This document shows positions 1-64,000 of a DNA stretch of 64,000 nt, in pieces (the stretch's first letter is position 1; every line of letters starts with the position of its first letter). Origin of the DNA: Chitinophagaceae bacterium (GTDB taxonomy: Bacteria > Bacteroidota > Bacteroidia > Chitinophagales > UBA10324). Under the pieces are notes generated by a model. The model made no database searches. It was not told where the DNA came from and saw only the letters and a list, made by a program, of their open reading frames with translations. The stretch spans positions 1 through 64,000 of the forward strand of contig CANJII010000006.1 in assembly GCA_947474435.1 (NCBI GenBank), read 5' to 3'. The position numbers were made by a program, and so were the translations under genes.

Positions 1-1374
1 GAAAATGGCAATGGTTGTCCATCAGTTGATACTCTTCATTTAACCATTAACTACGGAACACATAATGCAGAAACTCATACTGCATGTGAATCATATTCAT
101 GGAATGGAATTGATTATACCGTAAGCGGAATTTTCACACACCCTTATGAAAACGGCAATGGTTGTCCTTCAGTTGATACTCTTCATTTAACCATCAATTA
201 CGGAACTCACAATGCAGAAACTCATACAGCATGTGAAAGCTATAACTGGAACGGAATTGATTACACAGTAAGCGGAACATTTACACACCCTTACGAAAAT
301 GGTAATGGTTGTCCTTCAGTTGATACTCTTCATTTAACCATCAACTACGGAACACATAATGCAGAAACTCACACTGCATGCGAAAGCTACAACTGGAACG
401 GAATTGATTACACAGTAGGCGGAACCTTCACACACCCTTACGAAAATGGTGCTGATTGTCCTTCTGTAGATACTCTTCATTTAACAATCAACTACGGAAC
501 ACACAATGCAGAAACACACACAGCATGTGAATCTTATTCATGGAACGGAATTAACTACACAGTAAGTGGAACCTTCACTCACCCTTATGAAAATCAAAGT
601 GGTTGTCCTTCGGTTGATACTCTTCATTTGACTATCAACTACGGAACTCACAATGTAGAAACACACACAGCATGTGAATCTTATTCATGGAACGGAATTG
701 ATTACACTGTAAGCGGAACATTCACTCACCCTTACGAAAATGGTGATGGTTGTCCTTCAGTTGATACTCTTCATTTAACCATCAACTACGGAACACACAA
801 TGCAGAAACTCATACTGCATGTGAATCATATTCATGGAATGGAATTGATTATACAGTAAGCGGAACTTTCACTCATCCTTACGAAAATCAAAGTGGTTGT
901 CCTTCGGTTGATACTCTTCATTTGACTATCACTAATGGAACTAATAATGCTGAAACTCATACGGCGTGTGAGAGTTTTTCTTGGAATGGAATCACATACA
1001 ATACAAGCGGAACATTCATTAATACTTATGAGAATCAGGTTGAATGTAGTTCAGTTGATACTCTTCATTTAACCATCAACTACGGAACACATAATGCAGA
1101 AACTCATACAGCATGTGAAAGTTATAACTGGAATGGAATTGATTACACAGTAAGCGGAACATTCACGCATCCTTACGAAAACGGTGATGGCTGCCCTTCT
1201 GTTGACACATTGCATTTGACTATCAACAATGGAACACACAATACAGAAACACATGCTGCTTGTGAAACCTACAACTGGCATGGAACGGATTACACTGTTA
1301 CAGGTGTGTTCACTTATCCATATTACAATCAATCTGAATGTCCTTCGGTTGATACTTTGCACTTAACAATTAAC
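1..1374 (+). repeat. 147-bp in-frame tandem repeat array (49-aa unit, about 9.3 copies)
   Basis: The block GAAAAnGGn/GAAAATCAA occurs at 1, 148, 295, 442, 589, 736, 883, 1030, 1177 and 1324, an exact 147-base period. The first six or seven units are almost identical at base level. The units near 1030 and 1324 have diverged. The array continues off the left edge. Each unit carries ACES...WNGIDY...GTFTHPYEN...GCPSVDTLHLTI, a motif common in large Bacteroidetes surface proteins. Confidence 0.97.
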
Positions 1375-4300
1375 CACGATGTAGTTAACCAGTTGGATCC
1401 TGTTGTTGCTTGTGGTCAATATCAATTGCCTTGGATGCTAGCACTTGAAACCGGTAATTACGAACATCATTATTTTACAGTTCATGGTTGCGATTCATTG
1501 GTAAAAATTCATGTTTACATCAGCCACATTGAAGCGAATGCTGTTCAGAACGGTTGGATTTTATGTCATGATGGTAATGAAGGTTCAATTGACCTGACTG
1601 CATCACATGGTATCGGATTCTACGAATACAACTGGAGCAACGGTGCAACTACTGAAGACATCAGCGGATTGAGTGCCGGTACTTATACTGTAACAGTTAC
1701 TGATGACACACAATGTTCAGCAACAACTTCTGTTACTATTGGAGAACCAAGTGCAATTGAAGTAAGTGCACAAACGCAAAATGCTTCTTGCAATGGAAAC
1801 GAAAACGGATGGATTGATTTATCTGTAATCGGAGGTACATCGCCTTACACTTATATGTGGAGCAATGGCGCAACCACTCAGGATTTAAATAACATTGGCG
1901 TAGAAACATTCTATGTAACAGTTTACGATGCCAATGGTTGCACTGCTACTGCTTATTACATTGTAACTGGGCCGGGAAGTGCTGATGCCGGTGATAACCA
2001 AACTATTTGCGCAGGTAACTCTGTGCAGTTGTCTGCATCCGGTGGAAATATTTATTTGTGGACACCTGCTGCAAGTCTGGATAATGCATCGGTTTACAAT
2101 CCGGTTGCTTCTCCAACTGTTACAACTACTTACACGCTTACCATTTCAAATTCAAGTGGTGAACTGGTTACCAATGGTAATTTCGAAGCTGGTAATACAG
2201 GATTTACTTCTGATTATGCTTTTGTCAATACTCCTTATAGCGGTGGTTATTCTTCAGGAACAGGTTTGTGGCCTGAAGGAAAATACGCAGTAGGTCCTGA
2301 TCCTAATTATTATCACCCAAGTTTCTTCGGAAGCGGATATCCATCCGGAACCGGAAACCTGATGATTGTAAATGGATCTGTTACACCTGGAACTAAAGTG
2401 TGGGGCGAAGTAGTAAGTGTTACACCTAACACTGATTATTATTTCTCTGCACAAATCAGCACATTGGTTGAGCAATCTCCTGCTGAATTGGAATTCACAA
2501 TTAACGGATCACCAATCGGACCAAACCTTGTTGCACCTGCTACCATTAATAACTGGATTCAATTCTATGCAGTTTGGAACTCGGGAACTAACACGGGAGC
2601 TAACATTAAAATCATCAATGGAAATACCATTGCTTCCGGAAATGATTTTGGATTGGATGATATTTCGTTCACCACTGTTTGTTCTGTTACAGATACTGTG
2701 GTTATACATGTAAGCCATATTCATACTGAAATTTCTTCAACCAATGTTCATTGCCCAAGTGGTAACGATGGTTCATCCAACTTAACTGTTACAGGTGGAA
2801 TTATTCCTTACACTTATAGCTGGAGCAATGGCGCAACAACTGAAGACCTAAGCAACCTTGCTGCCGGAACATATACTGTAACAGTTTACGATGCCGCTCA
2901 CTGTTCAGGATTGAATTATGTGGTGATTACACAACCTGCAGCTATTGTTATCACACATACTGTTACCAACGCAAGTTGTAATAATGCGAATGGTGGCATT
3001 GATGTAACTGTTACAGGTGGTACTGCTCCTTACTCTTATGATTGGGTGAATGGTGCAACTACTCAAGATCTTTCATCTATTGCTTCAGGTGATTATACTT
3101 TGATTGTAACTGATGCAAATGGTTGCACTGCTACTAAATCAATTTATGTAAGCGGAACTCCTGCCATCAGTTTATCAGAAACTCACAGCAATGCCACATG
3201 TGGAATTGCAAATGCAAATGTGTTCCTGACTGTTACAGGCGGAACTGCACCATTTGATTTCTTATGGAGCAATGGAACTACCGATCAGAACCTTGCAGGT
3301 GTCGCTTCAGGTACTTACCTGGTAACTGTAACTGATATTAATGGTTGCCCTGCAGTGTTACCGGTTGCTGTGGATTGCACTCCTCCTTTGTGTAATATGC
3401 AATTGACCTACGAACACTCAAACAACCAATGCTTTGGTGAGTGCGATGGAACAATTGATTTAACTGTGATTGGCGGTACAATGCCATTCGCTTACAATTG
3501 GAGCAATGGTGCTTCCGGAATTCATCTGATGAATTTATGCGCCGGTGATTACAGTGTAACTGTGACTGATGTAAACGGATGTTTTGCCATTGCAAACATT
3601 AACATCACACAACACGATCCGATTGTGATTGTTATGGATACCAGTAACAGTAATTGCGAACACTTGTGCCATTGCACAGGAGCAATCAATGCATTCCCAA
3701 CAGGTGGTGAAGGACCATACTCTTATTCATGGTCGAATAATTCGCCATACGGTTCAACTGCTGCTGGTCTTTGCCCTGGTCAATACTATGTAACAGTTAC
3801 AGATGCTAGCGGATGTACTGCTGTTGCAGGTGCTTATGTGGATTGTATCACATTGCCACCACCACCTTGTCAGGCACCAACAAATTTTACAGTAACCAAT
3901 GTAACCTCGTCAACAGCTGTTCTTCATTGGGATGCCGTTCCAGGTGCTTATGGATACAAAATTCGTCGCCGTCCGGTAGGAACTACTACATGGGTGAATA
4001 CTGGTGTTCTTGCTCCGGCACATCAAAAAACAATTCAAAACCTCCAGTGTAATACTGCTTACGAATGGGAGATTATGACACTGTGCAATGCTGCACAAAC
4101 TGATGTTTCCGGATGGGTTGCAACTACTCCAAACTTTACCACTGCACCATACTGTGCAACGCCAACAGGATTGTATGTTGATAATATCACTTCAACTTCA
4201 GCACGAGTTCATTGGAGTCCGGTACCAAATGCCACGAGTTACAGAATCCGTTACCGTGTGCATGGAACCACTACCTGGTCGAATGTTGGAGCTGCTGGTT

Positions 4301-4728
4301 CAGTTACTCAAAAAACAATTCTTAATCTGATTTCAGGTGCAACTTACGATTGGCAATTGCGTGCAAAATGTTCCTCTTCAAATGATGTAAGTGCATTCAG
4401 TAATTCAAGCATACAACACTTTACATTGATAAGTGCAAGAATGGAAGATGAAGATAACAACTCAGCAAAAACAATCAGCATTTTCCCTAATCCTGCGAAT
4501 GACAATGTAACTGTTGAGTTAAATAACGGTTGTAACTGTAATGATGAAGCAACAATTTCAATCACTAATGTTTTAGGTCAATTGATTTATACAACCTCAA
4601 TTAACCTGAATGCAGGTAAGTTGAAATATGAAATTAAATTACCTGAATCTGTAATTGATGGAATGTACTTCATAACTGTTCGTTCAAACGAATACATTGA
4701 AACAAAACGCTTAACCGTGAGCAAGTAA
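1..4728 (+). CDS. Giant T9SS surface adhesin with tandem repeats and SprB repeats (5' end outside window)
   Basis: The reading frame is open from base 1, so the true start lies upstream; the first in-window ATG (628) is inside a repeat and is not a start. Modules in order: about 9.3 copies of a 49-residue repeat (nt 1-1374) with two Cys each (ACES, GCPS); a short linker; two SprB repeats (about nt 1540-1970, hallmark WSNGATT...GTYTVTV); one Ig-like module (nt 1975-2150); an NGNFE-type jelly-roll-like module (nt 2160-2690); five more SprB repeats (nt 2710-3850); two fibronectin type III domains (nt 3865-4420); and a C-terminal T9SS type A sorting domain (IFPNPANDN...). Such proteins are exported by T9SS and anchored at or released from the cell surface, and SprB itself is the gliding adhesin of Flavobacterium. 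Adhesion is inferred from family and architecture. A strong terminator follows the stop. Confidence 0.9.
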   Translation, partial: ENGNGCPSVDTLHLTINYGTHNAETHTACESYSWNGIDYTVSGIFTHPYENGNGCPSVDTLHLTINYGTHNAETHTACESYNWNGIDYTVSGTFTHPYENGNGCPSVDTLHLTINYGTHNAETHTACESYNWNGIDYTVGGTFTHPYENGADCPSVDTLHLTINYGTHNAETHTACESYSWNGINYTVSGTFTHPYENQSGCPSVDTLHLTINYGTHNVETHTACESYSWNGIDYTVSGTFTHPYENGDGCPSVDTLHLTINYGTHNAETHTACESYSWNGIDYTVSGTFTHPYENQSGCPSVDTLHLTITNGTNNAETHTACESFSWNGITYNTSGTFINTYENQVECSSVDTLHLTINYGTHNAETHTACESYNWNGIDYTVSGTFTHPYENGDGCPSVDTLHLTINNGTHNTETHAACETYNWHGTDYTVTGVFTYPYYNQSECPSVDTLHLTINHDVVNQLDPVVACGQYQLPWMLALETGNYEHHYFTVHGCDSLVKIHVYISHIEANAVQNGWILCHDGNEGSIDLTASHGIGFYEYNWSNGATTEDISGLSAGTYTVTVTDDTQCSATTSVTIGEPSAIEVSAQTQNASCNGNENGWIDLSVIGGTSPYTYMWSNGATTQDLNNIGVETFYVTVYDANGCTATAYYIVTGPGSADAGDNQTICAGNSVQLSASGGNIYLWTPAASLDNASVYNPVASPTVTTTYTLTISNSSGELVTNGNFEAGNTGFTSDYAFVNTPYSGGYSSGTGLWPEGKYAVGPDPNYYHPSFFGSGYPSGTGNLMIVNGSVTPGTKVWGEVVSVTPNTDYYFSAQISTLVEQSPAELEFTINGSPIGPNLVAPATINNWIQFYAVWNSGTNTGANIKIINGNTIASGNDFGLDDISFTTVCSVTDTVVIHVSHIHTEISSTNVHCPSGNDGSSNLTVTGGIIPYTYSWSNGATTEDLSNLAAGTYTVTVYDAAHCSGLNYVVITQPAAIVITHTVTNASCNNANGGIDVTVTGGTAPYSYDWVNGATTQDLSSIASGDYTLIVTDANGCTATKSIYVSGTPAISLSETHSNATCGIANANVFLTVTGGTAPFDFLWSNGTTDQNLAGVASGTYLVTVTDINGCPAVLPVAVDCTPPLCNMQLTYEHSNNQCFGECDGTIDLTVIGGTMPFAYNWSNGASGIHLMNLCAGDYSVTVTDVNGCFAIANINITQHDPIVIVMDTSNSNCEHLCHCTGAINAFPTGGEGPYSYSWSNNSPYGSTAAGLCPGQYYVTVTDASGCTAVAGAYVDCITLPPPPCQAPTNFTVTNVTSSTAVLHWDAVPGAYGYKIRRRPVGTTTWVNTGVLAPAHQKTIQNLQCNTAYEWEIMTLCNAAQTDVSGWVATTPNFTTAPYCATPTGLYVDNITSTSARVHWSPVPNATSYRIRYRVHGTTTWSNVGAAGSVTQKTILNLISGATYDWQLRAKCSSSNDVSAFSNSSIQHFTLISARMEDEDNNSAKTISIFPNPANDNVTVELNNGCNCNDEATISITNVLGQLIYTTSINLNAGKLKYEIKLPESVIDGMYFITVRSNEYIETKRLTVSK

Positions 4729-4752
4729 TACGGTAGAACACTAAATCGCATC

Positions 4753-4789
4753 AGAGGCTGTTCAGCAATGAACGGCCTCTTTTTTTTTT
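4753..4789 (+). terminator. Rho-independent terminator of the adhesin gene
   Basis: The stem AGAGGCTGTTCA pairs with TGAACGGCCTCT across a GCAA loop (one G.T pair) and is followed by nine Ts. It begins 24 bases after the stop codon. Confidence 0.93.
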
Positions 4790-4941
4790 ATATAGTCAGG
4801 AATTATTATTTCAGAATCAGAACAGAAAACCTGAACTGTATATTGATAAATTCAGTAATAAAAAAACAATTTCAAAATAAATGATCTGTTAAAAATAAAT
4901 TATAATCTAAATTGAATACGACTCACAATTTGAAACGATAA

Positions 4942-5184
4942 TCATTTTTTCTTTCTTCCGTGATCATGTAAATCTTCAGGCAGAATTTTTTCAGAAAGCC
5001 ATTTTCCATTTCGGTGTTCACCTAAAATTATTACATACTTGTTTTGCTCATAAAGCTTTTTGGCTTTCAGCATTTCTTCTTTATTGATGGTTGAAATTTT
5101 AATACCATTCTTTGAACCTAATGAGCACACTTCGATATAAAATCCATCTTTTAAAATTCGTGGTGCTGCCTGTAATTTTGCCAT
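4942..5184 (-). CDS. Small conserved-looking hypothetical protein (80 aa)
   Basis: An 80-residue basic protein with an N-terminal PRILKDGFYIEV segment, a KNGIKI strand and a C-terminal LGEHRNGKW block, ending in a lysine-rich tail (GRKKK). No signal peptide or membrane segment. The sequence reads like a genuine folded small protein, and similar PRILKDGFYIEV...GIKI proteins are, from memory, widespread in Bacteroidetes, but no function is known to me. It stands alone between the adhesin terminator and a divergent small gene. No clear promoter core was found upstream. Confidence 0.6.
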   Translation of the reverse strand: MAKLQAAPRILKDGFYIEVCSLGSKNGIKISTINKEEMLKAKKLYEQNKYVIILGEHRNGKWLSEKILPEDLHDHGRKKK

Positions 5185-5445
5185 TGATTTTATGAAATTG
5201 TGAATATTTTAAAACCTGATTTAAAGTGCAAATTAAAGTCATGCTCTTAAAACAATCAACATATTAAAAACAATCGTATTAGCAGCTTAAATAGCACTTT
5301 TATATTTATGATATTTTTCAATTTCTTTAACCGATAATTTAAAATATGGAATTTAGAAATTAATTGAAAATTAATGCTGACTGTTTTAAGGATCGTACAT
5401 TGCACCCGATTTAATAACACAACCGAAACAAGCACTAATCAGCAA

Positions 5446-5823
5446 ATGGAAACTAAACCACCAATCGAAAGCATATTGATATTAACCGGTACTGAATACC
5501 CGCAACGGGCTTCGCTTATTTTTAAGAAATATTTTTTTGATAAAAACCGTTCCATACAAGCATTATTGTCGGTGGAAGGGTTGAATAAAGTTTGGGTGAA
5601 AGACCAAAAAACCATTGACGAGTTGAACGCCATAGTTGATAAACGAAATACTGAGTTCAAAGCAAAAGCACTTGAATCATCAGCTAAACTGAAAGAACAG
5701 GAATGGAATTTAATAGGGAAACTTAGTGAAGTAAAAGACGATTTTAATTTTTATACCAATCGCAGTGGCGCCATCATAGAACACTCAAGGGTTTATCTTG
5801 CATTCAGAGAACCGAAGCATTAA
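5446..5823 (+). CDS. Hypothetical cytosolic protein (125 aa)
   Basis: The frame is open from 5374, but the ATG at 5446 (METKPPIES) is the better start because the preceding 24 codons are low-quality, intergenic-like sequence. The protein has a central lysine/glutamate-rich segment likely to be helical (about residues 60-95, DELNAIVDKRNTEFKAKA) and a C-terminal NFYTNRSGAIIEHSR block. No signal peptide, membrane segment or recognised domain. The 261 bases upstream (5185-5445) are A/T-rich and show nothing else. Function unknown. Confidence 0.55.
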   Translation: METKPPIESILILTGTEYPQRASLIFKKYFFDKNRSIQALLSVEGLNKVWVKDQKTIDELNAIVDKRNTEFKAKALESSAKLKEQEWNLIGKLSEVKDDFNFYTNRSGAIIEHSRVYLAFREPKH

Positions 5824-5846
5824 TTACCGCTGTTAATCTCAATATT

Positions 5847-6164
5847 TTATTTTGATGAAGCAGGTTTTTGAAGATTATTATAAATAAAATATTTAACCAA
5901 TTGTTGCTGAGTGGAATCAGTCATCTTTGCTTTTTTATACATGGTCGGTAATACTTTATCCCATTTTGATTTAGTAAAATTATAGGGAACACGAAATTTG
6001 TGACATGAGGTGCAATACTTTGTTTCCAGGTTCATTCCCTTGGTTGCTTTTTCATCCATCACTGCATATTGAGATGTAGTTCCGGAACCTGAAGTTGGAT
6101 TTGTTTTTTTTGAACACGCAACAACACTGATTGCAATTACTGAAAGAAGAAAATATTTTTTCAT
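5847..6164 (-). CDS. Lipoprotein with a single c-type heme motif (105 aa)
   Basis: The N-terminus is a lipoprotein signal with the lipidated Cys at 17 (VVAC). A CTSCH heme-attachment motif sits at residues 51-55, and Met75 or Met81 could be the distal ligand. The mature part is about 88 residues, very short for a cytochrome c, and the core after CxxCH (WDKVLPTMYKKAKMT) resembles small class I cytochrome domains. It would be an envelope-anchored electron carrier. It lies 84 bases downstream of a beta-barrel gene on the same strand, and a CAAATGTA (-7 type, reverse strand) at 6194-6201 suggests it may also have its own promoter. The partner oxidoreductase is not in the window. Confidence 0.8.
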   Translation of the reverse strand: MKKYFLLSVIAISVVACSKKTNPTSGSGTTSQYAVMDEKATKGMNLETKYCTSCHKFRVPYNFTKSKWDKVLPTMYKKAKMTDSTQQQLVKYFIYNNLQKPASSK

Positions 6165-6248
6165 TGAATGATGTGGCTGAATTTTAAAAGCGGCAAATGT
6201 AATTTTCCAGAATTAATATAATAATTGATGAAGAGATTTATCAGAATG

Positions 6249-7052
6249 CTAAAGATTAAATGAAATGATTATTCTCGATTCAAATTGCTCATGTTCGGTT
6301 AAATCCATATTCAATGGAAACTCATCAGTCATTTTTAAATTTCTGATTTGCGGAAGGCACGATAAATTAATAAACCAACCATCGCCACTGAAATTAAAGG
6401 CAGGGCCGGCATAAAGTAAACTGCTTTCCCATCCTTCATCGGGCGATATATCATTAAAATTTTTTGCTTCTACTCCAAATCCAACATGATCGCTTACTGA
6501 AAACATGTAACCGAACGCAATGCTAACAGGATATTCCATCAATCGTTTTAGTTTATCATTTTCAAAAACAAATTCCATTTCGGTTTCTTCCACAATGTTG
6601 AGCGCGAACAAATGATTATTTATTTGTTTGTCGAATAATAATTTTCCTTCCAGTTCCCATTCTTCACCATTGCTTCCAACCTCGGCATACAATGCTGTTC
6701 CAATTTTATTTATGGTGGGATCGCTCAGCTTCCATTTAAATTCTGAACTGAAACCTAACCGGTTATCGTGCACTATGGTTTTTGAAGTGCCATTAAATAA
6801 TGTTTTGCTGTTAAAATTGAGATACAATGATGTTTGAATGTTTTTTCCTATCCCGACTTCAAACTCCACCCGCTGTTCAAAAGCGCTGTAATAATCGGTT
6901 CGACCGGTATTCCATTTCAATTGGTATTCTAAATCTTTTACTCCCGCTGGCAGCACATTGGTTTGATAGGTATTGGTGAAAACTCTATCCTGTGCACTTA
7001 CTTGATTTGTTGTGATAAACAGATAAATGATTGGAAGTATTTTGAATCGCAT
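6249..7052 (-). CDS. Predicted outer-membrane beta-barrel protein (267 aa)
   Basis: It has a signal peptide ending at VSAQ (about residue 20). Alternating amphipathic strands follow (YQLKWNTGRTDYYSAFEQRVEFEVGIGKN, GFGVEAKNF), and the protein ends in an aromatic/hydrophobic strand (ESRIIISFNL), as barrels do. Repeated EFEVG, NLSCL and GPAFNFS strands fit a 10- to 12-stranded porin-like or transporter-like barrel. I do not recognise a specific family. The gene precedes the c-heme lipoprotein gene on the same strand, so the two may act together in the outer membrane. A CAAATGTA promoter core lies at 7073-7080. Confidence 0.7.
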   Translation of the reverse strand: MRFKILPIIYLFITTNQVSAQDRVFTNTYQTNVLPAGVKDLEYQLKWNTGRTDYYSAFEQRVEFEVGIGKNIQTSLYLNFNSKTLFNGTSKTIVHDNRLGFSSEFKWKLSDPTINKIGTALYAEVGSNGEEWELEGKLLFDKQINNHLFALNIVEETEMEFVFENDKLKRLMEYPVSIAFGYMFSVSDHVGFGVEAKNFNDISPDEGWESSLLYAGPAFNFSGDGWFINLSCLPQIRNLKMTDEFPLNMDLTEHEQFESRIIISFNL

Positions 7053-7220
7053 GATATCTTTTTTTTGAAATGCAAATGTATAAATGCAATTTAGATTGAA
7101 TCTAAATTGATAATAAGTTTTTTGTGATTTTTATCATGAAATATTTCATGGCATGGAATCAGTAAATTCCAAACTAAATTGAATATAGCCTTGTGATTTT
7201 CTTGTAACAATAATTGAAAA

Positions 7221-8300
7221 TCAGAAATTGGGGCACTCCATTTTCTTTTTGGGATTCGACCGATTGTTGAATTTAAAATCGCGAAACTCAACAATGAGAG
7301 CTAACTCATGTGTTCCCTGTGTATTGGAACGCAAATCACTGATAGTTAAATCATAACTGTAACCGAATTTATAAACAATAGATTCTTTATTCTGATCGCC
7401 GGCAAATCCAACATTAACAATAATGGCGTCAGATCTTTTTATGTCAAATAATAAGGGGGTTTGATTTCTGTAGCTCAGCCCCGCAAACATTGGTTTCATC
7501 AATACATTAAAGGAAAAATTAAATTCCCGCATGGTGGTTTGATGTTCCCACATAATAGAAGGTGCAAGTAAAATCTTGTATCGTTTTACTTCATACCGAA
7601 CCGGTATTACAGCACCTGCATGTAAAACCAGATTTTGCGGTAAGCGTGATGCTTGCCCGGTTATGCTTTCGTCAGGTTTAGTAACATGATGCAATGCAAC
7701 TCCGAAAGTATAAGTGGCAATCAGGTTTTTTAAGCGGTTACGATGATTTCCTTTTATCAATGCACCAACTGAAAAGTCAACAAATGTTCGAGACTGGGCA
7801 TAGGGAGTTGGATTATTGGTTGGCCCGGTAATTCCAAACAACGGATGCAACTGATCACTGAAAACCAGTTTTGACCAGTCAATTTTTTTATTCATGATGG
7901 AGGTTTTAAACCCGGCCTGAAAAACCCAGTTCTTGGGAGAAAGAATAATGCGGTACGAATAAAGCCCGCTGATACATTGAGTCCGCAAATATCCTTCACC
8001 TTCAGTATCGCTCCAGGCATTTAACCCAATGCCGCTGCTTAAACTTAAATCCTGCGCATCAATTGCCAATGAATAGGTTGGAAATTTACTTGGAATCCGT
8101 GGCCACAATGCTCTGTAATTAATTCCGGCACGCAAGCCTGAATTGATTCCGGTAAATGCAGGATTCACATACAATTGATTGAAATAGTATTGAGAAAAAG
8201 TAGGGTCCTGTGCTTTTGAAATAAATGAAAATCCGAGCAGAAATACAATCGCTGAGAAGCGAATGATATGTTTACACAAATTCTTTCGGATGAGTTTCAT
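7221..8300 (-). CDS. Type IX secretion system membrane protein, PorP/SprF family
   Basis: A signal peptide (cleavage after SKAQ) is followed by the family signature DPTFSQYYFNQLYVNPAFTG and then GINYRALWP. The rest is beta-barrel, ending near VEFRDFKFNN. Length (359 aa) is slightly above the usual 300-340. PorP/SprF proteins are outer-membrane barrels needed for secretion or attachment of particular T9SS cargo; SprF serves the adhesin SprB. Here the giant repeat adhesin lies about 2.5 kb away, with the small genes and the barrel/cytochrome pair between, so they may be functional partners (inference). The extreme C-terminus (NRSNPKKKMECPNF) is basic and unusual for a barrel end. Confidence 0.88.
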   Translation of the reverse strand: MKLIRKNLCKHIIRFSAIVFLLGFSFISKAQDPTFSQYYFNQLYVNPAFTGINSGLRAGINYRALWPRIPSKFPTYSLAIDAQDLSLSSGIGLNAWSDTEGEGYLRTQCISGLYSYRIILSPKNWVFQAGFKTSIMNKKIDWSKLVFSDQLHPLFGITGPTNNPTPYAQSRTFVDFSVGALIKGNHRNRLKNLIATYTFGVALHHVTKPDESITGQASRLPQNLVLHAGAVIPVRYEVKRYKILLAPSIMWEHQTTMREFNFSFNVLMKPMFAGLSYRNQTPLLFDIKRSDAIIVNVGFAGDQNKESIVYKFGYSYDLTISDLRSNTQGTHELALIVEFRDFKFNNRSNPKKKMECPNF

Positions 8301-8383
8301 AAGTTTGTTGGCAATATAAAGAGTTTTAAAGCATATTTGAAAATTGAATTCCTAAAAACATTTTAAATATCTTACATACAGAA

Positions 8384-9400
8384 GTGCAGGTAAAAAAAGT
8401 TTTGATTATCCGGTTCAGTTCCATTGGCGATATTGTATTAACAAGTCCGGTAATCAGGTGCATTAAAAAACAATTACCCCATGTTGAATTGCACTACCTG
8501 ACAAAAAAAGCATTTTCAATTCTGCTGGAATCAAATCCATACATCGATAAAGTTCATTTGATGGATGGTGATTTGTCAAAAACATTAAAGGAATTGGAAG
8601 CCGAAAATTTTGATTTCATTATTGATCTGCATAATAATCTCAGAACATTTCGTGTAAAGTGGCATTTGGCAAAACCTGTAGGCTCGTTGAATAAATTGAA
8701 TATCAGGAAATGGATTTTAGTGAATCTGAAAATTAATCTGCTGCCCGATAAGCACATTGTTCAAAGGTTAATTGACACAGCAAAAAAAATAAAAGTGGTG
8801 GATGATGGCGAAGGGCTCGACTACTTTATTCCAAAGAAGGATGAACTTCAATTGCATGATTTCCCACTCACACACATGCACGGATATGCAGCCCTTGTGA
8901 TAGGTGCGCAACATGCAACAAAAAAACTTCCGTTTGAAAAACTGAAGGAATTGTGTGAGAAAGTTCAGGTGCCGTTTATAGTTATCGGGGGAAAAGAAGA
9001 TTTTCAAACAGGAAACGAATTGGAAAAATTATTTCCGTTTAAAGTTTTTAATGCCTGCGGAAAATTTAATCTCAACCAATCTGCTTCTTTAATTAAGCAA
9101 TCGAAAATTGTAATTACTCATGATACTTCAATGATGCACATTGCTGCGGCATTTAAAAAGAAGATTCATTCGTATTGGGGAAGCACAGTTCCTGCGTTTG
9201 GTATGTATCCTTATTTCGGCAGCAAGGCAAAATATTTATCAGAGTATAAAAACAATTCATTTTTACATGAAGTGAAAAATCTGAGCTGTCGGCCTTGTTC
9301 TAAAATCGGATTTGATAAATGCCCGAAAGGTCATTTCGATTGCATGATGAAACAGGATTTTGAAAACCTGATAAAAGAATTACCTCAGGCGGTTCGGTAA
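8384..9400 (+). CDS. Glycosyltransferase family 9 (heptosyltransferase-like)
   Basis: The N-terminal KKVLIIRFSSIGDIVLTSPVIR is the GT9 Rossmann signature of ADP-heptose:LPS heptosyltransferases. The C-terminal half carries VITHDTSMMHIAAAFKK, the family's nucleotide-sugar site, and the Cys-rich tail CRPCSKIGFDKCPKGHFDCM seen in many Bacteroidetes members. Start: GTG at 8384, because the conserved N-terminus begins immediately and the next ATG would delete it. It would act on the cytoplasmic face of the inner membrane in LPS core assembly, consistent with the heptose kinase gene at 52597-53586. Its stop codon directly abuts the stop of the convergent DUF4294 gene. Confidence 0.9.
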   Translation: MQVKKVLIIRFSSIGDIVLTSPVIRCIKKQLPHVELHYLTKKAFSILLESNPYIDKVHLMDGDLSKTLKELEAENFDFIIDLHNNLRTFRVKWHLAKPVGSLNKLNIRKWILVNLKINLLPDKHIVQRLIDTAKKIKVVDDGEGLDYFIPKKDELQLHDFPLTHMHGYAALVIGAQHATKKLPFEKLKELCEKVQVPFIVIGGKEDFQTGNELEKLFPFKVFNACGKFNLNQSASLIKQSKIVITHDTSMMHIAAAFKKKIHSYWGSTVPAFGMYPYFGSKAKYLSEYKNNSFLHEVKNLSCRPCSKIGFDKCPKGHFDCMMKQDFENLIKELPQAVR

Positions 9401-9988
9401 TTAAAAGTTGTTTTCGATACCGCGAACAATTAATTCAATGTCTTTATCCTGTTGCGGGTCGTAGGCAACTTTTAAATCGTAGCCCCATAAACTACCGGCG
9501 CTCTGCCAGAAAAAAGCGGACATTGGATTTTTAAATTCTTTGATCAACTCGTAACAGTTCTGTCCGGTTTCCCGTGCTATCAGTTTAACCAATATGGCTC
9601 CCTGTACGGTAGTCAGGTCTTTTAATTTATCCTGAAACTGTTCATCCAGTTCTTTTTCCTTTTGTTTCAGAAATTTTTTCCGGTCGCGACGGCTGTCTTT
9701 GTTGGTGAGCTCCTGTTGCACCTCATTAAATATTTCTCCCGCTTTTTTTGCATAAGGATATACAATCAGAATATTTTTCTTTAATGAAAGAAATTTATTT
9801 TGTTCAAACGAAGAAGTAAAAGTTCGTTTTGAAACCACTACGATTTCAGGAAGTGTGAGTATCGGAAACGAATCGTGGGCAACAATAATTACCGGAACAT
9901 AAGCGCTGCCACCCATTTGAGCTTTTACATAAATAAAATCGGCGGCAACACAGAAAAAAAACAGAAAGACTTTTATTAAGTTTTTCAT
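9401..9988 (-). CDS. DUF4294 family exported protein
   Basis: The ATG at 9988 (MKNLIKVFLFFF) gives a clean signal peptide ending VKAQ; the seven extra upstream codons are unlikely to be used. The mature protein carries the DUF4294 pattern: an IVYPYAKKAGE segment, a charged coiled helix (KKFLKQKEKELDEQFQDKL), LTTVQGAILVKLIARETG, and a C-terminal FFWQSAGSLWGYDLKVAYDPQ block. The family is Bacteroidetes-specific with no known function. The location is envelope or periplasm. It converges on the GT9 gene with no bases between the stops. Confidence 0.85.
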   Translation of the reverse strand: MKNLIKVFLFFFCVAADFIYVKAQMGGSAYVPVIIVAHDSFPILTLPEIVVVSKRTFTSSFEQNKFLSLKKNILIVYPYAKKAGEIFNEVQQELTNKDSRRDRKKFLKQKEKELDEQFQDKLKDLTTVQGAILVKLIARETGQNCYELIKEFKNPMSAFFWQSAGSLWGYDLKVAYDPQQDKDIELIVRGIENNF

Positions 9989-10104
9989 GACAGCAAATTT
10001 AAGCTTCATCCTTTAATTCAATTCGTAAGCCAAAATCTTTAACGAAGTAAACAGTTTGTTGTTGTGCCGGGTTCAATCTCCTTGTTCTTTTTTGAGATTT
10101 ATGC

Positions 10105-11418
10105 TTACTCATTAATGAACTTAGCTATCTGAATACTCCCATTCTTACTCTGCACCTGTAACAAATAAACTCCGGCACTCAATGCACTTATATCCATTGT
10201 TGTTTTTGACGAATTAGAATTTACTGCGAGTAGCTCCCTGCCTAATAAATCTTTTACAATAATTTGTACTGAAGTTTTATCGCTCGTTTCAATTGTTATT
10301 TCTGATTGCGCAGGGTTTGGATAAATCTTAATTCCACTTGCATTACCTATGCCATTTATCCCATTCCCTATATCCATCAATCTTGCAATTCTAAAAGTTA
10401 GGGTAGCTCCGGAGTTACTGAATCCACCACCAGCATAAAGTGTGTTTTGAAAAACTGCTTCATCAATATCTCCTCCTGCAAAGCCTGTATCGACACCGGT
10501 TGTTGTTACATTATCTGTGTAATATAAATATGGACCTCCTGTTAAACTTTTAATAATTAATCTATTATTTACAGAAATTAACATAACCCCCTCGCCACCG
10601 TAACTCGTTCCATGCCAAGTAGTATCATCCCAGTAAGCAAGGTAGGTTGTATCGCCGCACACTTTTTCGAACTGACCGGTGATGTATAATTTGTTGTCGA
10701 ATACTTCCATGTCATGTATAACTGCCGCACCATGATTTCCATCTAAATCATCAGTTCCATAACTTCCACCACTTGAACATAAATTTTGCCAAGTGCTTCC
10801 ATCCCATGATGCAATATTCCACGCATCAGTATCTCCTGCGTATTCAAAAGCACCTCCTGCATATAATTTTCCATTGTAATTTTCAAGATCATACACAATA
10901 TGTGAACTACCCCATAATCCCCCTCCCAGAGTATCCCACTGGCTGCCGTTCCATTTTGCCACTCCATTATAAAATCCTCCACCGGCAATTAAATCTCCGT
11001 TGTATTCACTAAGGCATAATACATCATTACTAAAAGTTCCTATGATGGAGTGCTGCAAGGTGTTAAAATCATATTTATAAACATTATTATCGCTGCCGCC
11101 TACAATCAAGTCACCATTATACATGATACCATCACGGATATGAACAGCAATAAATGAATCCATAACACCAGGAAAAGCAATAAAATCAGTTCCGTCAAAT
11201 CCTATTGCATTGGGGCTTATTATACCTCCGGCACCATCAAATAAACCAATCATCCAAAGTACATTTCTTTGTGTATCGACCACAAGTTTTCTGACCAAAC
11301 ACTTAATGACTACCGAATCATCACAATCAATTCCCGGAACAATCGGTCTCCATTCAAAGTTTTGCGCTTGACTGTTAAAGGCAAGAAGCAATAAAACGAA
11401 AGTTGTTATTTTTTTCAT
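10105..11418 (-). CDS. Secreted protein with propeller-like repeats and T9SS type A sorting domain
   Basis: A signal peptide (MKKITTFVLLLLAFNSQAQ) is followed by five to six repeats of about 45-60 residues built on YNGDLIVGG / NGKLYAGGAFEYAGD / FDNKLYITGQFEKVCGDT, each followed by a W-containing strand (VAKWNGSQWDTLGGG, IASWDGSTWQNL). This is the kelch- or delta-60-like beta-propeller pattern common in T9SS cargo. Residues about 360-437 form the type A sorting domain (KIYPNPAQSEITI...LLGRELL...GVYLLQVQ). Expected at the cell surface or in the medium. Substrate unknown. It has no operon partner. The 170 bases upstream (11419-11588) show no other feature. Confidence 0.85.
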   Translation of the reverse strand: MKKITTFVLLLLAFNSQAQNFEWRPIVPGIDCDDSVVIKCLVRKLVVDTQRNVLWMIGLFDGAGGIISPNAIGFDGTDFIAFPGVMDSFIAVHIRDGIMYNGDLIVGGSDNNVYKYDFNTLQHSIIGTFSNDVLCLSEYNGDLIAGGGFYNGVAKWNGSQWDTLGGGLWGSSHIVYDLENYNGKLYAGGAFEYAGDTDAWNIASWDGSTWQNLCSSGGSYGTDDLDGNHGAAVIHDMEVFDNKLYITGQFEKVCGDTTYLAYWDDTTWHGTSYGGEGVMLISVNNRLIIKSLTGGPYLYYTDNVTTTGVDTGFAGGDIDEAVFQNTLYAGGGFSNSGATLTFRIARLMDIGNGINGIGNASGIKIYPNPAQSEITIETSDKTSVQIIVKDLLGRELLAVNSNSSKTTMDISALSAGVYLLQVQSKNGSIQIAKFINE

Positions 11419-11588
11419 AGGTTATTCATTTATCCACCACAGTGTCTTCCAATAGAGATGGTTTGTGTTGTGCGGAGACACGGTGGAATTTAACCCTCTT
11501 ATAGCTTGTTGTTACATTATACATTTCACTTCTTACGCTGTGAATTTCATGAAATTTGTTTGAAAATTTTCATGATTGTTATCAAGCA

Positions 11589-12707
11589 TTAATCAGCTTG
11601 TTCTTTTTCTACTTCCCACTTTTTTTCGTTGGCTGATTTTGAATCCTTCTTTTGTGTTTGACTCAAAGCCATGAGATTGCAAAGTTTGTAAAGCAAGCGT
11701 GCGCCCACATTTGCATCCCATTCATCCTTACCAGGAGCTACTTCATTCAAATCAAATCCGATAATTGTTTTTCCTGATATTGCTAATTTCCAAAGCAGGT
11801 AAACTGCTTGTTCATATTGTAAACCTCCGGCAACCGGAGTTCCGGTGTTCGGGCACAACGATGCTTCCAATCCATCAATATCAAAACTCACATATACTTT
11901 TTCGGGCAACGCGTTGATTATTGCATCGCATATATCTTTCCAGCTGAACCCTTCGAACAGGCTGCGCTTCATATCGCGGTCGAAAAATATTTTTACCCGG
12001 TCGCCTTCTTTTTTTGCAACATCCATTTCCTGCTGACAAAAATCGCGGATGCCAACCTGCACCAGTTTGCTCACCTGTTTTATTTGCAATGCATTGTACA
12101 TGATAGATGCATGTGAGTAGGTGAAACCTTCATACGCCTGACGCAAATCACAATGCGCATCAATCTGTAAAATTCCGAACGACGGATTTTTTTCGGCCAA
12201 TGCTTCCATAAAACCAAGCGGAGTGCTGTGGTCGCCACCAAGTAATGCAGGTAATTTTCTGTTGTTCAGTTGAGTAAGCATTTCGTTTTTTATCCAGCTC
12301 TTTAATTTTGTTCCGGCTTCGTTAATTTCTTTTGTTAATTTTTTTACTTCTTTATTTTTTTCTGAAGTTCCGTTACTTAATAATTCAATGACCCGCTCAG
12401 CTTTTTTTCTTAATTGCTTGCTTGTTTGTTTCCATTTTTTATTGATTGGTAAAAGGCAGATTCCGTTTTTCCACGCATCAGCAACATCAGCATCAAACAA
12501 ATCGACCTGCAAACTTGCCTGCTTAATTGCGTCGGGTGCTTTTGCTGTTCCGCCACGATACGAGACTGTAACTTCCCACGGTACAGGGAGAATGACAATG
12601 TCAGATTCCTGTTCGGTAAATGGTAACCCGAATAAATTTGCTTCGGCTGCTGCCGGCGCGTTGATGTCAAAGTCTTTTATCTTTTGATCTTTAGTTGATA
12701 AGGCCAT
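11589..12707 (-). CDS. Agmatinase/arginase family ureohydrolase
   Basis: This is a member of the Mn-dependent ureohydrolase superfamily, which hydrolyses agmatine, arginine or formimidoylglutamate. All six metal ligands are present: H160 (GGDHS), D183, H185 and D187 (DAHCD), and D276 and D278 (SFDID). TGTPVAGGL at 288-296 is the substrate-loop motif. A lysine-rich helical insertion (residues about 95-145) precedes GGDHS, so the protein (372 aa) is longer than classical agmatinases (about 300), as in other Bacteroidetes homologues. The DP that usually follows the second ligand pair is EA here (E281-A282); these are not ligands. Substrate cannot be decided from sequence. A two-part promoter lies at 12727-12754. 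Confidence 0.87.
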   Translation of the reverse strand: MALSTKDQKIKDFDINAPAAAEANLFGLPFTEQESDIVILPVPWEVTVSYRGGTAKAPDAIKQASLQVDLFDADVADAWKNGICLLPINKKWKQTSKQLRKKAERVIELLSNGTSEKNKEVKKLTKEINEAGTKLKSWIKNEMLTQLNNRKLPALLGGDHSTPLGFMEALAEKNPSFGILQIDAHCDLRQAYEGFTYSHASIMYNALQIKQVSKLVQVGIRDFCQQEMDVAKKEGDRVKIFFDRDMKRSLFEGFSWKDICDAIINALPEKVYVSFDIDGLEASLCPNTGTPVAGGLQYEQAVYLLWKLAISGKTIIGFDLNEVAPGKDEWDANVGARLLYKLCNLMALSQTQKKDSKSANEKKWEVEKEQAD

Positions 12708-12726
12708 GAGAATTATTTTGAGTATG

Positions 12727-12754
12727 CAAATGTAAGTGATGTATTAAATGCAAA
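12727..12754 (-). promoter_or_regulatory. Bacteroidetes-type promoter of the agmatinase-family gene
   Basis: Read on the minus strand: TTTG (12754-12751), 16 bases, then TACATTTG (12734-12727). This matches the TTTG / TAnnTTTG consensus of the Bacteroidetes primary sigma factor. The -7 element ends about 20 bases before the ATG. Confidence 0.65.
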
Positions 12755-12900
12755 TTATTTTAAGAAATGGAAATGTGAGTGGTACTGTTTTTTTGCGGTT
12801 GTATTTTCTGAGTGATTTAGTAATTGTGCCAACACTAAAATGCCCGAGCAATTATTTCACATAAGACTTGGTGTTAAATCATTTTGACAATCCACTGTAT

Positions 12901-12938
12901 AAAAAACGAGGTCGTTTCGATTGCATCGAAACGACCTC
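12901..12938 (-). terminator. Terminator of the SprB-repeat protein gene
   Basis: A perfect 13-bp inverted repeat (GAGGTCGTTTCGA / TCGAAACGACCTC) with a 5-base loop at 12908-12938. On the minus strand it is followed by C and six Ts. It lies 24 bases past the stop of the gene ending at 12963. Confidence 0.92.
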
Positions 12939-12962
12939 AGTAAATTTCAAAAAACAGTTGAC

Positions 12963-15900
12963 CTATTTTATTACACTGATTTTTTTCATTGCCTTATTAT
13001 CACCATTGGTAATTTCAATAAAGTACATTCCGGCAGCAAGTGAACTCACATCGGCACTCAATACATTTTTTCCTGATGTTAACTTCACAGTTTGCGATAG
13101 CACAGGGCTTCCCAATATGTTAAAGAATTTTACTTCTGCATTCGGGCTTGCGTTGCTGCTGTTCACCAATAGCGAAACAGTTTGCATGGCAGGGTTTGGA
13201 TAAACCATTAAATCAAAAACAACTTTTGTATTTATTTCATTTACTGATTCCGGATCCTGAATGGTATTTAAAACAGTATTTGTTTTTACAGGAGCATTGT
13301 AATCGAAATAGATAGATGCTGAATTGGTTATTTCAGTACCGATTGCAAGATTTGGTTTTTGATTGATTGAATACATGATAATACCAATGCTGCCAAGTGG
13401 ATTGCTCGCACTATCAGGTAAATTAATATTGTTGAAAGTAAATTTTACAATTCCACCTTCTGAAACTTCAGTTACAAAATTATGATTTGACCAATAAGGT
13501 TTTAATGAAGTAATGTCGAGGTTTGAATCAAGTGTATCAATCAACACCACTTTTTGAGCGGCATAAGTTCCGGTGTTTTGAAAATGGATGGTGTAATTCA
13601 AAACCGAATCGTTGATTGTGATGTACCCGGGAGCACCGGTGCCGCGTGGATTCACTTCTTTAAAATTCGGGTCCCATGAACCTACAACGGTATTGTTAAA
13701 ATAATTTACATTGTTCCAGGGTGTATAATCATTTAACCAATTTGCAATTGGCGAACTGTAAGCAACCGTATCTTTAAATAATATTGAAGTTCCCAAAGGA
13801 ATGTTGGTAGCCACATTATACTCCACATTAAACTGCTGATCGCTTGATGGTGTTAATGATGGAAATGCTGAAGTAATGCTATACCAATTCGGATAGCTTC
13901 CGGCATTTTGCTGAGTAAATAATGCGGGAGTAACAGTATTAAAAGCAAGCTGACCATCGTGCACATAACCCATATTGATGGCCGATTCGGTTAATGTTCC
14001 GTTGTTTGATACAACAACTGTTTGATTAAAAATATTTCCCGGAATCGGAGGAGTATAATTCACAGTAGAAATCTGTACATCATGAATCGGATTAATCACA
14101 TTGGCAAAATCAACAGTTGAAACACATCCTGATGCTGCAGTTACAGTTACCGGTACAGCATTGCTTTGGCAGCCAGCCAGCGGATAATAATACTGTACTG
14201 ATTCCGACAAAGTATAAGTTCCGGATGGAGCAATGAATGAATAAACTCCGCTTGCATTGGTGAAAGTATAACCCAATCCGGTTGCATGAATCATAATGTT
14301 TTCAATGCCAACCTCACTTCCATCCATTGTGCAATTGCCGTTTAAATCTTCATATACTGTTCCTGTAATGGTGCAATAACAACTATTGTTTGCTGCATTG
14401 TATCCAAGATTTGTCCAGGCATGATCGCCGCATCCATTGGCATCGGTTACATAAACACTGTAATATCCTGATGAAAGTCCCGAAGCTAAATTGGTTGTTT
14501 CACCATTGCTCCACGAATAGGAATAAGGTAATGTTCCGCCGTTTGCAATGGCAACAATGTTTCCGTCGGCACTGAATATGCACGACGCAGGAGTTGTTGC
14601 AAGACCAACATTTACAGGACTTGAAATTTGAATGGATGCATACTTTGTAATTGAACATCCGAGGTTATCACTAATCATACAACTGTATCCACCAGCACTT
14701 ACATTGTTTATTGAAGAGGTTGTTGCTCCATTGCTCCATGAAAAAGTAAAGGGAGCTGCTCCGGAGGTAATCATTATACCCGCACTTCCATTTGACAATG
14801 GGCACATGGCATTTCCGGTTGAAACATTTGCAGTGATAATGCTGATAGGATTCACAGTTGCACTTCCGGTTCGCACGCAACCAACGGCATCAGTAATATG
14901 AAAACCATAATTGCCCGGTGAAAGATTCGTGGCTGTTAAACCAGATTGCGGAGGATAAGTTATCCAGTTTATTGTATATGGTGTTGTTCCACCGGTAATT
15001 GCTACAGTTGCAGATCCGGTGGGTGAGGTACATGAACTTGGAGTACTTGAATATGTTGCTGTAATCGGAGTGCTTGCTGTAACATTTGCATAAGCTTGTC
15101 CAATACAATTATTAGCATCAGTTACAGTTACCATGTAGAAACCGGCAGTTAAACCTGTTACGGTTTGTGTTTGTTGACCATTGCTCCATAAATAACTATA
15201 TGGAGAAGTTCCACCCGAACCGAAAGCAATAGCGCTTCCATCGTTTTGCAAACAGGTGGCTGGTGTAACAGTAGGGTTGGCTCCAATTGTAATTGATTGT
15301 TGTATGTACCCGTAATTTACAGTATAACAACCTTGTGCATCAGTAACTGTAACTACAATCTGACCCATTTGTAAACCTGAAATGGAAGGACTGTTTGCTC
15401 CATTTGACCAGATATAGGAATAAGGGGCAACACCACCGGATAACGCATTTACTGTGGCTGTCCCATTTGTACAATTTGCTCCAGTTGTTGCTATATTAAA
15501 ACCAATCGGTGACTGATTATATATATACACAGCAGTATCACTATTGGCATAAGAACCAAATACACATCCGTTAGCGTCAGTTATTAAAACATCATAAGTA
15601 CCTGCCGGCAGATTAGCAGGAGTACCTGTCGCCACAATATTTCCATTAATGATGTCGCTCCATTGAACTAAAAACGGTGCTGTTCCGCCGGTAATTGCAA
15701 CATCAGCAGTTCCAAGTGCCGGACATATAGCAGCTGTAGAAGTAACCACATAAGTAAATGGAGGAGAACCGATGAAATAACCATAACATGAAACTCCAAA
15801 ACCATCAGTGCCACTAACATAAAACGAACCACCGGAATAATTGAATATTGTATCTGATGTGGTATTAATTACAACAGTGGTAGAAACGCCTCCTAAATAA

Positions 15901-16106
15901 TAATAAAGAGTGATTGGAGGTGTAAGCGTTGAAGTCTGCACTTCTAAAATACCATCGTTGTTACAAGGTTGTTGTATTAAATTAAATGAGAGATTAGATA
16001 GTTGTGCATTGCTGTACAAACTGATTGAAATTAAAAAAACAATAAGCAGAATTGATTTACTCAATTTGATTTTTATTGTTTGGAAAAGATTGCCGGTGTT
16101 TTTCAT
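12963..16106 (-). CDS. Secreted SprB-repeat protein with SdrD B-like and T9SS type A domains
   Basis: A signal-anchor-like N-terminus (residues about 14-35, LLIVFLISISLYSNAQ) precedes a unique domain (to about 120) and six SprB-type repeats (about 125-560; GGTxPYSYxWSNG...AGxYxVTVTDANGC), each with paired Cys. Next come a SdrD B-like domain (about 575-640; VYEDLNGNCTMDGSEVGI...GVYSF), a DUF11/DUF7619-like region (about 680-955; YTIHFQNTGTYAAQKVVLIDTLD...SIYFDYNAPVKTN), and the type A sorting domain (about 965-1047; VYPNPAMQTVSL...GMYFIEI). A surface or secreted adhesin is inferred. Transcription probably starts from a CAAATGTA core at 16202-16209. Confidence 0.92.
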   Translation of the reverse strand: MKNTGNLFQTIKIKLSKSILLIVFLISISLYSNAQLSNLSFNLIQQPCNNDGILEVQTSTLTPPITLYYYLGGVSTTVVINTTSDTIFNYSGGSFYVSGTDGFGVSCYGYFIGSPPFTYVVTSTAAICPALGTADVAITGGTAPFLVQWSDIINGNIVATGTPANLPAGTYDVLITDANGCVFGSYANSDTAVYIYNQSPIGFNIATTGANCTNGTATVNALSGGVAPYSYIWSNGANSPSISGLQMGQIVVTVTDAQGCYTVNYGYIQQSITIGANPTVTPATCLQNDGSAIAFGSGGTSPYSYLWSNGQQTQTVTGLTAGFYMVTVTDANNCIGQAYANVTASTPITATYSSTPSSCTSPTGSATVAITGGTTPYTINWITYPPQSGLTATNLSPGNYGFHITDAVGCVRTGSATVNPISIITANVSTGNAMCPLSNGSAGIMITSGAAPFTFSWSNGATTSSINNVSAGGYSCMISDNLGCSITKYASIQISSPVNVGLATTPASCIFSADGNIVAIANGGTLPYSYSWSNGETTNLASGLSSGYYSVYVTDANGCGDHAWTNLGYNAANNSCYCTITGTVYEDLNGNCTMDGSEVGIENIMIHATGLGYTFTNASGVYSFIAPSGTYTLSESVQYYYPLAGCQSNAVPVTVTAASGCVSTVDFANVINPIHDVQISTVNYTPPIPGNIFNQTVVVSNNGTLTESAINMGYVHDGQLAFNTVTPALFTQQNAGSYPNWYSITSAFPSLTPSSDQQFNVEYNVATNIPLGTSILFKDTVAYSSPIANWLNDYTPWNNVNYFNNTVVGSWDPNFKEVNPRGTGAPGYITINDSVLNYTIHFQNTGTYAAQKVVLIDTLDSNLDITSLKPYWSNHNFVTEVSEGGIVKFTFNNINLPDSASNPLGSIGIIMYSINQKPNLAIGTEITNSASIYFDYNAPVKTNTVLNTIQDPESVNEINTKVVFDLMVYPNPAMQTVSLLVNSSNASPNAEVKFFNILGSPVLSQTVKLTSGKNVLSADVSSLAAGMYFIEITNGDNKAMKKISVIK

Positions 16107-16350
16107 ATTAAAAGTTTTTGTTTTGAAGATTCGTGCTTATTAAAAATAAACGGAATTTATTATTGAAATGGTTGGGTGATTTTTATTTTTTTTTGATGTG
16201 TCAAATGTAAATGGAGTGAATGCATTAAACCATTTCAATTTATTATTTACTTACTTATTCAATAAAAAGAAATGGAATTTTTTTTAAAATAAATATTCGT
16301 TTTTAATAAATTGAACAGGTTTATTTTTTTTAACAAAATGCATTTTAGGA

Positions 16351-16379
16351 TTTGGGCGACCAACTAACTATTACATTTG
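16351..16379 (+). promoter_or_regulatory. Bacteroidetes-type promoter of pruA
   Basis: TTTG at 16351-16354, a 17-base spacer, then TACATTTG at 16372-16379. This lies 22 bases before the ATG at 16402 and matches the TTTG / TAnnTTTG consensus. The rest of the 16107-16401 gap is A/T-rich and holds the outward-facing -7 core of the divergent gene at 16202-16209. Confidence 0.7.
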
Positions 16380-16401
16380 TCGCTCAAAATAATTTGAACA
16401 A

Positions 16402-18033
16402 ATGAGTAATGGATTTTATAAAGTTCCGGTAGCATTGAATGAAACGGTATTGAATTATGCACCGGGTTCGGCTGAAAAACTGGCGCTGAAAGCCGCATTG
16501 AAAAATTTTAAATCAACTACACTGGACCTTCCAATGATTATTGGCGGAAAAGAAATTCGCACAGGCAAAACCGGAGAGATGCGACCGCCTCACGAGATCA
16601 AACATTTATTAGGCACTTATCATAAAGGCGAAGCAATGCATGTAAACAATGCCATTGATGCATCACTAAAGGCAAAACACAATTGGGAGCACATGCCTTG
16701 GGAAAGCCGCGCCGCCATATTTTTAAAAGCGGCAGATTTATTGGCCGGCCCTTATCGGGCAAAGATTAATGCAGCAACAATGTTGTGTCAATCAAAAAAT
16801 GCTTTTCAGGCAGAGATAGATGCGGCTTGTGAACTGATAGATTTTCTACGGTTCAATGTGCAATTCATGACTGAGATTTATTCGCAGCAACCACAATCAT
16901 CAAAAGGCATTTGGAACAGAACTGAACATCGCCCACTGGAAGGATTCACATTTGCAATTACCCCATTCAACTTCACCGCCATTGCCGGAAATCTTCCAAC
17001 ATGCATGGCCATGATGGGAAATACTGTTGTTTGGAAATGTGCAAACGCTCAGATTTATTCTGCTTATGTAATTATGGAAGTATTGCGCGAAGCAGGTTTG
17101 CCCGATGGTGTTATTAATCTCGTGTACACTCCCGGCCCTGTTACAGGAGATATTATTTTCGGACATAAAGACTTTGCCGGTATTCATTTTACGGGTTCAA
17201 CCGAAGTTTTTCAAGGTTTCTGGAAAACAATTGGAACAAATATTTCGCGCTATAAAACCTATCCGAGAATAGTGGGGGAGACCGGCGGAAAGGATTTTGT
17301 AATGGTTCATCCAAGCGCCGATGCAGCAGCTGTTGCCACTGCATTGAGTCGCGGTGCATTTGAATACCAGGGGCAAAAATGTTCAGCTGCATCTCGCGCT
17401 TACATTCCATCTAATTTGTGGAAAGAAGTTTCAGAAAGAATGGTTGCTGATATCAGAAGCATGAAAATGGGAAGCACCGAAGATTTTACCAATTACATAA
17501 ATGCTGTGATTGATGAAAAATCTTTCGATAAACTTTCAGGATACATTGACAATGCAAAAGCATCAAGCGAAGCAAAAATTATAGCAGGAGGAAATTACAA
17601 TAAGGCCGAAGGATATTTTATTCAGCCAACTGTTATACAAACTGAAAATCCGAATTATGTAACCATGTGCGATGAGTTGTTTGGCCCCGTGCTTTCGATT
17701 TATGTTTACGATGAAAATAAATTTGAAGAAACATTAAACATTGTTGACAACACTTCTGCTTACGCATTAACCGGAAGTATTATTTCACGCGACAGAAGTG
17801 CCATTGATGTGGCAACAAAAAGTTTAGGTCATGCTGCTGGTAATTTTTACATAAATGATAAACCAACAGGAGCAGTAGTTGGTCAGCAACCATTCGGAGG
17901 TGCCAGAGCATCAGGCACAAATGATAAAGCAGGCAGCGCCATTAATTTATTGCGATGGGTTTCTCCACGAAGCATTAAAGAAACTTTTGTTTCACCTGTT
18001 GATTATCGTTATTCTTTTTTGAATGAATCGTAA
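16402..18033 (+). CDS. pruA: L-glutamate gamma-semialdehyde (1-pyrroline-5-carboxylate) dehydrogenase
   Basis: An aldehyde dehydrogenase that oxidises glutamate semialdehyde/P5C to glutamate with NAD+, the second step of proline catabolism. The catalytic Cys327 is in GQKCSAASRAY and the general base Glu293 in GETGGKDF. The ITPFNFTAIAGNL segment (about 186-198) and FTGSTEVF (263-270) form the NAD site. Length (543 aa) is that of stand-alone P5C dehydrogenases, and no proline dehydrogenase domain is fused. The start at 16402 fits the family N-terminus and the promoter just upstream. No proline dehydrogenase gene is adjacent. Confidence 0.95.
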   Translation: MSNGFYKVPVALNETVLNYAPGSAEKLALKAALKNFKSTTLDLPMIIGGKEIRTGKTGEMRPPHEIKHLLGTYHKGEAMHVNNAIDASLKAKHNWEHMPWESRAAIFLKAADLLAGPYRAKINAATMLCQSKNAFQAEIDAACELIDFLRFNVQFMTEIYSQQPQSSKGIWNRTEHRPLEGFTFAITPFNFTAIAGNLPTCMAMMGNTVVWKCANAQIYSAYVIMEVLREAGLPDGVINLVYTPGPVTGDIIFGHKDFAGIHFTGSTEVFQGFWKTIGTNISRYKTYPRIVGETGGKDFVMVHPSADAAAVATALSRGAFEYQGQKCSAASRAYIPSNLWKEVSERMVADIRSMKMGSTEDFTNYINAVIDEKSFDKLSGYIDNAKASSEAKIIAGGNYNKAEGYFIQPTVIQTENPNYVTMCDELFGPVLSIYVYDENKFEETLNIVDNTSAYALTGSIISRDRSAIDVATKSLGHAAGNFYINDKPTGAVVGQQPFGGARASGTNDKAGSAINLLRWVSPRSIKETFVSPVDYRYSFLNES

Positions 18034-18042
18034 GTTTGAATG

Positions 18043-18095
18043 GTCAATTGTGAATGATGAAATTATTACTGACTTTTTCACAATTCACAATTGAC
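18043..18095. repeat. Intergenic inverted repeat between convergent genes
   Basis: Perfect 13-base arms GTCAATTGTGAAT (18043-18055) and ATTCACAATTGAC (18083-18095) with a 27-base A/T-rich spacer. It sits between the 3' ends of pruA and the convergent secreted-protein gene. There is no T-run, so it is not a typical terminator. Its build is like several other intergenic elements here. Confidence 0.75.
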
Positions 18096-18112
18096 ATTTG
18101 ACTTCTTCAGCG

Positions 18113-19966
18113 TTATCTCTTCACAAATTTCTGAGTGAATATTTCTTTATCAGTTTTCAGTTCAATAAAATAAACTCCTTCATTTAAAAACTGAACATCA
18201 AGAATTATTGAATCATCAAGCAAATTCAGATTTGTGCTTTGAACAATTCTTCCCAATACATCTTTTATTGTAATTGTGTTTACTGTTAAATTTTTATTGA
18301 GAATGGTCAACTGATTTTCAACCGGATTCGGAAAAATATTTATCCCCTTAAAATTCAATTCATTTATAACTGATGGAAAATAAGCAAGTACGGTTGATGA
18401 ACTTTTACAACCATCATCGTTGGTGATAACAACATAATAATTTCCGTTTTGAGTGGCTATGTAATCCTGATTGGTTGCACCTGAAATGGCTCCTGAATCA
18501 AGATACCATTGAAAAGTTATTCCGGTGGAACAATGAAGCAAACTATCGGTTTGTGTAATAACGGGTGGAGTGGAGGATGCAAAAACATTTATAAAAGTTT
18601 GTGATATAATAGTATCAGAACCTGCAGCATTGAATGTAATTAAAGTGACATCATAATTTCCTGAAGTGTTATAACAAATTGGTCCGGGATTTTGTAATGA
18701 GGATGTATCAGGATTAGCACCAGTAAAAATCCATTGCCACTGTGTTGGATTATTTTGCGAAGAGTCGGAAAAATAAATACAATTGCCAATGCAAATTGAA
18801 TTATCAGAAACACCGAACGAAGAAACCGGCGCGGGCATTCTTAAATATGAAGCCACAAAATTCGGGAAACCTAACATGCACAAATTTCCAAAGCCACCGG
18901 CATCAATGTTAATGACATTATCAGCATAATAACAAAGTGCTCCTGCTAAATTCGGTTCATTAATTACACCCAAAAAAGGTGTTCCGCTTTTTGCCACATA
19001 AATTTTTCCAGTCTTTGCTAACTGCAATGCGCGCACATTATCGGGGTCGAAAAAAACAACAATATTATCCTGCGATGCAATTATTGCTGAATCGGTTCCG
19101 GCTGATAAATCAAACTGATCTAAATAAAAATTCTGAGTGCTGTTTGAATAATGCGTGAGATAGAGCTTTGAACTGTTTGAAGAAAATTCAATTCCATAAC
19201 AATGTTCACCAATATTAAATGTAATTGCATCTGAAACGATTCCCGCTTGATTATCGAAATCAAAAACTTCAGCCATATCCTGATAACCTATTGCTGCCGC
19301 CAGTTTATTTCCATCAGGAGAAAACTTCATGTAGCCAACAGAATTTTGTATAGATGATGCATCATGCACACTTCCAGCATTGGTAATTACAGGAGTGAAA
19401 TTAAAACCGGTGTCAGTTAACAAATAGGCATAGAATGCATCGCTACCCCAATCATGCACCATCACCCAAACATCAGTATCATTTGAAGCAGTAACTGCAC
19501 ATAATTTTTCTGTGACATTGTTTTGAATAAAAATATTTTTCTCGGCTGTAACATCACCCAATCCACCTTGTAAATTCATATCGACAATTGAATAATGAAA
19601 GCCATCAACACCTCCAGTATCGTCAACAGTAAACAGGAAATACAAATTTGTACTCAGCGGTTTTTTTATAATTAAGGCTGACTGAGTGGCCGATACATCA
19701 CCCAATAATCCGGTGCCATTTGGCATTGGCAAATGCATGCTATTCCAAACCGTAATTCCATCTGAATAAAAAAGAAGATTGCCAGCAGCATCACTTATTA
19801 CTGCAGTACCTTCAGTTGTTGCCATTACACTTCCGGTTAATGATATAGGTGTACCAGTGCTGAAATTTATTCCCGCATATAATCCGAAGAACCAATTATC
19901 GGTTTCAGATTGGCAATAAACACTATTGGAAATAAATAAAAACAATAATGTAAAGAGATGTTTCAT
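18113..19966 (-). CDS. Secreted WD40-like propeller/PKD protein with T9SS type A sorting domain
   Basis: A signal peptide (MKHLFTLLFLFISNSVYCQ) is followed by a propeller-like region (about 22-385) with NWFFGLYAGINF, GNLLFYSDGITVWN, and MKFSPDGNKLAAA / IEFSSNSSKLYLTHY blades. A PKD domain follows (about 390-470; QWQWIFTGANPDTSSLQNPGPICY... with GNYDVTLITFNAAGSD), then an Ig-like module (475-535) and the type A sorting domain (about 545-617; IFPNPVENQLTIL...LGRIVQ...GVYFIEL). This architecture is common in Bacteroidetes exported proteins annotated as PKD-domain proteins. Surface or extracellular; target unknown. Confidence 0.87.
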   Translation of the reverse strand: MKHLFTLLFLFISNSVYCQSETDNWFFGLYAGINFSTGTPISLTGSVMATTEGTAVISDAAGNLLFYSDGITVWNSMHLPMPNGTGLLGDVSATQSALIIKKPLSTNLYFLFTVDDTGGVDGFHYSIVDMNLQGGLGDVTAEKNIFIQNNVTEKLCAVTASNDTDVWVMVHDWGSDAFYAYLLTDTGFNFTPVITNAGSVHDASSIQNSVGYMKFSPDGNKLAAAIGYQDMAEVFDFDNQAGIVSDAITFNIGEHCYGIEFSSNSSKLYLTHYSNSTQNFYLDQFDLSAGTDSAIIASQDNIVVFFDPDNVRALQLAKTGKIYVAKSGTPFLGVINEPNLAGALCYYADNVINIDAGGFGNLCMLGFPNFVASYLRMPAPVSSFGVSDNSICIGNCIYFSDSSQNNPTQWQWIFTGANPDTSSLQNPGPICYNTSGNYDVTLITFNAAGSDTIISQTFINVFASSTPPVITQTDSLLHCSTGITFQWYLDSGAISGATNQDYIATQNGNYYVVITNDDGCKSSSTVLAYFPSVINELNFKGINIFPNPVENQLTILNKNLTVNTITIKDVLGRIVQSTNLNLLDDSIILDVQFLNEGVYFIELKTDKEIFTQKFVKR

Positions 19967-20096
19967 GTTGTTTTGATTTTATTGAATGTTAAATTATGAA
20001 TTGCGAGACGAAAACTTAAATTAATTTTTTAGCCATAAATTTTTTATGCTGTTTATTTTCTTGAATCAGTAATACGCTATTTAATTTTTTAAATGC

Positions 20097-20131
20097 TTTG
20101 TGCTGCAGGTTCACAATCATTCTTACCTTTC
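20097..20131 (+). promoter_or_regulatory. Possible promoter of the first T9SS type B paralog
   Basis: TTTG at 20097-20100, a 23-base spacer and TACCTTTC at 20124-20131 (one mismatch to TAnnTTTG), 21 bases before the ATG at 20153. The spacing is at the long end of the range. Confidence 0.4.
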
Positions 20132-20152
20132 GTTCCTGTTAAATAGAAATCA

Positions 20153-22717
20153 ATGAAAAGGATTTTTTTTAGTTTAATAATTTCTTTATGCAGCCTTTCA
20201 TCTTATGCAACACATATTATTGGAGGTGAAATTTCCTATAAGAGCCTTGGTGGAAATTTATATGAATTTACAGTAAAAATTTATCGCGACTGTTTAAGTG
20301 GTGGGGCAGCATTGGATAACCCGGCCTATTTCACTGTTTTTAATTCAAGCAATGTAGTTATTAGTAATCCAGCTGTATCACTTTTAACTGATAGCATAAT
20401 TCCGGTTATTTCTCCGGATATCTGTTTAACTATTCCTCCTAACATTTGTGTTGAAGAAGGTACTTACATTTTTCAGGTGTCGTTACCTCCATCTCCCGGA
20501 GGTTATAAAGTAGTTTACCAGCGTTGTTGTCGTAATCCTTCTATTATAAACCTAAGTTCGCCAAGTACTCAGGGCGCAACTTATACTGCTGATTTAAATG
20601 ATTCATGTTTGGCTTTTAATAATAACAGTGCTTACTTTCTTAATTATCCGCCAATAGTAATTTGTGCAAGTCAACCTTTGAGTTTTGATCATTCTGCAAT
20701 TGACCCTGATGGCGATAGTTTAGTTTATGAATTATGCCAACCATTCTTAGGTGCATCTTCCGCAGCACCGGCCCCAACACAGGCAAGTAATCCACCATAC
20801 ACTGGTGTATCTTATGTTAGCCCATATACTTACCTGAATCCGATGGATGGATCGCCACCCTTGGTTATTAATTCAGCTACCGGACTTTTAACAATTACAC
20901 CTACCAGCACAGGACAATTTGTAGTTGGTATTTGTGTAAAGGAATATCGCAACGGTGTTTATCTTGGATTTCACCTTCGCGATTTTCAATTTAATGTGGT
21001 GAACTGTCAGGTTTCTGTCGTTGCTTCGATTCCCACATTAATAAATAACTGCACCGGATATTATTTTCAATTCGATAATAATAGTTTTGGAGGAATAACT
21101 TATCACTGGGATTTTGGAGATACAACTATTACTACTGACACTTCAAATCTTCAATTTCCATCCTATACTTATTCTGATACCGGAGTTTATACAGTTACAT
21201 TAATTGTAAATCCGGGGTCAACATGTGGCGATACTGCAACAGCAACTGTTTATGTTTATCCAAATTTATTTGCCGGAATGATAGCACCCGATGGGTGTCA
21301 ATTTATTCCAATCCATTTTACAGATACATCAAGTACAACTTTTGGAATTATTAATTCGTGGAATTGGAATTTCGGTAATGGAAGTTTTTCCAATCAACAA
21401 AATCCAAATTATACTTATCTTGATTCCGGTACATACACTGTTCATTTAATTGTGGTTACAAATTATGGATGTACCGATACAATTACTGAAACAATTTTGG
21501 TTCGCCCCACACCGGAAGTATCAATTGATCCCGGCGATACTGCTATTTGTATTATGGATGTTTTACAATTAAACGGGGTAGTTATAGGAGGTATTTCCTA
21601 TCAATGGACACCAAACTATAATATTTCGACAACAAGCGGGCAATCACCAGTTGTTGACCCTGATTTAAATACAACTTATTACCTAACGGCAACAAATAAT
21701 AATGGGTGCATTGGTGTTGATTCGATAGTTATTTTAGTTTTTGATACTGTTGTAGCGAATGCAGGAATAGATACCATCATTTGTCCGGGTTCATCGGTAC
21801 AATTAAATGGTTCAGGTGGAGCACAATATTTATGGTCGCCTTCAAGTGGTTTAAGTAATTCAACCATTGCAAATCCGCTGGCAAGTCCAACAAATACAAC
21901 TCAATACACTTTAGTTGCCTCTGCAGGATCTTGCATTGATAATGATAACATTTTAATAACCGTACTTCCTTTACCAAACATTACAGCAGGCGGTGATGTG
22001 GAAATTTGTAAGGGCGATACAGCAGGGATAAGTGCCTTTGGTTGTACCTCTTATTTTTGGTCTCCTTCAAATTCTGTTTTTCAACCTGATCAGCAAATCA
22101 CAGTTGCCTTCCCATCATCAACAACGACCTATACAGTTACAGGTTATGATTCCACAACCTGTCCTATTCCTGTAATTGATTCTTTGGTCGTAACTGTAAA
22201 GCTTCCAACACAAACAGGTTTATCTGATGATACCACTATCATTTATGGAACAAGCGGAAATTTAATAGCCACCGGTGGTATTGATTATTCATGGTCGCCA
22301 GCTGATGGATTAAGTGCAACAAATATTTCTAACCCAATAGTGACTGCCACTGTTACCACTACTTATTATGTAACATTTACAACTCCCAATGGATGTAAGG
22401 CTTATGATACTGTAATAGTGTTTGTAGTGTTTGAACCGGTAATTAACATGACCAATGCTTTTTCACCAAATAACGATGGAGCAAATGATTATTTTCATCC
22501 GTTGATTATGGGGGCTGTGGCCAATGTTGAATTCCGTATTTACAATCGATGGGGCCAATTGGTTTTCGAAAGCAGTGATGGGTATGGTGCCGGTTGGGAT
22601 GGAACATATAAAGGAATGCCACAGGAATTGGGTGTCTATGTTTATGAATTCAAATGCACAGGATTAAAAACAGGAACACCTTTTAATTTTAAAGGAAACA
22701 CAACTTTACTCAGATAA
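20153..22717 (+). CDS. PKD/Ig-like surface protein with T9SS type B (CHU_C) sorting domain, paralog 1
   Basis: A signal peptide (to SSYA) runs into a conserved N-terminal module (about 20-285; THIIGGEISYK, EFTVKIYRDC, YQRCCRNPS, DPDGDSLVYELCQP, GQFVVGICVKEYRNG) shared with the next gene. Two PKD-like domains follow (about 300-370 and 385-460; HWDFGDTT, WNWNFGNGS), then four Ig-like modules of about 75-80 residues (YxWSPxxGLSNxTIANPxASPTxTTxY pattern). The C-terminal 90 residues are the gliding-motility-associated type B sorting domain (AFSPNNDGANDYFHP...FRIYNRWGQLVFES...GWDGTYKG...GVYVYEFKC). A cell-surface role in adhesion is inferred; nothing catalytic is visible. Confidence 0.9.
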   Translation: MKRIFFSLIISLCSLSSYATHIIGGEISYKSLGGNLYEFTVKIYRDCLSGGAALDNPAYFTVFNSSNVVISNPAVSLLTDSIIPVISPDICLTIPPNICVEEGTYIFQVSLPPSPGGYKVVYQRCCRNPSIINLSSPSTQGATYTADLNDSCLAFNNNSAYFLNYPPIVICASQPLSFDHSAIDPDGDSLVYELCQPFLGASSAAPAPTQASNPPYTGVSYVSPYTYLNPMDGSPPLVINSATGLLTITPTSTGQFVVGICVKEYRNGVYLGFHLRDFQFNVVNCQVSVVASIPTLINNCTGYYFQFDNNSFGGITYHWDFGDTTITTDTSNLQFPSYTYSDTGVYTVTLIVNPGSTCGDTATATVYVYPNLFAGMIAPDGCQFIPIHFTDTSSTTFGIINSWNWNFGNGSFSNQQNPNYTYLDSGTYTVHLIVVTNYGCTDTITETILVRPTPEVSIDPGDTAICIMDVLQLNGVVIGGISYQWTPNYNISTTSGQSPVVDPDLNTTYYLTATNNNGCIGVDSIVILVFDTVVANAGIDTIICPGSSVQLNGSGGAQYLWSPSSGLSNSTIANPLASPTNTTQYTLVASAGSCIDNDNILITVLPLPNITAGGDVEICKGDTAGISAFGCTSYFWSPSNSVFQPDQQITVAFPSSTTTYTVTGYDSTTCPIPVIDSLVVTVKLPTQTGLSDDTTIIYGTSGNLIATGGIDYSWSPADGLSATNISNPIVTATVTTTYYVTFTTPNGCKAYDTVIVFVVFEPVINMTNAFSPNNDGANDYFHPLIMGAVANVEFRIYNRWGQLVFESSDGYGAGWDGTYKGMPQELGVYVYEFKCTGLKTGTPFNFKGNTTLLR

Positions 22718-22779
22718 TAATTTAATAACAGATTTCTTAAATTTGATTTTGCTGATAATTTCGTACTAAATAATTATTC

Positions 22780-24663
22780 ATGAAAAAGATTTTCTTCGTT
22801 ATAATCATTCTCCTGACAAGTGTCTCGTCATATGCAACCCATATTATCGGAGGAGATATTTCTTACAAGTGTCTCGGAAATAATTTATATGAATTCACTG
22901 TAAAAATTTATCGTGATTGTTACAACGGTGTTCCACCTCTTGATAGTCCGGCACATTTCACATTATATAAATTAATTGATAATTCTTACGAAAATTTCGA
23001 TGCATATTTTGTGACAGATACCATAATTCCTCCAAATTCACCAAGCCCTTGTTTAACTGTTCCACCGGATATTTGTGTAGAAGAAGGCACTTATGTTTTT
23101 TATCGGACTTTACTACCTTCAGTTGGAGGGTACTTGCTTACATATCAGAGGTGTTGCCGAAATAGTTCGATATTAAACATAGTTAATCCCGGTTCTGTTG
23201 GAGCCACATATACTTGCGAAATAAATGATGCCTGTTTAACGCTTTGTAATAACAGTGCGTATTTTAAAAATTATCCTCCAATTGTTATTTGCGCCAATCA
23301 GCCTCTAATATTTGACCATTCAGCTATTGATGCAGATGGAGACGAATTAGTTTATGAATTATGTCAGCCATATAGTGGAGCTGAAACAGATAACCAACCA
23401 GTGACTACCAGTCCGCCACCATACACCGGTGTACCATATGCTTCTCCATATACATATTCAAATCCAATGGATGGATTACCACCTTTATCAATTGACCCAG
23501 CAACAGGGTTGTTAACTATTACACCAACAGTGTTAGGACAGTTTGTAGTAGGCATTTGCGTAAACGAATTCCGCAATGGCGTTTTTCTTGGAAGACATCT
23601 GCGCGATTTTCAATTTAATGTAGTTGATTGCCAACCAACAGTTGTTGCTTCATTACCATCATTATTAAATAATTGTTCCGGCTTTAATTTTAGTTTTCAA
23701 AACAATAGCACAGGAAATATTACCGGATACCATTGGGATTTTGGTGTTCCTAACATTACTGATGATACTTCAAATGTGCAATTTCCTACCTATACTTTTA
23801 CAGATACAGGTATATATACCTTAACCTTGATCGTGTATTCTCCAATTGCAATGTGCAACGATACCGGAACTGCAATTGTGTATGTATATCCGAATTTAAC
23901 CGCAGGAATGTTGGCACCTGATGGATGTACTCGTACACCATTAAATTTTCATGATTTATCAATTTCTACTTATGGGGATATAAATGAATGGTTGTGGACT
24001 TTTGGCGATGGAGATACATCTACAGCACAAGACCCTTCACATACTTATTCGAACGCAGGTAATTATACAGTTCAACTAATTGTGCATACGGCCAACGGTT
24101 GCGCCGATACAATTATGCAAACAATAACAATATTTTCTGATCCTGTATTAACCACCAACCCAGCCGACACAAGCATTATTTATGGAACATCAACAATTAT
24201 TTCAGTTTCTATTGATGTAATTGGAGCTACTTTCTCATGGTTTCCGGTTGATGGCTTAAGTGATCCCGCTGTTTTGTCTCCTCTTGCTTCACCAACAACA
24301 ACTACTACCTATTACTGCACCGTTTTTTCACCTAATGGATGCAAGACAGTAGATTCAATAATTGTCAGAATAATTTTTGTCCCCAATGTAAATATTCCAA
24401 CAGCCTTTACTCCCAACGGTGATGGGATTAATGATTATTTCCATCCATTAATTAAAGGAGTAGTAGAAGATTCCGATTTCAGAATTTATAACCGATGGGG
24501 CGAATTGATTTACCAAAGCAACAATGCCTATGCAACAGGTTGGGATGGAACATATAATGGAGTGGCACAGGAAATAGGTGTTTATGTTTTTATATTTAAT
24601 TGTAAAGCTGCGGTTACGGGAGTGCCACACAATTTTAAAGGAAATGTTACACTATTGAGATAA
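22780..24663 (+). CDS. PKD/Ig-like surface protein with T9SS type B sorting domain, paralog 2
   Basis: A tandem duplicate of the preceding gene, 62 bases downstream. The same signal peptide type and N-terminal module (THIIGGDISYKCLGNNLYEF, YQRCCRNSS, DADGDELVYELCQP, DGLPPLSIDPATGLL) are present, followed by two PKD domains (HWDFGVPN, WLWTFGDGD), a single Ig-like module (about 465-540) and a type B sorting domain (AFTPNGDGINDYFHP...RIYNRWGELIYQS...GWDGTYNG). It is 227 residues shorter, which equals the loss of three Ig-like modules. Probably co-transcribed with paralog 1, since no terminator separates them and a terminator follows this gene. Confidence 0.9.
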   Translation: MKKIFFVIIILLTSVSSYATHIIGGDISYKCLGNNLYEFTVKIYRDCYNGVPPLDSPAHFTLYKLIDNSYENFDAYFVTDTIIPPNSPSPCLTVPPDICVEEGTYVFYRTLLPSVGGYLLTYQRCCRNSSILNIVNPGSVGATYTCEINDACLTLCNNSAYFKNYPPIVICANQPLIFDHSAIDADGDELVYELCQPYSGAETDNQPVTTSPPPYTGVPYASPYTYSNPMDGLPPLSIDPATGLLTITPTVLGQFVVGICVNEFRNGVFLGRHLRDFQFNVVDCQPTVVASLPSLLNNCSGFNFSFQNNSTGNITGYHWDFGVPNITDDTSNVQFPTYTFTDTGIYTLTLIVYSPIAMCNDTGTAIVYVYPNLTAGMLAPDGCTRTPLNFHDLSISTYGDINEWLWTFGDGDTSTAQDPSHTYSNAGNYTVQLIVHTANGCADTIMQTITIFSDPVLTTNPADTSIIYGTSTIISVSIDVIGATFSWFPVDGLSDPAVLSPLASPTTTTTYYCTVFSPNGCKTVDSIIVRIIFVPNVNIPTAFTPNGDGINDYFHPLIKGVVEDSDFRIYNRWGELIYQSNNAYATGWDGTYNGVAQEIGVYVFIFNCKAAVTGVPHNFKGNVTLLR

Positions 24664-24681
24664 CTAAATAGAAAATATTTT

Positions 24682-24716
24682 TTAACCTCATTACAAATTT
24701 GTAATGAGGTTTTTTT
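24682..24716 (+). terminator. Terminator of the tandem T9SS type B genes
   Basis: A perfect self-complementary 28-base palindrome (AACCTCATTACAAA / TTTGTAATGAGGTT) at 24684-24711, followed by a run of Ts to 24716. Confidence 0.92.
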
Positions 24717-24778
24717 ATTTCAACCATTTTATTAATCATGAAATTTATTTCTCGCCAAGCATCCGTCAATAAAAAATT

Positions 24779-24786
24779 TAGATTTG
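24779..24786 (+). promoter_or_regulatory. Probable -7 element of surE
   Basis: TAGATTTG matches TAnnTTTG and ends 15 bases before the surE ATG. No TTTG was found at the expected upstream distance. Confidence 0.45.
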
Positions 24787-24801
24787 CGCTACTAATAAAT
24801 T

Positions 24802-25596
24802 ATGGCAGCTAAAGCAGTTTCGAAATCTTCTTCCAACAAACCACTCATATTAATTACTAATGATGATGGAATTACATCAACAGGTATTCGTGCGTTGGTT
24901 GAAGCAATGCGAGAATTGGGCAAAGTAGTGGTTGTGGCGCCTGACTCACCACAATCAGGAATGGGGCATGCAATCACACTTGATGATCCATTGCGCATTG
25001 AGCCACTCCATATTTTTGAAGATGTTGACAGTTATCAATGCAGCGGAACACCCGTTGATTGTGTGAAACTGGCAGTGAATAAAATATTAAAACGAAAACC
25101 CGATTTATGTGTAAGCGGAATTAATCATGGAAGTAATTCATCCATCAATATATTATATAGCGGAACCATGTCGGCGGCTATGGAAGCAAGCATTGAAGGA
25201 ATAAAAGCAATTGGATTTTCTTATCTGAATTATTCTTTTGATGCTGATTTTAATGCACCTAAAAAATATGCTAAACAAATTGCAGCAAGTGTTTTAGCAA
25301 ACGGACTTCCGACCAATACCTTGCTCAATGTGAATATTCCGGATTTGCACCACAAACAAATTAAGGGAATCAGAGTGTGCAGGCAGGCAATAGCAAAGTA
25401 TGAAGAAGATTACAACGAGCGATTAGATCCGCGTGGAAGAAAATATTACTGGCTTACCGGAAAATTTGTAAATAGCGATCCCGGTGATGATACTGACGAG
25501 TGGGCTTTGAAAAACGGATTTGTTTCGGTAGTGCCCGTGCAATTTGATTTAACAGCTCATCACGCCATTTCACGCATCAATACTTTTTGGAAATAA
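24802..25596 (+). CDS. surE: 5'/3'-nucleotidase SurE
   Basis: A metal-dependent nucleotidase acting on nucleoside 5'- and 3'-monophosphates, linked to stationary-phase survival. Metal ligands are visible: D21-D22 in ITNDDG, S52 in APDSPQSG and N108 in GINHGSN. The SGTPVDCV motif (81-88) and the C-terminal TDEWALKNGFVSVVPVQFDLT are also typical. Length (264 aa) is normal. It begins a three-gene run with a small membrane protein and lpxB, an order seen in other Bacteroidetes. Confidence 0.95.
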   Translation: MAAKAVSKSSSNKPLILITNDDGITSTGIRALVEAMRELGKVVVVAPDSPQSGMGHAITLDDPLRIEPLHIFEDVDSYQCSGTPVDCVKLAVNKILKRKPDLCVSGINHGSNSSINILYSGTMSAAMEASIEGIKAIGFSYLNYSFDADFNAPKKYAKQIAASVLANGLPTNTLLNVNIPDLHHKQIKGIRVCRQAIAKYEEDYNERLDPRGRKYYWLTGKFVNSDPGDDTDEWALKNGFVSVVPVQFDLTAHHAISRINTFWK

Positions 25597-25597
25597 T

Positions 25598-25891
25598 ATG
25601 TTTCGTCAAGATAAAATTATCGTTGGGTTACTAACAGGATTAATTTATCCGATATTTTGCTTTATACTTTTTTATGAAATAAAATCATTGCTGCTTGAAA
25701 AGAATATGATTCCGGATGGTGCATTCAAGTTGCAGTTCTTATGTATTATAAGCGTAGTGGCCAATGTTATTCCTGCAGGTTCTTATGTAAAAGCAAAAAA
25801 AGATCAATCATTAAAAGGCATAGCGGGTATTACACTTTTAATTGTTGCAGGAATAATTATTTATTTCAACGAAGGATTATTAAGCAACTGA
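25598..25891 (+). CDS. Small integral membrane protein (97 aa), surE operon
   Basis: Starts one base after the surE stop. Three hydrophobic segments (about 8-28, 45-62 and 73-90) with short polar loops suggest a three-helix inner-membrane protein; the basic KAKKDQSLKG loop lies between helices 2 and 3. No catalytic motif or named family is recognised. Similar unnamed small membrane proteins accompany surE in related genomes, from memory. Translation is probably coupled to surE. Confidence 0.7.
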   Translation: MFRQDKIIVGLLTGLIYPIFCFILFYEIKSLLLEKNMIPDGAFKLQFLCIISVVANVIPAGSYVKAKKDQSLKGIAGITLLIVAGIIIYFNEGLLSN

Positions 25892-25975
25892 TAAATCATA
25901 AAGTATAAATGATAAAGAATAAATATGCGGCATTTGATTTTGTAATCAATTTTATACTTTATCTTTTATAATTTT
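25892..25975. repeat. Intergenic word-repeat element with inverted arms
   Basis: Between the small membrane protein and lpxB. Left words around ATAAAGTATAAA (25898-25909) recur as variants (ATAAATCATAAAG, ATGATAAAGAATAAA). The exact inverted arm TTTATACTTTAT is at 25951-25962, followed by more T-rich copies. Confidence 0.65.
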
Positions 25976-25980
25976 CTGAA

Positions 25981-27093
25981 ATGCGATACTATATTATAGC
26001 AGGTGAAGCATCGGGTGATTTACATGCATCAAATTTTGTGAAAGCATTAACTCATTTAGACAACGATGCTGAAATTCGCGGATGGGGTGGCGAACGAATG
26101 CAGCAGGCAGGAGTGAAGCTTGTGCATCATTATCGAGAAACGGCTTTTATGGGTTTGTGGGAAGTGATTAAAAATATCCGGAAAATTTCGTCTCTTCTTG
26201 CTGAATGTAAAAAAGATGTTTTAAAATTTAAACCGGATATAGTAGTTCTTGTTGATTATCCGGGTTTCAATTTGCGGATTGCACAATGGGCGAAAAAAAA
26301 TAATTTTAAAACCTGTTACTATATCTCACCGAAATTATGGGCTTGGAACGAGAAGCGTGTTCACACCATTATAAAATGTGTTGACTTAATGCTATGCATT
26401 TTTCCGTTTGAAGTTGATTTCTATAAAAAATATAATTATGAGGTAAAATTTGTCGGTCATCCGTTGATTGATGCGCTGAGCGAAACTAACTCATTGAAAG
26501 TTTCAAAAGATAAAATTGCACTATTGCCTGGAAGTCGCAAACAGGAAATAGAATCCATGGCGCCATTGTTCGCATTGATTGCTGAAAAATATTATTCTGA
26601 AAAATTTGTATTGGCCGGAATTTCTTCATTGGAAAAAAAAATGTATTCGAAATTCAACAGAAAGAATATCGAAATTATATGGGACGATACTCATGCAGTT
26701 TTAAAACAATCAAAAGCTGCAATTGTAAATTCAGGAACGGCCACTTTGGAAGCAGCACTTTTTAATGTTCCGCAAATGGTTTGTTATAAAACAAGTAAAC
26801 TGACCTATGCGATTGCAAAACGATTGGTAAAAGTGAAATGGATTTCACCTGTAAATCTTGTGTTGAATCGTGAAGCGGTAAAAGAATTTATTCAGGATGA
26901 TTGCAACAGCGGAACCTTGGAATCTGAATTAAAAAGTTTACTGAACAACGAAGTTCACAGAACCAATATTTTGAATGATTATGCTGAACTGAAAATGTTA
27001 TTGGGAGGAAAAGGTGCTTCAATGAAAGCAGCAAAAGCGGTTATTAATTTTGTTGAATATGGAAATCAAAAATTAAATTCCAATATCGAATAA
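25981..27093 (+). CDS. lpxB: Lipid-A-disaccharide synthase
   Basis: A GT19 enzyme that joins lipid X and UDP-2,3-diacylglucosamine into the lipid A disaccharide at the inner membrane. Family hallmarks: IIAGEASGDLHASN at the N-terminus, GWGGERMQQAGV, VDYPGFNLRIAQWAK, YYISPKLWAWNEKRV, LPGSRKQEI and the C-terminal NSGTATLEAALF donor site. 370 aa, normal length. Its transcription probably ends at a hairpin inside the 3' end of convergent rimM (27128-27159). Confidence 0.96.
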   Translation: MRYYIIAGEASGDLHASNFVKALTHLDNDAEIRGWGGERMQQAGVKLVHHYRETAFMGLWEVIKNIRKISSLLAECKKDVLKFKPDIVVLVDYPGFNLRIAQWAKKNNFKTCYYISPKLWAWNEKRVHTIIKCVDLMLCIFPFEVDFYKKYNYEVKFVGHPLIDALSETNSLKVSKDKIALLPGSRKQEIESMAPLFALIAEKYYSEKFVLAGISSLEKKMYSKFNRKNIEIIWDDTHAVLKQSKAAIVNSGTATLEAALFNVPQMVCYKTSKLTYAIAKRLVKVKWISPVNLVLNREAVKEFIQDDCNSGTLESELKSLLNNEVHRTNILNDYAELKMLLGGKGASMKAAKAVINFVEYGNQKLNSNIE

Positions 27094-27111
27094 CATTGAA
27101 CTACTGAATTT

Positions 27112-27630
27112 TTATAAATCCATCAGCCCATCAGGCAACAAAACACTGATGGTTTTTTTCCGGTCATTAATATCCAGGTTATATTCATTCACCAATGGAA
27201 TCATCACCAACTTGTCGTTATAATAAACATGAACTATAGGATGAGATGGCATATCAAATACTTCATCCACCAAACCAATGAATCCAAGTTTTTCATCTGT
27301 CAGCTGGTAACCCACTAAGTAATCGAGATTATCAAACTTTTTTGGTTTTTTTAAATTGGTTTCTTCTGTATAAATTTCTTTGCCGTGCAATGCTTCCGCT
27401 TTGGTGCGGTCGTTAATTCCTTCCAGTAAAAAAAGAGAATGACCGGTTTCAGCCATTTCATATTCATCTACAAAGTAGGGGATGTTCGATTCTTTGAGTT
27501 TTAGGTAAAGTACTTTCACCTTCTTCAAACGCAAAACAAATTCAGGTTCAATAAACGCCTGCACATGACCTTTCAGTCCTTTTGCTTTCGATAGTTTTCC
27601 AATTCGGGTTAATTTTAAATCATTCTCCAT
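27112..27630 (-). CDS. rimM: Ribosome maturation factor RimM
   Basis: A 30S assembly factor that binds S19 and 16S rRNA. The N-terminal RimM domain (RIGKLSKAKGLKGHVQAF) is followed by the PRC-barrel half (LDYLVGYQL...FIGLVDEVFDMPSHPIVHVYY...MIPLVNEYNLDINDRKKTI...LPDGLMDL). 172 aa. It follows rpsP by 61 bases on the same strand. The usual next gene trmD is absent; lpxB lies there in convergent orientation. Confidence 0.93.
   Translation of the reverse strand: MENDLKLTRIGKLSKAKGLKGHVQAFIEPEFVLRLKKVKVLYLKLKESNIPYFVDEYEMAETGHSLFLLEGINDRTKAEALHGKEIYTEETNLKKPKKFDNLDYLVGYQLTDEKLGFIGLVDEVFDMPSHPIVHVYYNDKLVMIPLVNEYNLDINDRKKTISVLLPDGLMDL
27128..27159 (+). terminator. lpxB terminator embedded in the rimM 3' end
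   Basis: CCATCAG (27128-27134), an 11-base loop, CTGATGG (27146-27152), then seven Ts. A second CCATCAG at 27120-27126 can pair with the same right arm. On the opposite strand the bases encode the end of RimM. Confidence 0.65.
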
Positions 27631-27643
27631 TTGATGTAAAATA

Positions 27644-27671
27644 AAAAGCCATCTTTTAAGGGATGGCTTTT
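27644..27671 (-). terminator. Hairpin terminator/attenuator between rpsP and rimM
   Basis: On the minus strand AAAAGCCATC pairs with GATGGCTTTT around an 8-base loop, followed by TATTTT. It lies after rpsP and before rimM, so it may end most transcripts after S16 or only attenuate rimM. Confidence 0.7.
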
Positions 27672-27691
27672 GAAATTTAATGAATCAATTT

Positions 27692-28123
27692 TTATTCAGC
27701 GGCAGCAGGTGCGGCAGCAGTGGCTTCACCTTTCTTACTTTTCTTTTTCCGTGCAGGTTTTGCTTTTTTAACAGCATCAAGCACTGAGTTTTTATGAGCT
27801 TCAGTCCATGCAGCCATTTTCGTGTCCGCAACTTCCTGAGTCAATACACCTTTTTTTACCCCGCGGGTTAAGTGTTTTTGAAACATCACTCCCTTGTAAG
27901 AAAGTATTCGCCGAACAGTATCGGTAGGCTGAGCACCTTTCTGCATCCAGTCCAATGCCTTTGCAGCATCAAGAGTAATTGTTGCAGGAATGGTGGTCGG
28001 GTTGTAACTACCGATGTTTTCAATAAAGCGGCCATCTCTCGGCGAACGAGAATCGGCGATTGTGATGTGATAGAAAGGAGCTTTCTTTCTACCCATCCGT
28101 TGTAAACGAATCTTTACAGACAT
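27692..28123 (-). CDS. rpsP: 30S ribosomal protein S16
   Basis: The N-terminal [33 protein letters not shown] (given here in pieces: [28 protein letters not shown]) is diagnostic, as is GSYNPTT. A lysine- and alanine-rich C-terminal extension (about 90-143) makes it longer than E. coli S16 (82 aa), which is typical of Bacteroidetes. A two-part promoter lies at 28175-28204 with a roughly 50-base leader that can fold a CCCG...CGGG hairpin. Confidence 0.95.
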
Positions 28124-28174
28124 TGCTTTGTGTGGTTAATTTTTAAAAGGTTTATCCCGTTTTTTTCGGGAGCG

Positions 28175-28204
28175 CAAAGATATTCGGATAACTATGATAA
28201 CAAA
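28175..28204 (-). promoter_or_regulatory. Bacteroidetes-type promoter of rpsP
   Basis: On the minus strand TTTG (28204-28201), an 18-base spacer, then TATCTTTG (28182-28175), an exact TAnnTTTG match. The -7 core TATCTTTG is the same 8-mer as upstream of rpsF. Confidence 0.75.
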
Positions 28205-28208
28205 ATGT

Positions 28209-28265
28209 TTTTAGTTATTAGCAATCAGTTATTAGCGCCTTTTGTATATCCTAAATGCTAATACC
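28209..28265. repeat. Intergenic word-repeat element upstream of rpsP
   Basis: Left words AGTTATTAGC occur twice (around 28212 and 28227) and are answered by GCTAATACCTAA near 28256, an inverted partial copy. It lies between ffh and the rpsP promoter and has no T-run. Confidence 0.5.
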
Positions 28266-28272
28266 TAAAAGC

Positions 28273-29601
28273 TTACCTCGTTGGCATTCCCTTAAAAGGT
28301 CGCCCTGATGCACTCATTTTATTGAACGATTTCATCATCTTCTTCATGTCATCAAACTGCTTTATAAACTGATTCACTTCCTGAATGGTATTTCCGCTTC
28401 CGTATGAAAGCCTTTTTCGTCTGTTGCCATTTAAAACATCAGGATTGCTTCTTTCTTCGGGTGTCATGGCAAGAATAATTGCTTCTACCTTTTTGAAAGA
28501 ATCATTATCAAGGTCAATATCCTTCATTGCTTTTCCCATTCCCGGAATCATTCCCATCAAATCCTTGATGTTGCCCATCTTCTTAATCTGATTCAGTTGA
28601 TTTAAAAAATCAGTGAAGTCAAATTGATTCTTGCGAATTTTTTTCTGGAGAATTTCTGCCTGCTTCTCATCGTATTGTTCCTGTGCCTTTTCAACGAGGG
28701 AAACTATATCACCCATTCCTAAAATCCGCTGAGCCATACGATCAGGATGAAACAAATCAATGTTCTCCATCTTCTCGCCGGTACCAACAAATTTTATCGG
28801 CTTGCTAACTTCGTACTTAATGGAGAGAGCGGCACCACCTCTTGTATCACCATCTAATTTTGTGAGAACTACTCCGTCAAAATTTAATCGCTCGTTAAAA
28901 GCTTTTGAAGTATTGATGGCATCTTGCCCGGTCATTGCATCCACCACAAAAAGCGTTTCATCGGGCTTCACCGAATTTTTGATGGCGGCAATTTCATTCA
29001 TCATTTGCTCATCAACAGCGAGGCGACCGGCAGTATCAATGATTACAACATTGAATCCTTTTTGCTTTGCGATGTCAACAGCATTTTTTGAAATCTGAAC
29101 CGGATTGTTATTTCCTTCTTCAGTATAAACTTCAACACCAATTTGTGAAGCAAGAATTTTTAATTGTTCAATTGCAGCCGGGCGATAAACATCACACGCC
29201 ACAAGAAGTACACTTTTATTTCTTTTTGTTTTTAAATAGTTGGCAAGCTTTGCCGAGAAAGTAGTTTTACCCGAACCCTGCAAACCCGACATCAATATCA
29301 CTGAGGGATTTCCTTTCAGATTGAGATCAGCAGTTTTTCCTCCCATCAAAGAAGTCAGTTCATCTGCAACCAACTTCACCATTAATTGGCCTGGATTAAT
29401 GGCGTTTAAAACTTTTTCGCCAAGCGCTTTATCTTTTACTGTGTCAGTAAACTCTTTCGCTATTTTATAATTCACATCGGCATCCACCAATGCGCGGCGA
29501 ATTTCTTTTACCGTTGCGGCAATATTCAGCTCAGTTAATCTTCCTTCACCTTTAATATTTTTAAAAGCACTCTCGAGTTTTTCACTTAAACTTTCAAACA
29601 T
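28273..29601 (-). CDS. ffh: Signal recognition particle protein Ffh
   Basis: An SRP54 GTPase that targets nascent membrane and secreted proteins to the SRP receptor. Domain order: N (1-90), G (P-loop GLQGSGKT 106-113; DTAGR; TKLDGDTRGGAA), and a Met-rich M domain (about 300-442; MGNIKDLMGMIPGMGKAMKD...MKKMMKSFNKM) that binds 4.5S RNA and signal peptides. 442 aa, normal. Same strand and just upstream of rpsP-rimM, the classical ffh-rpsP-rimM neighbourhood. No SRP RNA gene was recognised in the window. Confidence 0.97.
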   Translation of the reverse strand: MFESLSEKLESAFKNIKGEGRLTELNIAATVKEIRRALVDADVNYKIAKEFTDTVKDKALGEKVLNAINPGQLMVKLVADELTSLMGGKTADLNLKGNPSVILMSGLQGSGKTTFSAKLANYLKTKRNKSVLLVACDVYRPAAIEQLKILASQIGVEVYTEEGNNNPVQISKNAVDIAKQKGFNVVIIDTAGRLAVDEQMMNEIAAIKNSVKPDETLFVVDAMTGQDAINTSKAFNERLNFDGVVLTKLDGDTRGGAALSIKYEVSKPIKFVGTGEKMENIDLFHPDRMAQRILGMGDIVSLVEKAQEQYDEKQAEILQKKIRKNQFDFTDFLNQLNQIKKMGNIKDLMGMIPGMGKAMKDIDLDNDSFKKVEAIILAMTPEERSNPDVLNGNRRKRLSYGSGNTIQEVNQFIKQFDDMKKMMKSFNKMSASGRPFKGMPTR

Positions 29602-29660
29602 TATTTTATTCTGATTTTATTTCTGATTAAGGGCCACAAAAAAAATTCATTCCAAGCTAT

Positions 29661-29693
29661 AAACAAAACCGCCCCGAAATTTTTCGGGGCGGT
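29661..29693 (-). terminator. Terminator of the exported protein gene at 29720
   Basis: ACCGCCCCGAAA / TTTCGGGGCGGT with a two-base loop at 29668-29693. On the minus strand it runs into TTTGTTTA. The arms are strongly G+C-rich against the A/T-rich background. Confidence 0.88.
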
Positions 29694-29719
29694 CAGTAAT
29701 TCTTTTGTGATTAAAATTT

Positions 29720-30319
29720 TTACTCAGTAATTTCTTTCAATGAAAATCCACTATCTGCTGTTTTCATTTTTATGATGAGAGGATTGTTTGCATCATTCAA
29801 AACATAAAATTCTACTCCGCCGGTTGTGCTAACTGATTTGGCATGAATAACTTCCAACGATTTCATCACACCATTTACTTTAATTTCCATTTGTTCTACT
29901 CCTGCTTTCACAACACCTTCCATTTTTTCATTACCATTCAATGTGAATGAAGTTTTTCCCTGACTCATTTCGGCAAACATTCCCTTACTTATCCAAAAGA
30001 ATCCCATTTCACCTTTTTGATCATCCAATAATTTTGAAGAAATTTTTCTGCCTGAATTATAGGACTCCTGGGAAAAAATTACTTTACCATAAACGGTTTC
30101 TGAAGTTTTCCATTTGAATGAAATAGTTGGGACAATGGTGTTCACAATAACAGTTGCATCAACAATTAAATTTGGCGATTGCATGGCATATACCAATTTA
30201 GAACCTCCCTTGAGATTCAGATTTGGAGTTTGTGCTTTTAAAGTAAATACGACTGCAAGCAAAACAATCAATGCGCCAAGTGATACTGCAATTGTTTTTG
30301 ATAGTGAAAGTGTTTTCAT
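29720..30319 (-). CDS. Exported protein of unknown function (199 aa)
   Basis: The N-terminal hydrophobic segment (about 10-29, ends LKAQ) is a signal peptide or anchor. The mature part is beta-rich with VYAMQSPNLIVDATVIV, FKWKTSETVYGKVIFS, FTLNGNEKMEGVVKAGVEQMEIKVNG, and FYVLNDANNPLIIKM near the end. The last element resembles the end of DUF3108-like or outer-membrane lipoprotein-sorting-like folds, but I cannot assign a family. It sits 30 bases downstream of the primary sigma factor gene on the same strand, so read-through is likely. It has its own strong terminator. Confidence 0.75.
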   Translation of the reverse strand: MKTLSLSKTIAVSLGALIVLLAVVFTLKAQTPNLNLKGGSKLVYAMQSPNLIVDATVIVNTIVPTISFKWKTSETVYGKVIFSQESYNSGRKISSKLLDDQKGEMGFFWISKGMFAEMSQGKTSFTLNGNEKMEGVVKAGVEQMEIKVNGVMKSLEVIHAKSVSTTGGVEFYVLNDANNPLIIKMKTADSGFSLKEITE

Positions 30320-30349
30320 TTTTATTTTGATTTTGAGTTGTTTAAAATT

Positions 30350-31216
30350 TCAGCCAAGATAAGATTTTAAAAGCTTACTGCGTGTGGCTCCTCTCAATTT
30401 ATTTATAGCTTTATCTTTAATTTGTCTTACACGCTCACGGGTTAAACTGAAACGCTCTCCAATATCTTCCAATGACATCGGATGTTCAACACCGATTCCG
30501 AAATATAATTTTATAACATCCTTCTGTCGGTCTGTTAATGTACTTAACGAACGATCAATTTCCTTTCGCAACGAATCTTTGTATTCCAAAGAATCATCAG
30601 TGGCTGTAGCGCCTGAATTTGGTATAACATCCAGCAACGAATTATCTTCTCCCTCCACAAATGGTGCGTCAACTGATACATGGCGGGCTGCAATACCTAA
30701 AGTTGTTTCAACTTCTTCAGTATTTATTTCTAAAACTTCTGCTAATTCTTCAGGGCTTGGTTCGCGTTCGTATTGTTGTTCCAATGCAGAAAATGCTTTG
30801 TTGATTTTATTCAACGAACCAACTTTATTCAGTGGCAAACGAACAATGCGACTTTGTTCAGCCAACGCTTGTAATATCGATTGACGAATCCACCACACTG
30901 CATACGATATAAATTTAAATCCGCGGGTTTCATCAAAACGCTGACCTGCTTTTATCAAACCTAAATTTCCTTCGTTAATTAAATCACTCAACGATAACCC
31001 TTGATTCTGATATTGCTTGGCAACCGAAACCACAAAACGCAAATTCGCTTTAGTCAGTTTTTCCAAAGCGCGTTCGTCGCCTTGCTTAATCTTTTTAGCC
31101 AGATCAACTTCTTCTTCAGCAGTTAAGAGGTCAACTTTTCCTATTTCCTGAAGATACTTCTCCAGCGATTGACTCTCTCGGTTGGTAATCGATTTTGTAA
31201 TTTTTAGTTGTCTCAT
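30350..31216 (-). CDS. rpoD: Primary RNA polymerase sigma factor (RpoD/SigA, Bacteroidetes short type)
   Basis: The start is at 31216 ([22 protein letters not shown]), the invariant N-terminus of Bacteroidetes primary sigma factors; the open frame to 31264 adds 16 unlikely codons. Region 1.2 ([15 protein letters not shown]), region 2 ([30 protein letters not shown]...[15 protein letters not shown], given in part), region 3 ([21 protein letters not shown]) and region 4 ([14 protein letters not shown]...[23 protein letters not shown]) are all present. It lacks region 1.1 and has 288 residues. The family reads TTTG / TAnnTTTG promoters, which occur throughout this window. Confidence 0.96.
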
Positions 31217-31350
31217 GCAGTAGGTTTTGGTTTTGAGGGAAGCGGACAAAAATAATTGCTTCATCCATTCATACCTAATAAATGTTTGGCATGAAAAAAT
31301 AATTGTTTAGAAAGTGAGTTTCCTGGTGAATAGAAATTACATGACAGGAT

Positions 31351-31391
31351 TAATAATTAAAAAGCTGCCTCAATTTGTGGAAGCAGCTTTT
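31351..31391 (-). terminator. Terminator of ndk
   Basis: On the minus strand AAAAGCTGC pairs with GCAGCTTTT around about 14 bases (31360-31391) and runs into TTAATTATT. Confidence 0.8.
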
Positions 31392-31431
31392 GAAATTTTA
31401 TTTCTAAAATGAATTCAATTAAAATTTTTAT

Positions 31432-31851
31432 TTAAAACCGCTCAAGTTCCGAAAAGAAAAAATTTGATTCTATCTGCGCGTTTTCATCTGAGTCGCTGCC
31501 ATGAATGGCGTTTTTATCTATGCTCTCTGCAAAGTTTTTACGGATGGTTCCGGCTTCGGCATTGGCAGGGTTAGTGGCCCCAATCAGTTTTCTGAAATCG
31601 TCCACCGCATTTTCTTTTTCAAGTATAGCAGGAATAATGGCGCCTGAACTCATGAAAGCGCAAAGGTCGGCATAGAACGGGCGCTCGCGATGAACGAAAT
31701 AAAAATTACCAGCTTGTTCAGGACTCATTTTGGTTTGTTTAATGGAAATGATTTTAAATCCTGCCTCCTGTATTTGTTTAAGTATTGCACCACTAACCGA
31801 TTTCTCAACCGCATCTGGTTTAATCATGGTGAATGTTCTGTTTCCGCTCAT
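31432..31851 (-). CDS. ndk: Nucleoside diphosphate kinase
   Basis: Transfers the terminal phosphate from ATP to NDPs through phospho-His. The start at 31851 ([15 protein letters not shown]) is the family N-terminus; the longer frame to 32013 overlaps the divergent nrnA gene and is rejected. Lys11 and the catalytic His117 (NAIHGSDS) are in place, as are RERPFY and [14 protein letters not shown]. 139 aa. A CAAAAATA (-7 type) lies at 31882-31889. Confidence 0.96.
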
Positions 31852-31966
31852 GTATTTAATGATTTTATTTTTTATGAGGCGCAAAAATATACGGCTGAAT
31901 GCGATTACCTCTTTTATAGCAAAAAATATTTTATCCTTGAGCCCTGAAAAAAAATAATACCCGCTG

Positions 31967-32974
31967 ATGACCTTTGAACAACTGAAAGAATTTTTGCAAA
32001 CACCACGGTACATTGTAATTACTACACATCAAAAACCCGATGGCGATGCACTTGGTTCTTCATTGGCACTTTATCATTTTTTATGCAAACTCAATCACAC
32101 ACCAATAGTTATTTCTCCAACTGATTATCCTAATTTTTTACAATGGCTGCCCGGCAACGATACAGTGGTGAACTTTGAACAGCAACCCGATTCAGCTAAA
32201 GAGTGGGCTGCAAATTCCGAGTTAATTTTTTGTCTTGACTTTAATAAACTGTATCGCATTAATTCATTAGGAGAATTGTTAGGGAAAGCAGCAGCGCCAA
32301 AAATTTTAATTGACCATCACCTGGAGCCCGATGCGTTTGCTGATTATGAATTGTGGGATGTAGAAAAATCGTCGACCTGCGAATTGGTTTATGATTTTAT
32401 TGAAATGATGGGAATGACACACCTGATTGATACGAATATTGCCACCTGTTTATATGTGGGTTTATTAACCGATACTGATCGTTTCAGAATTCCCCGGACA
32501 ACACCACGAGTTCATCAGATAGCAGCAGTGCTGTTAGAAAAAGGAGTTGATCACACCAGAGTGTACAATGAGATTTATGAAACCTTCAGCGAAAATCGGT
32601 TGCGGTTTTTTGGTTTTTGTATGACCAAGTGTATGACTGTGTTACCTGAATATCATACAGCGATTCTTGCCATTGAAGGAGAAGATATTCGTCGTTATCA
32701 TATTTCAACAGGCGATACCGAAGGTTTAGTGAATTATCCAATGATGATTAACGATGTTTGGATGACTGCCATAATTATTCAACGACCTGATCAGGTGAAA
32801 CTTTCGTTTCGCAGCAAGGGAGATATTGATGTTAACCGATTGTGTAAAGAGTACTTTCAGGGAGGTGGGCATAAGAATGCAGCAGGTGGAAAGAGCGATC
32901 TTTCTGTTGCTAAAACCAAAGAGAAATTACTTTCTATATTAGCCGCCCAAAAATTTAATTTAAACCTCGTATGA
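31967..32974 (+). CDS. nrnA: DHH/DHHA1 phosphoesterase, NrnA-type oligoribonuclease/PAP phosphatase
   Basis: Degrades nano-RNAs and dephosphorylates pAp in the cytosol. DHH family motifs: H21xxxD25xD27 ([13 protein letters not shown]), D91 (CLDFN), DHH at 116-118 (ILIDHHLEP), and the C-terminal DHHA1 substrate motif [10 protein letters not shown] (299-308). 335 aa, normal. Divergent from ndk (115 bases). It overlaps the next gene by four bases (ATGA), so translation is coupled to the first FKBP. Confidence 0.92.
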
Positions 32975-33882
32975 ACATTTCAGCAATTTCAAAATCATTA
33001 ACAATTTGTGCATCAGTAATTGCAGCACTTTCATTTCAATCATGCAACAGTGGTGAAAATGTTTCAGGTTATTCAACATCAACCAACGGTCTCGATTATA
33101 AAATCATAACCGACAATAAGCAGCCAAAAGCAAAAGTGGGTGATTATGTTCAATACTATTCAACCATCAGAACCACCAAAGATTCTGTTGTCTTTTCGTT
33201 AAAAAATGCTGGTACCGCCGAAATCGGACAAGTGGCTGCACCAAAAGAAAAAGGTGATCCGATTGAGGTTTTAACCATGATGGGAAAAGGGGATAGTGCA
33301 TCATGTTTAATTCCTGCTGAAACTTTTTTTAAAGGAGTACAACTTCCAGCACCATTAAAAACAGGTGACAGAATAAAACTGGATATTAAAATTGTAGATG
33401 TTTTTGCTCAGGCCGATTATGACGCAAAGGTGGCTGAAATTGCAGCGCAGAAAAATGCTTTAGCTGAGGCAGATGCATTAAATTATATTAAATCGAAAAA
33501 CCTGAATGCACAACGATTACCAAGTGGAATGTATTATGAAGTTGAAAATCCTGGAAGCGGAGCTCAACCTGAAAATGGTAAGAATGTGAAAGTAAATTAC
33601 CATGGAACGCTGTTCGACGGAACCGTATTTGATTCATCATTAAAACCAGGTCGCGAACCCTTCGAATTTGTTTTAGGTCGTGGTCAGGTAATAAAGGGAT
33701 GGGACCAGGGAATACCGTTATTTAAAGTTGGTGGAAAAGGAAAATTAATAATTCCGCCTTCAATGGGATATGGAGAACAAGGTCAGGGAAGTATTCCTCC
33801 AAACAGCTGGCTCGTATTTGATATTGAAGTATTAGGTGTTTCAGATGCTCCTCAAAAACAAGGTGGTATGCCAATGCAATAA
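32971..33882 (+). CDS. FKBP-type prolyl isomerase lipoprotein (FKBP 1 of 3)
   Basis: A lipoprotein signal with Cys25 (SFQSC). Residues about 45-155 form a degenerate FKBP-like half (GLDYKIITDNKQPKAKVGDYV, DSVVFS, GKGDSASCLIPAETFF) that lacks the catalytic Trp. The C-terminal half (about 185-295) is a complete FKBP domain: VNYHGTLFDGTVFDSS, FEFVLGRGQVIKGWDQG, GKLIIPPSMGYGEQG and LVFDIEVLG, with the active-site Tyr, Phe, Asp, Val-Ile, Trp and Tyr present. It would catalyse proline isomerisation in the periplasm or on the membrane surface. First of three tandem paralogs. Confidence 0.92.
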   Translation: MNISAISKSLTICASVIAALSFQSCNSGENVSGYSTSTNGLDYKIITDNKQPKAKVGDYVQYYSTIRTTKDSVVFSLKNAGTAEIGQVAAPKEKGDPIEVLTMMGKGDSASCLIPAETFFKGVQLPAPLKTGDRIKLDIKIVDVFAQADYDAKVAEIAAQKNALAEADALNYIKSKNLNAQRLPSGMYYEVENPGSGAQPENGKNVKVNYHGTLFDGTVFDSSLKPGREPFEFVLGRGQVIKGWDQGIPLFKVGGKGKLIIPPSMGYGEQGQGSIPPNSWLVFDIEVLGVSDAPQKQGGMPMQ

Positions 33883-33912
33883 CTCAAAAGTTAAACTTAT
33901 TAGAAAATTAAG

Positions 33913-34794
33913 ATGAACAAAAAAAAATCACTTTTCTTATTTACAGGAATACTTGTGTTTGCTGTTTTATTAATAGCCTTGATTACTGCGTTAGGATCTG
34001 GTGGGGGATTAATAAAATTACATTCGGGCCTACAGTATAAAATTGTATTAAATAAATCAACAATTAAAGCTGTGGAAGGCCAACTGATGATTGCATATAT
34101 CACTTACAAAACCGAAAAAGATTCGGTGGTTTTTACTACTTACAGCACGCCGAATAAATCAACCGTGTTTCCAGTTGGAAAACCTGAAAATGTGGGCGAC
34201 ATGAACGAAGCTTTTTTATTACTCGGGGCAAAAGACTCAGCAATATTTTATTTACCGGCCGACAGCATCTTCAAGGGTGATGCAAAGCGACCTGCATTTG
34301 CAGGTAAAGGGTCATTCATTCATGTTGGAATTAGGGTGGATACTATAATGAGTAAGGAAGACTATTCAAAAATTGCTGAAAAAAAATCGGTAAGTCAAAA
34401 ACAAATTGATGATGAACTGATAAAAAAATATTTAGCTGCAAATAATCTGAATGCTGAGCGAACAGAGGAAGGATTGTACTATTTAATTGAAAAAAAAGGT
34501 GTTGGTTCAAATTCAAAACCAGGTAATCAGGTTTCGGTCTTATATACCGGAATGTTATTGGATGGAAAAGTTTTTGATTCTTCTGAAATGGGTGGAGGTG
34601 AACCTTTCAATGTTAAATTAGGTGAGCATTCTGTAATTCAAGGATGGGAATTGGGGCTCACTTATTTTAATAAAGGAGCAAAAGCTAAATTATTTATTCC
34701 ATCAGCACTCGCTTACGGAGACCGCGAATACCCGGGACGCATTCCTGCCAATTCTGTTTTAATTTTCGAAATTGAAGTAATCAACATCAAATAA
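33913..34794 (+). CDS. Membrane-anchored FKBP-type prolyl isomerase (FKBP 2 of 3)
   Basis: An N-terminal transmembrane segment (about 6-25, FLFTGILVFAVLLIALITAL) without a lipobox or clear cleavage site makes this a signal-anchored periplasmic protein. The N-terminal degenerate FKBP-like half (about 35-150; HSGLQYKIVLNKS, DSVVFTTYS, KDSAIFYLPADSIF) is followed by a complete FKBP domain (about 180-293; VLYTGMLLDGKVFDSSE, HSVIQGWELGL, LFIPSALAYGDRE, LIFEIEVI). The aromatic pocket is intact. 30 bases separate it from FKBP 1. Codons 3-5 are all AAA, giving a nine-A run just after the start. Confidence 0.92.
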   Translation: MNKKKSLFLFTGILVFAVLLIALITALGSGGGLIKLHSGLQYKIVLNKSTIKAVEGQLMIAYITYKTEKDSVVFTTYSTPNKSTVFPVGKPENVGDMNEAFLLLGAKDSAIFYLPADSIFKGDAKRPAFAGKGSFIHVGIRVDTIMSKEDYSKIAEKKSVSQKQIDDELIKKYLAANNLNAERTEEGLYYLIEKKGVGSNSKPGNQVSVLYTGMLLDGKVFDSSEMGGGEPFNVKLGEHSVIQGWELGLTYFNKGAKAKLFIPSALAYGDREYPGRIPANSVLIFEIEVINIK

Positions 34795-34845
34795 ATTTTC
34801 GGTACATTTTTTTCTAAACACACAACTCACAAAAAAAAATTTTCA

Positions 34846-35700
34846 ATGAAAAAACATTTTCTGCTGCTTGTTCTTTTTTTTCCGCTATTAGTAAATGCTC
34901 AAACGAAGTACAAGGATTTTAAATCCACACCAAGTGGATTGAAATACAAAGTCATCGAAGACCAGAAAAAGGCAAAAGCCCAAATGGGGTACATGATTAA
35001 GATATTTTTAACATACACTACTGAAAGTGATTCGGTCGTTTTTTCTTCAAAAATGATTGGTGAAGGAGCGGAGTTAAAAATTGACAAACCACAATACAAA
35101 GGAGATCCGATGGAGGGTTTTGCCTTAATGGGAACTGGAGATAGCATGTTGTTTCTTATTCCGGCTGACAGCATGTTTAAGGGTGGTGCCGGACGACCTG
35201 CTTACGCAACTGCTGGTTCATATTTAAAGTTAGGTGTGCGAATGATTAGTTGCATGACGCAAACTGATTATGATGCTGCAAAACAAAAAGAAGCAGCCGG
35301 ACAAATTGGAATTGATGATCAGATTATTCAACAATATATTAAAGACAAAGGATTAACTGCTCTTAAAACTGCAACTGGCTTGTATTATGTTGTTGAAAAA
35401 CAAGGTGACGGAGCAAAAGTGGAAGCAGGCAAAAAAGTAACAGTGAATTACACAGGTAAATTAACAAACGGAACAATGTTCGATTCATCATTAAACCCTG
35501 GTCGTACACCATTTGAATTTACAATTGGTCAGCATCAGGTAATAGCTGGTTGGGATGAAGGCATCGCTTTGTTTAATGTAGGTGGAAAAGGAACATTATT
35601 AATTCCTTCTGCTCTTGGATATGGTGCTCGTGGTGCAGGTGGTACCATTGGACCAAACGCAGTGTTGATTTTTGATATAGAAGTTTTAGGAGTACAATAA
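34846..35700 (+). CDS. Secreted FKBP-type prolyl isomerase (FKBP 3 of 3)
   Basis: A cleavable signal peptide (MKKHFLLLVLFFPLLVNAQ). The N-terminal degenerate half (about 28-140; SGLKYKVIEDQKKAKAQMGY, DSVVFSSKM, GDSMLFLIPADSMF) is followed by a full FKBP domain (about 175-284; VNYTGKLTNGTMFDSS, HQVIAGWDEGIALF, LLIPSALGYGARG, LIFDIEVLG). Soluble periplasmic form, in contrast to the lipidated and membrane-anchored neighbours. A bidirectional terminator closes the nrnA-FKBP run. Confidence 0.93.
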   Translation: MKKHFLLLVLFFPLLVNAQTKYKDFKSTPSGLKYKVIEDQKKAKAQMGYMIKIFLTYTTESDSVVFSSKMIGEGAELKIDKPQYKGDPMEGFALMGTGDSMLFLIPADSMFKGGAGRPAYATAGSYLKLGVRMISCMTQTDYDAAKQKEAAGQIGIDDQIIQQYIKDKGLTALKTATGLYYVVEKQGDGAKVEAGKKVTVNYTGKLTNGTMFDSSLNPGRTPFEFTIGQHQVIAGWDEGIALFNVGGKGTLLIPSALGYGARGAGGTIGPNAVLIFDIEVLGVQ

Positions 35701-35721
35701 ATCTTTATTTATAAAAAATCG

Positions 35722-35760
35722 AAAAGCCATTCCAATATTTTGGAATGGCTTTTCTGTTTT
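35722..35760. terminator. Bidirectional terminator between FKBP 3 and the MuiA-like gene
   Basis: AAAAGCCATTCCAA / TTGGAATGGCTTTT with a four-base loop (35722-35753). It is followed by T-rich tracts on both strands (CTGTTTTT on plus; CGATTTTTTAT on minus). Confidence 0.9.
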
Positions 35761-35786
35761 TCAAATATTTTTTTATAAAAACTTCA

Positions 35787-37436
35787 TTAAAACCTAGGGC
35801 AATAAACTTTCTTCGATTCCGGAAATTCTACTGTGATTGAGAATTGCATTTTCTTTTCTTCACCAGGAGCTAATTTTTGCTTCCATAATAATTTTCCTGT
35901 TTCAACATTATAAACAGCACCACCAGCATCATCGAGTGTGATTTTTATTTCAGCATTTGCTGAAATTGGAACTTGCTCTATGATATCCAAACTGATTTCA
36001 GTTGGCTCGGTGTTCTTTACTTTAATTTCATAAGTAACACTCTGACGATATTTTCCACCAATGAATTTTTCTTTTGTAAAATCTTTTAATTTTTCACGGG
36101 TGAGAATCACATTTTTATCACGACCAAGTGATAATCCCATTGTGTCGTTTGTTTGGTTGGCATTGATATAACTCTGTCCGACATAAGCACCCTGAAAAAA
36201 GATATTAGCTGATCCGGGTAATAGATTTAATTTCTCCCAATCGGAAATGTGAGCATTCAAAAAAACATCTTTATCAATTCTTGGAATAGAATAATAATCG
36301 TACGAAGCTTCCAATGCGTAATCACCAATGTTCACCCGATGCACTTCAGAACCGGAAGGAATGGTTGATGATAATTTAATTTCAAATTCAGTTGAAAGTG
36401 TTGATTGAGTGACACTGGTATATGAGGAGGTTGTTTCGCTCTCTTTGTATTTTTTATTCGCACCGGTAACCACTACTTCCTGCATTGAAATGGGTGCTGA
36501 TGGTGCGTATTCATTTTTCATCCCTCTGTTTTTATCATAATCATTTAAATATTCTAAAGAGACATTGTTTCCATAATAATAATCCATAAACCAGGTAGAA
36601 AATACCGGACCTGCTGCGCCTGCGGTTGGGTTTCCGGTAGAGAGTTTGAGTTTTATGTCTTTCCAATCTTCGCCTGTTGTTTGCCAGATAGCAGCTTTGT
36701 AGTTGAGTGTGATAGGCGCATTTACTTTATCTGCGCGCACATCGTATTCAGGAGTCCAGCCGGCATTGTTCACTAAGTAAGTAATATAAAATTTTGAATT
36801 GATTGGTTTATCAGAAGTAACCTGCACCCATATCTCACCCGATGGTGCAGATTTTTTTTGCTGGAAATCATAAAGCTGCTGATTCAGTCGTGTTTTAATT
36901 TCATTCAGTTTTTTTTCTTTATGCTCCGCATCCATCCATTTCTCTTTTAAGCCCCACTCTTTTTCGGTCATAAAATCGTAGTACTGTTTCACGGCTTCGA
37001 AATTCAAACCTGTGTTTGCTCCCGTGGTTTTTTTATTCTCGTCGAGCATTGACTGCTGCATAAGAATTAATTCTTTTTTCTTGCTGATTATTTCCAAATC
37101 AAGATTCACAGATTCTAATGAATCGTTCCACATTTTTGTTTCAGCAGAAAGCTCTTTCAGGTCCATGTAATTCAATTTGAATTGCACCGATTGAATAATC
37201 AATTTATCGTCAGAAGAAATATTTATGGTTTGTTGATTCAGATTGGTTGGAAGATTGGTAAATACTACATCCGAATTTCCTGCAGCAAGTGTTACACTTG
37301 CTGTCCGGTTTAGTTCTGCACCAGATAAATAAACAGTTGCTGATTTTACATCTGATTTGGCTTCCACTTTTTTTTGTGCCTGAGTTGAAACAGAAATTGT
37401 ACCCAACACAACACTTAGAATTAATTTTTGTATCAT
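35787..37436 (-). CDS. Mucoidy inhibitor MuiA-like protein (DUF4140/DUF4139)
   Basis: A signal peptide ending STQAQ. The N-terminal DUF4140 half (about 25-130; VKSATVYLSGAELNRTASVTL) runs into a coiled-coil region (about 95-195), then DUF4139 (about 200-545; YLVNNAGWTPEYDVRAD, LTLNYKA-like, WQTTGEDWKDIKLKLSTGNP, GKLLWKQKLAPGEEKKM). Family members are exported proteins of unclear function, named after a factor affecting mucoid exopolysaccharide. Residues 316-330 carry a short ISMQEVVVTGANKKY insert like the linker of SusC-type TonB-dependent proteins. Probably envelope-associated. Confidence 0.88.
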   Translation of the reverse strand: MIQKLILSVVLGTISVSTQAQKKVEAKSDVKSATVYLSGAELNRTASVTLAAGNSDVVFTNLPTNLNQQTINISSDDKLIIQSVQFKLNYMDLKELSAETKMWNDSLESVNLDLEIISKKKELILMQQSMLDENKKTTGANTGLNFEAVKQYYDFMTEKEWGLKEKWMDAEHKEKKLNEIKTRLNQQLYDFQQKKSAPSGEIWVQVTSDKPINSKFYITYLVNNAGWTPEYDVRADKVNAPITLNYKAAIWQTTGEDWKDIKLKLSTGNPTAGAAGPVFSTWFMDYYYGNNVSLEYLNDYDKNRGMKNEYAPSAPISMQEVVVTGANKKYKESETTSSYTSVTQSTLSTEFEIKLSSTIPSGSEVHRVNIGDYALEASYDYYSIPRIDKDVFLNAHISDWEKLNLLPGSANIFFQGAYVGQSYINANQTNDTMGLSLGRDKNVILTREKLKDFTKEKFIGGKYRQSVTYEIKVKNTEPTEISLDIIEQVPISANAEIKITLDDAGGAVYNVETGKLLWKQKLAPGEEKKMQFSITVEFPESKKVYCPRF

Positions 37437-37505
37437 AAAAAATTTTTGTTAAGAGAAAGTAAAATGCGAATTTCCATAAAATAAATTAGAAAGAATTAAT
37501 TTGAA

Positions 37506-37871
37506 TCAGTATTGGCCGGTAGATAGCATAACCAAGGTGCATGCATTCTCCACCTTAATTCCATTTTCAGTTGCCAGTTTTTCTAATTCAGGATTTTCAG
37601 CACCGGGATTAAAAATAATACGCTTCGGTTTCAGTTGAATCAAATCATTATAATAGCCGGTTTGATTTCTCGCACTAAGGTAAACTGTTACAGTATCTAC
37701 TTTTATTTCAGATGGAATTGAATGAAGAATCGGAGCGCCAATCACATTTCCATCTTTAATTCCAACTAATGTAATCGGGTGATTAAAACTTGATAATTTA
37801 TTAGCTGCGAGAAATGAATATCGGTTCGGATTTGTTGAAGCGCCGAGAACCAAAGTGTGTTTTGAAGTCAT
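37506..37871 (-). CDS. CoA-binding domain protein (YccU-like)
   Basis: A 121-residue Rossmann-type CoA-binding protein: HTLVLGASTNPNRYSFLAANKL at the N-terminus, the FNHPITLVGIKDG strand, the hairpin TVTVYLSARNQTGYYNDLI, and KRIIFNPGAENPELEKLATENGIKVENACTLVML (quoted in part) at the C-terminus. Binds CoA in characterised relatives; physiological role unknown. Cytosolic. Same strand as, but 69 bases upstream of, the MuiA-like gene. Confidence 0.9.
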   Translation of the reverse strand: MTSKHTLVLGASTNPNRYSFLAANKLSSFNHPITLVGIKDGNVIGAPILHSIPSEIKVDTVTVYLSARNQTGYYNDLIQLKPKRIIFNPGAENPELEKLATENGIKVENACTLVMLSTGQY

Positions 37872-37987
37872 AGAGGCGAATTATGTAAAGGGGTAGCCAT
37901 TTTATTATTTGAACTTAACCATAACTGATGATAACTTACCAAAAACTGAAAGCGTAAAGAACCTCGAACCAAAACCCACTTTTCAAT

Positions 37988-38284
37988 TTGATGGATATTT
38001 CTACAAACCCTGAACGCATTGCAAGAGAAATAATTCCAAACCTTCGATGTATCAATTCTGAAGTGTTGGATTGCATTGAAGCTTGCCTGCAGAGAAAATT
38101 GTCGTTGCAGAGAGCAGCACAGATGTCTCACAATTTTTACACGAAAGCCAAAATTGTTTTTGTCACGGAAGAAGGAATCAAGGAAGTGATAACGACTATT
38201 TGGGCGGCAACCGATAACAACATTATTCTGAAAGGTGGAATCAGTATTCCCGTTTGCTGTATTAAAGAAGTGGTGTTGAATTAA
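37988..38284 (+). CDS. Conserved-looking hypothetical protein (98 aa)
   Basis: A soluble small protein. The N-terminal helical part has two Cys in CINSEVLDCIEACLQRK. The C-terminal beta part has KIVFVTEEGIKEVITTIWA, NNIILKGGISIPVCCIKEV. The pattern VETTVWA...ILKGG.SIP reads like a known unnamed Bacteroidetes family (from memory). The ATG at 37991 is an alternative start. It stands alone, divergent from the CoA-binding gene and convergent with the PDH E2 gene. Function unknown. Confidence 0.7.
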   Translation: MMDISTNPERIAREIIPNLRCINSEVLDCIEACLQRKLSLQRAAQMSHNFYTKAKIVFVTEEGIKEVITTIWAATDNNIILKGGISIPVCCIKEVVLN

Positions 38285-38306
38285 TCGGTTACTGATAGTC
38301 TGAATT

Positions 38307-39563
38307 TTAAACCAGCATTGTCACCGGGTTCTCCAGGAATTTTTTGAGTGACTGCAAAAATTTTGCGCCCTTCGCTCCATCTACAACGCGATGGTCGCAA
38401 CTCAGTGTAACAGTCATCACATTGGTTGGCTTTACATTTCCCTTCTCATCAAACGCAGGAACAGTTTTTATTTTTCCAACTGCGAGTATGCAGGCATCTG
38501 GAGGATTAATTATCGCTGTGAAATCATCAATATCCATCATTCCTAAATTAGAAATGGTGAAAGTGTTTCCTTCCCAATCAACAGGTTGTAATTTTTTCTC
38601 TTTTGCTTTTGCACCAAATGATTTTGCTTCAGTTGAAATCTGACTGAATGATTTCTGGTCGGCGAATTTTATAACAGGAACCAATAATCCTTCTTCAACG
38701 GCTACAGCCATACCAATATGTATGTGATGATTGTAACGGATTTTATCACCGAGCCACGAAGAATTTACCTGTGGATTTGCACGCAAGGCCAGTGCTGTTG
38801 CTTTGATAACAAAATCGTTGATGGAAATTTTTTCACCGAGGTATTCATTCAATTGTTTTCGCGCATCCATGGATTTATCCATACTGATTTCCATCTTCAG
38901 ATAAAAATGCGGCGCACTGAATTTGCTTTCGGTCAAACGGCGCGCAATGGTTTTACGCATTTGCGAAACAGCAACTTCTTCAAAACTCTCAACGCCATTT
39001 ACGAATGGCTGGACACTTTTTGACTTTCCGGAAGAGAGATAGGCTTCAATGTCTTTCTTAATAATTCTTCCTTCATCACCACTACCTAATACTTGTGAAA
39101 TATTTACACCTGAATCAGCAGCAATTTTTTTTGCTAATGGAGAAGCTTTCACTCTTCCATTTCCTGATGATGCTGGAACTGGAATTTCTTTTGATGAAGT
39201 TGCGACTATTGTTGGAGCACCTACAGTTTCAACTTTAGCAGATTCAACTTTTACTTCAGGTTTAGAAACTGCTACCGGTTCTGCAGTTGAACCTGCTCCT
39301 GCAAGAGCAGCTTTATAATCTTCTCCTTCTTTTCCAATTACTGCAATAACAGTATCAACAGGAATGGCGGCGCCTTTTTCAGCACCGATATAAAGTAAAA
39401 CACCATCCTGAAAACTTTCGAATTCCATTACGGCTTTGTCGGTTTCTATTTCAGCCATCAGGTCGCCGCTCTTTACTTTATCACCAACTTTTTTGTGCCA
39501 CGCCACAATCACTCCTTCGGTCATCGTATCGCTCATGCGGGGCATTCTTATTACTTCAGCCAT
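38307..39563 (-). CDS. pdhC: Pyruvate dehydrogenase complex E2, dihydrolipoamide acetyltransferase
   Basis: The E2 core of the pyruvate dehydrogenase complex, which makes acetyl-CoA. One lipoyl domain (1-80, lipoyl-Lys43 in IETDKAVMEF), an Ala/Pro/Val-rich linker, an E3-binding domain (about 138-176; VKASPLAKKIAADSGV...DEGRIIKKDIEAYL) and the catalytic domain (about 195-418) ending in LSCDHRVVDGAKGAKF with catalytic His391. The METMT-like start MPRMSDTMTEG is typical of PDH rather than 2-oxoglutarate E2. E1 and E3 genes are not adjacent. A CAAAAATA core lies at 39587-39594. Confidence 0.93.
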   Translation of the reverse strand: MAEVIRMPRMSDTMTEGVIVAWHKKVGDKVKSGDLMAEIETDKAVMEFESFQDGVLLYIGAEKGAAIPVDTVIAVIGKEGEDYKAALAGAGSTAEPVAVSKPEVKVESAKVETVGAPTIVATSSKEIPVPASSGNGRVKASPLAKKIAADSGVNISQVLGSGDEGRIIKKDIEAYLSSGKSKSVQPFVNGVESFEEVAVSQMRKTIARRLTESKFSAPHFYLKMEISMDKSMDARKQLNEYLGEKISINDFVIKATALALRANPQVNSSWLGDKIRYNHHIHIGMAVAVEEGLLVPVIKFADQKSFSQISTEAKSFGAKAKEKKLQPVDWEGNTFTISNLGMMDIDDFTAIINPPDACILAVGKIKTVPAFDEKGNVKPTNVMTVTLSCDHRVVDGAKGAKFLQSLKKFLENPVTMLV

Positions 39564-39615
39564 AATTAGATTTGTTATTCGAGGGTCAAAAATAATTGCA
39601 AAAAGGAATTACCAA

Positions 39616-41388
39616 TCAGAAATCGGCTTCGAGTTTTAAATCGTCTCGCAACTGCCTGAGCATTGGATTTTTTTTAACCATGTGTTCAAACTTTTCTGAT
39701 GGTGTGTAAGGTCGTTTTTTGTTATCAGCTTTTGCGCGTTCAGTATCCACTCTTACAGTGAGTTCAATAACTTTTTTCTGCAATTGCTGCTGTAAAAACG
39801 CAACCATCATTTCCTGTTCATCCAGCAATAATTGCTTGTGGCTTTGTGTGCCAACCACTATTAAAACTGTTCGCTTGTTTTCTAAAACAGGAGGATAAAT
39901 TTTCAATATTTCAGAAACCGAAAAATTTCTTTCGGCCTGTAATTTCTCCAAGTACTTGCTGAAAGCATATTTTAATTTCTCTTCATCTAATTCTTCGCCT
40001 ATAATTTTTTCAGCAACTTTTCCATTTACAATTTCAGGTTTTTCATTTTCAACTGTTGCTTTTAAATCGCTCAGTGTTGGCATTTTGAAACCTGTGCCGG
40101 CAGCTGCTCCTGTGTATGTTGGTTTTATTGATGATGGTGTGGAGGCGGATGAACCCGGGTTATATTTTTCTTCTTTTTCAGTTACAATAGTTGGTGAAGA
40201 AACTGGTTTTGAAATTTCTTCTTTCTTTAAAGTTACGGACTCAGTTTTTTTTTTACTCTCAGAAATTTCTTCTCCTGATTGAACAAATTTAACGGTGCGA
40301 AACAGGTAGCACAATTTCATCATCGCCAACTCAACACACAATCTTTTATTGCGACTGGTGCGATATTGAATTTCAGATTCGTTTATGATGTTAAGACCAT
40401 TCAATAAAAAGGAAACAGGTGTGTAAGCAGATTGTTCAGCATAACGATTCCGCAAGTTGGCAGAAGCTTCAAGTAACTGTAAAGTTTCTTTGTCCTTGCT
40501 CACTAACAAACTGCGTAGGTGCGATGCGAGTCCACTTAAAAAATTATCGCCTTCAAAACCTTTTGCTAAAATTTCATTGTAAGTCAGCAGGCAATCTGTA
40601 ACACTTTCCTGCAAAAAATAATCGGTGAAGCGAAAGAAGTAATCGTAATCCAGAATATTCAGATTGGTGAGAACCGATTGATAAGTAATATTTCCATCAG
40701 TGAAAATACTGATGCGGTCGAACATGCTGAGTGCATCGCGCAATGCGCCATCTGATTTTTGCGCGATGATGTGAAGTGCATCAGGTTCGGTTTTTATTTC
40801 TTCTTTCTTTGCAATGTTTAATAAATAATCTGCTGTGTCTTCGGTTCTTATCCGATTGAAATCAAAAATCTGACAACGCGATAATATGGTCGGAATGATT
40901 TTGTGTTTCTCGGTAGTAGCGAGAATAAAAATGGCGTAAGGCGGTGGTTCCTCCAGTGTTTTCAGAAATGCATTGAATGCCTGATTCGAAAGCATGTGAA
41001 CCTCATCAATGATGTAAATTTTTTTCTTTCCGGTTTGTGGTGCATATCGAACCTGTTCAATCAAAGCACGGATATCTTCCACACTGTTGTTCGATGCCGC
41101 ATCCAGTTCATGCACATTAAAAGTTGCATTCTGATTAAATGATTTACAACTCTCGCATTCGTTACACGCTTCAATGTCTTTCGAAATATTTTCGCAGTTA
41201 ATAACTTTAGCAAGAATTCTCGCGCAGGTTGTTTTGCCCACTCCGCGCGGACCGCAAAACAAAAATGCCTGCGCCAACTGATTGTTGCGGATTGCATTCT
41301 TTAATGTTTGCGTTACCTGCGGCTGACCAATAACATCTTCGAACCTTGCTGGTCTGTACTTACGCGCTGATACAATGAAATTCTCCAT
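39616..41388 (-). CDS. dnaX: DNA polymerase III subunit gamma/tau
   Basis: An AAA+ clamp-loader ATPase. Walker A GPRGVGKT (46-53), a zinc cluster C65/C75/C78/C81, Walker B region YIIDEVHML (125-133), sensor-1 LATTEKHKIIPTILSRC with SRC (170-172) all present. The collar domain ends near residue 365, followed by a low-complexity linker and the tau-specific C-terminal region (about 450-590; the VGTQSHKQLLLDEQEMMVAFLQQQL region) that contacts polymerase and helicase. A ten-A run at codons 379-382 marks a possible gamma/tau frameshift site. A CAAATATA (-7 type) lies at 41396-41403. Confidence 0.95.
   Translation of the reverse strand: MENFIVSARKYRPARFEDVIGQPQVTQTLKNAIRNNQLAQAFLFCGPRGVGKTTCARILAKVINCENISKDIEACNECESCKSFNQNATFNVHELDAASNNSVEDIRALIEQVRYAPQTGKKKIYIIDEVHMLSNQAFNAFLKTLEEPPPYAIFILATTEKHKIIPTILSRCQIFDFNRIRTEDTADYLLNIAKKEEIKTEPDALHIIAQKSDGALRDALSMFDRISIFTDGNITYQSVLTNLNILDYDYFFRFTDYFLQESVTDCLLTYNEILAKGFEGDNFLSGLASHLRSLLVSKDKETLQLLEASANLRNRYAEQSAYTPVSFLLNGLNIINESEIQYRTSRNKRLCVELAMMKLCYLFRTVKFVQSGEEISESKKKTESVTLKKEEISKPVSSPTIVTEKEEKYNPGSSASTPSSIKPTYTGAAAGTGFKMPTLSDLKATVENEKPEIVNGKVAEKIIGEELDEEKLKYAFSKYLEKLQAERNFSVSEILKIYPPVLENKRTVLIVVGTQSHKQLLLDEQEMMVAFLQQQLQKKVIELTVRVDTERAKADNKKRPYTPSEKFEHMVKKNPMLRQLRDDLKLEADF
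40245..40254 (-). other. Ten-A slippery run in dnaX at the collar/tau junction
   Basis: On the coding strand AGT, ten As, CTGAG. The zero frame reads Ser-Lys-Lys-Lys-Thr-Glu (residues 378-383). A -1 shift reads AAC then TGA stop, and a +1 shift reads CTG AGT CCG then TAA stop, so either slip yields a protein of about 382-384 residues with domains I-III only. An AGGAGA lies 16 bases upstream. Confidence 0.5.
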
Positions 41389-41440
41389 CCGGAAACAAAT
41401 ATAACCGTGCTATTGATTGCTGAATGAATTGTGGAAAAAA

Positions 41441-42055
41441 TTAGGAGGAATATTTAATTCTTTTATGCCTTTCAAAGAACCCCCCAATAAAACTTAATAG
41501 TGATAATGCTTTTAAACTATTTAGCTCTGTACCAAAAGTTGTATCAGAACCATGCATAACACCATGTCTGTTTAATATTAACCCTTGCATTTCTTCTTTA
41601 TAAAATTTTTTATCAATTGAATTTATTTCTGTTATTAATGAAAGTAATATTTTCAGATGCTCAGGTGTTTGATTTAGTTCTATTATTTTTTTTAGTTCTA
41701 TCTTTTTTCCTTTTGACTTTTTATAAAGCTGTTCTTTACAAATTCCATCTGATTGAATTAAAAAGAGGGAAGTTGAAGCAAAAAATAATTTTTTACGATG
41801 CGCTTCAAATGCTTCAGATAAAATTAAACTTCTTTCAGGGTAGTAATGAATCAAATTTTTCTTGGTAGTATTTAAGTTTTTTTTGAAATGCTTTTTCATT
41901 AACTCATCTACCAATATTTTTTTATTTTTCTGAAGAAAATTGTTTGCAAGAAAAATATCATTCAATGTTAAATCTTCAGAGATATACCATCCGATTTCAG
42001 ATAAAGGTTTTAGTGCTTTAGTAAACAGTTCGATATGATTTATTTTATCATGCAT
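41441..42055 (-). CDS. HEPN-like protein (RX4H motif), partner of the helicase/nuclease
   Basis: A 204-residue, largely alpha-helical protein with no signal peptide. The C-terminal part holds NRHGVMHGSDTTFGTELNSLKAL, quoted in two parts: NRHGVMHG at 162-169 gives R163-x4-H168, the catalytic signature of HEPN ribonucleases, with a polar residue (H164) directly after the Arg as is usual. The Tyr/Phe-Gly-Thr...NSLKAL continuation is common in HEPN-like families. HEPN proteins often act as RNases in defence and toxin-antitoxin systems. It lies 42 bases downstream of the helicase gene on the same strand, so the two are probably one operon. Exact family and toxicity are inferred. Confidence 0.65.
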   Translation of the reverse strand: MHDKINHIELFTKALKPLSEIGWYISEDLTLNDIFLANNFLQKNKKILVDELMKKHFKKNLNTTKKNLIHYYPERSLILSEAFEAHRKKLFFASTSLFLIQSDGICKEQLYKKSKGKKIELKKIIELNQTPEHLKILLSLITEINSIDKKFYKEEMQGLILNRHGVMHGSDTTFGTELNSLKALSLLSFIGGFFERHKRIKYSS

Positions 42056-42097
42056 TTTCTGTTTGATTTTATTCCGACTTCTTATTTGATGGTTGAG

Positions 42098-45052
42098 TTA
42101 TTTATTCCCTAAAAAATCTGACCAGTCACTCCATCCAGTTTCCTTATACACATTTGAGGGATTGCTAGGCAAATTGGCCGGTCGCAATTTAGATTTTGAA
42201 TATTGCTGCCATTCCCTTGTTGATTTGAACTTTAAATTTCGAACAAAATTTCTTGCAACTTCAAAACTTAAAAAGCTAATTTTTTGATTAGCAATTTTAT
42301 GATTTCCAAGCCAATCACCATAGCTTTTCCAACCTGAATTTTTATAGGTTCTGTTTGGATTTGTTGGAATATCAAATGGTAGTTTAGGCAAGTTGGGGAA
42401 TTCTCCTTTCAAATATTTTTTCCAATCTATTTGTGATTTAATATTCAATAAATGGATAAATTTTTTTGCTTCATCATATGGTTTAAAAATTCTATCCTTA
42501 GTTGCAATACAATTTTTCCCAAGAAAATCTCCCCATCCCTTCCATTCCTTTCCATATATAATTGGAGCTTTTGGAATATCTGTTGGAAAATTTTTTGATT
42601 TCGATAATGTTTCCCATTCTTCTCGTGATTTTAAATTTAATTGAGCAGCAAAAAATTTTGCTTCTTCATAATTTCGATACTTCCGTTTTTGTGCAGCTAT
42701 TGAATTTGTTCCCAACCATACACCTAAATTTTCCCACCCTTTATTTTCATAAACGCTATTTGGATTAGAAGGAATATCAATTGGCTTCATTCCAGATTTA
42801 ATATACTTTTTCCATTCTCTCTGCGATTTTAAATTTAGAGATTGAACAAATTTTAACGCTTCAGAATAATTCCTATATTGCTTTAGTGTAGGTGCGATAT
42901 TTCCAGTACCTAAAAAATCGCCCCATCCTTTCCAATCTTTACTATAAACTAATTCAACTTTTCGCGGCAAATCATGAGGCTTAATATCCTTTTTAATATA
43001 AAGGCGCCATTCAGGGTTTTCTGACTTTAATTTTAGATGTCTTACATAATTTCTTGCCTCCTCAAAAGGCATCCAACTTAATTTTGCTAATCTGTCCCAG
43101 GCTTTTAATTCAATAGAATAAATTAATTCATCCTCATTTATTTTTTCGGCAATTAATTCATCAATTTTAAATTGAATAAAAGATTCTTTTTTGCTTGATG
43201 TTTTATACTTGCTTATGTCTCTAAAAAATTCAACGATTCGTTCGTCGTTTGATGCTAATGCCCTGAGAGTTGTCAATACTTCTTTGAATTCATCGCTTTC
43301 AATTATTTCCTCTGTATTATTTGATGTAGTAAACACGGGTAGAATGACATATCCGAATTCTTTACCTTCCTTTTTTCTTAATGCTCTGCCAACTGCCTGA
43401 ACGATATCAATAGTGCTTTTCCTCGGGTCGGCAAATAATACACAATCAATATTTGGGACATCAATACCTTCAGTTAGACATTTTGCATTTGTAATAATTC
43501 CCTTTTCAGTTGCTGCAAATTCATCTACTATTCTACCTCTTACAGAAGTAGGCATTGCTCCTGAAACATGAAATGATTTTACCGAAGAAAAATTCGGATA
43601 AGCCGAACTGAATACAGATTGACTTTGCTCAAATGCTTCAGCTTTTTTTATGCTTGAATGAAAAGTAACCGCATGATGAATCGGATATTCCATCATTGCT
43701 TTCCGAACAGCAATTAATGAAGCAAGTGTTCGCGCTTCAGTTTCTTTATCCCATTCCTTGCCAGTTGGTTTTACAAAAGTATTTTGCTCAATTATTTTTT
43801 TTACTTCAACATTGGAAATAAAAAGTGTAATAATTTTGTAGTCAGATAAGATTCCAATTTCTATAGCTTCTTTAAATGATAACTGGCTAAATGTTTCGCC
43901 ATAAACATTTATATCATCCATACTTAAAACGGTATCGGAAGAACCTGCATATCTCCTTTCAGTTGCAGTCATAAAAATTCGTTTTGAAATTTTTATGTTT
44001 TTGTCAAATAATAAATGGCTGAATAATTTATCCTGTTCGCCAACCGTTTTATGAGCTTCGTCAAAAATTGCCAAATCAAATTCATGATTAGAAATTTTGC
44101 ATGCTTCAGAAATTGCTTTACCTGATTGGTAAGTTGTAAAAACAATTGTTTTGTCTTTTGAATTGTGTTTTAACCAATCAGCAATAAAAGTTTTATCAGT
44201 CACGCATGGGACCCCAATTTCATTTGTATGAATTACTACATCATCGTTTTTGCCAATGCCTTCATCGCTACAAACACATAACCATGAAACCGTATCTTTA
44301 GTAGCAACAGATTCTCTTAAATAAACTTCGAGGGTTTGTTTTACCAATGAAAGACTTGGTACCGCAACAATTATGCTTTTAGATTTTAGTTCTTTGGTAA
44401 TCCAATAGCCAGTTAAACTTTTTCCGGCACCACATGGAAAAACCAATTTTCCCCTTGAATGCTTCTCCTTTACAAAATATTCTTTTGCTTCATTTAATGC
44501 TTTTGCCTGATGAGGTTTTGGTTTGTATGCAGTTATTTTTTTCTCTTTTCCAGAAAGTAAATTTCGTAACCAATCGAAAAATTCTTTGTCCAGTTTCCTC
44601 CATTGGTCTGAATTACAGAAACCGATATTGTTTTTGCCTTGATAAATTTTTGCATAATCATCAACAGTAGTACAGACTAAACAATAAGTTATGTTTTCAG
44701 CTATACCATTGCTTAATGAAATGAAAGTTGAAATAGCTCTGTGAGATAACCGCTGCTCTTCTTCCTGAAGGTACTTACATTGGATCGCCCAGAATGTTCC
44801 ATCAAATGTTTCAGCAATAAGGTCTATTCCTAGGTCATTTGATGGGAGGTTTAATTTTTTTAATATGGATGGGGAAACTTCATTTTGTAACCAAACATTT
44901 TTTAGTTTGGTTTTATATTTCGGATTATATTTTAAATAATATTTCGTTAACTCTTCAAAAGCTTTTCCTTTTTCAAGTCTGGTTTTGCTTTCAAGTACAT
45001 TTTTAAAATCGCCCCAAGAATTAATTGAAGAAATGAATGATTGAAAATTCAT
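42098..45052 (-). CDS. Mrr-like nuclease / SF2 helicase with five C-terminal integrase-type repeats
   Basis: 984 aa. Residues 1-165: a PD-(D/E)xK restriction-endonuclease-like domain with E33/E34, D77 (GIDLIAE) and Q91-C-K93 (AIQCKYL). Residues 170-565: a DEAD/DEAH SF2 helicase with a PHQAKAL Q-like motif, Walker A FPCGAGKS (205-212), DEAH (331-334), MTATER (361-366), motif V GIDVPNIDCVLFADP (529-543) and motif VI QAVGRALR (552-559). This is the layout of type III/ISP-like restriction and stand-alone defence helicases. Residues 661-984: five repeats of about 64 aa (EARNFVRxLxLKSxxEWxxY...PxDIPxNPxxVYxxxGWxxWGDWLG), resembling the phage-integrase repeat unit. No methyltransferase gene is adjacent. 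Probably acts on DNA; defence role inferred. Confidence 0.85.
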   Translation of the reverse strand: MNFQSFISSINSWGDFKNVLESKTRLEKGKAFEELTKYYLKYNPKYKTKLKNVWLQNEVSPSILKKLNLPSNDLGIDLIAETFDGTFWAIQCKYLQEEEQRLSHRAISTFISLSNGIAENITYCLVCTTVDDYAKIYQGKNNIGFCNSDQWRKLDKEFFDWLRNLLSGKEKKITAYKPKPHQAKALNEAKEYFVKEKHSRGKLVFPCGAGKSLTGYWITKELKSKSIIVAVPSLSLVKQTLEVYLRESVATKDTVSWLCVCSDEGIGKNDDVVIHTNEIGVPCVTDKTFIADWLKHNSKDKTIVFTTYQSGKAISEACKISNHEFDLAIFDEAHKTVGEQDKLFSHLLFDKNIKISKRIFMTATERRYAGSSDTVLSMDDINVYGETFSQLSFKEAIEIGILSDYKIITLFISNVEVKKIIEQNTFVKPTGKEWDKETEARTLASLIAVRKAMMEYPIHHAVTFHSSIKKAEAFEQSQSVFSSAYPNFSSVKSFHVSGAMPTSVRGRIVDEFAATEKGIITNAKCLTEGIDVPNIDCVLFADPRKSTIDIVQAVGRALRKKEGKEFGYVILPVFTTSNNTEEIIESDEFKEVLTTLRALASNDERIVEFFRDISKYKTSSKKESFIQFKIDELIAEKINEDELIYSIELKAWDRLAKLSWMPFEEARNYVRHLKLKSENPEWRLYIKKDIKPHDLPRKVELVYSKDWKGWGDFLGTGNIAPTLKQYRNYSEALKFVQSLNLKSQREWKKYIKSGMKPIDIPSNPNSVYENKGWENLGVWLGTNSIAAQKRKYRNYEEAKFFAAQLNLKSREEWETLSKSKNFPTDIPKAPIIYGKEWKGWGDFLGKNCIATKDRIFKPYDEAKKFIHLLNIKSQIDWKKYLKGEFPNLPKLPFDIPTNPNRTYKNSGWKSYGDWLGNHKIANQKISFLSFEVARNFVRNLKFKSTREWQQYSKSKLRPANLPSNPSNVYKETGWSDWSDFLGNK
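42101..43072 (-). repeat. Five tandem protein repeats at the helicase C-terminus
   Basis: Units at residues about 661-722, 726-790, 792-855, 857-925 and 927-984, each with EARxFV, LxLKSxxEW, a PxDIP turn and a Trp-rich GWxxWGDFLG end. DNA identity between units is low, so the array is old. Confidence 0.85.
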
Positions 45053-45096
45053 AAAGAATCAAATTCATTATTGATGACACAAAATAAAAAAATTTA

Positions 45097-45765
45097 TCAA
45101 TCCATCGCCCGATTCAGAAACTGAATGAAAAGCGACAACTCTGTGAAAACAGAAACAGATTTTTTCAGAAACGAAGGTGAGAGAACTGCTTTATCATCTA
45201 ACTCGCAACCGTATAAAAAACTCTTGTGTTTCAGAATTTCAATTGCAGGATTACTTGCATCATAATCCTTCGGAATGGTTTTCATTTTCTCGCCATCCAG
45301 TTCACCGAAAGTTTTTTTGAAACTCTTTGCTTCCGTTATCTTTTTAAAATCTTTCAGGTTGTAATCAATTTCCTGGCGAACTTTTTTCAGTTCAGGTGCT
45401 TCGGGCATCCAAACTCCACCACCCATAAAATTTTTCCCTCCCGGTTCAATGTGCAAGTAGTAGCCCGCATATTTTCCTTTTCGTCCTTCGCGACCGAATG
45501 CTGCTGCAATATGAATCTTGTACGGAGTTTTATCTTTTCCAAAACGCACATCACGATAAATGCGGAACACACAATCCTTCGCTTTTAAATCAACACCAGT
45601 TTGCGAGTCAACTTTTTTCATTGCCACCAGTAATTCATCAATGAACTCGGTGAACTGAATTCTTATCTCATCAAACACCGGTTTGTGTTTATCGAACCAC
45701 GGTTTGTTGTTGTTCTTTTTTAATTGCGAAAGAAAAGAGAGTGTTTTTGGATGAAGAGATTTCAT
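45097..45765 (-). CDS. DUF2461 family protein
   Basis: A 222-residue cytosolic protein with the family features NNNKPWFDKHKPVFDEIR near the N-terminus, FRIYRDVRFGKDKTPYKIHIAAAFGREGRK (in part) in the middle, GYYLHIEPGGKNFMGGGVWMP, and a C-terminal ILKHKSFLYGCELDD. The family (TIGR02453-like) is widespread in bacteria and fungi with no established function. It is the first ordinary gene on the upstream side of the helicase/HEPN cassette (44 bases away, same strand). Confidence 0.92.
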   Translation of the reverse strand: MKSLHPKTLSFLSQLKKNNNKPWFDKHKPVFDEIRIQFTEFIDELLVAMKKVDSQTGVDLKAKDCVFRIYRDVRFGKDKTPYKIHIAAAFGREGRKGKYAGYYLHIEPGGKNFMGGGVWMPEAPELKKVRQEIDYNLKDFKKITEAKSFKKTFGELDGEKMKTIPKDYDASNPAIEILKHKSFLYGCELDDKAVLSPSFLKKSVSVFTELSLFIQFLNRAMD

Positions 45766-45770
45766 TTTTT

Positions 45771-45852
45771 GAAATTAAAAATTGGAGATTAGAGATTAAA
45801 AATTTGAATACGCAAAATAATTTTCAATTCTTCAATTTTCAATCTTTGAATT
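45771..45852. repeat. Intergenic word-repeat element with inverted arms
   Basis: Left words GATTAGAGATTAAAAATTTGAA-like (TTGGAGATTAGAGATTAAAA) are answered by inverted copies TTCAATTCTTCAATTTTCAATC at the right (quoted in part). It separates DUF2461 from the methyltransferase gene. Confidence 0.55.
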
Positions 45853-46574
45853 CAAAGCTCGCCTTCTGCGGCGCAAGTCACACCGAACAATTTATTCATT
45901 CTGCTGAAATTCATTTCGAACGAATTGTATGCACGAAGAACAGAGTTCACAATCGGGTGCGATGGTTTCATGTTGCTTTGCGTTTCCTTGCTTTTTTTAT
46001 TCAGCTTGCGTATGCTCCACACGATTGGAAATATTCCTGCAAAGAGATAGAAAATTTTATACTTCGAAAGTTTTGCATTCGTCAATAAAGCATTTAAAGT
46101 TTTAGAAGTATATCGGCGATAGTGACCGAGATATACATCGTGCCCACTCCACAAATCCATGAAGGCAGGAACAGTAATAAAGAAATGATTTTTGCCTTTG
46201 CATCGTTTTTTAATTTCATTCAGTATTGCCAAATCATCTTCAATGTGTTCGAGCACATCCATCATCACAACAACCGCGTGTTCAATAACAGGTGGGAGGT
46301 TGATGGTTTTCTCTACTTGTTGTCCAATGGTTTCTTTCACTTCAGCTTCGGTGTAATTAATATCAACAAGCCATACTTTATCAATCATCTCCGGCATCAG
46401 CTTTAATAATTCATACATAAAAAATCCGGAGCCGGAACCCACATCAACCAAAACAACTTTTCTTTTTTGCTCGCGAAATATCTTTTTCACAAACCGAACC
46501 AGCGGCCATTTCTTCGATTGATAATACCAATGCGTATTCGGATTAACTCCTGATTCAAGTTCTTTTAAATCCAT
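45852..46574 (-). CDS. Class I SAM-dependent methyltransferase
   Basis: Motif I is LVDVGSGSGF (42-51) and motif II is near VWLVDINYTEAEVKE. The post-I region VVMMDVLEHIEDDLAILNEIKKR (in part) is typical of ubiquinone/menaquinone-type and glycan-associated class I methyltransferases, as is GHDVYLGHYRRYTSKTL, where an active-site His-Tyr pair is expected. C-terminal hydrophobic IFYLFAGIFPIVWSI suggests membrane association. It begins two bases after the stop of the GT2 fusion gene, so it likely modifies a product of that glycosyltransferase (inference). Confidence 0.88.
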   Translation of the reverse strand: MDLKELESGVNPNTHWYYQSKKWPLVRFVKKIFREQKRKVVLVDVGSGSGFFMYELLKLMPEMIDKVWLVDINYTEAEVKETIGQQVEKTINLPPVIEHAVVVMMDVLEHIEDDLAILNEIKKRCKGKNHFFITVPAFMDLWSGHDVYLGHYRRYTSKTLNALLTNAKLSKYKIFYLFAGIFPIVWSIRKLNKKSKETQSNMKPSHPIVNSVLRAYNSFEMNFSRMNKLFGVTCAAEGEL

Positions 46575-46576
46575 AA

Positions 46577-49426
46577 TTATTGTTGCTGTTGTTCCTGCAA
46601 TTGTTGTTTTATCTCTTGAGCTTTATTCATATAACTCTGTGCAGTTGATTTATCTCCCTTCTGCTGATAGAGCTGACTGAGCAGTTGATACGCCTGAAAA
46701 TTTGTTGGTCGCATTTCAACAGCCTTTAACAAATTGAATTCAGCATTGCTCAAATCACCGGTGTATGCATAGCAAACTCCAAGCATCATGTATGCCTGAT
46801 CATCATCGGGAATCAGTGTTAAATATTTTTGAGCATAAGTCAGTGCCTCATTTGTTTTTTTTAGATTGAGTTTTATCTGAATCATCCAACCTGTTACTTC
46901 TTCGTTTTGCGGATTATACTTTAATGCATCTTCAAAAAAAAATTCTGCTTTTGCTAAACTATCGCGCTGCATTTCTCGGTAACCATATAAGTCAGATTTG
47001 TTTTTTCGCTCAATCACACACGAGAGAGGAACACCATCGGCTTCGTTTTTATAAATTGCTTTATCAGATGGCCAGGTACCAGCGATTAACATACCGGGTT
47101 CAACATTGCGCGAATAATATATCCCATAATCCCAATCGCGAGCGGTTCTTGTTTTCGGACTGCCGGCTGCATTCCACTTTGTGTAGACAATAGTTACTTT
47201 ATCAGTGTCATTTCTGAAATACCAGTTGATGGGGTCAGCTGCATTAGTGGCCAATAATATTTTTTTCTCCTTCGTGGCATTTTTAAAAATCTCAGATTGC
47301 TTAAACCAATCTGCTGTTTTGCGCACACTGTTCATGTAATAATCAGTTTCGAATTTTTCATAAGCTCCTTTTATGCCTCCGATTAGTTCATTGAAGTAAA
47401 CATATTCGTTTGGGTGATTTGTAAATGCAAACCGAAGTGGAAATGCAATACCTATGACAAATGCAACGGCAGCGATGTAAGAAATTATTTTTTGATTTAT
47501 TCCTGTTATCAGGTAACTCCATGTTAAAGATGCAAGCACAGCAATCAACGGAATCATAAATAGAAATTGCCGCAATCCATCATACAACGGAGATTGATTA
47601 TAGGCAGCATAAGCCCATGGAAATAATGTTGCAAAGATTATTAGTAGTGTAACAGTTGATGAAAATTTATTTCGTGCAAAATACCAGAGAGCTAATTGAG
47701 CAAGTGCGGCAATCAGCACCACAAGCGGAGTTGTGATCTCTAACCATTTCGGAATGTAGTACCACGGAATTTCTTTTGAAGTAATTACTTTTCCTTCAAA
47801 CAACATTCCGATACCCATAGCAAAATTGGTTTGCTCTTTCAGCGCAATAAACGGATTGCTCATTGGCCCTACTAATCCATAAGGCCAGAATAATAAACCA
47901 CCAAAGTATCCTGCAATTGCAATGAAAATTAATCGCTTTAATAAATATGTAATTGAGCTTGTTTTGTTGATCAGCTTTCTTTTTTCAGAGTTAAGAATGT
48001 AGGTGCCAAAAACAAACACGAACAACATTCCAATCAATAACAAACCACCTACCCGAATATTAATAGCAAGCGCAATGCTAACGGCACTCATTACCCATGT
48101 TCGTGTGCTTGGTCGAGGAAGTTCCGAAACCAGTTTCACTAAAAAATAAATAGTCAAAATGTAAGTAAGTGCGAATGGAATATCCTTCGGGTTGTTCATG
48201 CTCTGACCGAAAAACTGCGGCCACGATGCAAGTAAAACGATGGCGAGAGATCCGGTGAGCCAGTTACCTAATCTTCGTGCAAGCAATCCGGTAAATAATA
48301 TTGCGAAAAATCCTGCGATTGCATTTATAAGGTGGCGCATATCGTATTCATCCAAACCACCGATGTAGCGATTTGCAGCAGCAGATATCATACTAAACAA
48401 ACCACCATATAGGTATAAATTTTCTTTATTGCCGACTTTCAAATTTAAGCACGAAGTATCTTTTCCGAATGAAGTATAAAAATTCAAAACCTTCTCGCCA
48501 TAAACTTTCTGATCTAAATCGTCACCGGTAATTCCATAATGAAAACTTACTGTGGTCATTAGAAAAAATAAAAATATACATAGCGTTGCAAACAGAAAAC
48601 GAAAGAGTGGTTGATTTTTTTTATTGAGTTCTGCATTTTTCATTTCAGAAAATGGTACAACGAAAAACCAATTGAATTTTATTCTTAGTGACAGCCACAT
48701 CACCTGCAAAAACATTTTTATACCATCATCACCAACAGAAATTTTGCTGCCTTCCATTGCTTTCCAGGTAACAGGCATTTCAATAATTTTTACTCCATCA
48801 AGATATGCGTGATACAATAACTCAACATCATGAGCCCAACCTGAAGTCGAAAGTTTACTGAATAAGTTTTTTGCTACAGCAGTTGGATATAACTTGAATC
48901 CGCATTGTGTATCGTGACTTTTCAGAGGCGTAAAAAACCGAACACTTAAATTAAAAATTTTACCAATAAAGTTGCGCGATTTGCGTTCAGTGACTTTGGA
49001 AGTTTTTAATTCGCGAGAGCCTATTAATATTTCATTGGAAGAAAGTTTGTGAGTGGCTAACCAATTGTTGATTTCGGTTGGTCGTGTACTCATATCAGCA
49101 TCCAGAGTTAGAATATGAGAACCTGTCGCCTTCATCACACCCTCTTTCAACGCAAAGCCTTTACCTTGGTTTTTTCCAGGTTTAACTAATGTGAATTTTC
49201 CTTGTACTGAAAGTTCCTTATATAAATCACTCTGTTCAATCAACGATGAAGTATCATCCTCGCTTCCATCATCAACAATAATTATTTCAAAATCTTTTTT
49301 CCAGTTCCGTGAAAAATCACGCAAGCCTTCAAGCATTTGCGCCACTCTCGCCGATTCATTGTAACACGGAATGACCAATGATATTTTTTGAAGCGGAGTG
49401 AAAGTTATTGTTTTTATTTCAGCCAT
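46577..49426 (-). CDS. Fusion: GT2 glycosyltransferase, GT-C (ArnT/PMT-like) membrane enzyme, TPR domain
   Basis: 949 aa in three parts. Residues 10-260: a dolichol-phosphate-sugar-synthase-like GT2 domain (SLVIPCYNESARV, VDDGS 51-55, catalytic DAD 109-111, QGKGFALKEGV, GSRELKTSKV). Residues 272-740: a polytopic GT-C domain with about 10-12 hydrophobic segments and the acidic GITGDDLD loop after the first one, as in PMT/ArnT enzymes. Residues about 810-949: three or more TPR units (AEFFFEDALKYNPQN, AYMMLGVCYAYTGDLSNAE, AYQLLSQLYQQKGDKSTAQ) ending in a Gln-rich tail. The GT2 half may make the lipid-linked sugar and the GT-C half transfer it across the membrane (inference). CAAATGTA lies at 49451-49458. 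Confidence 0.88.
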   Translation of the reverse strand: MAEIKTITFTPLQKISLVIPCYNESARVAQMLEGLRDFSRNWKKDFEIIIVDDGSEDDTSSLIEQSDLYKELSVQGKFTLVKPGKNQGKGFALKEGVMKATGSHILTLDADMSTRPTEINNWLATHKLSSNEILIGSRELKTSKVTERKSRNFIGKIFNLSVRFFTPLKSHDTQCGFKLYPTAVAKNLFSKLSTSGWAHDVELLYHAYLDGVKIIEMPVTWKAMEGSKISVGDDGIKMFLQVMWLSLRIKFNWFFVVPFSEMKNAELNKKNQPLFRFLFATLCIFLFFLMTTVSFHYGITGDDLDQKVYGEKVLNFYTSFGKDTSCLNLKVGNKENLYLYGGLFSMISAAANRYIGGLDEYDMRHLINAIAGFFAILFTGLLARRLGNWLTGSLAIVLLASWPQFFGQSMNNPKDIPFALTYILTIYFLVKLVSELPRPSTRTWVMSAVSIALAINIRVGGLLLIGMLFVFVFGTYILNSEKRKLINKTSSITYLLKRLIFIAIAGYFGGLLFWPYGLVGPMSNPFIALKEQTNFAMGIGMLFEGKVITSKEIPWYYIPKWLEITTPLVVLIAALAQLALWYFARNKFSSTVTLLIIFATLFPWAYAAYNQSPLYDGLRQFLFMIPLIAVLASLTWSYLITGINQKIISYIAAVAFVIGIAFPLRFAFTNHPNEYVYFNELIGGIKGAYEKFETDYYMNSVRKTADWFKQSEIFKNATKEKKILLATNAADPINWYFRNDTDKVTIVYTKWNAAGSPKTRTARDWDYGIYYSRNVEPGMLIAGTWPSDKAIYKNEADGVPLSCVIERKNKSDLYGYREMQRDSLAKAEFFFEDALKYNPQNEEVTGWMIQIKLNLKKTNEALTYAQKYLTLIPDDDQAYMMLGVCYAYTGDLSNAEFNLLKAVEMRPTNFQAYQLLSQLYQQKGDKSTAQSYMNKAQEIKQQLQEQQQQ

Positions 49427-49624
49427 TTAAAGTTCCTTGTCGGGTGCGAACAAATGTAACTTTTGATTTTAAGAATTGAATAATTCAATTAGTGATAAAT
49501 ATATAGATCGAACACCGAATAGCCCTTGCCGATGCTTCCGGGGATTTATGATTTAAGATAAGACTGAAGGAATATCAACAATCGATTAACTACTGGTGAA
49601 TTCAGAAAAAAAATATACCCGAAA

Positions 49625-50164
49625 CTATTTTCTGTAGTTCACACAAACCATATTAAACATCTTATCGTGAAAGGTCATTTTTTTATCGTTGAATAAAACG
49701 AATATGCAACTGGCAATTGCAGGAATGACTAAGAGCATAATAAATACCAGGTAAACCCATGCACGCGCAGCGCAAGTCAGGAATCGGGGGTTTTTATGTT
49801 CATCATCATCATTCACCATTTTAATTCCGATTATTCTTTTTCCAATTGTACCACCTGTGCTTTCCATCAATGGCGAATAAAGTGTAACCCACAACATAAT
49901 TCCGAATGCAGGAAGCGCTTGTTTCAATCCATCAATAATATATGCAGCGTCTTCAGGAGTATTTTGTCTGATGAAATTAAAAGCAAGATAACCGGTGCCA
50001 ATTGCTAATGCTGAAACAATTGCCATATCAACCAACCGAGCAATTGTTCGTTGAAAAAAAGAAGCATACTTCATTGGTTTCAATTCCTGTTCAGCTTCTT
50101 TCATAATTTTTGTAAGGAGTTTATCAATGGGATCCGGTTGAGTTGATGGTGTAAGCATAAACAA
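49625..50164 (-). CDS. RDD family membrane protein
   Basis: A soluble N-terminal helix (about 10-35) is followed by an RDD core: FFQRTIARLVDMAIVSALAIGTGY (in part) with R and D in the first membrane segment, TGGTIGKRIIGIKMV between segments 2 and 3, and a last segment around WVYLVFIMLLVIPAIASCIFVLF. Ends with the typical FHDKM. The family is of unknown or transport-related function. MLTPS (two codons in) is an alternative start. Same strand as the YfcE-like gene, 89 bases downstream of it. The 198 bases to the next gene (49427-49624) show only a promoter core. Confidence 0.87.
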   Translation of the reverse strand: MFMLTPSTQPDPIDKLLTKIMKEAEQELKPMKYASFFQRTIARLVDMAIVSALAIGTGYLAFNFIRQNTPEDAAYIIDGLKQALPAFGIMLWVTLYSPLMESTGGTIGKRIIGIKMVNDDDEHKNPRFLTCAARAWVYLVFIMLLVIPAIASCIFVLFNDKKMTFHDKMFNMVCVNYRK

Positions 50165-50253
50165 AAAATCGGTAGTGAATTTTATCAGAGCAAAATAACA
50201 TCACCATTCAAATTAATATTCCGGATGATTGAAATTTATTTTCATAAATAAAA

Positions 50254-50760
50254 TCACAGATCAATTGCACCTCGTTTTCCAAGTTCAATCACTTCTAAAT
50301 TTTTTATTATTCCTTTTTCAACTTGAAAACGAACGATGGTACGCATGATGTGAAATCCGCTTTTACCTGCAGCGCCGGGATTGATGTGCAGCAGATTTAA
50401 TTTTTTATCGGGCATCACTTTTAATATATGTGAGTGGCCGCAAATGAACAAACCGGGAGGATTGTTTTGAATTTCATTTCTGATTTTCCAATCATAATTG
50501 CCGGGATAACCTCCAATGTGTGTCATCCATATATTCAAACCTTCAATACTGAATTTATTGTGCTCGGGATACTTGGTTCTGATTTTTTGTCCGTCAATGT
50601 TTCCATAAACTCCACGAACAAAAAAATGTTTTTCCAGTTCTTCATTCACATCCGCACCAAAATCACCGGCGTGCCAAACTTCATCACATTCTTTAAAATG
50701 CGATATGATTTTATCATCAATGAAACCATGTGTATCAGAAAGCAATCCGATTTTTTTCAT
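50254..50760 (-). CDS. YfcE/MJ0936-type metallophosphoesterase
   Basis: A calcineurin-like phosphodiesterase: D9 and H11 (LLSDTHG), D33 (HAGDFG), N54 (VYGNID), H in MTHIGG, GHSH in LFICGHSHI, and the C-terminal INPGAAG strand. 168 aa, normal. Hydrolyses phosphodiesters in vitro in characterised relatives; natural substrate unknown. It lies 25 bases downstream of the ABC transporter gene. Confidence 0.92.
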   Translation of the reverse strand: MKKIGLLSDTHGFIDDKIISHFKECDEVWHAGDFGADVNEELEKHFFVRGVYGNIDGQKIRTKYPEHNKFSIEGLNIWMTHIGGYPGNYDWKIRNEIQNNPPGLFICGHSHILKVMPDKKLNLLHINPGAAGKSGFHIMRTIVRFQVEKGIIKNLEVIELGKRGAIDL

Positions 50761-50785
50761 TGGAGAATTGAATCAAAAAAAATAA

Positions 50786-52600
50786 TTAATTAACCTGAAT
50801 CCGCTGCTTTATCAGTTCATCATAAGTATGAACGGCAATAATTCTTCCATCTTTCAATTCATAAATCTTATCACACTTTCGTAGTGTAGTATATCGGTGT
50901 GCAATCATGAGCATTGTTTTTTTCTGAACAAAAAGATTATTGATGGTTTCAATAATTTCGTTTTCAGTTTCATGATCCAAAGCGCTTGTAGCTTCATCAA
51001 ATAAAATTATTTCCGAATCATGATATAACGATCGTGCAATTGCAATCCGCTGTTTTTGACCTCCGGAAAGTTTGCTTCCTTTTTCGCCAATCTGGGTTTC
51101 AATTCCTTTGGGTAATGATTTTACAAACTCTTCTAAAGATGCCAGCTTTATACAATCATTTAGTTTTTGGATGTTAATATTTTCAGGGGATATTCCAAAA
51201 GCAATATTTTCAGCAAATGAAGAATCAATTAAAAAATAATCCTGCCGAACATAACCAATCATCTTACGCCAGCCGATTAATAATTCTTTTTCAATTGGTT
51301 TATCATCTATTAATAATTCGCCTTCATTTTCAATTAATAATCTCAACAGAATATTAAACAAGGTCGTTTTACCTGAACCGGAAGTTCCAATAAATCCAAC
51401 AATTTCACCTTTATTGATTTTTACTGAAATTTTGTTTAAAGCAGGTTTTTTATTGCCCTTATAATTAAAGCTAATGTTCTTTAATGCAATCGATTTTTCA
51501 AAAGAAGGTAGCAATGGTATTTCATTTTCACTTTCAATTACAAGGGCATCAGTACCAGAAAAATCTATTGGTATATCTTTTAAAATATCAAATACAACTT
51601 GATTTGATTTTATTCTGACTACGGAAATTATTATTCTGTTGAAGGAAGGTAAAATTCTGTATGCAGCGGCAACAAAAATTGTTAAGAAGGCTATAAATCC
51701 AGAATCAGCAACATGCATAAATATTGAATAAGCAAAAATCATAAATACCGCAATAATTGCAATGACTTCAATAAACCGGTTTGGCATTGTTTCGTAAAAA
51801 GATAAATAAGTTAATGAATTGTTTAGCTCTTTATTTTTATCAAGAAATTTCTTCGAATAGTGAGCTGTTTTATTCATTAGTAATACATCAATATAGCCGT
51901 GTATAATCTGATATAAATATTGAAATGTATAATACCGGGAATTGTTTTTATTAAGGCCCATATTATAAGTCCTTTTTCTAATCAGGCGATAGAAAATAGT
52001 AATAGTTGGAATTAAAATTAAAGCAAGAAGAATGAGCAATTTTAAATCATATATTAATATTCCGATCATAATAAGAAAAACTACAATTAACTCTGAAAAA
52101 AAGGAAAAGAGCGGAACCATTAAGCCTGCTGACAATTCCGATGGTGAGGCAGAAATATTTGATGCAAACACCGAACTGTTTTTAGAAACTATTTCAATTA
52201 TATCTAATTTTAAAAACTGCTTGAGTTTTCTTGATGTTAAATTAGAAGCAACTTCGTATGAAAATTTTATCTGTGTGTAATTATTCCATACGCCTAAAAT
52301 ATTTTTAATTATAAAAAAAAGTACAGTCATAAAAAATATGAAAAGAATAAAAAATTCAGGTGAAGAAAAATTCATAAATAAATAAATCTGGTGTAAATAA
52401 TTATTAGAAAAAATTATTTCTTGATGAGTGGACAAATGAATAATTGGAAGTAAGGATGCCAAGCCGAAAACATCAAGTACACCTAATGAAAAAATTTGAA
52501 ATATCATCAATACAGATTTTTTTCGTTGCTTCGGATTTAGCAATCTGTTTATTTTAATTACAGAAGTGACTATTAAATTTTCAAGAAACCATTTTCTCAT
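50786..52600 (-). CDS. ABC transporter, fused permease/ATPase (PglK/MsbA-like flippase)
   Basis: An ABC exporter with six N-terminal transmembrane segments (about 30-330) and one nucleotide-binding domain: Walker A GTSGSGKT (405-412), Q-loop VRQDYF, signature LSGGQKQR (511-518), Walker B IILFDEATSALD (531-542) and H-loop IAHRYTTL. The sequence is closest in feel to PglK-type lipid-linked oligosaccharide flippases. Start overlaps the stop of the heptose kinase gene by four bases (ATGA), so translation is coupled and the substrate is probably a heptose-containing glycolipid (inference). Confidence 0.93.
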   Translation of the reverse strand: MRKWFLENLIVTSVIKINRLLNPKQRKKSVLMIFQIFSLGVLDVFGLASLLPIIHLSTHQEIIFSNNYLHQIYLFMNFSSPEFFILFIFFMTVLFFIIKNILGVWNNYTQIKFSYEVASNLTSRKLKQFLKLDIIEIVSKNSSVFASNISASPSELSAGLMVPLFSFFSELIVVFLIMIGILIYDLKLLILLALILIPTITIFYRLIRKRTYNMGLNKNNSRYYTFQYLYQIIHGYIDVLLMNKTAHYSKKFLDKNKELNNSLTYLSFYETMPNRFIEVIAIIAVFMIFAYSIFMHVADSGFIAFLTIFVAAAYRILPSFNRIIISVVRIKSNQVVFDILKDIPIDFSGTDALVIESENEIPLLPSFEKSIALKNISFNYKGNKKPALNKISVKINKGEIVGFIGTSGSGKTTLFNILLRLLIENEGELLIDDKPIEKELLIGWRKMIGYVRQDYFLIDSSFAENIAFGISPENINIQKLNDCIKLASLEEFVKSLPKGIETQIGEKGSKLSGGQKQRIAIARSLYHDSEIILFDEATSALDHETENEIIETINNLFVQKKTMLMIAHRYTTLRKCDKIYELKDGRIIAVHTYDELIKQRIQVN

Positions 52601-53586
52601 TCAAAAACCCTTTTTAACTCTTTGATCAATTTTTGTTTCTCAATTGAAACAACTCCTGCTTTTTCACAAACAATTCCTCCGGCTAAATTTGAAAGGAAAG
52701 CTGCATCAAAAGAATTTGCTCCCGCTGAAATTGCAGCAGCCATAACTGCAATCACTGTATCACCTGCTCCGCTTACATCTGAAACATTTCTGATTTGTGC
52801 TGGAATAATTTTTCCGGTTGTTCCATCATTTATATATGCGCCTTTTTCGCCAAGGGTAATGAAAGTATATTGATGCGAAAGTTTTTTCGTTAATTCAATA
52901 TGAACTTCATTCAATTCTTTTATTGATGTTCCAAAGTTTCTTCCAAGGGCTTCTCTTGCTTCACGAAGGTTAGGTTTAAAAACTGTTGCTTCATGGTAAG
53001 CGAAAAAATTATTCTTCTTCGGATCAACTAATACCGGACATTTTTTCTCCGAAAAAAAATTCATTAAAACTTCAATCAGCGATTCGGTTAAAACTCCTTT
53101 GTTGTAATCTTCAATAATAACTGCATCAATTTTTTTTGATTGAATTTCTTTTGCAATTAATGTAAAAAGTGAATCACCTTCGTTATCAGAAATATCATTT
53201 TGCAATTCTTCATCAAACCGAATCATCTGATGATTTTTACTCAGCACTCTGGTTTTTGAAGTGGTGATTCTGGTTTTTCCTGAAATAATATTTGAAGTAT
53301 CAATCCCTGAATTGCTTAACAATTTCAATAACTTTTTTCCAACTTCATCTTTTCCTATTACTGAAAACAAAATTGGAGTAACTCCAAGTGATTTTAAATT
53401 CAATGCAACATTTGCTGCACCACCGGGGCGGTCTTCTTTTTTAGAAATACTCACAACAGGCACAGGAGCTTCTGGTGAAATTCTATCCACGCTGCCATAT
53501 AAATAACTATCGAGCATAACATCACCAATAACAGCAATGCGCAACTTTGAAAATTTGGTAGTGATTAGCTTTTTTAAATGCTTCAT
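52597..53586 (-). CDS. rfaE1: D-glycero-beta-D-manno-heptose-7-phosphate kinase
   Basis: A PfkB/ribokinase-family kinase that makes heptose-1,7-bisphosphate for ADP-heptose synthesis: IGDVMLDSYLYGSVDRISPEAPVPVV (in part), RPGGAANVALNLKSLGV, MIRFDEE, IIEDYNKGVLT, DPKKNNF and the catalytic VSGAGDTVIA (Asp276). It is a stand-alone kinase (329 aa) without the nucleotidyltransferase half of HldE. Together with the GT9 gene it indicates a heptose-containing LPS core. Confidence 0.94.
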   Translation of the reverse strand: MKHLKKLITTKFSKLRIAVIGDVMLDSYLYGSVDRISPEAPVPVVSISKKEDRPGGAANVALNLKSLGVTPILFSVIGKDEVGKKLLKLLSNSGIDTSNIISGKTRITTSKTRVLSKNHQMIRFDEELQNDISDNEGDSLFTLIAKEIQSKKIDAVIIEDYNKGVLTESLIEVLMNFFSEKKCPVLVDPKKNNFFAYHEATVFKPNLREAREALGRNFGTSIKELNEVHIELTKKLSHQYTFITLGEKGAYINDGTTGKIIPAQIRNVSDVSGAGDTVIAVMAAAISAGANSFDAAFLSNLAGGIVCEKAGVVSIEKQKLIKELKRVFE

Positions 53587-53662
53587 GAATAGAAGGTGCT
53601 AATGTAAAGAATCAGCAATGAACAGATGGAACGAATAAATAAGTTTTGTCCTTAATGATAAA

Positions 53663-54853
53663 TTAATTTAGAAGAAGTAAGGTGTTATGAATCCGTTTAA
53701 TTGCTTCTATTAATTTTTCGTCGGAAGTTGCGTACGAAATACGAGCGCAATTCTCATCTCCAAAAGCACTTCCGGTAACTATTGAAACATTTCCTTCGTA
53801 CAATAAAAACATACACAAGTCATCAGCATTTTTTATTTCATAGTGTTTGTACTTTTTTCCGAAATAAAAACTGAAGTCAGGAAAGAAATAAAAAGCGCCA
53901 TCAGGATTATTGCATTTTATTCCCGGAATTTTATTTAACAATCCTTTCACCAATTCTCTCCTGCGGTTAAATGCTTTGCGCATTGAAATGGTATCGGCTA
54001 AGCTTCCGGTAATGGCAGCAAGAGCAGCGCGTTGTGCAATTGAATTAGTGCCTGAAGTAAACTGCCCCTGAATTTTTTCACAGGCTTTTGCAATTTCCAA
54101 TGGTGAGGCAATGTAGCCTAATCGCCACCCGGTCATCGCATATCCTTTCGAACAACCATTTACAATTACTACTCTGTCTTTTAATTCAGCAAACTGTGCA
54201 ATGCTTTCATGTTTATCTATGAAGTTAATGTATTCATATATCTCGTCGCTGATCACTACAATTTCAGGATACTTTGCAAGTACCAAAGCAAGCTGATGCA
54301 ATTCTTCTTTCGAATAAACAGCTCCTGTTGGATTACATGGTGATGAGAAAATAAAAAGTTTACTCTTCGGTGTTATTGCTGAAGCTAATTCAGCACCTGT
54401 TAATTTGAATTCATTGGAAAGCTGCGTATTCACTTTCACTAATTTCCCTCCTGCCATTTTCACCATTTCGCGATAGCTTACCCAGTAAGGAGAAGGAACA
54501 ATTACTTCATCACCCGGATTAATTAAAGCAAGAACTGCATTGGCAATGGATTGTTTTGCTCCTGTTGAAACTACAATTTGCTCTGGTGAAAAAGTGAGTT
54601 GATTATCGCGTTGAAATTTTTCTGCAATCGCTTTTCTTAAATCCAGAAATCCTGCAACAGGTGAATACTTGGTGAACCCTTCATCCAGCGCTTTCTTGGC
54701 AGCATCTTTTATAAATACTGGCGTATCAAAATCAGGTTCACCCAAACTCAAATCTATAATATCTTTTCCCTGTGCTTTTAACTCACGACTGAGTTTGGCC
54801 ATCTGCAATGTTTCAGATTCACTCAGTTCTGATACTCTTTTAGCAATGTGCAT
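53663..54853 (-). CDS. Class I/II PLP-dependent aminotransferase (aspartate-aminotransferase-like)
   Basis: A fold-type I aminotransferase: LSLGEPDFDTP, KYSPVAGFLDLRKAIA, substrate/PLP residues N174 (SPCNPTG), D203 (ISDEIYEYI), Lys236 Schiff base (GCSKGYAMTGWRLGYI) and Arg in the C-terminal ARISYATS. 396 aa. The sequence is of the thermophile/Bacteroidetes AspC type, probably transferring amino groups between aspartate and 2-oxoglutarate, though aromatic or prephenate substrates are possible. Upstream of rfaE1 by 76 bases on the same strand. Confidence 0.92.
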   Translation of the reverse strand: MHIAKRVSELSESETLQMAKLSRELKAQGKDIIDLSLGEPDFDTPVFIKDAAKKALDEGFTKYSPVAGFLDLRKAIAEKFQRDNQLTFSPEQIVVSTGAKQSIANAVLALINPGDEVIVPSPYWVSYREMVKMAGGKLVKVNTQLSNEFKLTGAELASAITPKSKLFIFSSPCNPTGAVYSKEELHQLALVLAKYPEIVVISDEIYEYINFIDKHESIAQFAELKDRVVIVNGCSKGYAMTGWRLGYIASPLEIAKACEKIQGQFTSGTNSIAQRAALAAITGSLADTISMRKAFNRRRELVKGLLNKIPGIKCNNPDGAFYFFPDFSFYFGKKYKHYEIKNADDLCMFLLYEGNVSIVTGSAFGDENCARISYATSDEKLIEAIKRIHNTLLLLN

Positions 54854-54955
54854 TGGGGAAGGAAAGTTGAGTTGTTATTTGTTATAAGTTATTAGAAATA
54901 CAGAAACTAAGATCAAATTCATAAAAGTAAATGACTGGGGCTTTTAACAAATCAA

Positions 54956-55050
54956 CTATTTAAAAGTGGAATAATTGAACAATAGAACATTTGAACAATA
55001 GAACCAATGAACTAATCAACCAATGAACGAATCAACTAATGAACAAATAA
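54956..55050. repeat. Intergenic word-repeat element next to the tRNA gene
   Basis: A run of 7- to 9-base words: TTGAACAATAGAACATTTGAACAATAGAAC (in part), CAATGAACTAATCAACCAATGAACGAATCAACTAATGAAC (in part). It is a degenerate GAAC/CAATGAAC array. It lies directly downstream (minus strand) of the tRNA. Confidence 0.7.
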
Positions 55051-55061
55051 CTATTAAAAAG

Positions 55062-55135
<74 letters not shown>

Positions 55136-55246
55136 AAATTTCTTATTTCAAAAATCGGAGGCGCAAATATATCATTATGCTTATGCGACACAAATAACAA
55201 TTGCATTCTTTCTTAAATAATTTCTGAAAGATTCTTTATTGATTTA

Positions 55247-55352
55247 AGACTCACGCAAAAAAACGCAAAGGAGCAAAGCAGAATAATATTATTAATGTCA
55301 AAAAAAATCTCTGAGTCTTTGTACCTTATTTTGCTTTGCGAAAAAAACAATC
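55247..55352. repeat. Intergenic word-repeat element (GCAAAG words and inverted partners)
   Basis: The left half has CACGCAAAAAAACGCAAAGG and AGCAAAGCAG; the right half has CTGAGTCTTTG and TTTTGCTTTGCG, i.e. inverted variants. This is the GCAAAG/CTTTGC dispersed intergenic motif frequently seen in Bacteroidetes. It lies between the tRNA and rplI. Confidence 0.65.
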
Positions 55353-55374
55353 AGCAGCTTCTGAAATTTCAGGC

Positions 55375-55410
55375 AAAAAAAATGCTCCGCGAAAATGAAT
55401 TCACGGAGCA
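55375..55410 (-). terminator. Terminator of the rpsF-rpsR-rplI operon
   Basis: On the minus strand TGCTCCG pairs with CGGAGCA across a 14-base loop whose ends (GAATTC / ATTTTC) may extend the stem, followed by eight Ts. It lies 17 bases past the rplI stop. Confidence 0.9.
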
Positions 55411-55427
55411 AAATTTATTCACCAAAA

Positions 55428-55874
55428 TTATTCGGCTATTACTTCAAAATTTATTGTCACACTTACATCTTTATGCAAATCAATGTTTGCAGTGTAGGTA
55501 CCAACTGTTTTAACTTCTTCCGGAATGGTAATTTTCTTCCGGTCAATGTTAATGTTTTTCTGTGCTTTAATGGAAGCCGCTAATTGGTGAGTAGTTACAG
55601 TACCAAATAATTTTCCGCTGGTTCCTGCTTTTACGCCAACTTTAAATATGGTGCTCTTTAAAGTTTCAACATACTTGTTGATTTCTTTTAGCATCTTTTC
55701 TTCACGACGACCTTCCTGTTTTACTTTTTCTTCAAAGTCCTTTCTTGCTGAACCTGAAGCAACCACGGCAAGACGCTGAGGAATTAAAAAGTTGCGACCG
55801 TAACCGGCACGCACCTTTACCATTTCTCCTTCTTTACCAAGTTTATTTACATCCTGAGTGAGTATCAATTCCAT
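55428..55874 (-). CDS. rplI: 50S ribosomal protein L9
   Basis: MELILTQDVNKLGKEGEMV and VRAGYGRNFLIPQRLAV are the L9 N-domain signature. The central helix (EEKVKQEGRREEKMLKEINKY) and the C-domain (KLFGTVTTHQLAASI...VEVIAE-like end) follow. 148 aa. It lies six bases after rpsR. Confidence 0.97.
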   Translation of the reverse strand: MELILTQDVNKLGKEGEMVKVRAGYGRNFLIPQRLAVVASGSARKDFEEKVKQEGRREEKMLKEINKYVETLKSTIFKVGVKAGTSGKLFGTVTTHQLAASIKAQKNINIDRKKITIPEEVKTVGTYTANIDLHKDVSVTINFEVIAE

Positions 55875-55880
55875 TTTCGT

Positions 55881-56159
55881 CTATTTAAAAAGGTCAGTTA
55901 CATAAGGCAACAATGCAAGTTGACGGGCGCGCTTAATGGCCTGCGTAACCTTGCGTTGATATTTCAAACTGTTTCCGGTGAGGCGGCGTGGAAGAATTTT
56001 TCCTTGCTCGTTCAAAAAGTTCATCAGAAATTCTGTCTCCTTGTAATCAATGTACTTGATTCCGTATTTTTTAAAACGACAGTATTTCTTCGGGCGTACT
56101 AACTGTTTCTGGGTGGCAAGATATTTAATATCTTTTCCCTTAGCTTTTGGAAAGGCCAT
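55881..56159 (-). CDS. rpsR: 30S ribosomal protein S18
   Basis: Diagnostic [22 protein letters not shown] (in part) and [27 protein letters not shown] (in part), with LLPYVTDL at the C-terminus. A lysine-rich N-terminal extension is normal for the phylum. 92 aa. Between rpsF (3 bases) and rplI (6 bases). Confidence 0.97.
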
Positions 56160-56162
56160 GAT

Positions 56163-56546
56163 TTATGCTTCGGTGGTTTGAGTGGATGATGCTGCTCTGT
56201 TCTTACGCTCTTTTCCAACCAGACCTGCTCTGCGCTTGTCATTGTACTCAATGCCGTACTTATCCAGAGCAGTGGTTAAAAAACGAAGAATGTTTTCGTC
56301 GCGTTTGTATTCCACTTCTAATTTGGCAATCGCCTGAGTATCTACTGTAAACTCAATGATGTAGTAGATGCCATTTGATTTAGCCATAATAGGATAAGCC
56401 AATTGCTTAAGTCCCCAATTGCGCTCCTCGACGATTGTAGCGTCATGGTCCTGGAGGAGTTTCTTGTACTTTTTAACCGCTTTATTCAGGTCGTCTTCGC
56501 CCAAAACAGGTGAGAAGATGATGACGGTTTCGTAGTTGTTAATCAT
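56163..56546 (-). CDS. rpsF: 30S ribosomal protein S6
   Basis: NYETVIIFSPVL at the N-terminus, NWGLKQLAYPIMAKSNGIYYII (in part) and the C-terminal DENILRFLTTALDKYGIEY are typical. 127 aa with an Ala/Thr tail. First gene of the rpsF-rpsR-rplI operon; the single-strand-binding protein gene common at this site is absent. Its promoter is at 56580-56610. Confidence 0.96.
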   Translation of the reverse strand: MINNYETVIIFSPVLGEDDLNKAVKKYKKLLQDHDATIVEERNWGLKQLAYPIMAKSNGIYYIIEFTVDTQAIAKLEVEYKRDENILRFLTTALDKYGIEYNDKRRAGLVGKERKNRAASSTQTTEA

Positions 56547-56579
56547 GAATTATTAGGTATGATTTTTTTTAGGGGACGG

Positions 56580-56610
56580 CAAAGATATACAAACACGCAA
56601 AACCGCCAAC
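56580..56610 (-). promoter_or_regulatory. Bacteroidetes-type promoter of rpsF-rpsR-rplI
   Basis: On the minus strand GTTG (56610-56607), a 19-base spacer and TATCTTTG (56587-56580), an exact TAnnTTTG match. The leader to the ATG is about 30 bases. Confidence 0.65.
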
Positions 56611-56813
56611 AATTGTTTGATTTTTCTTTTAGAATTTTGAACTCAGGTAAATCTGGAAATGAAAATTGCAGTTTTTCGGAAATCATTTCATGAATTGATT
56701 TCAGTTCAAGTCATTAAGTCTGTTATTTTAATATATTGTGAATATTCTGTCAGAAAAATTGAAATGGAACATTGCTTGAGAATCAGTGAGGCATAAAACA
56801 AAAAACAAATAAC

Positions 56814-57251
56814 ATGACTTACTTAAATTTAAAATCAAACAAATTTTCAGGTGCAAGATCAGTTGAAGATTATTTCAATGATTTCCTTCAACCCAATGTT
56901 TCAGTGTTTAAAGAAGGAAGAAATTTCCCTACAGTAAATGTGAAAGAGACCAAAGAGAATTATTCATTGGAATTCAGTGCTCCCGGCCGCAAGAAGGAAG
57001 ATTTCAATATTCACATTGAAGGAAATTTGCTCGAAGTTTCCTCTGGACAAAAACAGGAAGTGAAAGAAGAAACAGAAAACTACACCCGTCGTGAGTTTAA
57101 ACTTTCTTCGTTCAAACGCACATTCACTTTACCTGAAACAGTAAATGTGGAAAGCATTTCAGGTGAATACACCGATGGTATTTTAAAACTCACGCTACCG
57201 AAAAAAGAGGAAGCAAAAAAAGAAGGCCCAAAGAAAATTACGATCTCATAA
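56814..57251 (+). CDS. Small heat shock protein, Hsp20/alpha-crystallin family
   Basis: An ATP-independent holdase. The alpha-crystallin domain (about 40-140) has FPTVNVKETKENYSLEFSAPGRKKEDF (in part), LLEVSSGQKQE, the FKRTFTLPETVN strand and the GILKLTLPKKEEAKKEGPKKI tail (in part); the usual IxI motif is represented by ITIS at the extreme end. 145 aa. Monocistronic with its own terminator. The upstream 267 bases (56547-56813) show the divergent rpsF promoter but no clear TAnnTTTG for this gene, so a different regulation is possible. Confidence 0.95.
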   Translation: MTYLNLKSNKFSGARSVEDYFNDFLQPNVSVFKEGRNFPTVNVKETKENYSLEFSAPGRKKEDFNIHIEGNLLEVSSGQKQEVKEETENYTRREFKLSSFKRTFTLPETVNVESISGEYTDGILKLTLPKKEEAKKEGPKKITIS

Positions 57252-57272
57252 GTGGGAGTGGTTTAGGTTGAG

Positions 57273-57314
57273 AGAAAGCCGTCATGCATTTTGTGTGATG
57301 GCTTTTTCTTTTTT
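57273..57314 (+). terminator. Terminator of the Hsp20 gene
   Basis: AAAGCCGTCATGCA pairs with GTGTGATGGCTTT (one G.T, small mismatches) around TTTT (57275-57305), followed by TTCTTTTTT. Confidence 0.85.
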
Positions 57315-57354
57315 AGATTTCGAAGGATTAATAATTTTGTTAAATAAGAAAAAT

Positions 57355-58098
57355 CTATTTTGAATAAATCTTATTCTTCATAATCCCTTTCTTATGCAAA
57401 AAATGTTGGACCGAAACACGCAACACACCGCGACCATATTTTAAACTTCGCGAGAAATTAATGGAACTTGCTTCTTCAAAATATTTTGTGGGACAAGTGA
57501 CTTCAGCAATTTCAAAACCGGCCATAAAAATCTGAGAGAGCATTTCGTTGTCGAAAACAAAATCATTATTGTTGGCCATGTAATTAATATTTGTTAAAAC
57601 TTCTTTCGAGAAAGAACGGTATCCAGTGTGATATTCTGAAAGTTTCTGACCAATCAATAAGTTTTGTGAGAAGGTTAAAAAGCGGTTGAAAATATATTTA
57701 TACATTGGCATTCCGCCTTTCAACGCGCCCTTGCCTAAAATGCGCGAACCCAGAACCACCGGATATAAATCATTAGCAATGATGCTTGCCATTGCCGGAA
57801 TGAGCAGCGGAGTATATTGATAATCGGGGTGTAGCATGATTACAATGTCAGCACCAATTTCAAGTGCTTTGTTGTAACAGCTTTTCTGATTTCCACCGTA
57901 TCCTTTATTTTTTTCATGGACAATGATGTGCTTGATTCCAAGTTTGCGACCAACTTCAGCCGTGTTATCCTTACTGGCATCATCAACTAAAACTACTTCA
58001 TCCACAATATTGAAATCAATTTCGCGATAAGTTTTTTCTAATGTGGCTGCAGCGTTATAAGCCGGAAGTACAACTACTACTTTTTTATTTTTTATCAT
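57355..58098 (-). CDS. Glycosyltransferase family 2 (dolichol-phosphate-sugar-synthase-like)
   Basis: A GT-A fold enzyme: VVVVLPAYNAAATLEKTY, VDDASKDNT (about 38-46), the GYGGNQKSCYNKALEIGAD segment and the metal site in MLHPDYQY (HPD in place of DxD). The SEYHTGYRSFSKEVL motif is also typical. 247 aa with no transmembrane segment, so it is a soluble donor-side enzyme. It faces away from the GT4/GT2 pair at 58165-60548 and was probably recruited to the same envelope-glycan locus. Confidence 0.92.
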   Translation of the reverse strand: MIKNKKVVVVLPAYNAAATLEKTYREIDFNIVDEVVLVDDASKDNTAEVGRKLGIKHIIVHEKNKGYGGNQKSCYNKALEIGADIVIMLHPDYQYTPLLIPAMASIIANDLYPVVLGSRILGKGALKGGMPMYKYIFNRFLTFSQNLLIGQKLSEYHTGYRSFSKEVLTNINYMANNNDFVFDNEMLSQIFMAGFEIAEVTCPTKYFEEASSINFSRSLKYGRGVLRVSVQHFLHKKGIMKNKIYSK

Positions 58099-58102
58099 TT
58101 GT

Positions 58103-58156
58103 ATTTTATCTTCAAATTATCAAATCATCAAATTACCAAATCATCAATTTACATTC
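58103..58156. repeat. Intergenic word-repeat element between divergent glycosyltransferase genes
   Basis: Words CAAATTAT, CAAATCAT, CAAATTAC and CAAATCAT follow one another with an 8- to 9-base period. This occupies nearly the whole 66-base gap that must also hold both promoters. Confidence 0.7.
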
Positions 58157-58164
58157 GCCACCGA

Positions 58165-59376
58165 ATGAATATTCTTCAACTCTGTAAAAAGTTTCCTTAC
58201 CCGCCGAAAGATGGTGAGGTGATTGGCATATGGATGTATTCAAAAGGGTTTCATTATCACCACCATCAGGTGACTATTCTTGCAATGAATACACGCAAAC
58301 ATTTCAGCCATACGGAATTATTACCGAATGATTGGAAAAATGTTGCCGATATAAAAAGTGTGGATGTAAATACCAATGTTCAGCTTGGAAAAATGTGTCT
58401 GAATCTATTCGGGAAAAGTTGTTACAACATCGAGCGGTTTTATTCTGTCGAATATGAAAAGCAATTGATACAATTATTACAAAATAAATATTTTGATCTG
58501 GTACAGTTGGAAGGAGTTTATCTTTCGCAATATGTATCTGTTATCAGAAAATATTCGAAGGCTAAAATTGTGTTGCGTACGCAAAATGTTGAATTTGAAA
58601 TTTGGGAGCGCGAAGCAAAATCAGGTTCTGTGTTGAAGAAAAAATATTTGCAACTGATGGCTAAGCGCATGAAACAATTTGAGTTGAACATGCTCAATCA
58701 ATATGATGCAATTGTCCCGGTTAGTAAATGCGATGCAGAAACTTTTAAAAAACTTGGATGCAAAATTCCAATGCAGGTTTGCGAACATGGAGTTGATACA
58801 AACGCTGGCATCCTTCGACAAGCTCAGGATGAAATACACGCAGAACAGTTTTCTGTATTCCATATCGGCAGCATGGATTGGCGACCGAATCTTTTGGGTT
58901 TGGAATGGTTCATTGAAAACTGCTGGCAACTGATTCTGAAAGAAATTCCTGAAGCTAAATTGTATCTCGCCGGAAGAAATTTTCCTGAGGCCTGGAAGCA
59001 TAAGAAAATAAAGAATGTAGTGATGATCGGAGAGGTGGAAAATGCTTCGTCATTCATTCAATCAAAACAAGTAATGATTTGCCCGATTCATGCAGGCAGT
59101 GGAATAAGAGTGAAGTTGATGGAAGGTATGTCATTCGGAAAAGCAATTGTTTCCACCACAATCGGCGCCGAAGGTTTACCGGTTGAAAGTGGAAAAAATA
59201 TTTTTATTGCAGATGAAGCAACTGAGTTTTCCAGCTATGTGATTCAGCTTTTATCAAATAGTGAACTGCGGAATAATTTTGAAACTGAAGCCAGAAAATT
59301 AGCCGAACAAAAATTTGATTATCGTCTTTTGGTTGGTGAATTATTAAATTTTTATTCTGAAATTGTAAAGGCATGA
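58165..59376 (+). CDS. Glycosyltransferase family 4 (group 1)
   Basis: A GT-B enzyme: MNILQLCKKFPYPPKDGEVIGIW at the N-terminus, FDLVQLEGVYLSQY, RTQNVEFEIWEREA, VPVSKCDAETFKKLG, and a C-terminal donor-binding half with FHIGSMDWRPNLLGLEWFI, ICPIHAGSGIRVKLMEGMSFGKAIVSTTIGAEG (in part). The start at 58165 (MNIL) is preferred; the frame open from 58099 reads through intergenic repeat words. Residues in the 210-222 region (GILRQAQDEIH) come from a short dispersed repeat inserted in frame. It overlaps the next GT gene by four bases (ATGA). Confidence 0.92.
   Translation: MNILQLCKKFPYPPKDGEVIGIWMYSKGFHYHHHQVTILAMNTRKHFSHTELLPNDWKNVADIKSVDVNTNVQLGKMCLNLFGKSCYNIERFYSVEYEKQLIQLLQNKYFDLVQLEGVYLSQYVSVIRKYSKAKIVLRTQNVEFEIWEREAKSGSVLKKKYLQLMAKRMKQFELNMLNQYDAIVPVSKCDAETFKKLGCKIPMQVCEHGVDTNAGILRQAQDEIHAEQFSVFHIGSMDWRPNLLGLEWFIENCWQLILKEIPEAKLYLAGRNFPEAWKHKKIKNVVMIGEVENASSFIQSKQVMICPIHAGSGIRVKLMEGMSFGKAIVSTTIGAEGLPVESGKNIFIADEATEFSSYVIQLLSNSELRNNFETEARKLAEQKFDYRLLVGELLNFYSEIVKA
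58811..58834 (+). repeat. In-frame copy of a dispersed short repeat in the GT4 gene
   Basis: TCCTTCGACAAGCTCAGGAT followed by GAAA. From memory this string, translated as LRQAQDE, FDKLRM or LSKD depending on frame, is scattered through many Bacteroidetes and other genomes. Here it is read in frame as ILRQAQDE. Confidence 0.6.
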
Positions 59377-60548
59377 GGAGTTCCCAATTCTTCCAATTTT
59401 TATTCTGGATTCCGGTTGGGTTGCTTTTCTATTCTTATATTTTATATCCTTTACTTCTTGAAATAATTTTTCTTGTAAAAAGTAAAAGCAAACAACTTCC
59501 AACTTCCAGCTTCCAACTTCCAACCATCAGTATTCTTATCTCAGTATTCAATGAAGAAAAAGTAATTGCAGAAAAAATCAAAAACATTTTCGAGTGTGAT
59601 TACTCGAAAGACAAACTGGAAATAATTATCGGCAACGATTATTCTTCAGATGCAACAAAAGAAATTCTTGAACAGCTAAGAATTCAAAACCCTAAACTCG
59701 AAACCCGAAATTATGAACTAAGAAGAGGCAAGCCCGCCGTTTTAAATGATTTGGTGAAAGAAGCAAAAGGTGAAATCATTCTGCTTACTGATGCAAATAT
59801 TTTATTTGATAAGGATGCGATAAAAAAACTGATTGCTCATTTTGCTTATTCTACAATTGGTTTGGTTGGTGGCAACATCATTAATAAAGCAAGTGGCAAA
59901 GGAATTTCCATTCAGGAAAAAACATACATCAGTCGCGAGAATAGAATAAAATTTCTGGAAGGAAAAAATTTCGGGAGTATGATTGGTCCTTTTGGTGGTT
60001 TTTATGCTTTACGGAAAAACCTGTATCAACCAATTCCTGAAAATTTTCTGGTGGATGATTTTTTTATCTGCATGAATGTGTTAAAACAAAATTTTAAATC
60101 CATTGCTGAACCAACCGCAATTGCCTACGAAGAAGTTTCAGAAGACTGGAAACAGGAGTACAAACGCAAAGCGCGAATTTCAGCAGGCAATTTTCAAAAC
60201 CTCATTGACTGCGAAAATTTATTGTTGCGGTTCAACTCAACTTCATTTTGTTTTTTCTCTCACAAAGTTTTGAGATGGCTTGGACCATTTTTTATAGTAC
60301 TTGCGTTTCTGTTTACTTTTCCATTGGTAATTTTAAAGGGAACTATTCTTTATAAATTTTTATTTGTCATTCAATCACTTTTTTTGCTTTCACCATTAAT
60401 TGAATTGGGATTGGAAAAATCGGGTTTTAAAAATTCAGGTTGGAAGTTCATCGCCTATTTTTACGCTATGAATTTTGCCTTGCTTACCGGTTGGTTCAGA
60501 TTCATAAAAGGAATAAAATCAGGAGCATGGACTCCAACAAAAAGATAA
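59373..60548 (+). CDS. Membrane glycosyltransferase family 2 (poly-GlcNAc-synthase-like)
   Basis: An N-terminal membrane segment (about 8-32) is followed by a GT2 domain: ISILISVFNEEKVIAEKI, DYSSDATKEIL (variant of DDxSxD), RRGKPAVLNDLVKEAKGEIILLTDANI (in part) with catalytic DAN, GPFGGFYALRKNL, VDDFFICMNVL and the QxxRW-like KRKARISAGNFQ; three C-terminal membrane segments follow (about 300-370). 391 aa. Two stretches (QLPTSSFQLPT, IQNPKLETRNYEL) look like translated intergenic repeat words. Translationally coupled to the GT4 gene. Confidence 0.9.
   Translation: MRSSQFFQFLFWIPVGLLFYSYILYPLLLEIIFLVKSKSKQLPTSSFQLPTISILISVFNEEKVIAEKIKNIFECDYSKDKLEIIIGNDYSSDATKEILEQLRIQNPKLETRNYELRRGKPAVLNDLVKEAKGEIILLTDANILFDKDAIKKLIAHFAYSTIGLVGGNIINKASGKGISIQEKTYISRENRIKFLEGKNFGSMIGPFGGFYALRKNLYQPIPENFLVDDFFICMNVLKQNFKSIAEPTAIAYEEVSEDWKQEYKRKARISAGNFQNLIDCENLLLRFNSTSFCFFSHKVLRWLGPFFIVLAFLFTFPLVILKGTILYKFLFVIQSLFLLSPLIELGLEKSGFKNSGWKFIAYFYAMNFALLTGWFRFIKGIKSGAWTPTKR
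59494..59521 (+). repeat. Four tandem 7-base words inside the membrane GT2 gene
   Basis: AACTTCC, AACTTCC, AGCTTCC, AACTTCC in a row, translated as QLPTSSFQLPT directly before the first GT2 motif. A 7-base period is not a codon multiple, which is unusual for a protein-level repeat. Confidence 0.85.
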
Positions 60549-60554
60549 ATTAAA

Positions 60555-60587
60555 AGACCGACGCGGTTTTTAAAACCGCGTCGGTCT
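60555..60587. repeat. G+C-rich 15-bp palindrome upstream of ribBA
   Basis: AGACCGACGCGGTTT / AAACCGCGTCGGTCT, loop TTA. It lies seven bases after the GT2 stop. The plus strand lacks a T-run (TGAACAGTAG follows). The T-rich tail (TTTTAATTTA) is on the minus strand, where no gene ends nearby. Confidence 0.9.
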
Positions 60588-60609
60588 GAACAGTAGAAAA
60601 ATTAAAACA

Positions 60610-61809
60610 ATGTTTAATAAAATAGAAGAAGCACTCGACGATATCCGCAATGGAAAATTAGTAATTGTGGTGGATGATGAAGACCGCGAAAACGAAGGCG
60701 ACTTTGTAACCGCCGCACGGAATGCAACACCTGAAATAATTAATTTCATGTCAAAGTTTGGTCGCGGATTAATATGCGCACCATTGACTGAAGCTCGTTG
60801 CGAAGAACTGAATTTAAAAATGATGGTGAGCGATAACACGGCGCTGCATCAAACTCCATTTACAGTTTCAGTTGATTTACTTGGTCACGGATGCACCACC
60901 GGAATCAGCGCGCACGACAGAAGTAAAACTGTTTTATCATTTATCAATTCAAAAACAAAACCCGAAGAACTCGGAAGGCCCGGACATATTTTTCCACTGA
61001 AAGCTCGCAGCGGCGGCGTGTTGCGCAGAGCCGGACACACCGAAGCGTGCATTGACCTTGCACGACTCGCAGGTTTTGAAGAAGCAGCGGTGCTCGTTGA
61101 AATCATGAATGATGATGGAACAATGGCTCGCCTTCCGCAATTAATAAAAGTGGCAAAAGAGCACGACCTTAAACTCATTACCATAAAAGATTTGATTGAG
61201 TACCGGTTGAAACACGATAGCATGATTCGCCGCGAAGTGGAAGTGAACATGCCAACTGAGTGGGGAAATTTTAAACTGCATGCTTACTCACAAACAGATT
61301 CATCGCAGGTGCATCTCGCGTTGGTAAAAGGAGAGTGGAAAAAGAGCGAACCTGTTTTGGTGCGTGTGCATTCGTGTTGCTTAACAGGCGATGTGTTTGG
61401 CAGCAGCCGTTGCGATTGTGGTGGTCAGTTGCATGATGCCATGCAGATGGTGGAAGAAGAAGGAAGCGGAGTGGTGTTGTACATGAATCAAGAAGGTAGA
61501 GGAATTGGTTTGCTGAATAAACTGAAAGCATACAAGTTGCAGGAAGAAGGAATGGACACGGTGGAAGCAAATCTTGAATTGGGTTTTGATATGGATGCGC
61601 GTGATTATGGAATTGGTGCCCAGATATTGCGCGACCTCGGCGTGCAAAAAATAAAACTCATGACCAACAACCCGAAGAAGCGCGCCGGACTGAAAGGTTA
61701 TGGATTAGAGATTGTAGAAAATGTGCCTATCCGCATGCATGTAAATCCGCACAACGAGCGCTACTTAAAAACCAAGCGCGATAAAATGGGACATGATTTC
61801 GCCATGTGA
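60610..61809 (+). CDS. ribBA: Bifunctional DHBP synthase / GTP cyclohydrolase II
   Basis: Supplies both precursors of riboflavin. N-terminal DHBP synthase (1-205): [12 protein letters not shown] (21-32), HTPF-like [16 protein letters not shown] (140-146). C-terminal GTP cyclohydrolase II (206-399): zinc ligands C257, C268 and C270 ([19 protein letters not shown], in part), [11 protein letters not shown] and the guanine-binding [16 protein letters not shown]. 399 aa, normal. No FMN riboswitch was recognised; only the palindrome at 60555-60587 precedes it. Confidence 0.96.
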
Positions 61810-61849
61810 TTATTGTGAATTTGTAATTTCAATCCTTTTCTATTTATGA

Positions 61850-63112
61850 TTATATAATTTCAATTACCATCTGAATAGTCTGCCTCGTTTTTTGCTCCAA
61901 TAATATTTTTTTGTTAGCAGTTTGCTGCTGAATTACCTCATCGTTGTAGTGGCGAATGGTTAGCAGTTGCAATCCATCGTTGGTTAATATTTTATATTGA
62001 GAAGAAAGCTCTTCGAGAAAAGGATGGATGCGCTGTGGAATATTATCGGCGCAGAAAGAAAAACTAATGGCGGCATTCTGCATCATGTTAAAATGTACAC
62101 GATGCTTTACCATCAGGTTGAAAATGTTTTCGAGATTTTCTTCATCCATGAATGAAAAATCTTTCGGCGAAACCGAGATGAGAATTTGTTCGGGCTTTAA
62201 AACCAAAACAGAAATTACATTTTCATTCACCACATTTTCTCTGATAACAGTTCCTTCCAATTCAGGATATAAAAATGATTTTACATACAACGGAATATTT
62301 TTGTTCTGCAATGGCTTCATTGTTTTCGGGTGAATAACCGTGGCGCCATAAAAAGTCATTTCAATTGCTTCCTTGTACGAGAGTTCATCTATTTTTTTCG
62401 GGTCAGTAAAATAACGCGGGTCGGCATTTAATACGCCGGGCACATCCTTCCATATCGTAACACTTTCCGCATTTATGCAATAAGCCAACACAGCCGCAGA
62501 GTAATCAGAACCTTCGCGGCCGAGAGTGGTGGTCAGGTTTTCTGAAGTGCCTCCAATAAAACCCTGAGTGAGCATCCATCCTTGCTTTAAAATTGCAGGA
62601 ATATTTTCGGTACAGTTTCTTTCTGTTTTATCCCAATAAATTTTTCCTTCACGGTAATTGTTATCCGTTTTTATATAGTCACGCGCATCTTTCCACTGCA
62701 CTTTCAAACCGGTATGGTTTAAGAAAGCTGCCAGCATTTTTGTACTCGCCATTTCGCCAATCGAAACTATCTGGTCGTAGATGTAATCGTAGCTGTCAGA
62801 AGGTTCATCTTCCAGTATCCAGTCAATCTCCACAAACGAATTATTCAGTTCATCATATACCGGATGATTTTCAGGAAGGAGGGAAGACAAAATTTCAAAA
62901 TGATGCGCACGAAGTTTATTCAGTAATCCGATTGCATCACCGGTTTTATTGATGTAGGCTTTTGCAATTTGTTCGAGTGCGTTTGTTGTTTTTCCGAGTG
63001 CAGAAATAATAATTATTAATTCATCCTGCTTATAAAATTCCAATATCCGTTTCACATTCCTGAAACCATCCGCATCTTTTATGCTTGCACCACCGAATTT
63101 AAAAACTTTCAT
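61850..63112 (-). CDS. lysC: Aspartate kinase
   Basis: The first step of the lysine/threonine/methionine pathway. KFGGASIKDADGFRN (4-18) replaces the usual KFGGTS; the aspartate/ATP site GGTSENLTTTLGREGSDYSAA and WKDVPGVLNADPRYF are intact; EAIEMTFYGATVIHPKTM ends the catalytic domain. Residues about 300-420 form ACT-type regulatory domains (ILISVSPKDFSFMDEENLENIFNLMVKH, in part), so feedback control by an amino acid is likely. It is monofunctional (420 aa), not fused to homoserine dehydrogenase. Confidence 0.94.
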   Translation of the reverse strand: MKVFKFGGASIKDADGFRNVKRILEFYKQDELIIIISALGKTTNALEQIAKAYINKTGDAIGLLNKLRAHHFEILSSLLPENHPVYDELNNSFVEIDWILEDEPSDSYDYIYDQIVSIGEMASTKMLAAFLNHTGLKVQWKDARDYIKTDNNYREGKIYWDKTERNCTENIPAILKQGWMLTQGFIGGTSENLTTTLGREGSDYSAAVLAYCINAESVTIWKDVPGVLNADPRYFTDPKKIDELSYKEAIEMTFYGATVIHPKTMKPLQNKNIPLYVKSFLYPELEGTVIRENVVNENVISVLVLKPEQILISVSPKDFSFMDEENLENIFNLMVKHRVHFNMMQNAAISFSFCADNIPQRIHPFLEELSSQYKILTNDGLQLLTIRHYNDEVIQQQTANKKILLEQKTRQTIQMVIEII

Positions 63113-63184
63113 TTCTTCAATTATTCAATGGCGAAAATAGTTTTTCAGCAATAGGATATTTAAAAAATTGTTTTCAATTCAAAT

Positions 63185-63232
63185 ACAAAAAAACTGAAAG
63201 CCATCTGAAAAAATCAGAGCGGCTTTCAGTTT
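63185..63232 (-). terminator. Terminator of the small exported protein gene
   Basis: On the minus strand ACTGAAAGCC pairs with GGCTTTCAGT. An inner CTGA/TCAG stem lies between. A run of seven Ts follows (63187-63193 As on the plus strand). Confidence 0.88.
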
Positions 63233-63263
63233 AAAAAATTAAACTTCAAAATTTAACAGGCCA

Positions 63264-63689
63264 TCAGATTTGCTTGAAGGTTTTTACAATTTCACTAATA
63301 CTTCCGAGCAATTTTTCAAACTCATCTTTATTTTTCCCTCGTAAAGTGTTTTCTCGTGTGTTTTCACTGTAAGTTATAAAACCATCTTTGTTGGATAAAA
63401 CAACTCCGTTATAAATATTTTCCTGCACCTGCATCCATATTTTTTCATTCACTTTATTAATTGAAAACAAATACACATCATTAGGATAGGTTGGATTGTC
63501 ATATTTAAAAATGACACTGTTTTCTGTTTCATCAATTGTCAGTTTGTTCTTAAATTCCATTGGAATTGTTAATTGAAAATTCAATTGGTTACTGGTAAAA
63601 TTGTAGTTGTCGGTTCCGGAAATTTCTGTGGGTGTTGTTTTCCCGAAAATTCCGATGGATGCCAAAAGGGCAATCAAAATGGTTTTCAT
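63264..63689 (-). CDS. Small exported protein of unknown function (141 aa)
   Basis: A short signal-like hydrophobic N-terminus (MKTILIALLASIGIFG) precedes a beta-rich domain (LNFQLTIPMEFKNKLTIDETENSVIFKYDN, in part; DVYLFSINKVNEKIWMQVQENIY) and ends with a helix (FEKLLGSISEIVKTFKQI). The fold pattern resembles small PsbP/DUF1795-like proteins but no family is assigned. Monocistronic with its own terminator. Confidence 0.7.
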   Translation of the reverse strand: MKTILIALLASIGIFGKTTPTEISGTDNYNFTSNQLNFQLTIPMEFKNKLTIDETENSVIFKYDNPTYPNDVYLFSINKVNEKIWMQVQENIYNGVVLSNKDGFITYSENTRENTLRGKNKDEFEKLLGSISEIVKTFKQI

Positions 63690-63893
63690 TTCTAAAAAAT
63701 TTTGTTGGTTAATAAATCGGAGGGAGAACTGCAGTTAAGCGGAAAGAGGTTGATAAAAGTTACAGCACCCCTCAAAAAATAAGAAGTGAATTTTATGATA
63801 AACTTTATAGCCTATTACAAAATTCTTATTATACGATTGGTTGCCTATTGGAAAGTGCAATAGAAAATCCACAACCTTTAGTGTTAAAATTCG

Positions 63894-63924
63894 TTTTGAA
63901 TACAGTTCTATAAACATACCTTTG
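63894..63924 (+). promoter_or_regulatory. Bacteroidetes-type promoter of the gene starting at 63952
   Basis: TTTTG (63894-63898), an 18-base spacer and TACCTTTG (63917-63924), an exact TAnnTTTG match, 27 bases before the ATG. The rest of the 63690-63951 gap shows nothing else. Confidence 0.75.
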
Positions 63925-63951
63925 CAAACAGTAATAAAATTTAAATAAATT

Positions 63952-64000
63952 ATGAGTGATCAAATAAATAATAATCAAGCATCGGGCAAGAAAACAGATA
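63952..64000 (+). CDS. Start of a gene continuing beyond the window
   Basis: An ATG followed by 15 further codons (MSDQINNNQASGKKTD) runs off the right edge. The polar, Asn- and Lys-rich N-terminus shows no signal peptide. The good promoter just upstream supports it as real. The product cannot be identified from 16 residues. Confidence 0.6.
   Translation, partial: MSDQINNNQASGKKTD

Follow-up and report, generated by a model that had tools for sequence, protein, structure and literature searches.

Nuclease-motor and HEPN-like genes in an accessory insertion of a Chitinophagaceae bacterium: a probable restriction motor with a C-terminal repeat array beside a member of a phage-borne family

Two foreign-looking genes located between DUF2461 and dnaX in a Chitinophagaceae bacterium, here termed P1 and P2, are an accessory insertion at a chromosomal spot that gains and loses genes, and they are not a conserved pair. 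Judged from its sequence, P1 corresponds to the half of a type ISP enzyme that holds the Mrr nuclease and SF2 motor, the modification and target-reading half having apparently been replaced by repeats. P2 is likely a small RNA-cutting protein. Both are probably antiviral, and we consider it reasonably probable that they are two separable defence genes, P1 being an adopted stand-alone restriction motor and P2 an abortive-infection RNase. The basis for this reading is the domain content, the intact motifs, the lost modification half, the variation in clade and repeat number, the defence-island context, the insertion itself, and the distribution and motif of P2. The features in the window (the whole stretch of 64,000 nucleotides analysed) are as follows.

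41441..45096, no strand: accessory insertion between DUF2461 and dnaX, approximate extent, from the 66-bp empty intergenic region in congeners G014 and G015
42098..45052, minus strand: P1, 984-aa Mrr nuclease, SF2 translocase and INT_rpt array protein (ORF, Pfam, LlaBIII alignment, full-length relatives)
44558..44989, minus strand: Mrr-type PD-(D/E)xK nuclease region of P1, about residues 22-165, with D77 and Q91-x-K93 (Mrr_cat_2; motif aligned with LlaBIII GVDLVAE...IQAK)
43223..44545, minus strand: SF2 helicase-like ATPase of P1, about residues 170-610, all motifs intact (ResIII, Helicase_C, motif positions)
43073..43222, minus strand: short linker of P1, residues 611-660, at the place where the coupler, methyltransferase and target-recognition domain of a type ISP enzyme would begin (P1 lacks ISP_coupler, N6_Mtase and Type_ISP_C matches)
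42107..43072, minus strand: five INT_rpt repeats of P1, residues 661-982, basic (pI 9.8; Pfam, repeat positions)
41441..42055, minus strand: P2, 204-aa member of the phrog_28904 family, HEPN-like (phrog_28904 match, family alignment and profile)
41552..41569, minus strand: R163-H-x3-H168, candidate RNase motif of P2, with R163, H168 and G169 invariant

P1 and P2 are the only ORFs between DUF2461 and dnaX, both flanks being identified by Pfam, and they lie on the same strand with 42 bases between them, as the initial annotation of this locus had stated. Its suggestion that the genes are accessory rather than core is also borne out, since the cassette is absent in 15 of 15 other genomes of the family, the dnaX-DUF2461 junction is empty in two congeners, and the GC content of the cassette genes is low (26% and 32%, versus 37.5 +/- 2.8% for window ORFs). 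In a third congener the same junction is occupied by a HicA-type toxin pair. No methyltransferase gene adjoins the pair in the window, again in agreement with the earlier description, and the possibility that the methyltransferase lost from P1 is encoded next door is thereby ruled out.

The PD-(D/E)xK domain, the full SF2 helicase and the five C-terminal repeats first read from the 984-aa protein were all recovered. Pfam matches P1 to Mrr_cat_2 (E 9e-18), ResIII (1e-18), Helicase_C (2e-14) and INT_rpt (4e-6). The nuclease residues E33/E34, D77 and Q91-C92-K93 are in place, as are the helicase motifs K211 (GAGKS), DEAH at 331, TAT at 362, TEGI at 527 and QAVGRA at 552, and the repeats, 55-71 aa in length (~65 aa), end at residues 715, 781, 845, 916 and 982. 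The best structure match is LlaBIII (4xqk), to which residues 18-621 align with an E-value of 4e-67, and identity to type ISP enzymes is about 30-35% across 600 residues. The type ISP enzymes LlaGI and LlaBIII share with P1 the Mrr nuclease and SF2 motor in the same N-terminal order. In contrast, P1 has INT_rpt repeats where they have the ISP_coupler, the N6-methyltransferase and the Type_ISP_C specificity domain. Pfam returned no ISP_coupler (PF22240) match in P1 at E<=1, and neither N6_Mtase nor Type_ISP_C (PF18135) was found in the chain, whereas true type ISP proteins carry all three, the coupler at E 2.5e-49 or better in two of them. P1 as a type ISP restriction-modification enzyme is therefore ruled out, and no library names the architecture of Mrr nuclease, SF2 motor and INT_rpt array.

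Five relatives of P1 were found, with 5-9 repeats where these could be counted. The relative in genome G725 is 75% identical in the N-terminal half and has 8 repeats, that in G596 is 52% identical with 9 repeats, and that in G714 is 42% identical with 6 repeats. The fourth, on the phage-like contig L105, is a 987-aa protein with 5 repeats and 42% identity over the whole length, of which the fifth (L118) is a truncated near-duplicate. Single sequences of P1 and P2 retrieved nothing in scans of viral sequences, for which alignments were needed. In the tree, the INT_rpt proteins group as a single clade, with 100/99 support, outside the type ISP rows. Three of four distinct P1-family loci are in defence islands: the relative in G725 is surrounded by SngB/SngC of Shango, a TerB_C protein and vWA-PP2C-kinase genes (Shango/TerY-like), PDC-S02 and AbiEi/AbiEii are beside that in G596, and a full type ISP enzyme is near that in G714.

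P2 matches phrog_28904 (E 2.5e-23; E 7e-38 with the family profile) and has a shorter N terminus than most of its relatives. The family consists mostly of phage genes, 270-310 aa long and inserted between structural genes; its 34 loci on viral contigs lie in structural-gene regions, and P1 accompanies none of them. R163, H168 and G169 do not vary across 15 aligned relatives, nor do the equivalent residues across 27, and the R163-x4-H168 is therefore not a chance motif. HEPN proteins are defined by an R-x4-6-H motif with a polar residue after R (PMC3710099), which fits R163-H164...H168 of P2. A further HEPN trait is a conserved acidic residue in helix 2. The family has a conserved acidic position, D or E before an invariant G104, and D169-G170 is invariant in 27 rows; the latter lies in a helix preceding the motif-bearing region, and equating this helix with HEPN helix 2 would depend on P2 having the HEPN fold. 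Two structure models are all-helical (pLDDT 72 and 89), and HEPN 1o3u, AbiV 9bj7 and the HEPN toxin 7ae6 were among the Foldseek matches, all with E above 1; neither model gave a significant match. Pfam, PADLOC and NCBIfam gave nothing significant for P2, and a PDB profile search with the P2 alignment returned designed bundles and coiled coils only. A HEPN fold is thus no more than suggested. Of the HEPN protein proposed in the initial annotation, the motif is thus real and invariant, but the fold has no significant profile or structure match. A comparable protein is Tha, a tail-activated HEPN system of S. aureus prophages (PMC11087260). As in the P2 family, phages carry it as a single protein, about 300 aa long, with R-x4-H-G as a C-terminal motif. 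The P2 family differs in its usual location, among the structural genes of phages that infect other hosts, and has no significant sequence homology to Tha, a profile comparison with Tha-1 aligning the motif alone (E 0.07). Widespread, nameless and carried by phages, the P2 family has an RNase-like signature and no model in the defence library used. It is a concrete candidate for a novel antiphage system of a single gene.

It was proposed at the outset that the pair forms one system, a reading that was itself made to depend on co-occurrence elsewhere, and co-occurrence failed from both sides. The 52 stretches taken from around P2-family genes, about 45 loci, hold no P1-like gene. The ten that surround P1-family and architecture-related genes hold no P2-like gene, nor does one occur elsewhere in five genomes with P1 relatives. 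These surveys rule out a conserved two-gene pair. They also make it very unlikely that P1 senses or cuts foreign DNA with P2 as its dedicated, obligate effector; the adjacent, co-directional genes 42 bp apart in a single insertion speak for such a system, and the differing GC contents of P1 and P2 speak against it. A looser association, also unlikely in our judgement, would be a PrrC-like guard, in which the P2 RNase is kept silent next to a restriction enzyme until a phage inhibits or outruns the latter and so sets the RNase free, P1 being one of several partners. Proximity of P2 relatives to other restriction enzymes is indeed seen in three further bacteria. In G552 the P2 relative follows, after 49 bp, a 1252-aa enzyme that contains a methyltransferase and is probably type IIG; in G382 it comes about 2 kb after a type IIG enzyme carrying a Type_ISP_C domain; and in a Campylobacterales MAG it follows a HinP1I-type restriction-modification pair at a distance of about 0.7 kb. 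PrrC is described as silenced by a linked type I restriction-modification enzyme, a phage anti-restriction factor being what activates it (PMC2610378). PrrC with EcoprrI resembles P2 in that a candidate HEPN RNase is encoded beside a restriction enzyme, as P2 is 42 bp behind P1, but the partner of P2 varies in type or is absent. The 34 viral loci showed no restriction enzyme beside the P2 relative, those in G174 and on most plasmids likewise have none nearby, an ABC ATPase domain as in PrrC/RloC is missing from P2, and general clustering of defence genes could account for the proximity.

LlaBIII nicks or cuts DNA when its motors collide or stall. With two separable defence genes as the preferred reading, P1 would descend from a type ISP motor without coupler, methyltransferase and target-recognition domain, and the INT_rpt array would be the DNA-binding, target-choosing part. 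In favour of this, the repeat region is basic (pI 9.8) and INT_rpt recurs in further proteins that handle DNA. P1 may bind foreign DNA via the repeats, translocate with energy from ATP hydrolysis, and nick or cleave it upon motor collision or stalling in a LlaBIII-like manner, and the repeats rather than a methyl mark would decide between self and non-self. P2 would be a probable HEPN RNase of a phage-borne family, possibly acting alone in abortive infection or superinfection exclusion. A point against this reading is that it does not explain how P1 would spare its own chromosome without methylation. The antiphage role foreseen in the initial annotation gains from the P1 family in defence islands and from the phage-carried P2 family with its invariant R-x4-H, but not as a joint system. 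If P1 does restrict foreign DNA, it represents the reuse of a type ISP motor, combined with an interchangeable repeat reader and lacking a methylase, and the sharp question is the sparing of self DNA.

Another reading, rather improbable on present evidence, is that P1 is a modification-dependent, type IV-like enzyme whose repeats read hypermodified phage DNA or DNA structure, so that no methylase of its own is needed. SauUSI has a nuclease, an SF2 motor and a C-terminal reader without a methyltransferase, a layout shared by P1, which weakly matches 7clg (E 4e-8), presumably the SauUSI helicase. The P1 family in genomes without a partner methylase also fits, but the INT_rpt repeats in recombinase-linked proteins and a transposase argue for sequence or site binding. 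Those same occurrences favour a non-defensive P1 that aids mobile DNA, as has been proposed for the telomere-linked helicases of linear Streptomyces plasmids, and on actinobacterial plasmids matches to P1-like helicases are frequent, the one inspected having HA repeats. The intact Mrr nuclease, the chromosomal setting of the P1 family beside known defence systems and the window insertion, in which no transfer genes were found, make this most unlikely.

The INT_rpt repeats are also found in a VPA1269-family protein beside GmtY, in a jumbo phage and in an IS66-type transposase. The repeats next to GmtY are related to those of P1, but the gamma-mobile-trio proteins belong to a mobile element that has a recombinase, whereas P1 is a nuclease-helicase, and the dnaX-DUF2461 insertion, having no recombinase, does not represent a GmtX/GmtY/GmtZ set. 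The literature found holds passing mentions only and no demonstrated biochemical role of INT_rpt repeats. They occur on restriction motors, a transposase, recombinase-linked proteins and viral helicases, and therefore knowing their ligand would explain several mobile-element systems. A DNA-level tandem array was looked for in the window copy of P1 and not found, the repeats having diverged. In the G596 array, 16 of 66 columns hold most amino-acid changes among the eight full 198-bp repeats compared, and in these columns, which were picked after seeing the data, pN is 0.47 and pS 0.34, against 0.075 and 0.42 elsewhere. One may speculate, though we regard it as quite unlikely, that INT_rpt forms a modular evolvable DNA-recognition array with a fixed framework, in which each repeat has a few hypervariable positions and the number of repeats grows and shrinks (5 to 9 among relatives); repeat order and type, not a folded target-recognition domain, would then set restriction specificity, and self would be spared as the host genome lacks the target.

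Similar motors carry a different repeat elsewhere. The Mrr-SF2 helicases with HA repeats (PF03457), e.g. WP_064689746 from a Rhodococcus plasmid, have like P1 a nuclease, a motor and a C-terminal array and no methyltransferase, but P1 carries INT_rpt and no HA repeats, and the HA arrays hold 8 repeats in Rhodococcus and 13 in G612. That INT_rpt belongs to the HA repeat family is ruled out, as hhalign between the two repeat sets finds nothing. The protein L125/G612, tagged as ISP in the tree, is actually the one with 13 HA repeats.

P1 is a methylase-less motor derived from the type ISP restriction-modification enzymes and equipped with a repeat reader. The two open reading frames of the initial annotation, and every residue cited in it, are present in the window sequence:

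42098-45052, minus strand: P1, 984-aa Mrr nuclease/SF2 motor/INT_rpt repeat protein
41441-42055, minus strand: P2, 204-aa protein with R163-x4-H168, 42 bases behind P1

The Pfam domains of P1 are Mrr_cat_2, ResIII, Helicase_C and INT_rpt, and the same search gave no coupler, methyltransferase or Type_ISP_C. Residues 23-663 of the type ISP enzyme LlaBIII align to P1 residues 18-621 (E 4e-67), and LlaGI, of the same type, aligns to residues 179-617. PADLOC matched P1 best to models of type IIG and type I REase-MTases, with the alignment stopping at residue 611. P1 thus shares the Mrr nuclease and SF2 motor with type ISP enzymes but lacks their modification half, in place of which it carries five repeats with the approximate consensus F-EEAR-FV--L-LKS--EW--Y-KSG-KP-DIP-NP---YK--GWKGWGDFLG.

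The complete layout recurs in a 987-aa protein of viral contig L105 (42% identity over its length), found in a scan of viral contigs for which the repeats served as query; a later scan added L118, a near-duplicate ending at the contig edge. Among 378 genomes of the order the layout is present in G725 (1178 aa), G596 (1239 aa) and G714 (1049 aa), while among 395 genomes drawn phylum-wide P1 was found at comparable similarity in the window's genome only. Repeats were counted by pattern, with the totals for G725, G714 and L105 finished by eye; there are 5 in the window, 8 in G725, 9 in G596, 6 in G714 and 5 in L105. The INT_rpt proteins (five rows, L118 left out) form one clade with support 100/99, separate from type ISP enzymes, in a tree with an arbitrary root and some long branches.

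The initial interpretation was right in its defence flavour. The G725 relative is flanked by a TerB_C protein and the Shango genes SngB (E 1e-167) and SngC (E 3e-214) on one side and by vWA, PP2C and kinase genes on the other, the whole forming a single block. In G596 the relative adjoins a DUF1016/PDC-S02 nuclease and AbiEi/AbiEii, in G714 it shares an island with a likely integrase, assigned by eye, and a complete type ISP enzyme whose Type_ISP_C domain matched at E 3e-110, and in L105 it follows a Cas4-like PD-(D/E)xK protein. In G734 (L138 3879-9999) an Mrr-SF2-like protein with another C terminus lies in one operon with two N6/N4-methyltransferases, which may provide modification in trans.

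Related repeats occur in a plasmid-borne VPA1269-family protein adjoining GmtY, a jumbo-phage protein, an IS66-type transposase fusion in G223 and helicase-like proteins of viral contigs. We infer that the common denominator of these proteins is DNA binding; the repeat region of P1 has a pI of 9.8. The G596 array consists of 8.8 tandem copies of a 198-bp unit (81% matches); it has a conserved framework, 16 variable columns picked after the fact and an overall dN/dS of 0.34. The same Mrr-SF2 module also carries HA-repeat arrays, with 8 repeats on Rhodococcus plasmid P0003 and 13 in G612:

L137 6018-10991 (G612): Mrr-SF2 helicase protein from Bacteroidota, bearing 13 HA repeats

Since the latter is from Bacteroidota, such arrays are not confined to actinobacteria, and from this parallel the restriction motor appears to have acquired repeat readers more than once. 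The G223 fusion (L065 6391-9750) is an unusual 1119-aa protein in which INT_rpt-like repeats are combined with an RNase_H_2 domain and an IS66-type DDE transposase. Long INT_rpt proteins are also encoded on viral contigs L103, L108 and L110; one, measuring about 1425 aa, has the repeat array first, and the remaining ones have a helicase-like N-terminal part.

P2, proposed initially to be a HEPN RNase effector, belongs to an uncharacterised, phage-carried and probably HEPN family. Its only match is the uncharacterised phrog_28904 (E 2.5e-23). R163, H168 and G169 are invariant across 15 aligned rows, and N-R-H plus H-G across 27 family rows. HEPN proteins have been defined by R-x4-6-H, a polar residue following R and, for many of the families, an acidic helix-2 residue (PMC3710099), and the P2 sequence agrees with this pattern. 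AF2 models are helical (pLDDT 72 for P2, 89 for the relative in L073), and Foldseek matches included the HEPN proteins 1o3u, AbiV 9bj7 and 7ae6, none significant. With Tha-1, R-x4-HG is the sole aligned part.

Alignment-based scans found about 45 family loci besides the window's: 34 on viral contigs, a group of six that comprises plasmid loci and one Campylobacterales MAG, and those in five further Bacteroidota genomes. Members are typically 270-310 aa, the window copy being shorter by about 70 N-terminal residues. The phage genes are single and placed between structural genes. With neighbours assigned by eye, they lie between apparent tail-completion and baseplate genes in several P2-like phages (among L071-L079, L052, L053 and L057), close to portal or terminase genes in L054, L090, L094, L097 and L099, beside umuDC-like genes in L088 and L089, and on an inovirus-like contig in L085. 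The last is an apparent filamentous-phage genome with the gene downstream of a zot-like gene. An AbiV (HEPN) gene immediately adjoins the family gene in a P2-like prophage (L071 5960-6514), and in G746 (L145 8175-8918) a stop codon interrupts an apparently decayed copy.

The claim that P1 and P2 form a dedicated pair is wrong or at least unsupported, as they did not co-occur from either side. By tblastn, the N-terminal half of P1 had no match in 52 stretches, some overlapping, around P2-family genes; P2 had none in ten stretches surrounding genes of the P1 family or of related architecture, nor genome-wide in G725, G596, G714, G612 and G734. P2 relatives do lie close to restriction enzymes. 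In G552 one follows a 1252-aa methyltransferase-containing enzyme at a distance of 49 bp, in G382 another lies in the vicinity of a type IIG enzyme that has Type_ISP_C, and in the Campylobacterales MAG (L002) a third is close to a HinP1I-type RM pair. This proximity keeps a PrrC-like arrangement of P2 with a restriction enzyme conceivable, though we consider it unlikely.

Type ISP cutting requires convergence of two motors (PMC7049714). By analogy, P1 would be directed to DNA by its repeats, would then translocate in an ATP-driven manner and would cut upon collision. P2 is proposed to perform metal-independent RNA cleavage upon infection.

Together, P1 and P2 are an accessory insertion at the dnaX-DUF2461 junction, as initially suggested. 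They are absent from all 15 other family genomes examined, and in the congeners G014 and G015 the junction is empty, with 66 bp separating DUF2461 and dnaX and the sequence flanking the insertion running on at both sides. DUF2461 is gone in G013. In the congener G011 two small open reading frames occupy the same point:

L012 939-1501 (G011): HicA toxin and HicB-like open reading frames, same dnaX-DUF2461 junction

The second encodes a HicA toxin (E 3e-16), and its partner is HicB-like by eye, with a Pfam match to DUF7387. Their presence indicates a recurrent insertion point. GC content is 26% in P2 and 32% in P1 versus 37.5 +/- 2.8% across 34 window open reading frames, and the difference between the two genes is consistent with separate origins. 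Elsewhere in the window, large SprB-repeat proteins with a Por secretion tail are encoded at 628-4728 and 12963-16106, as expected of secreted Bacteroidota proteins.
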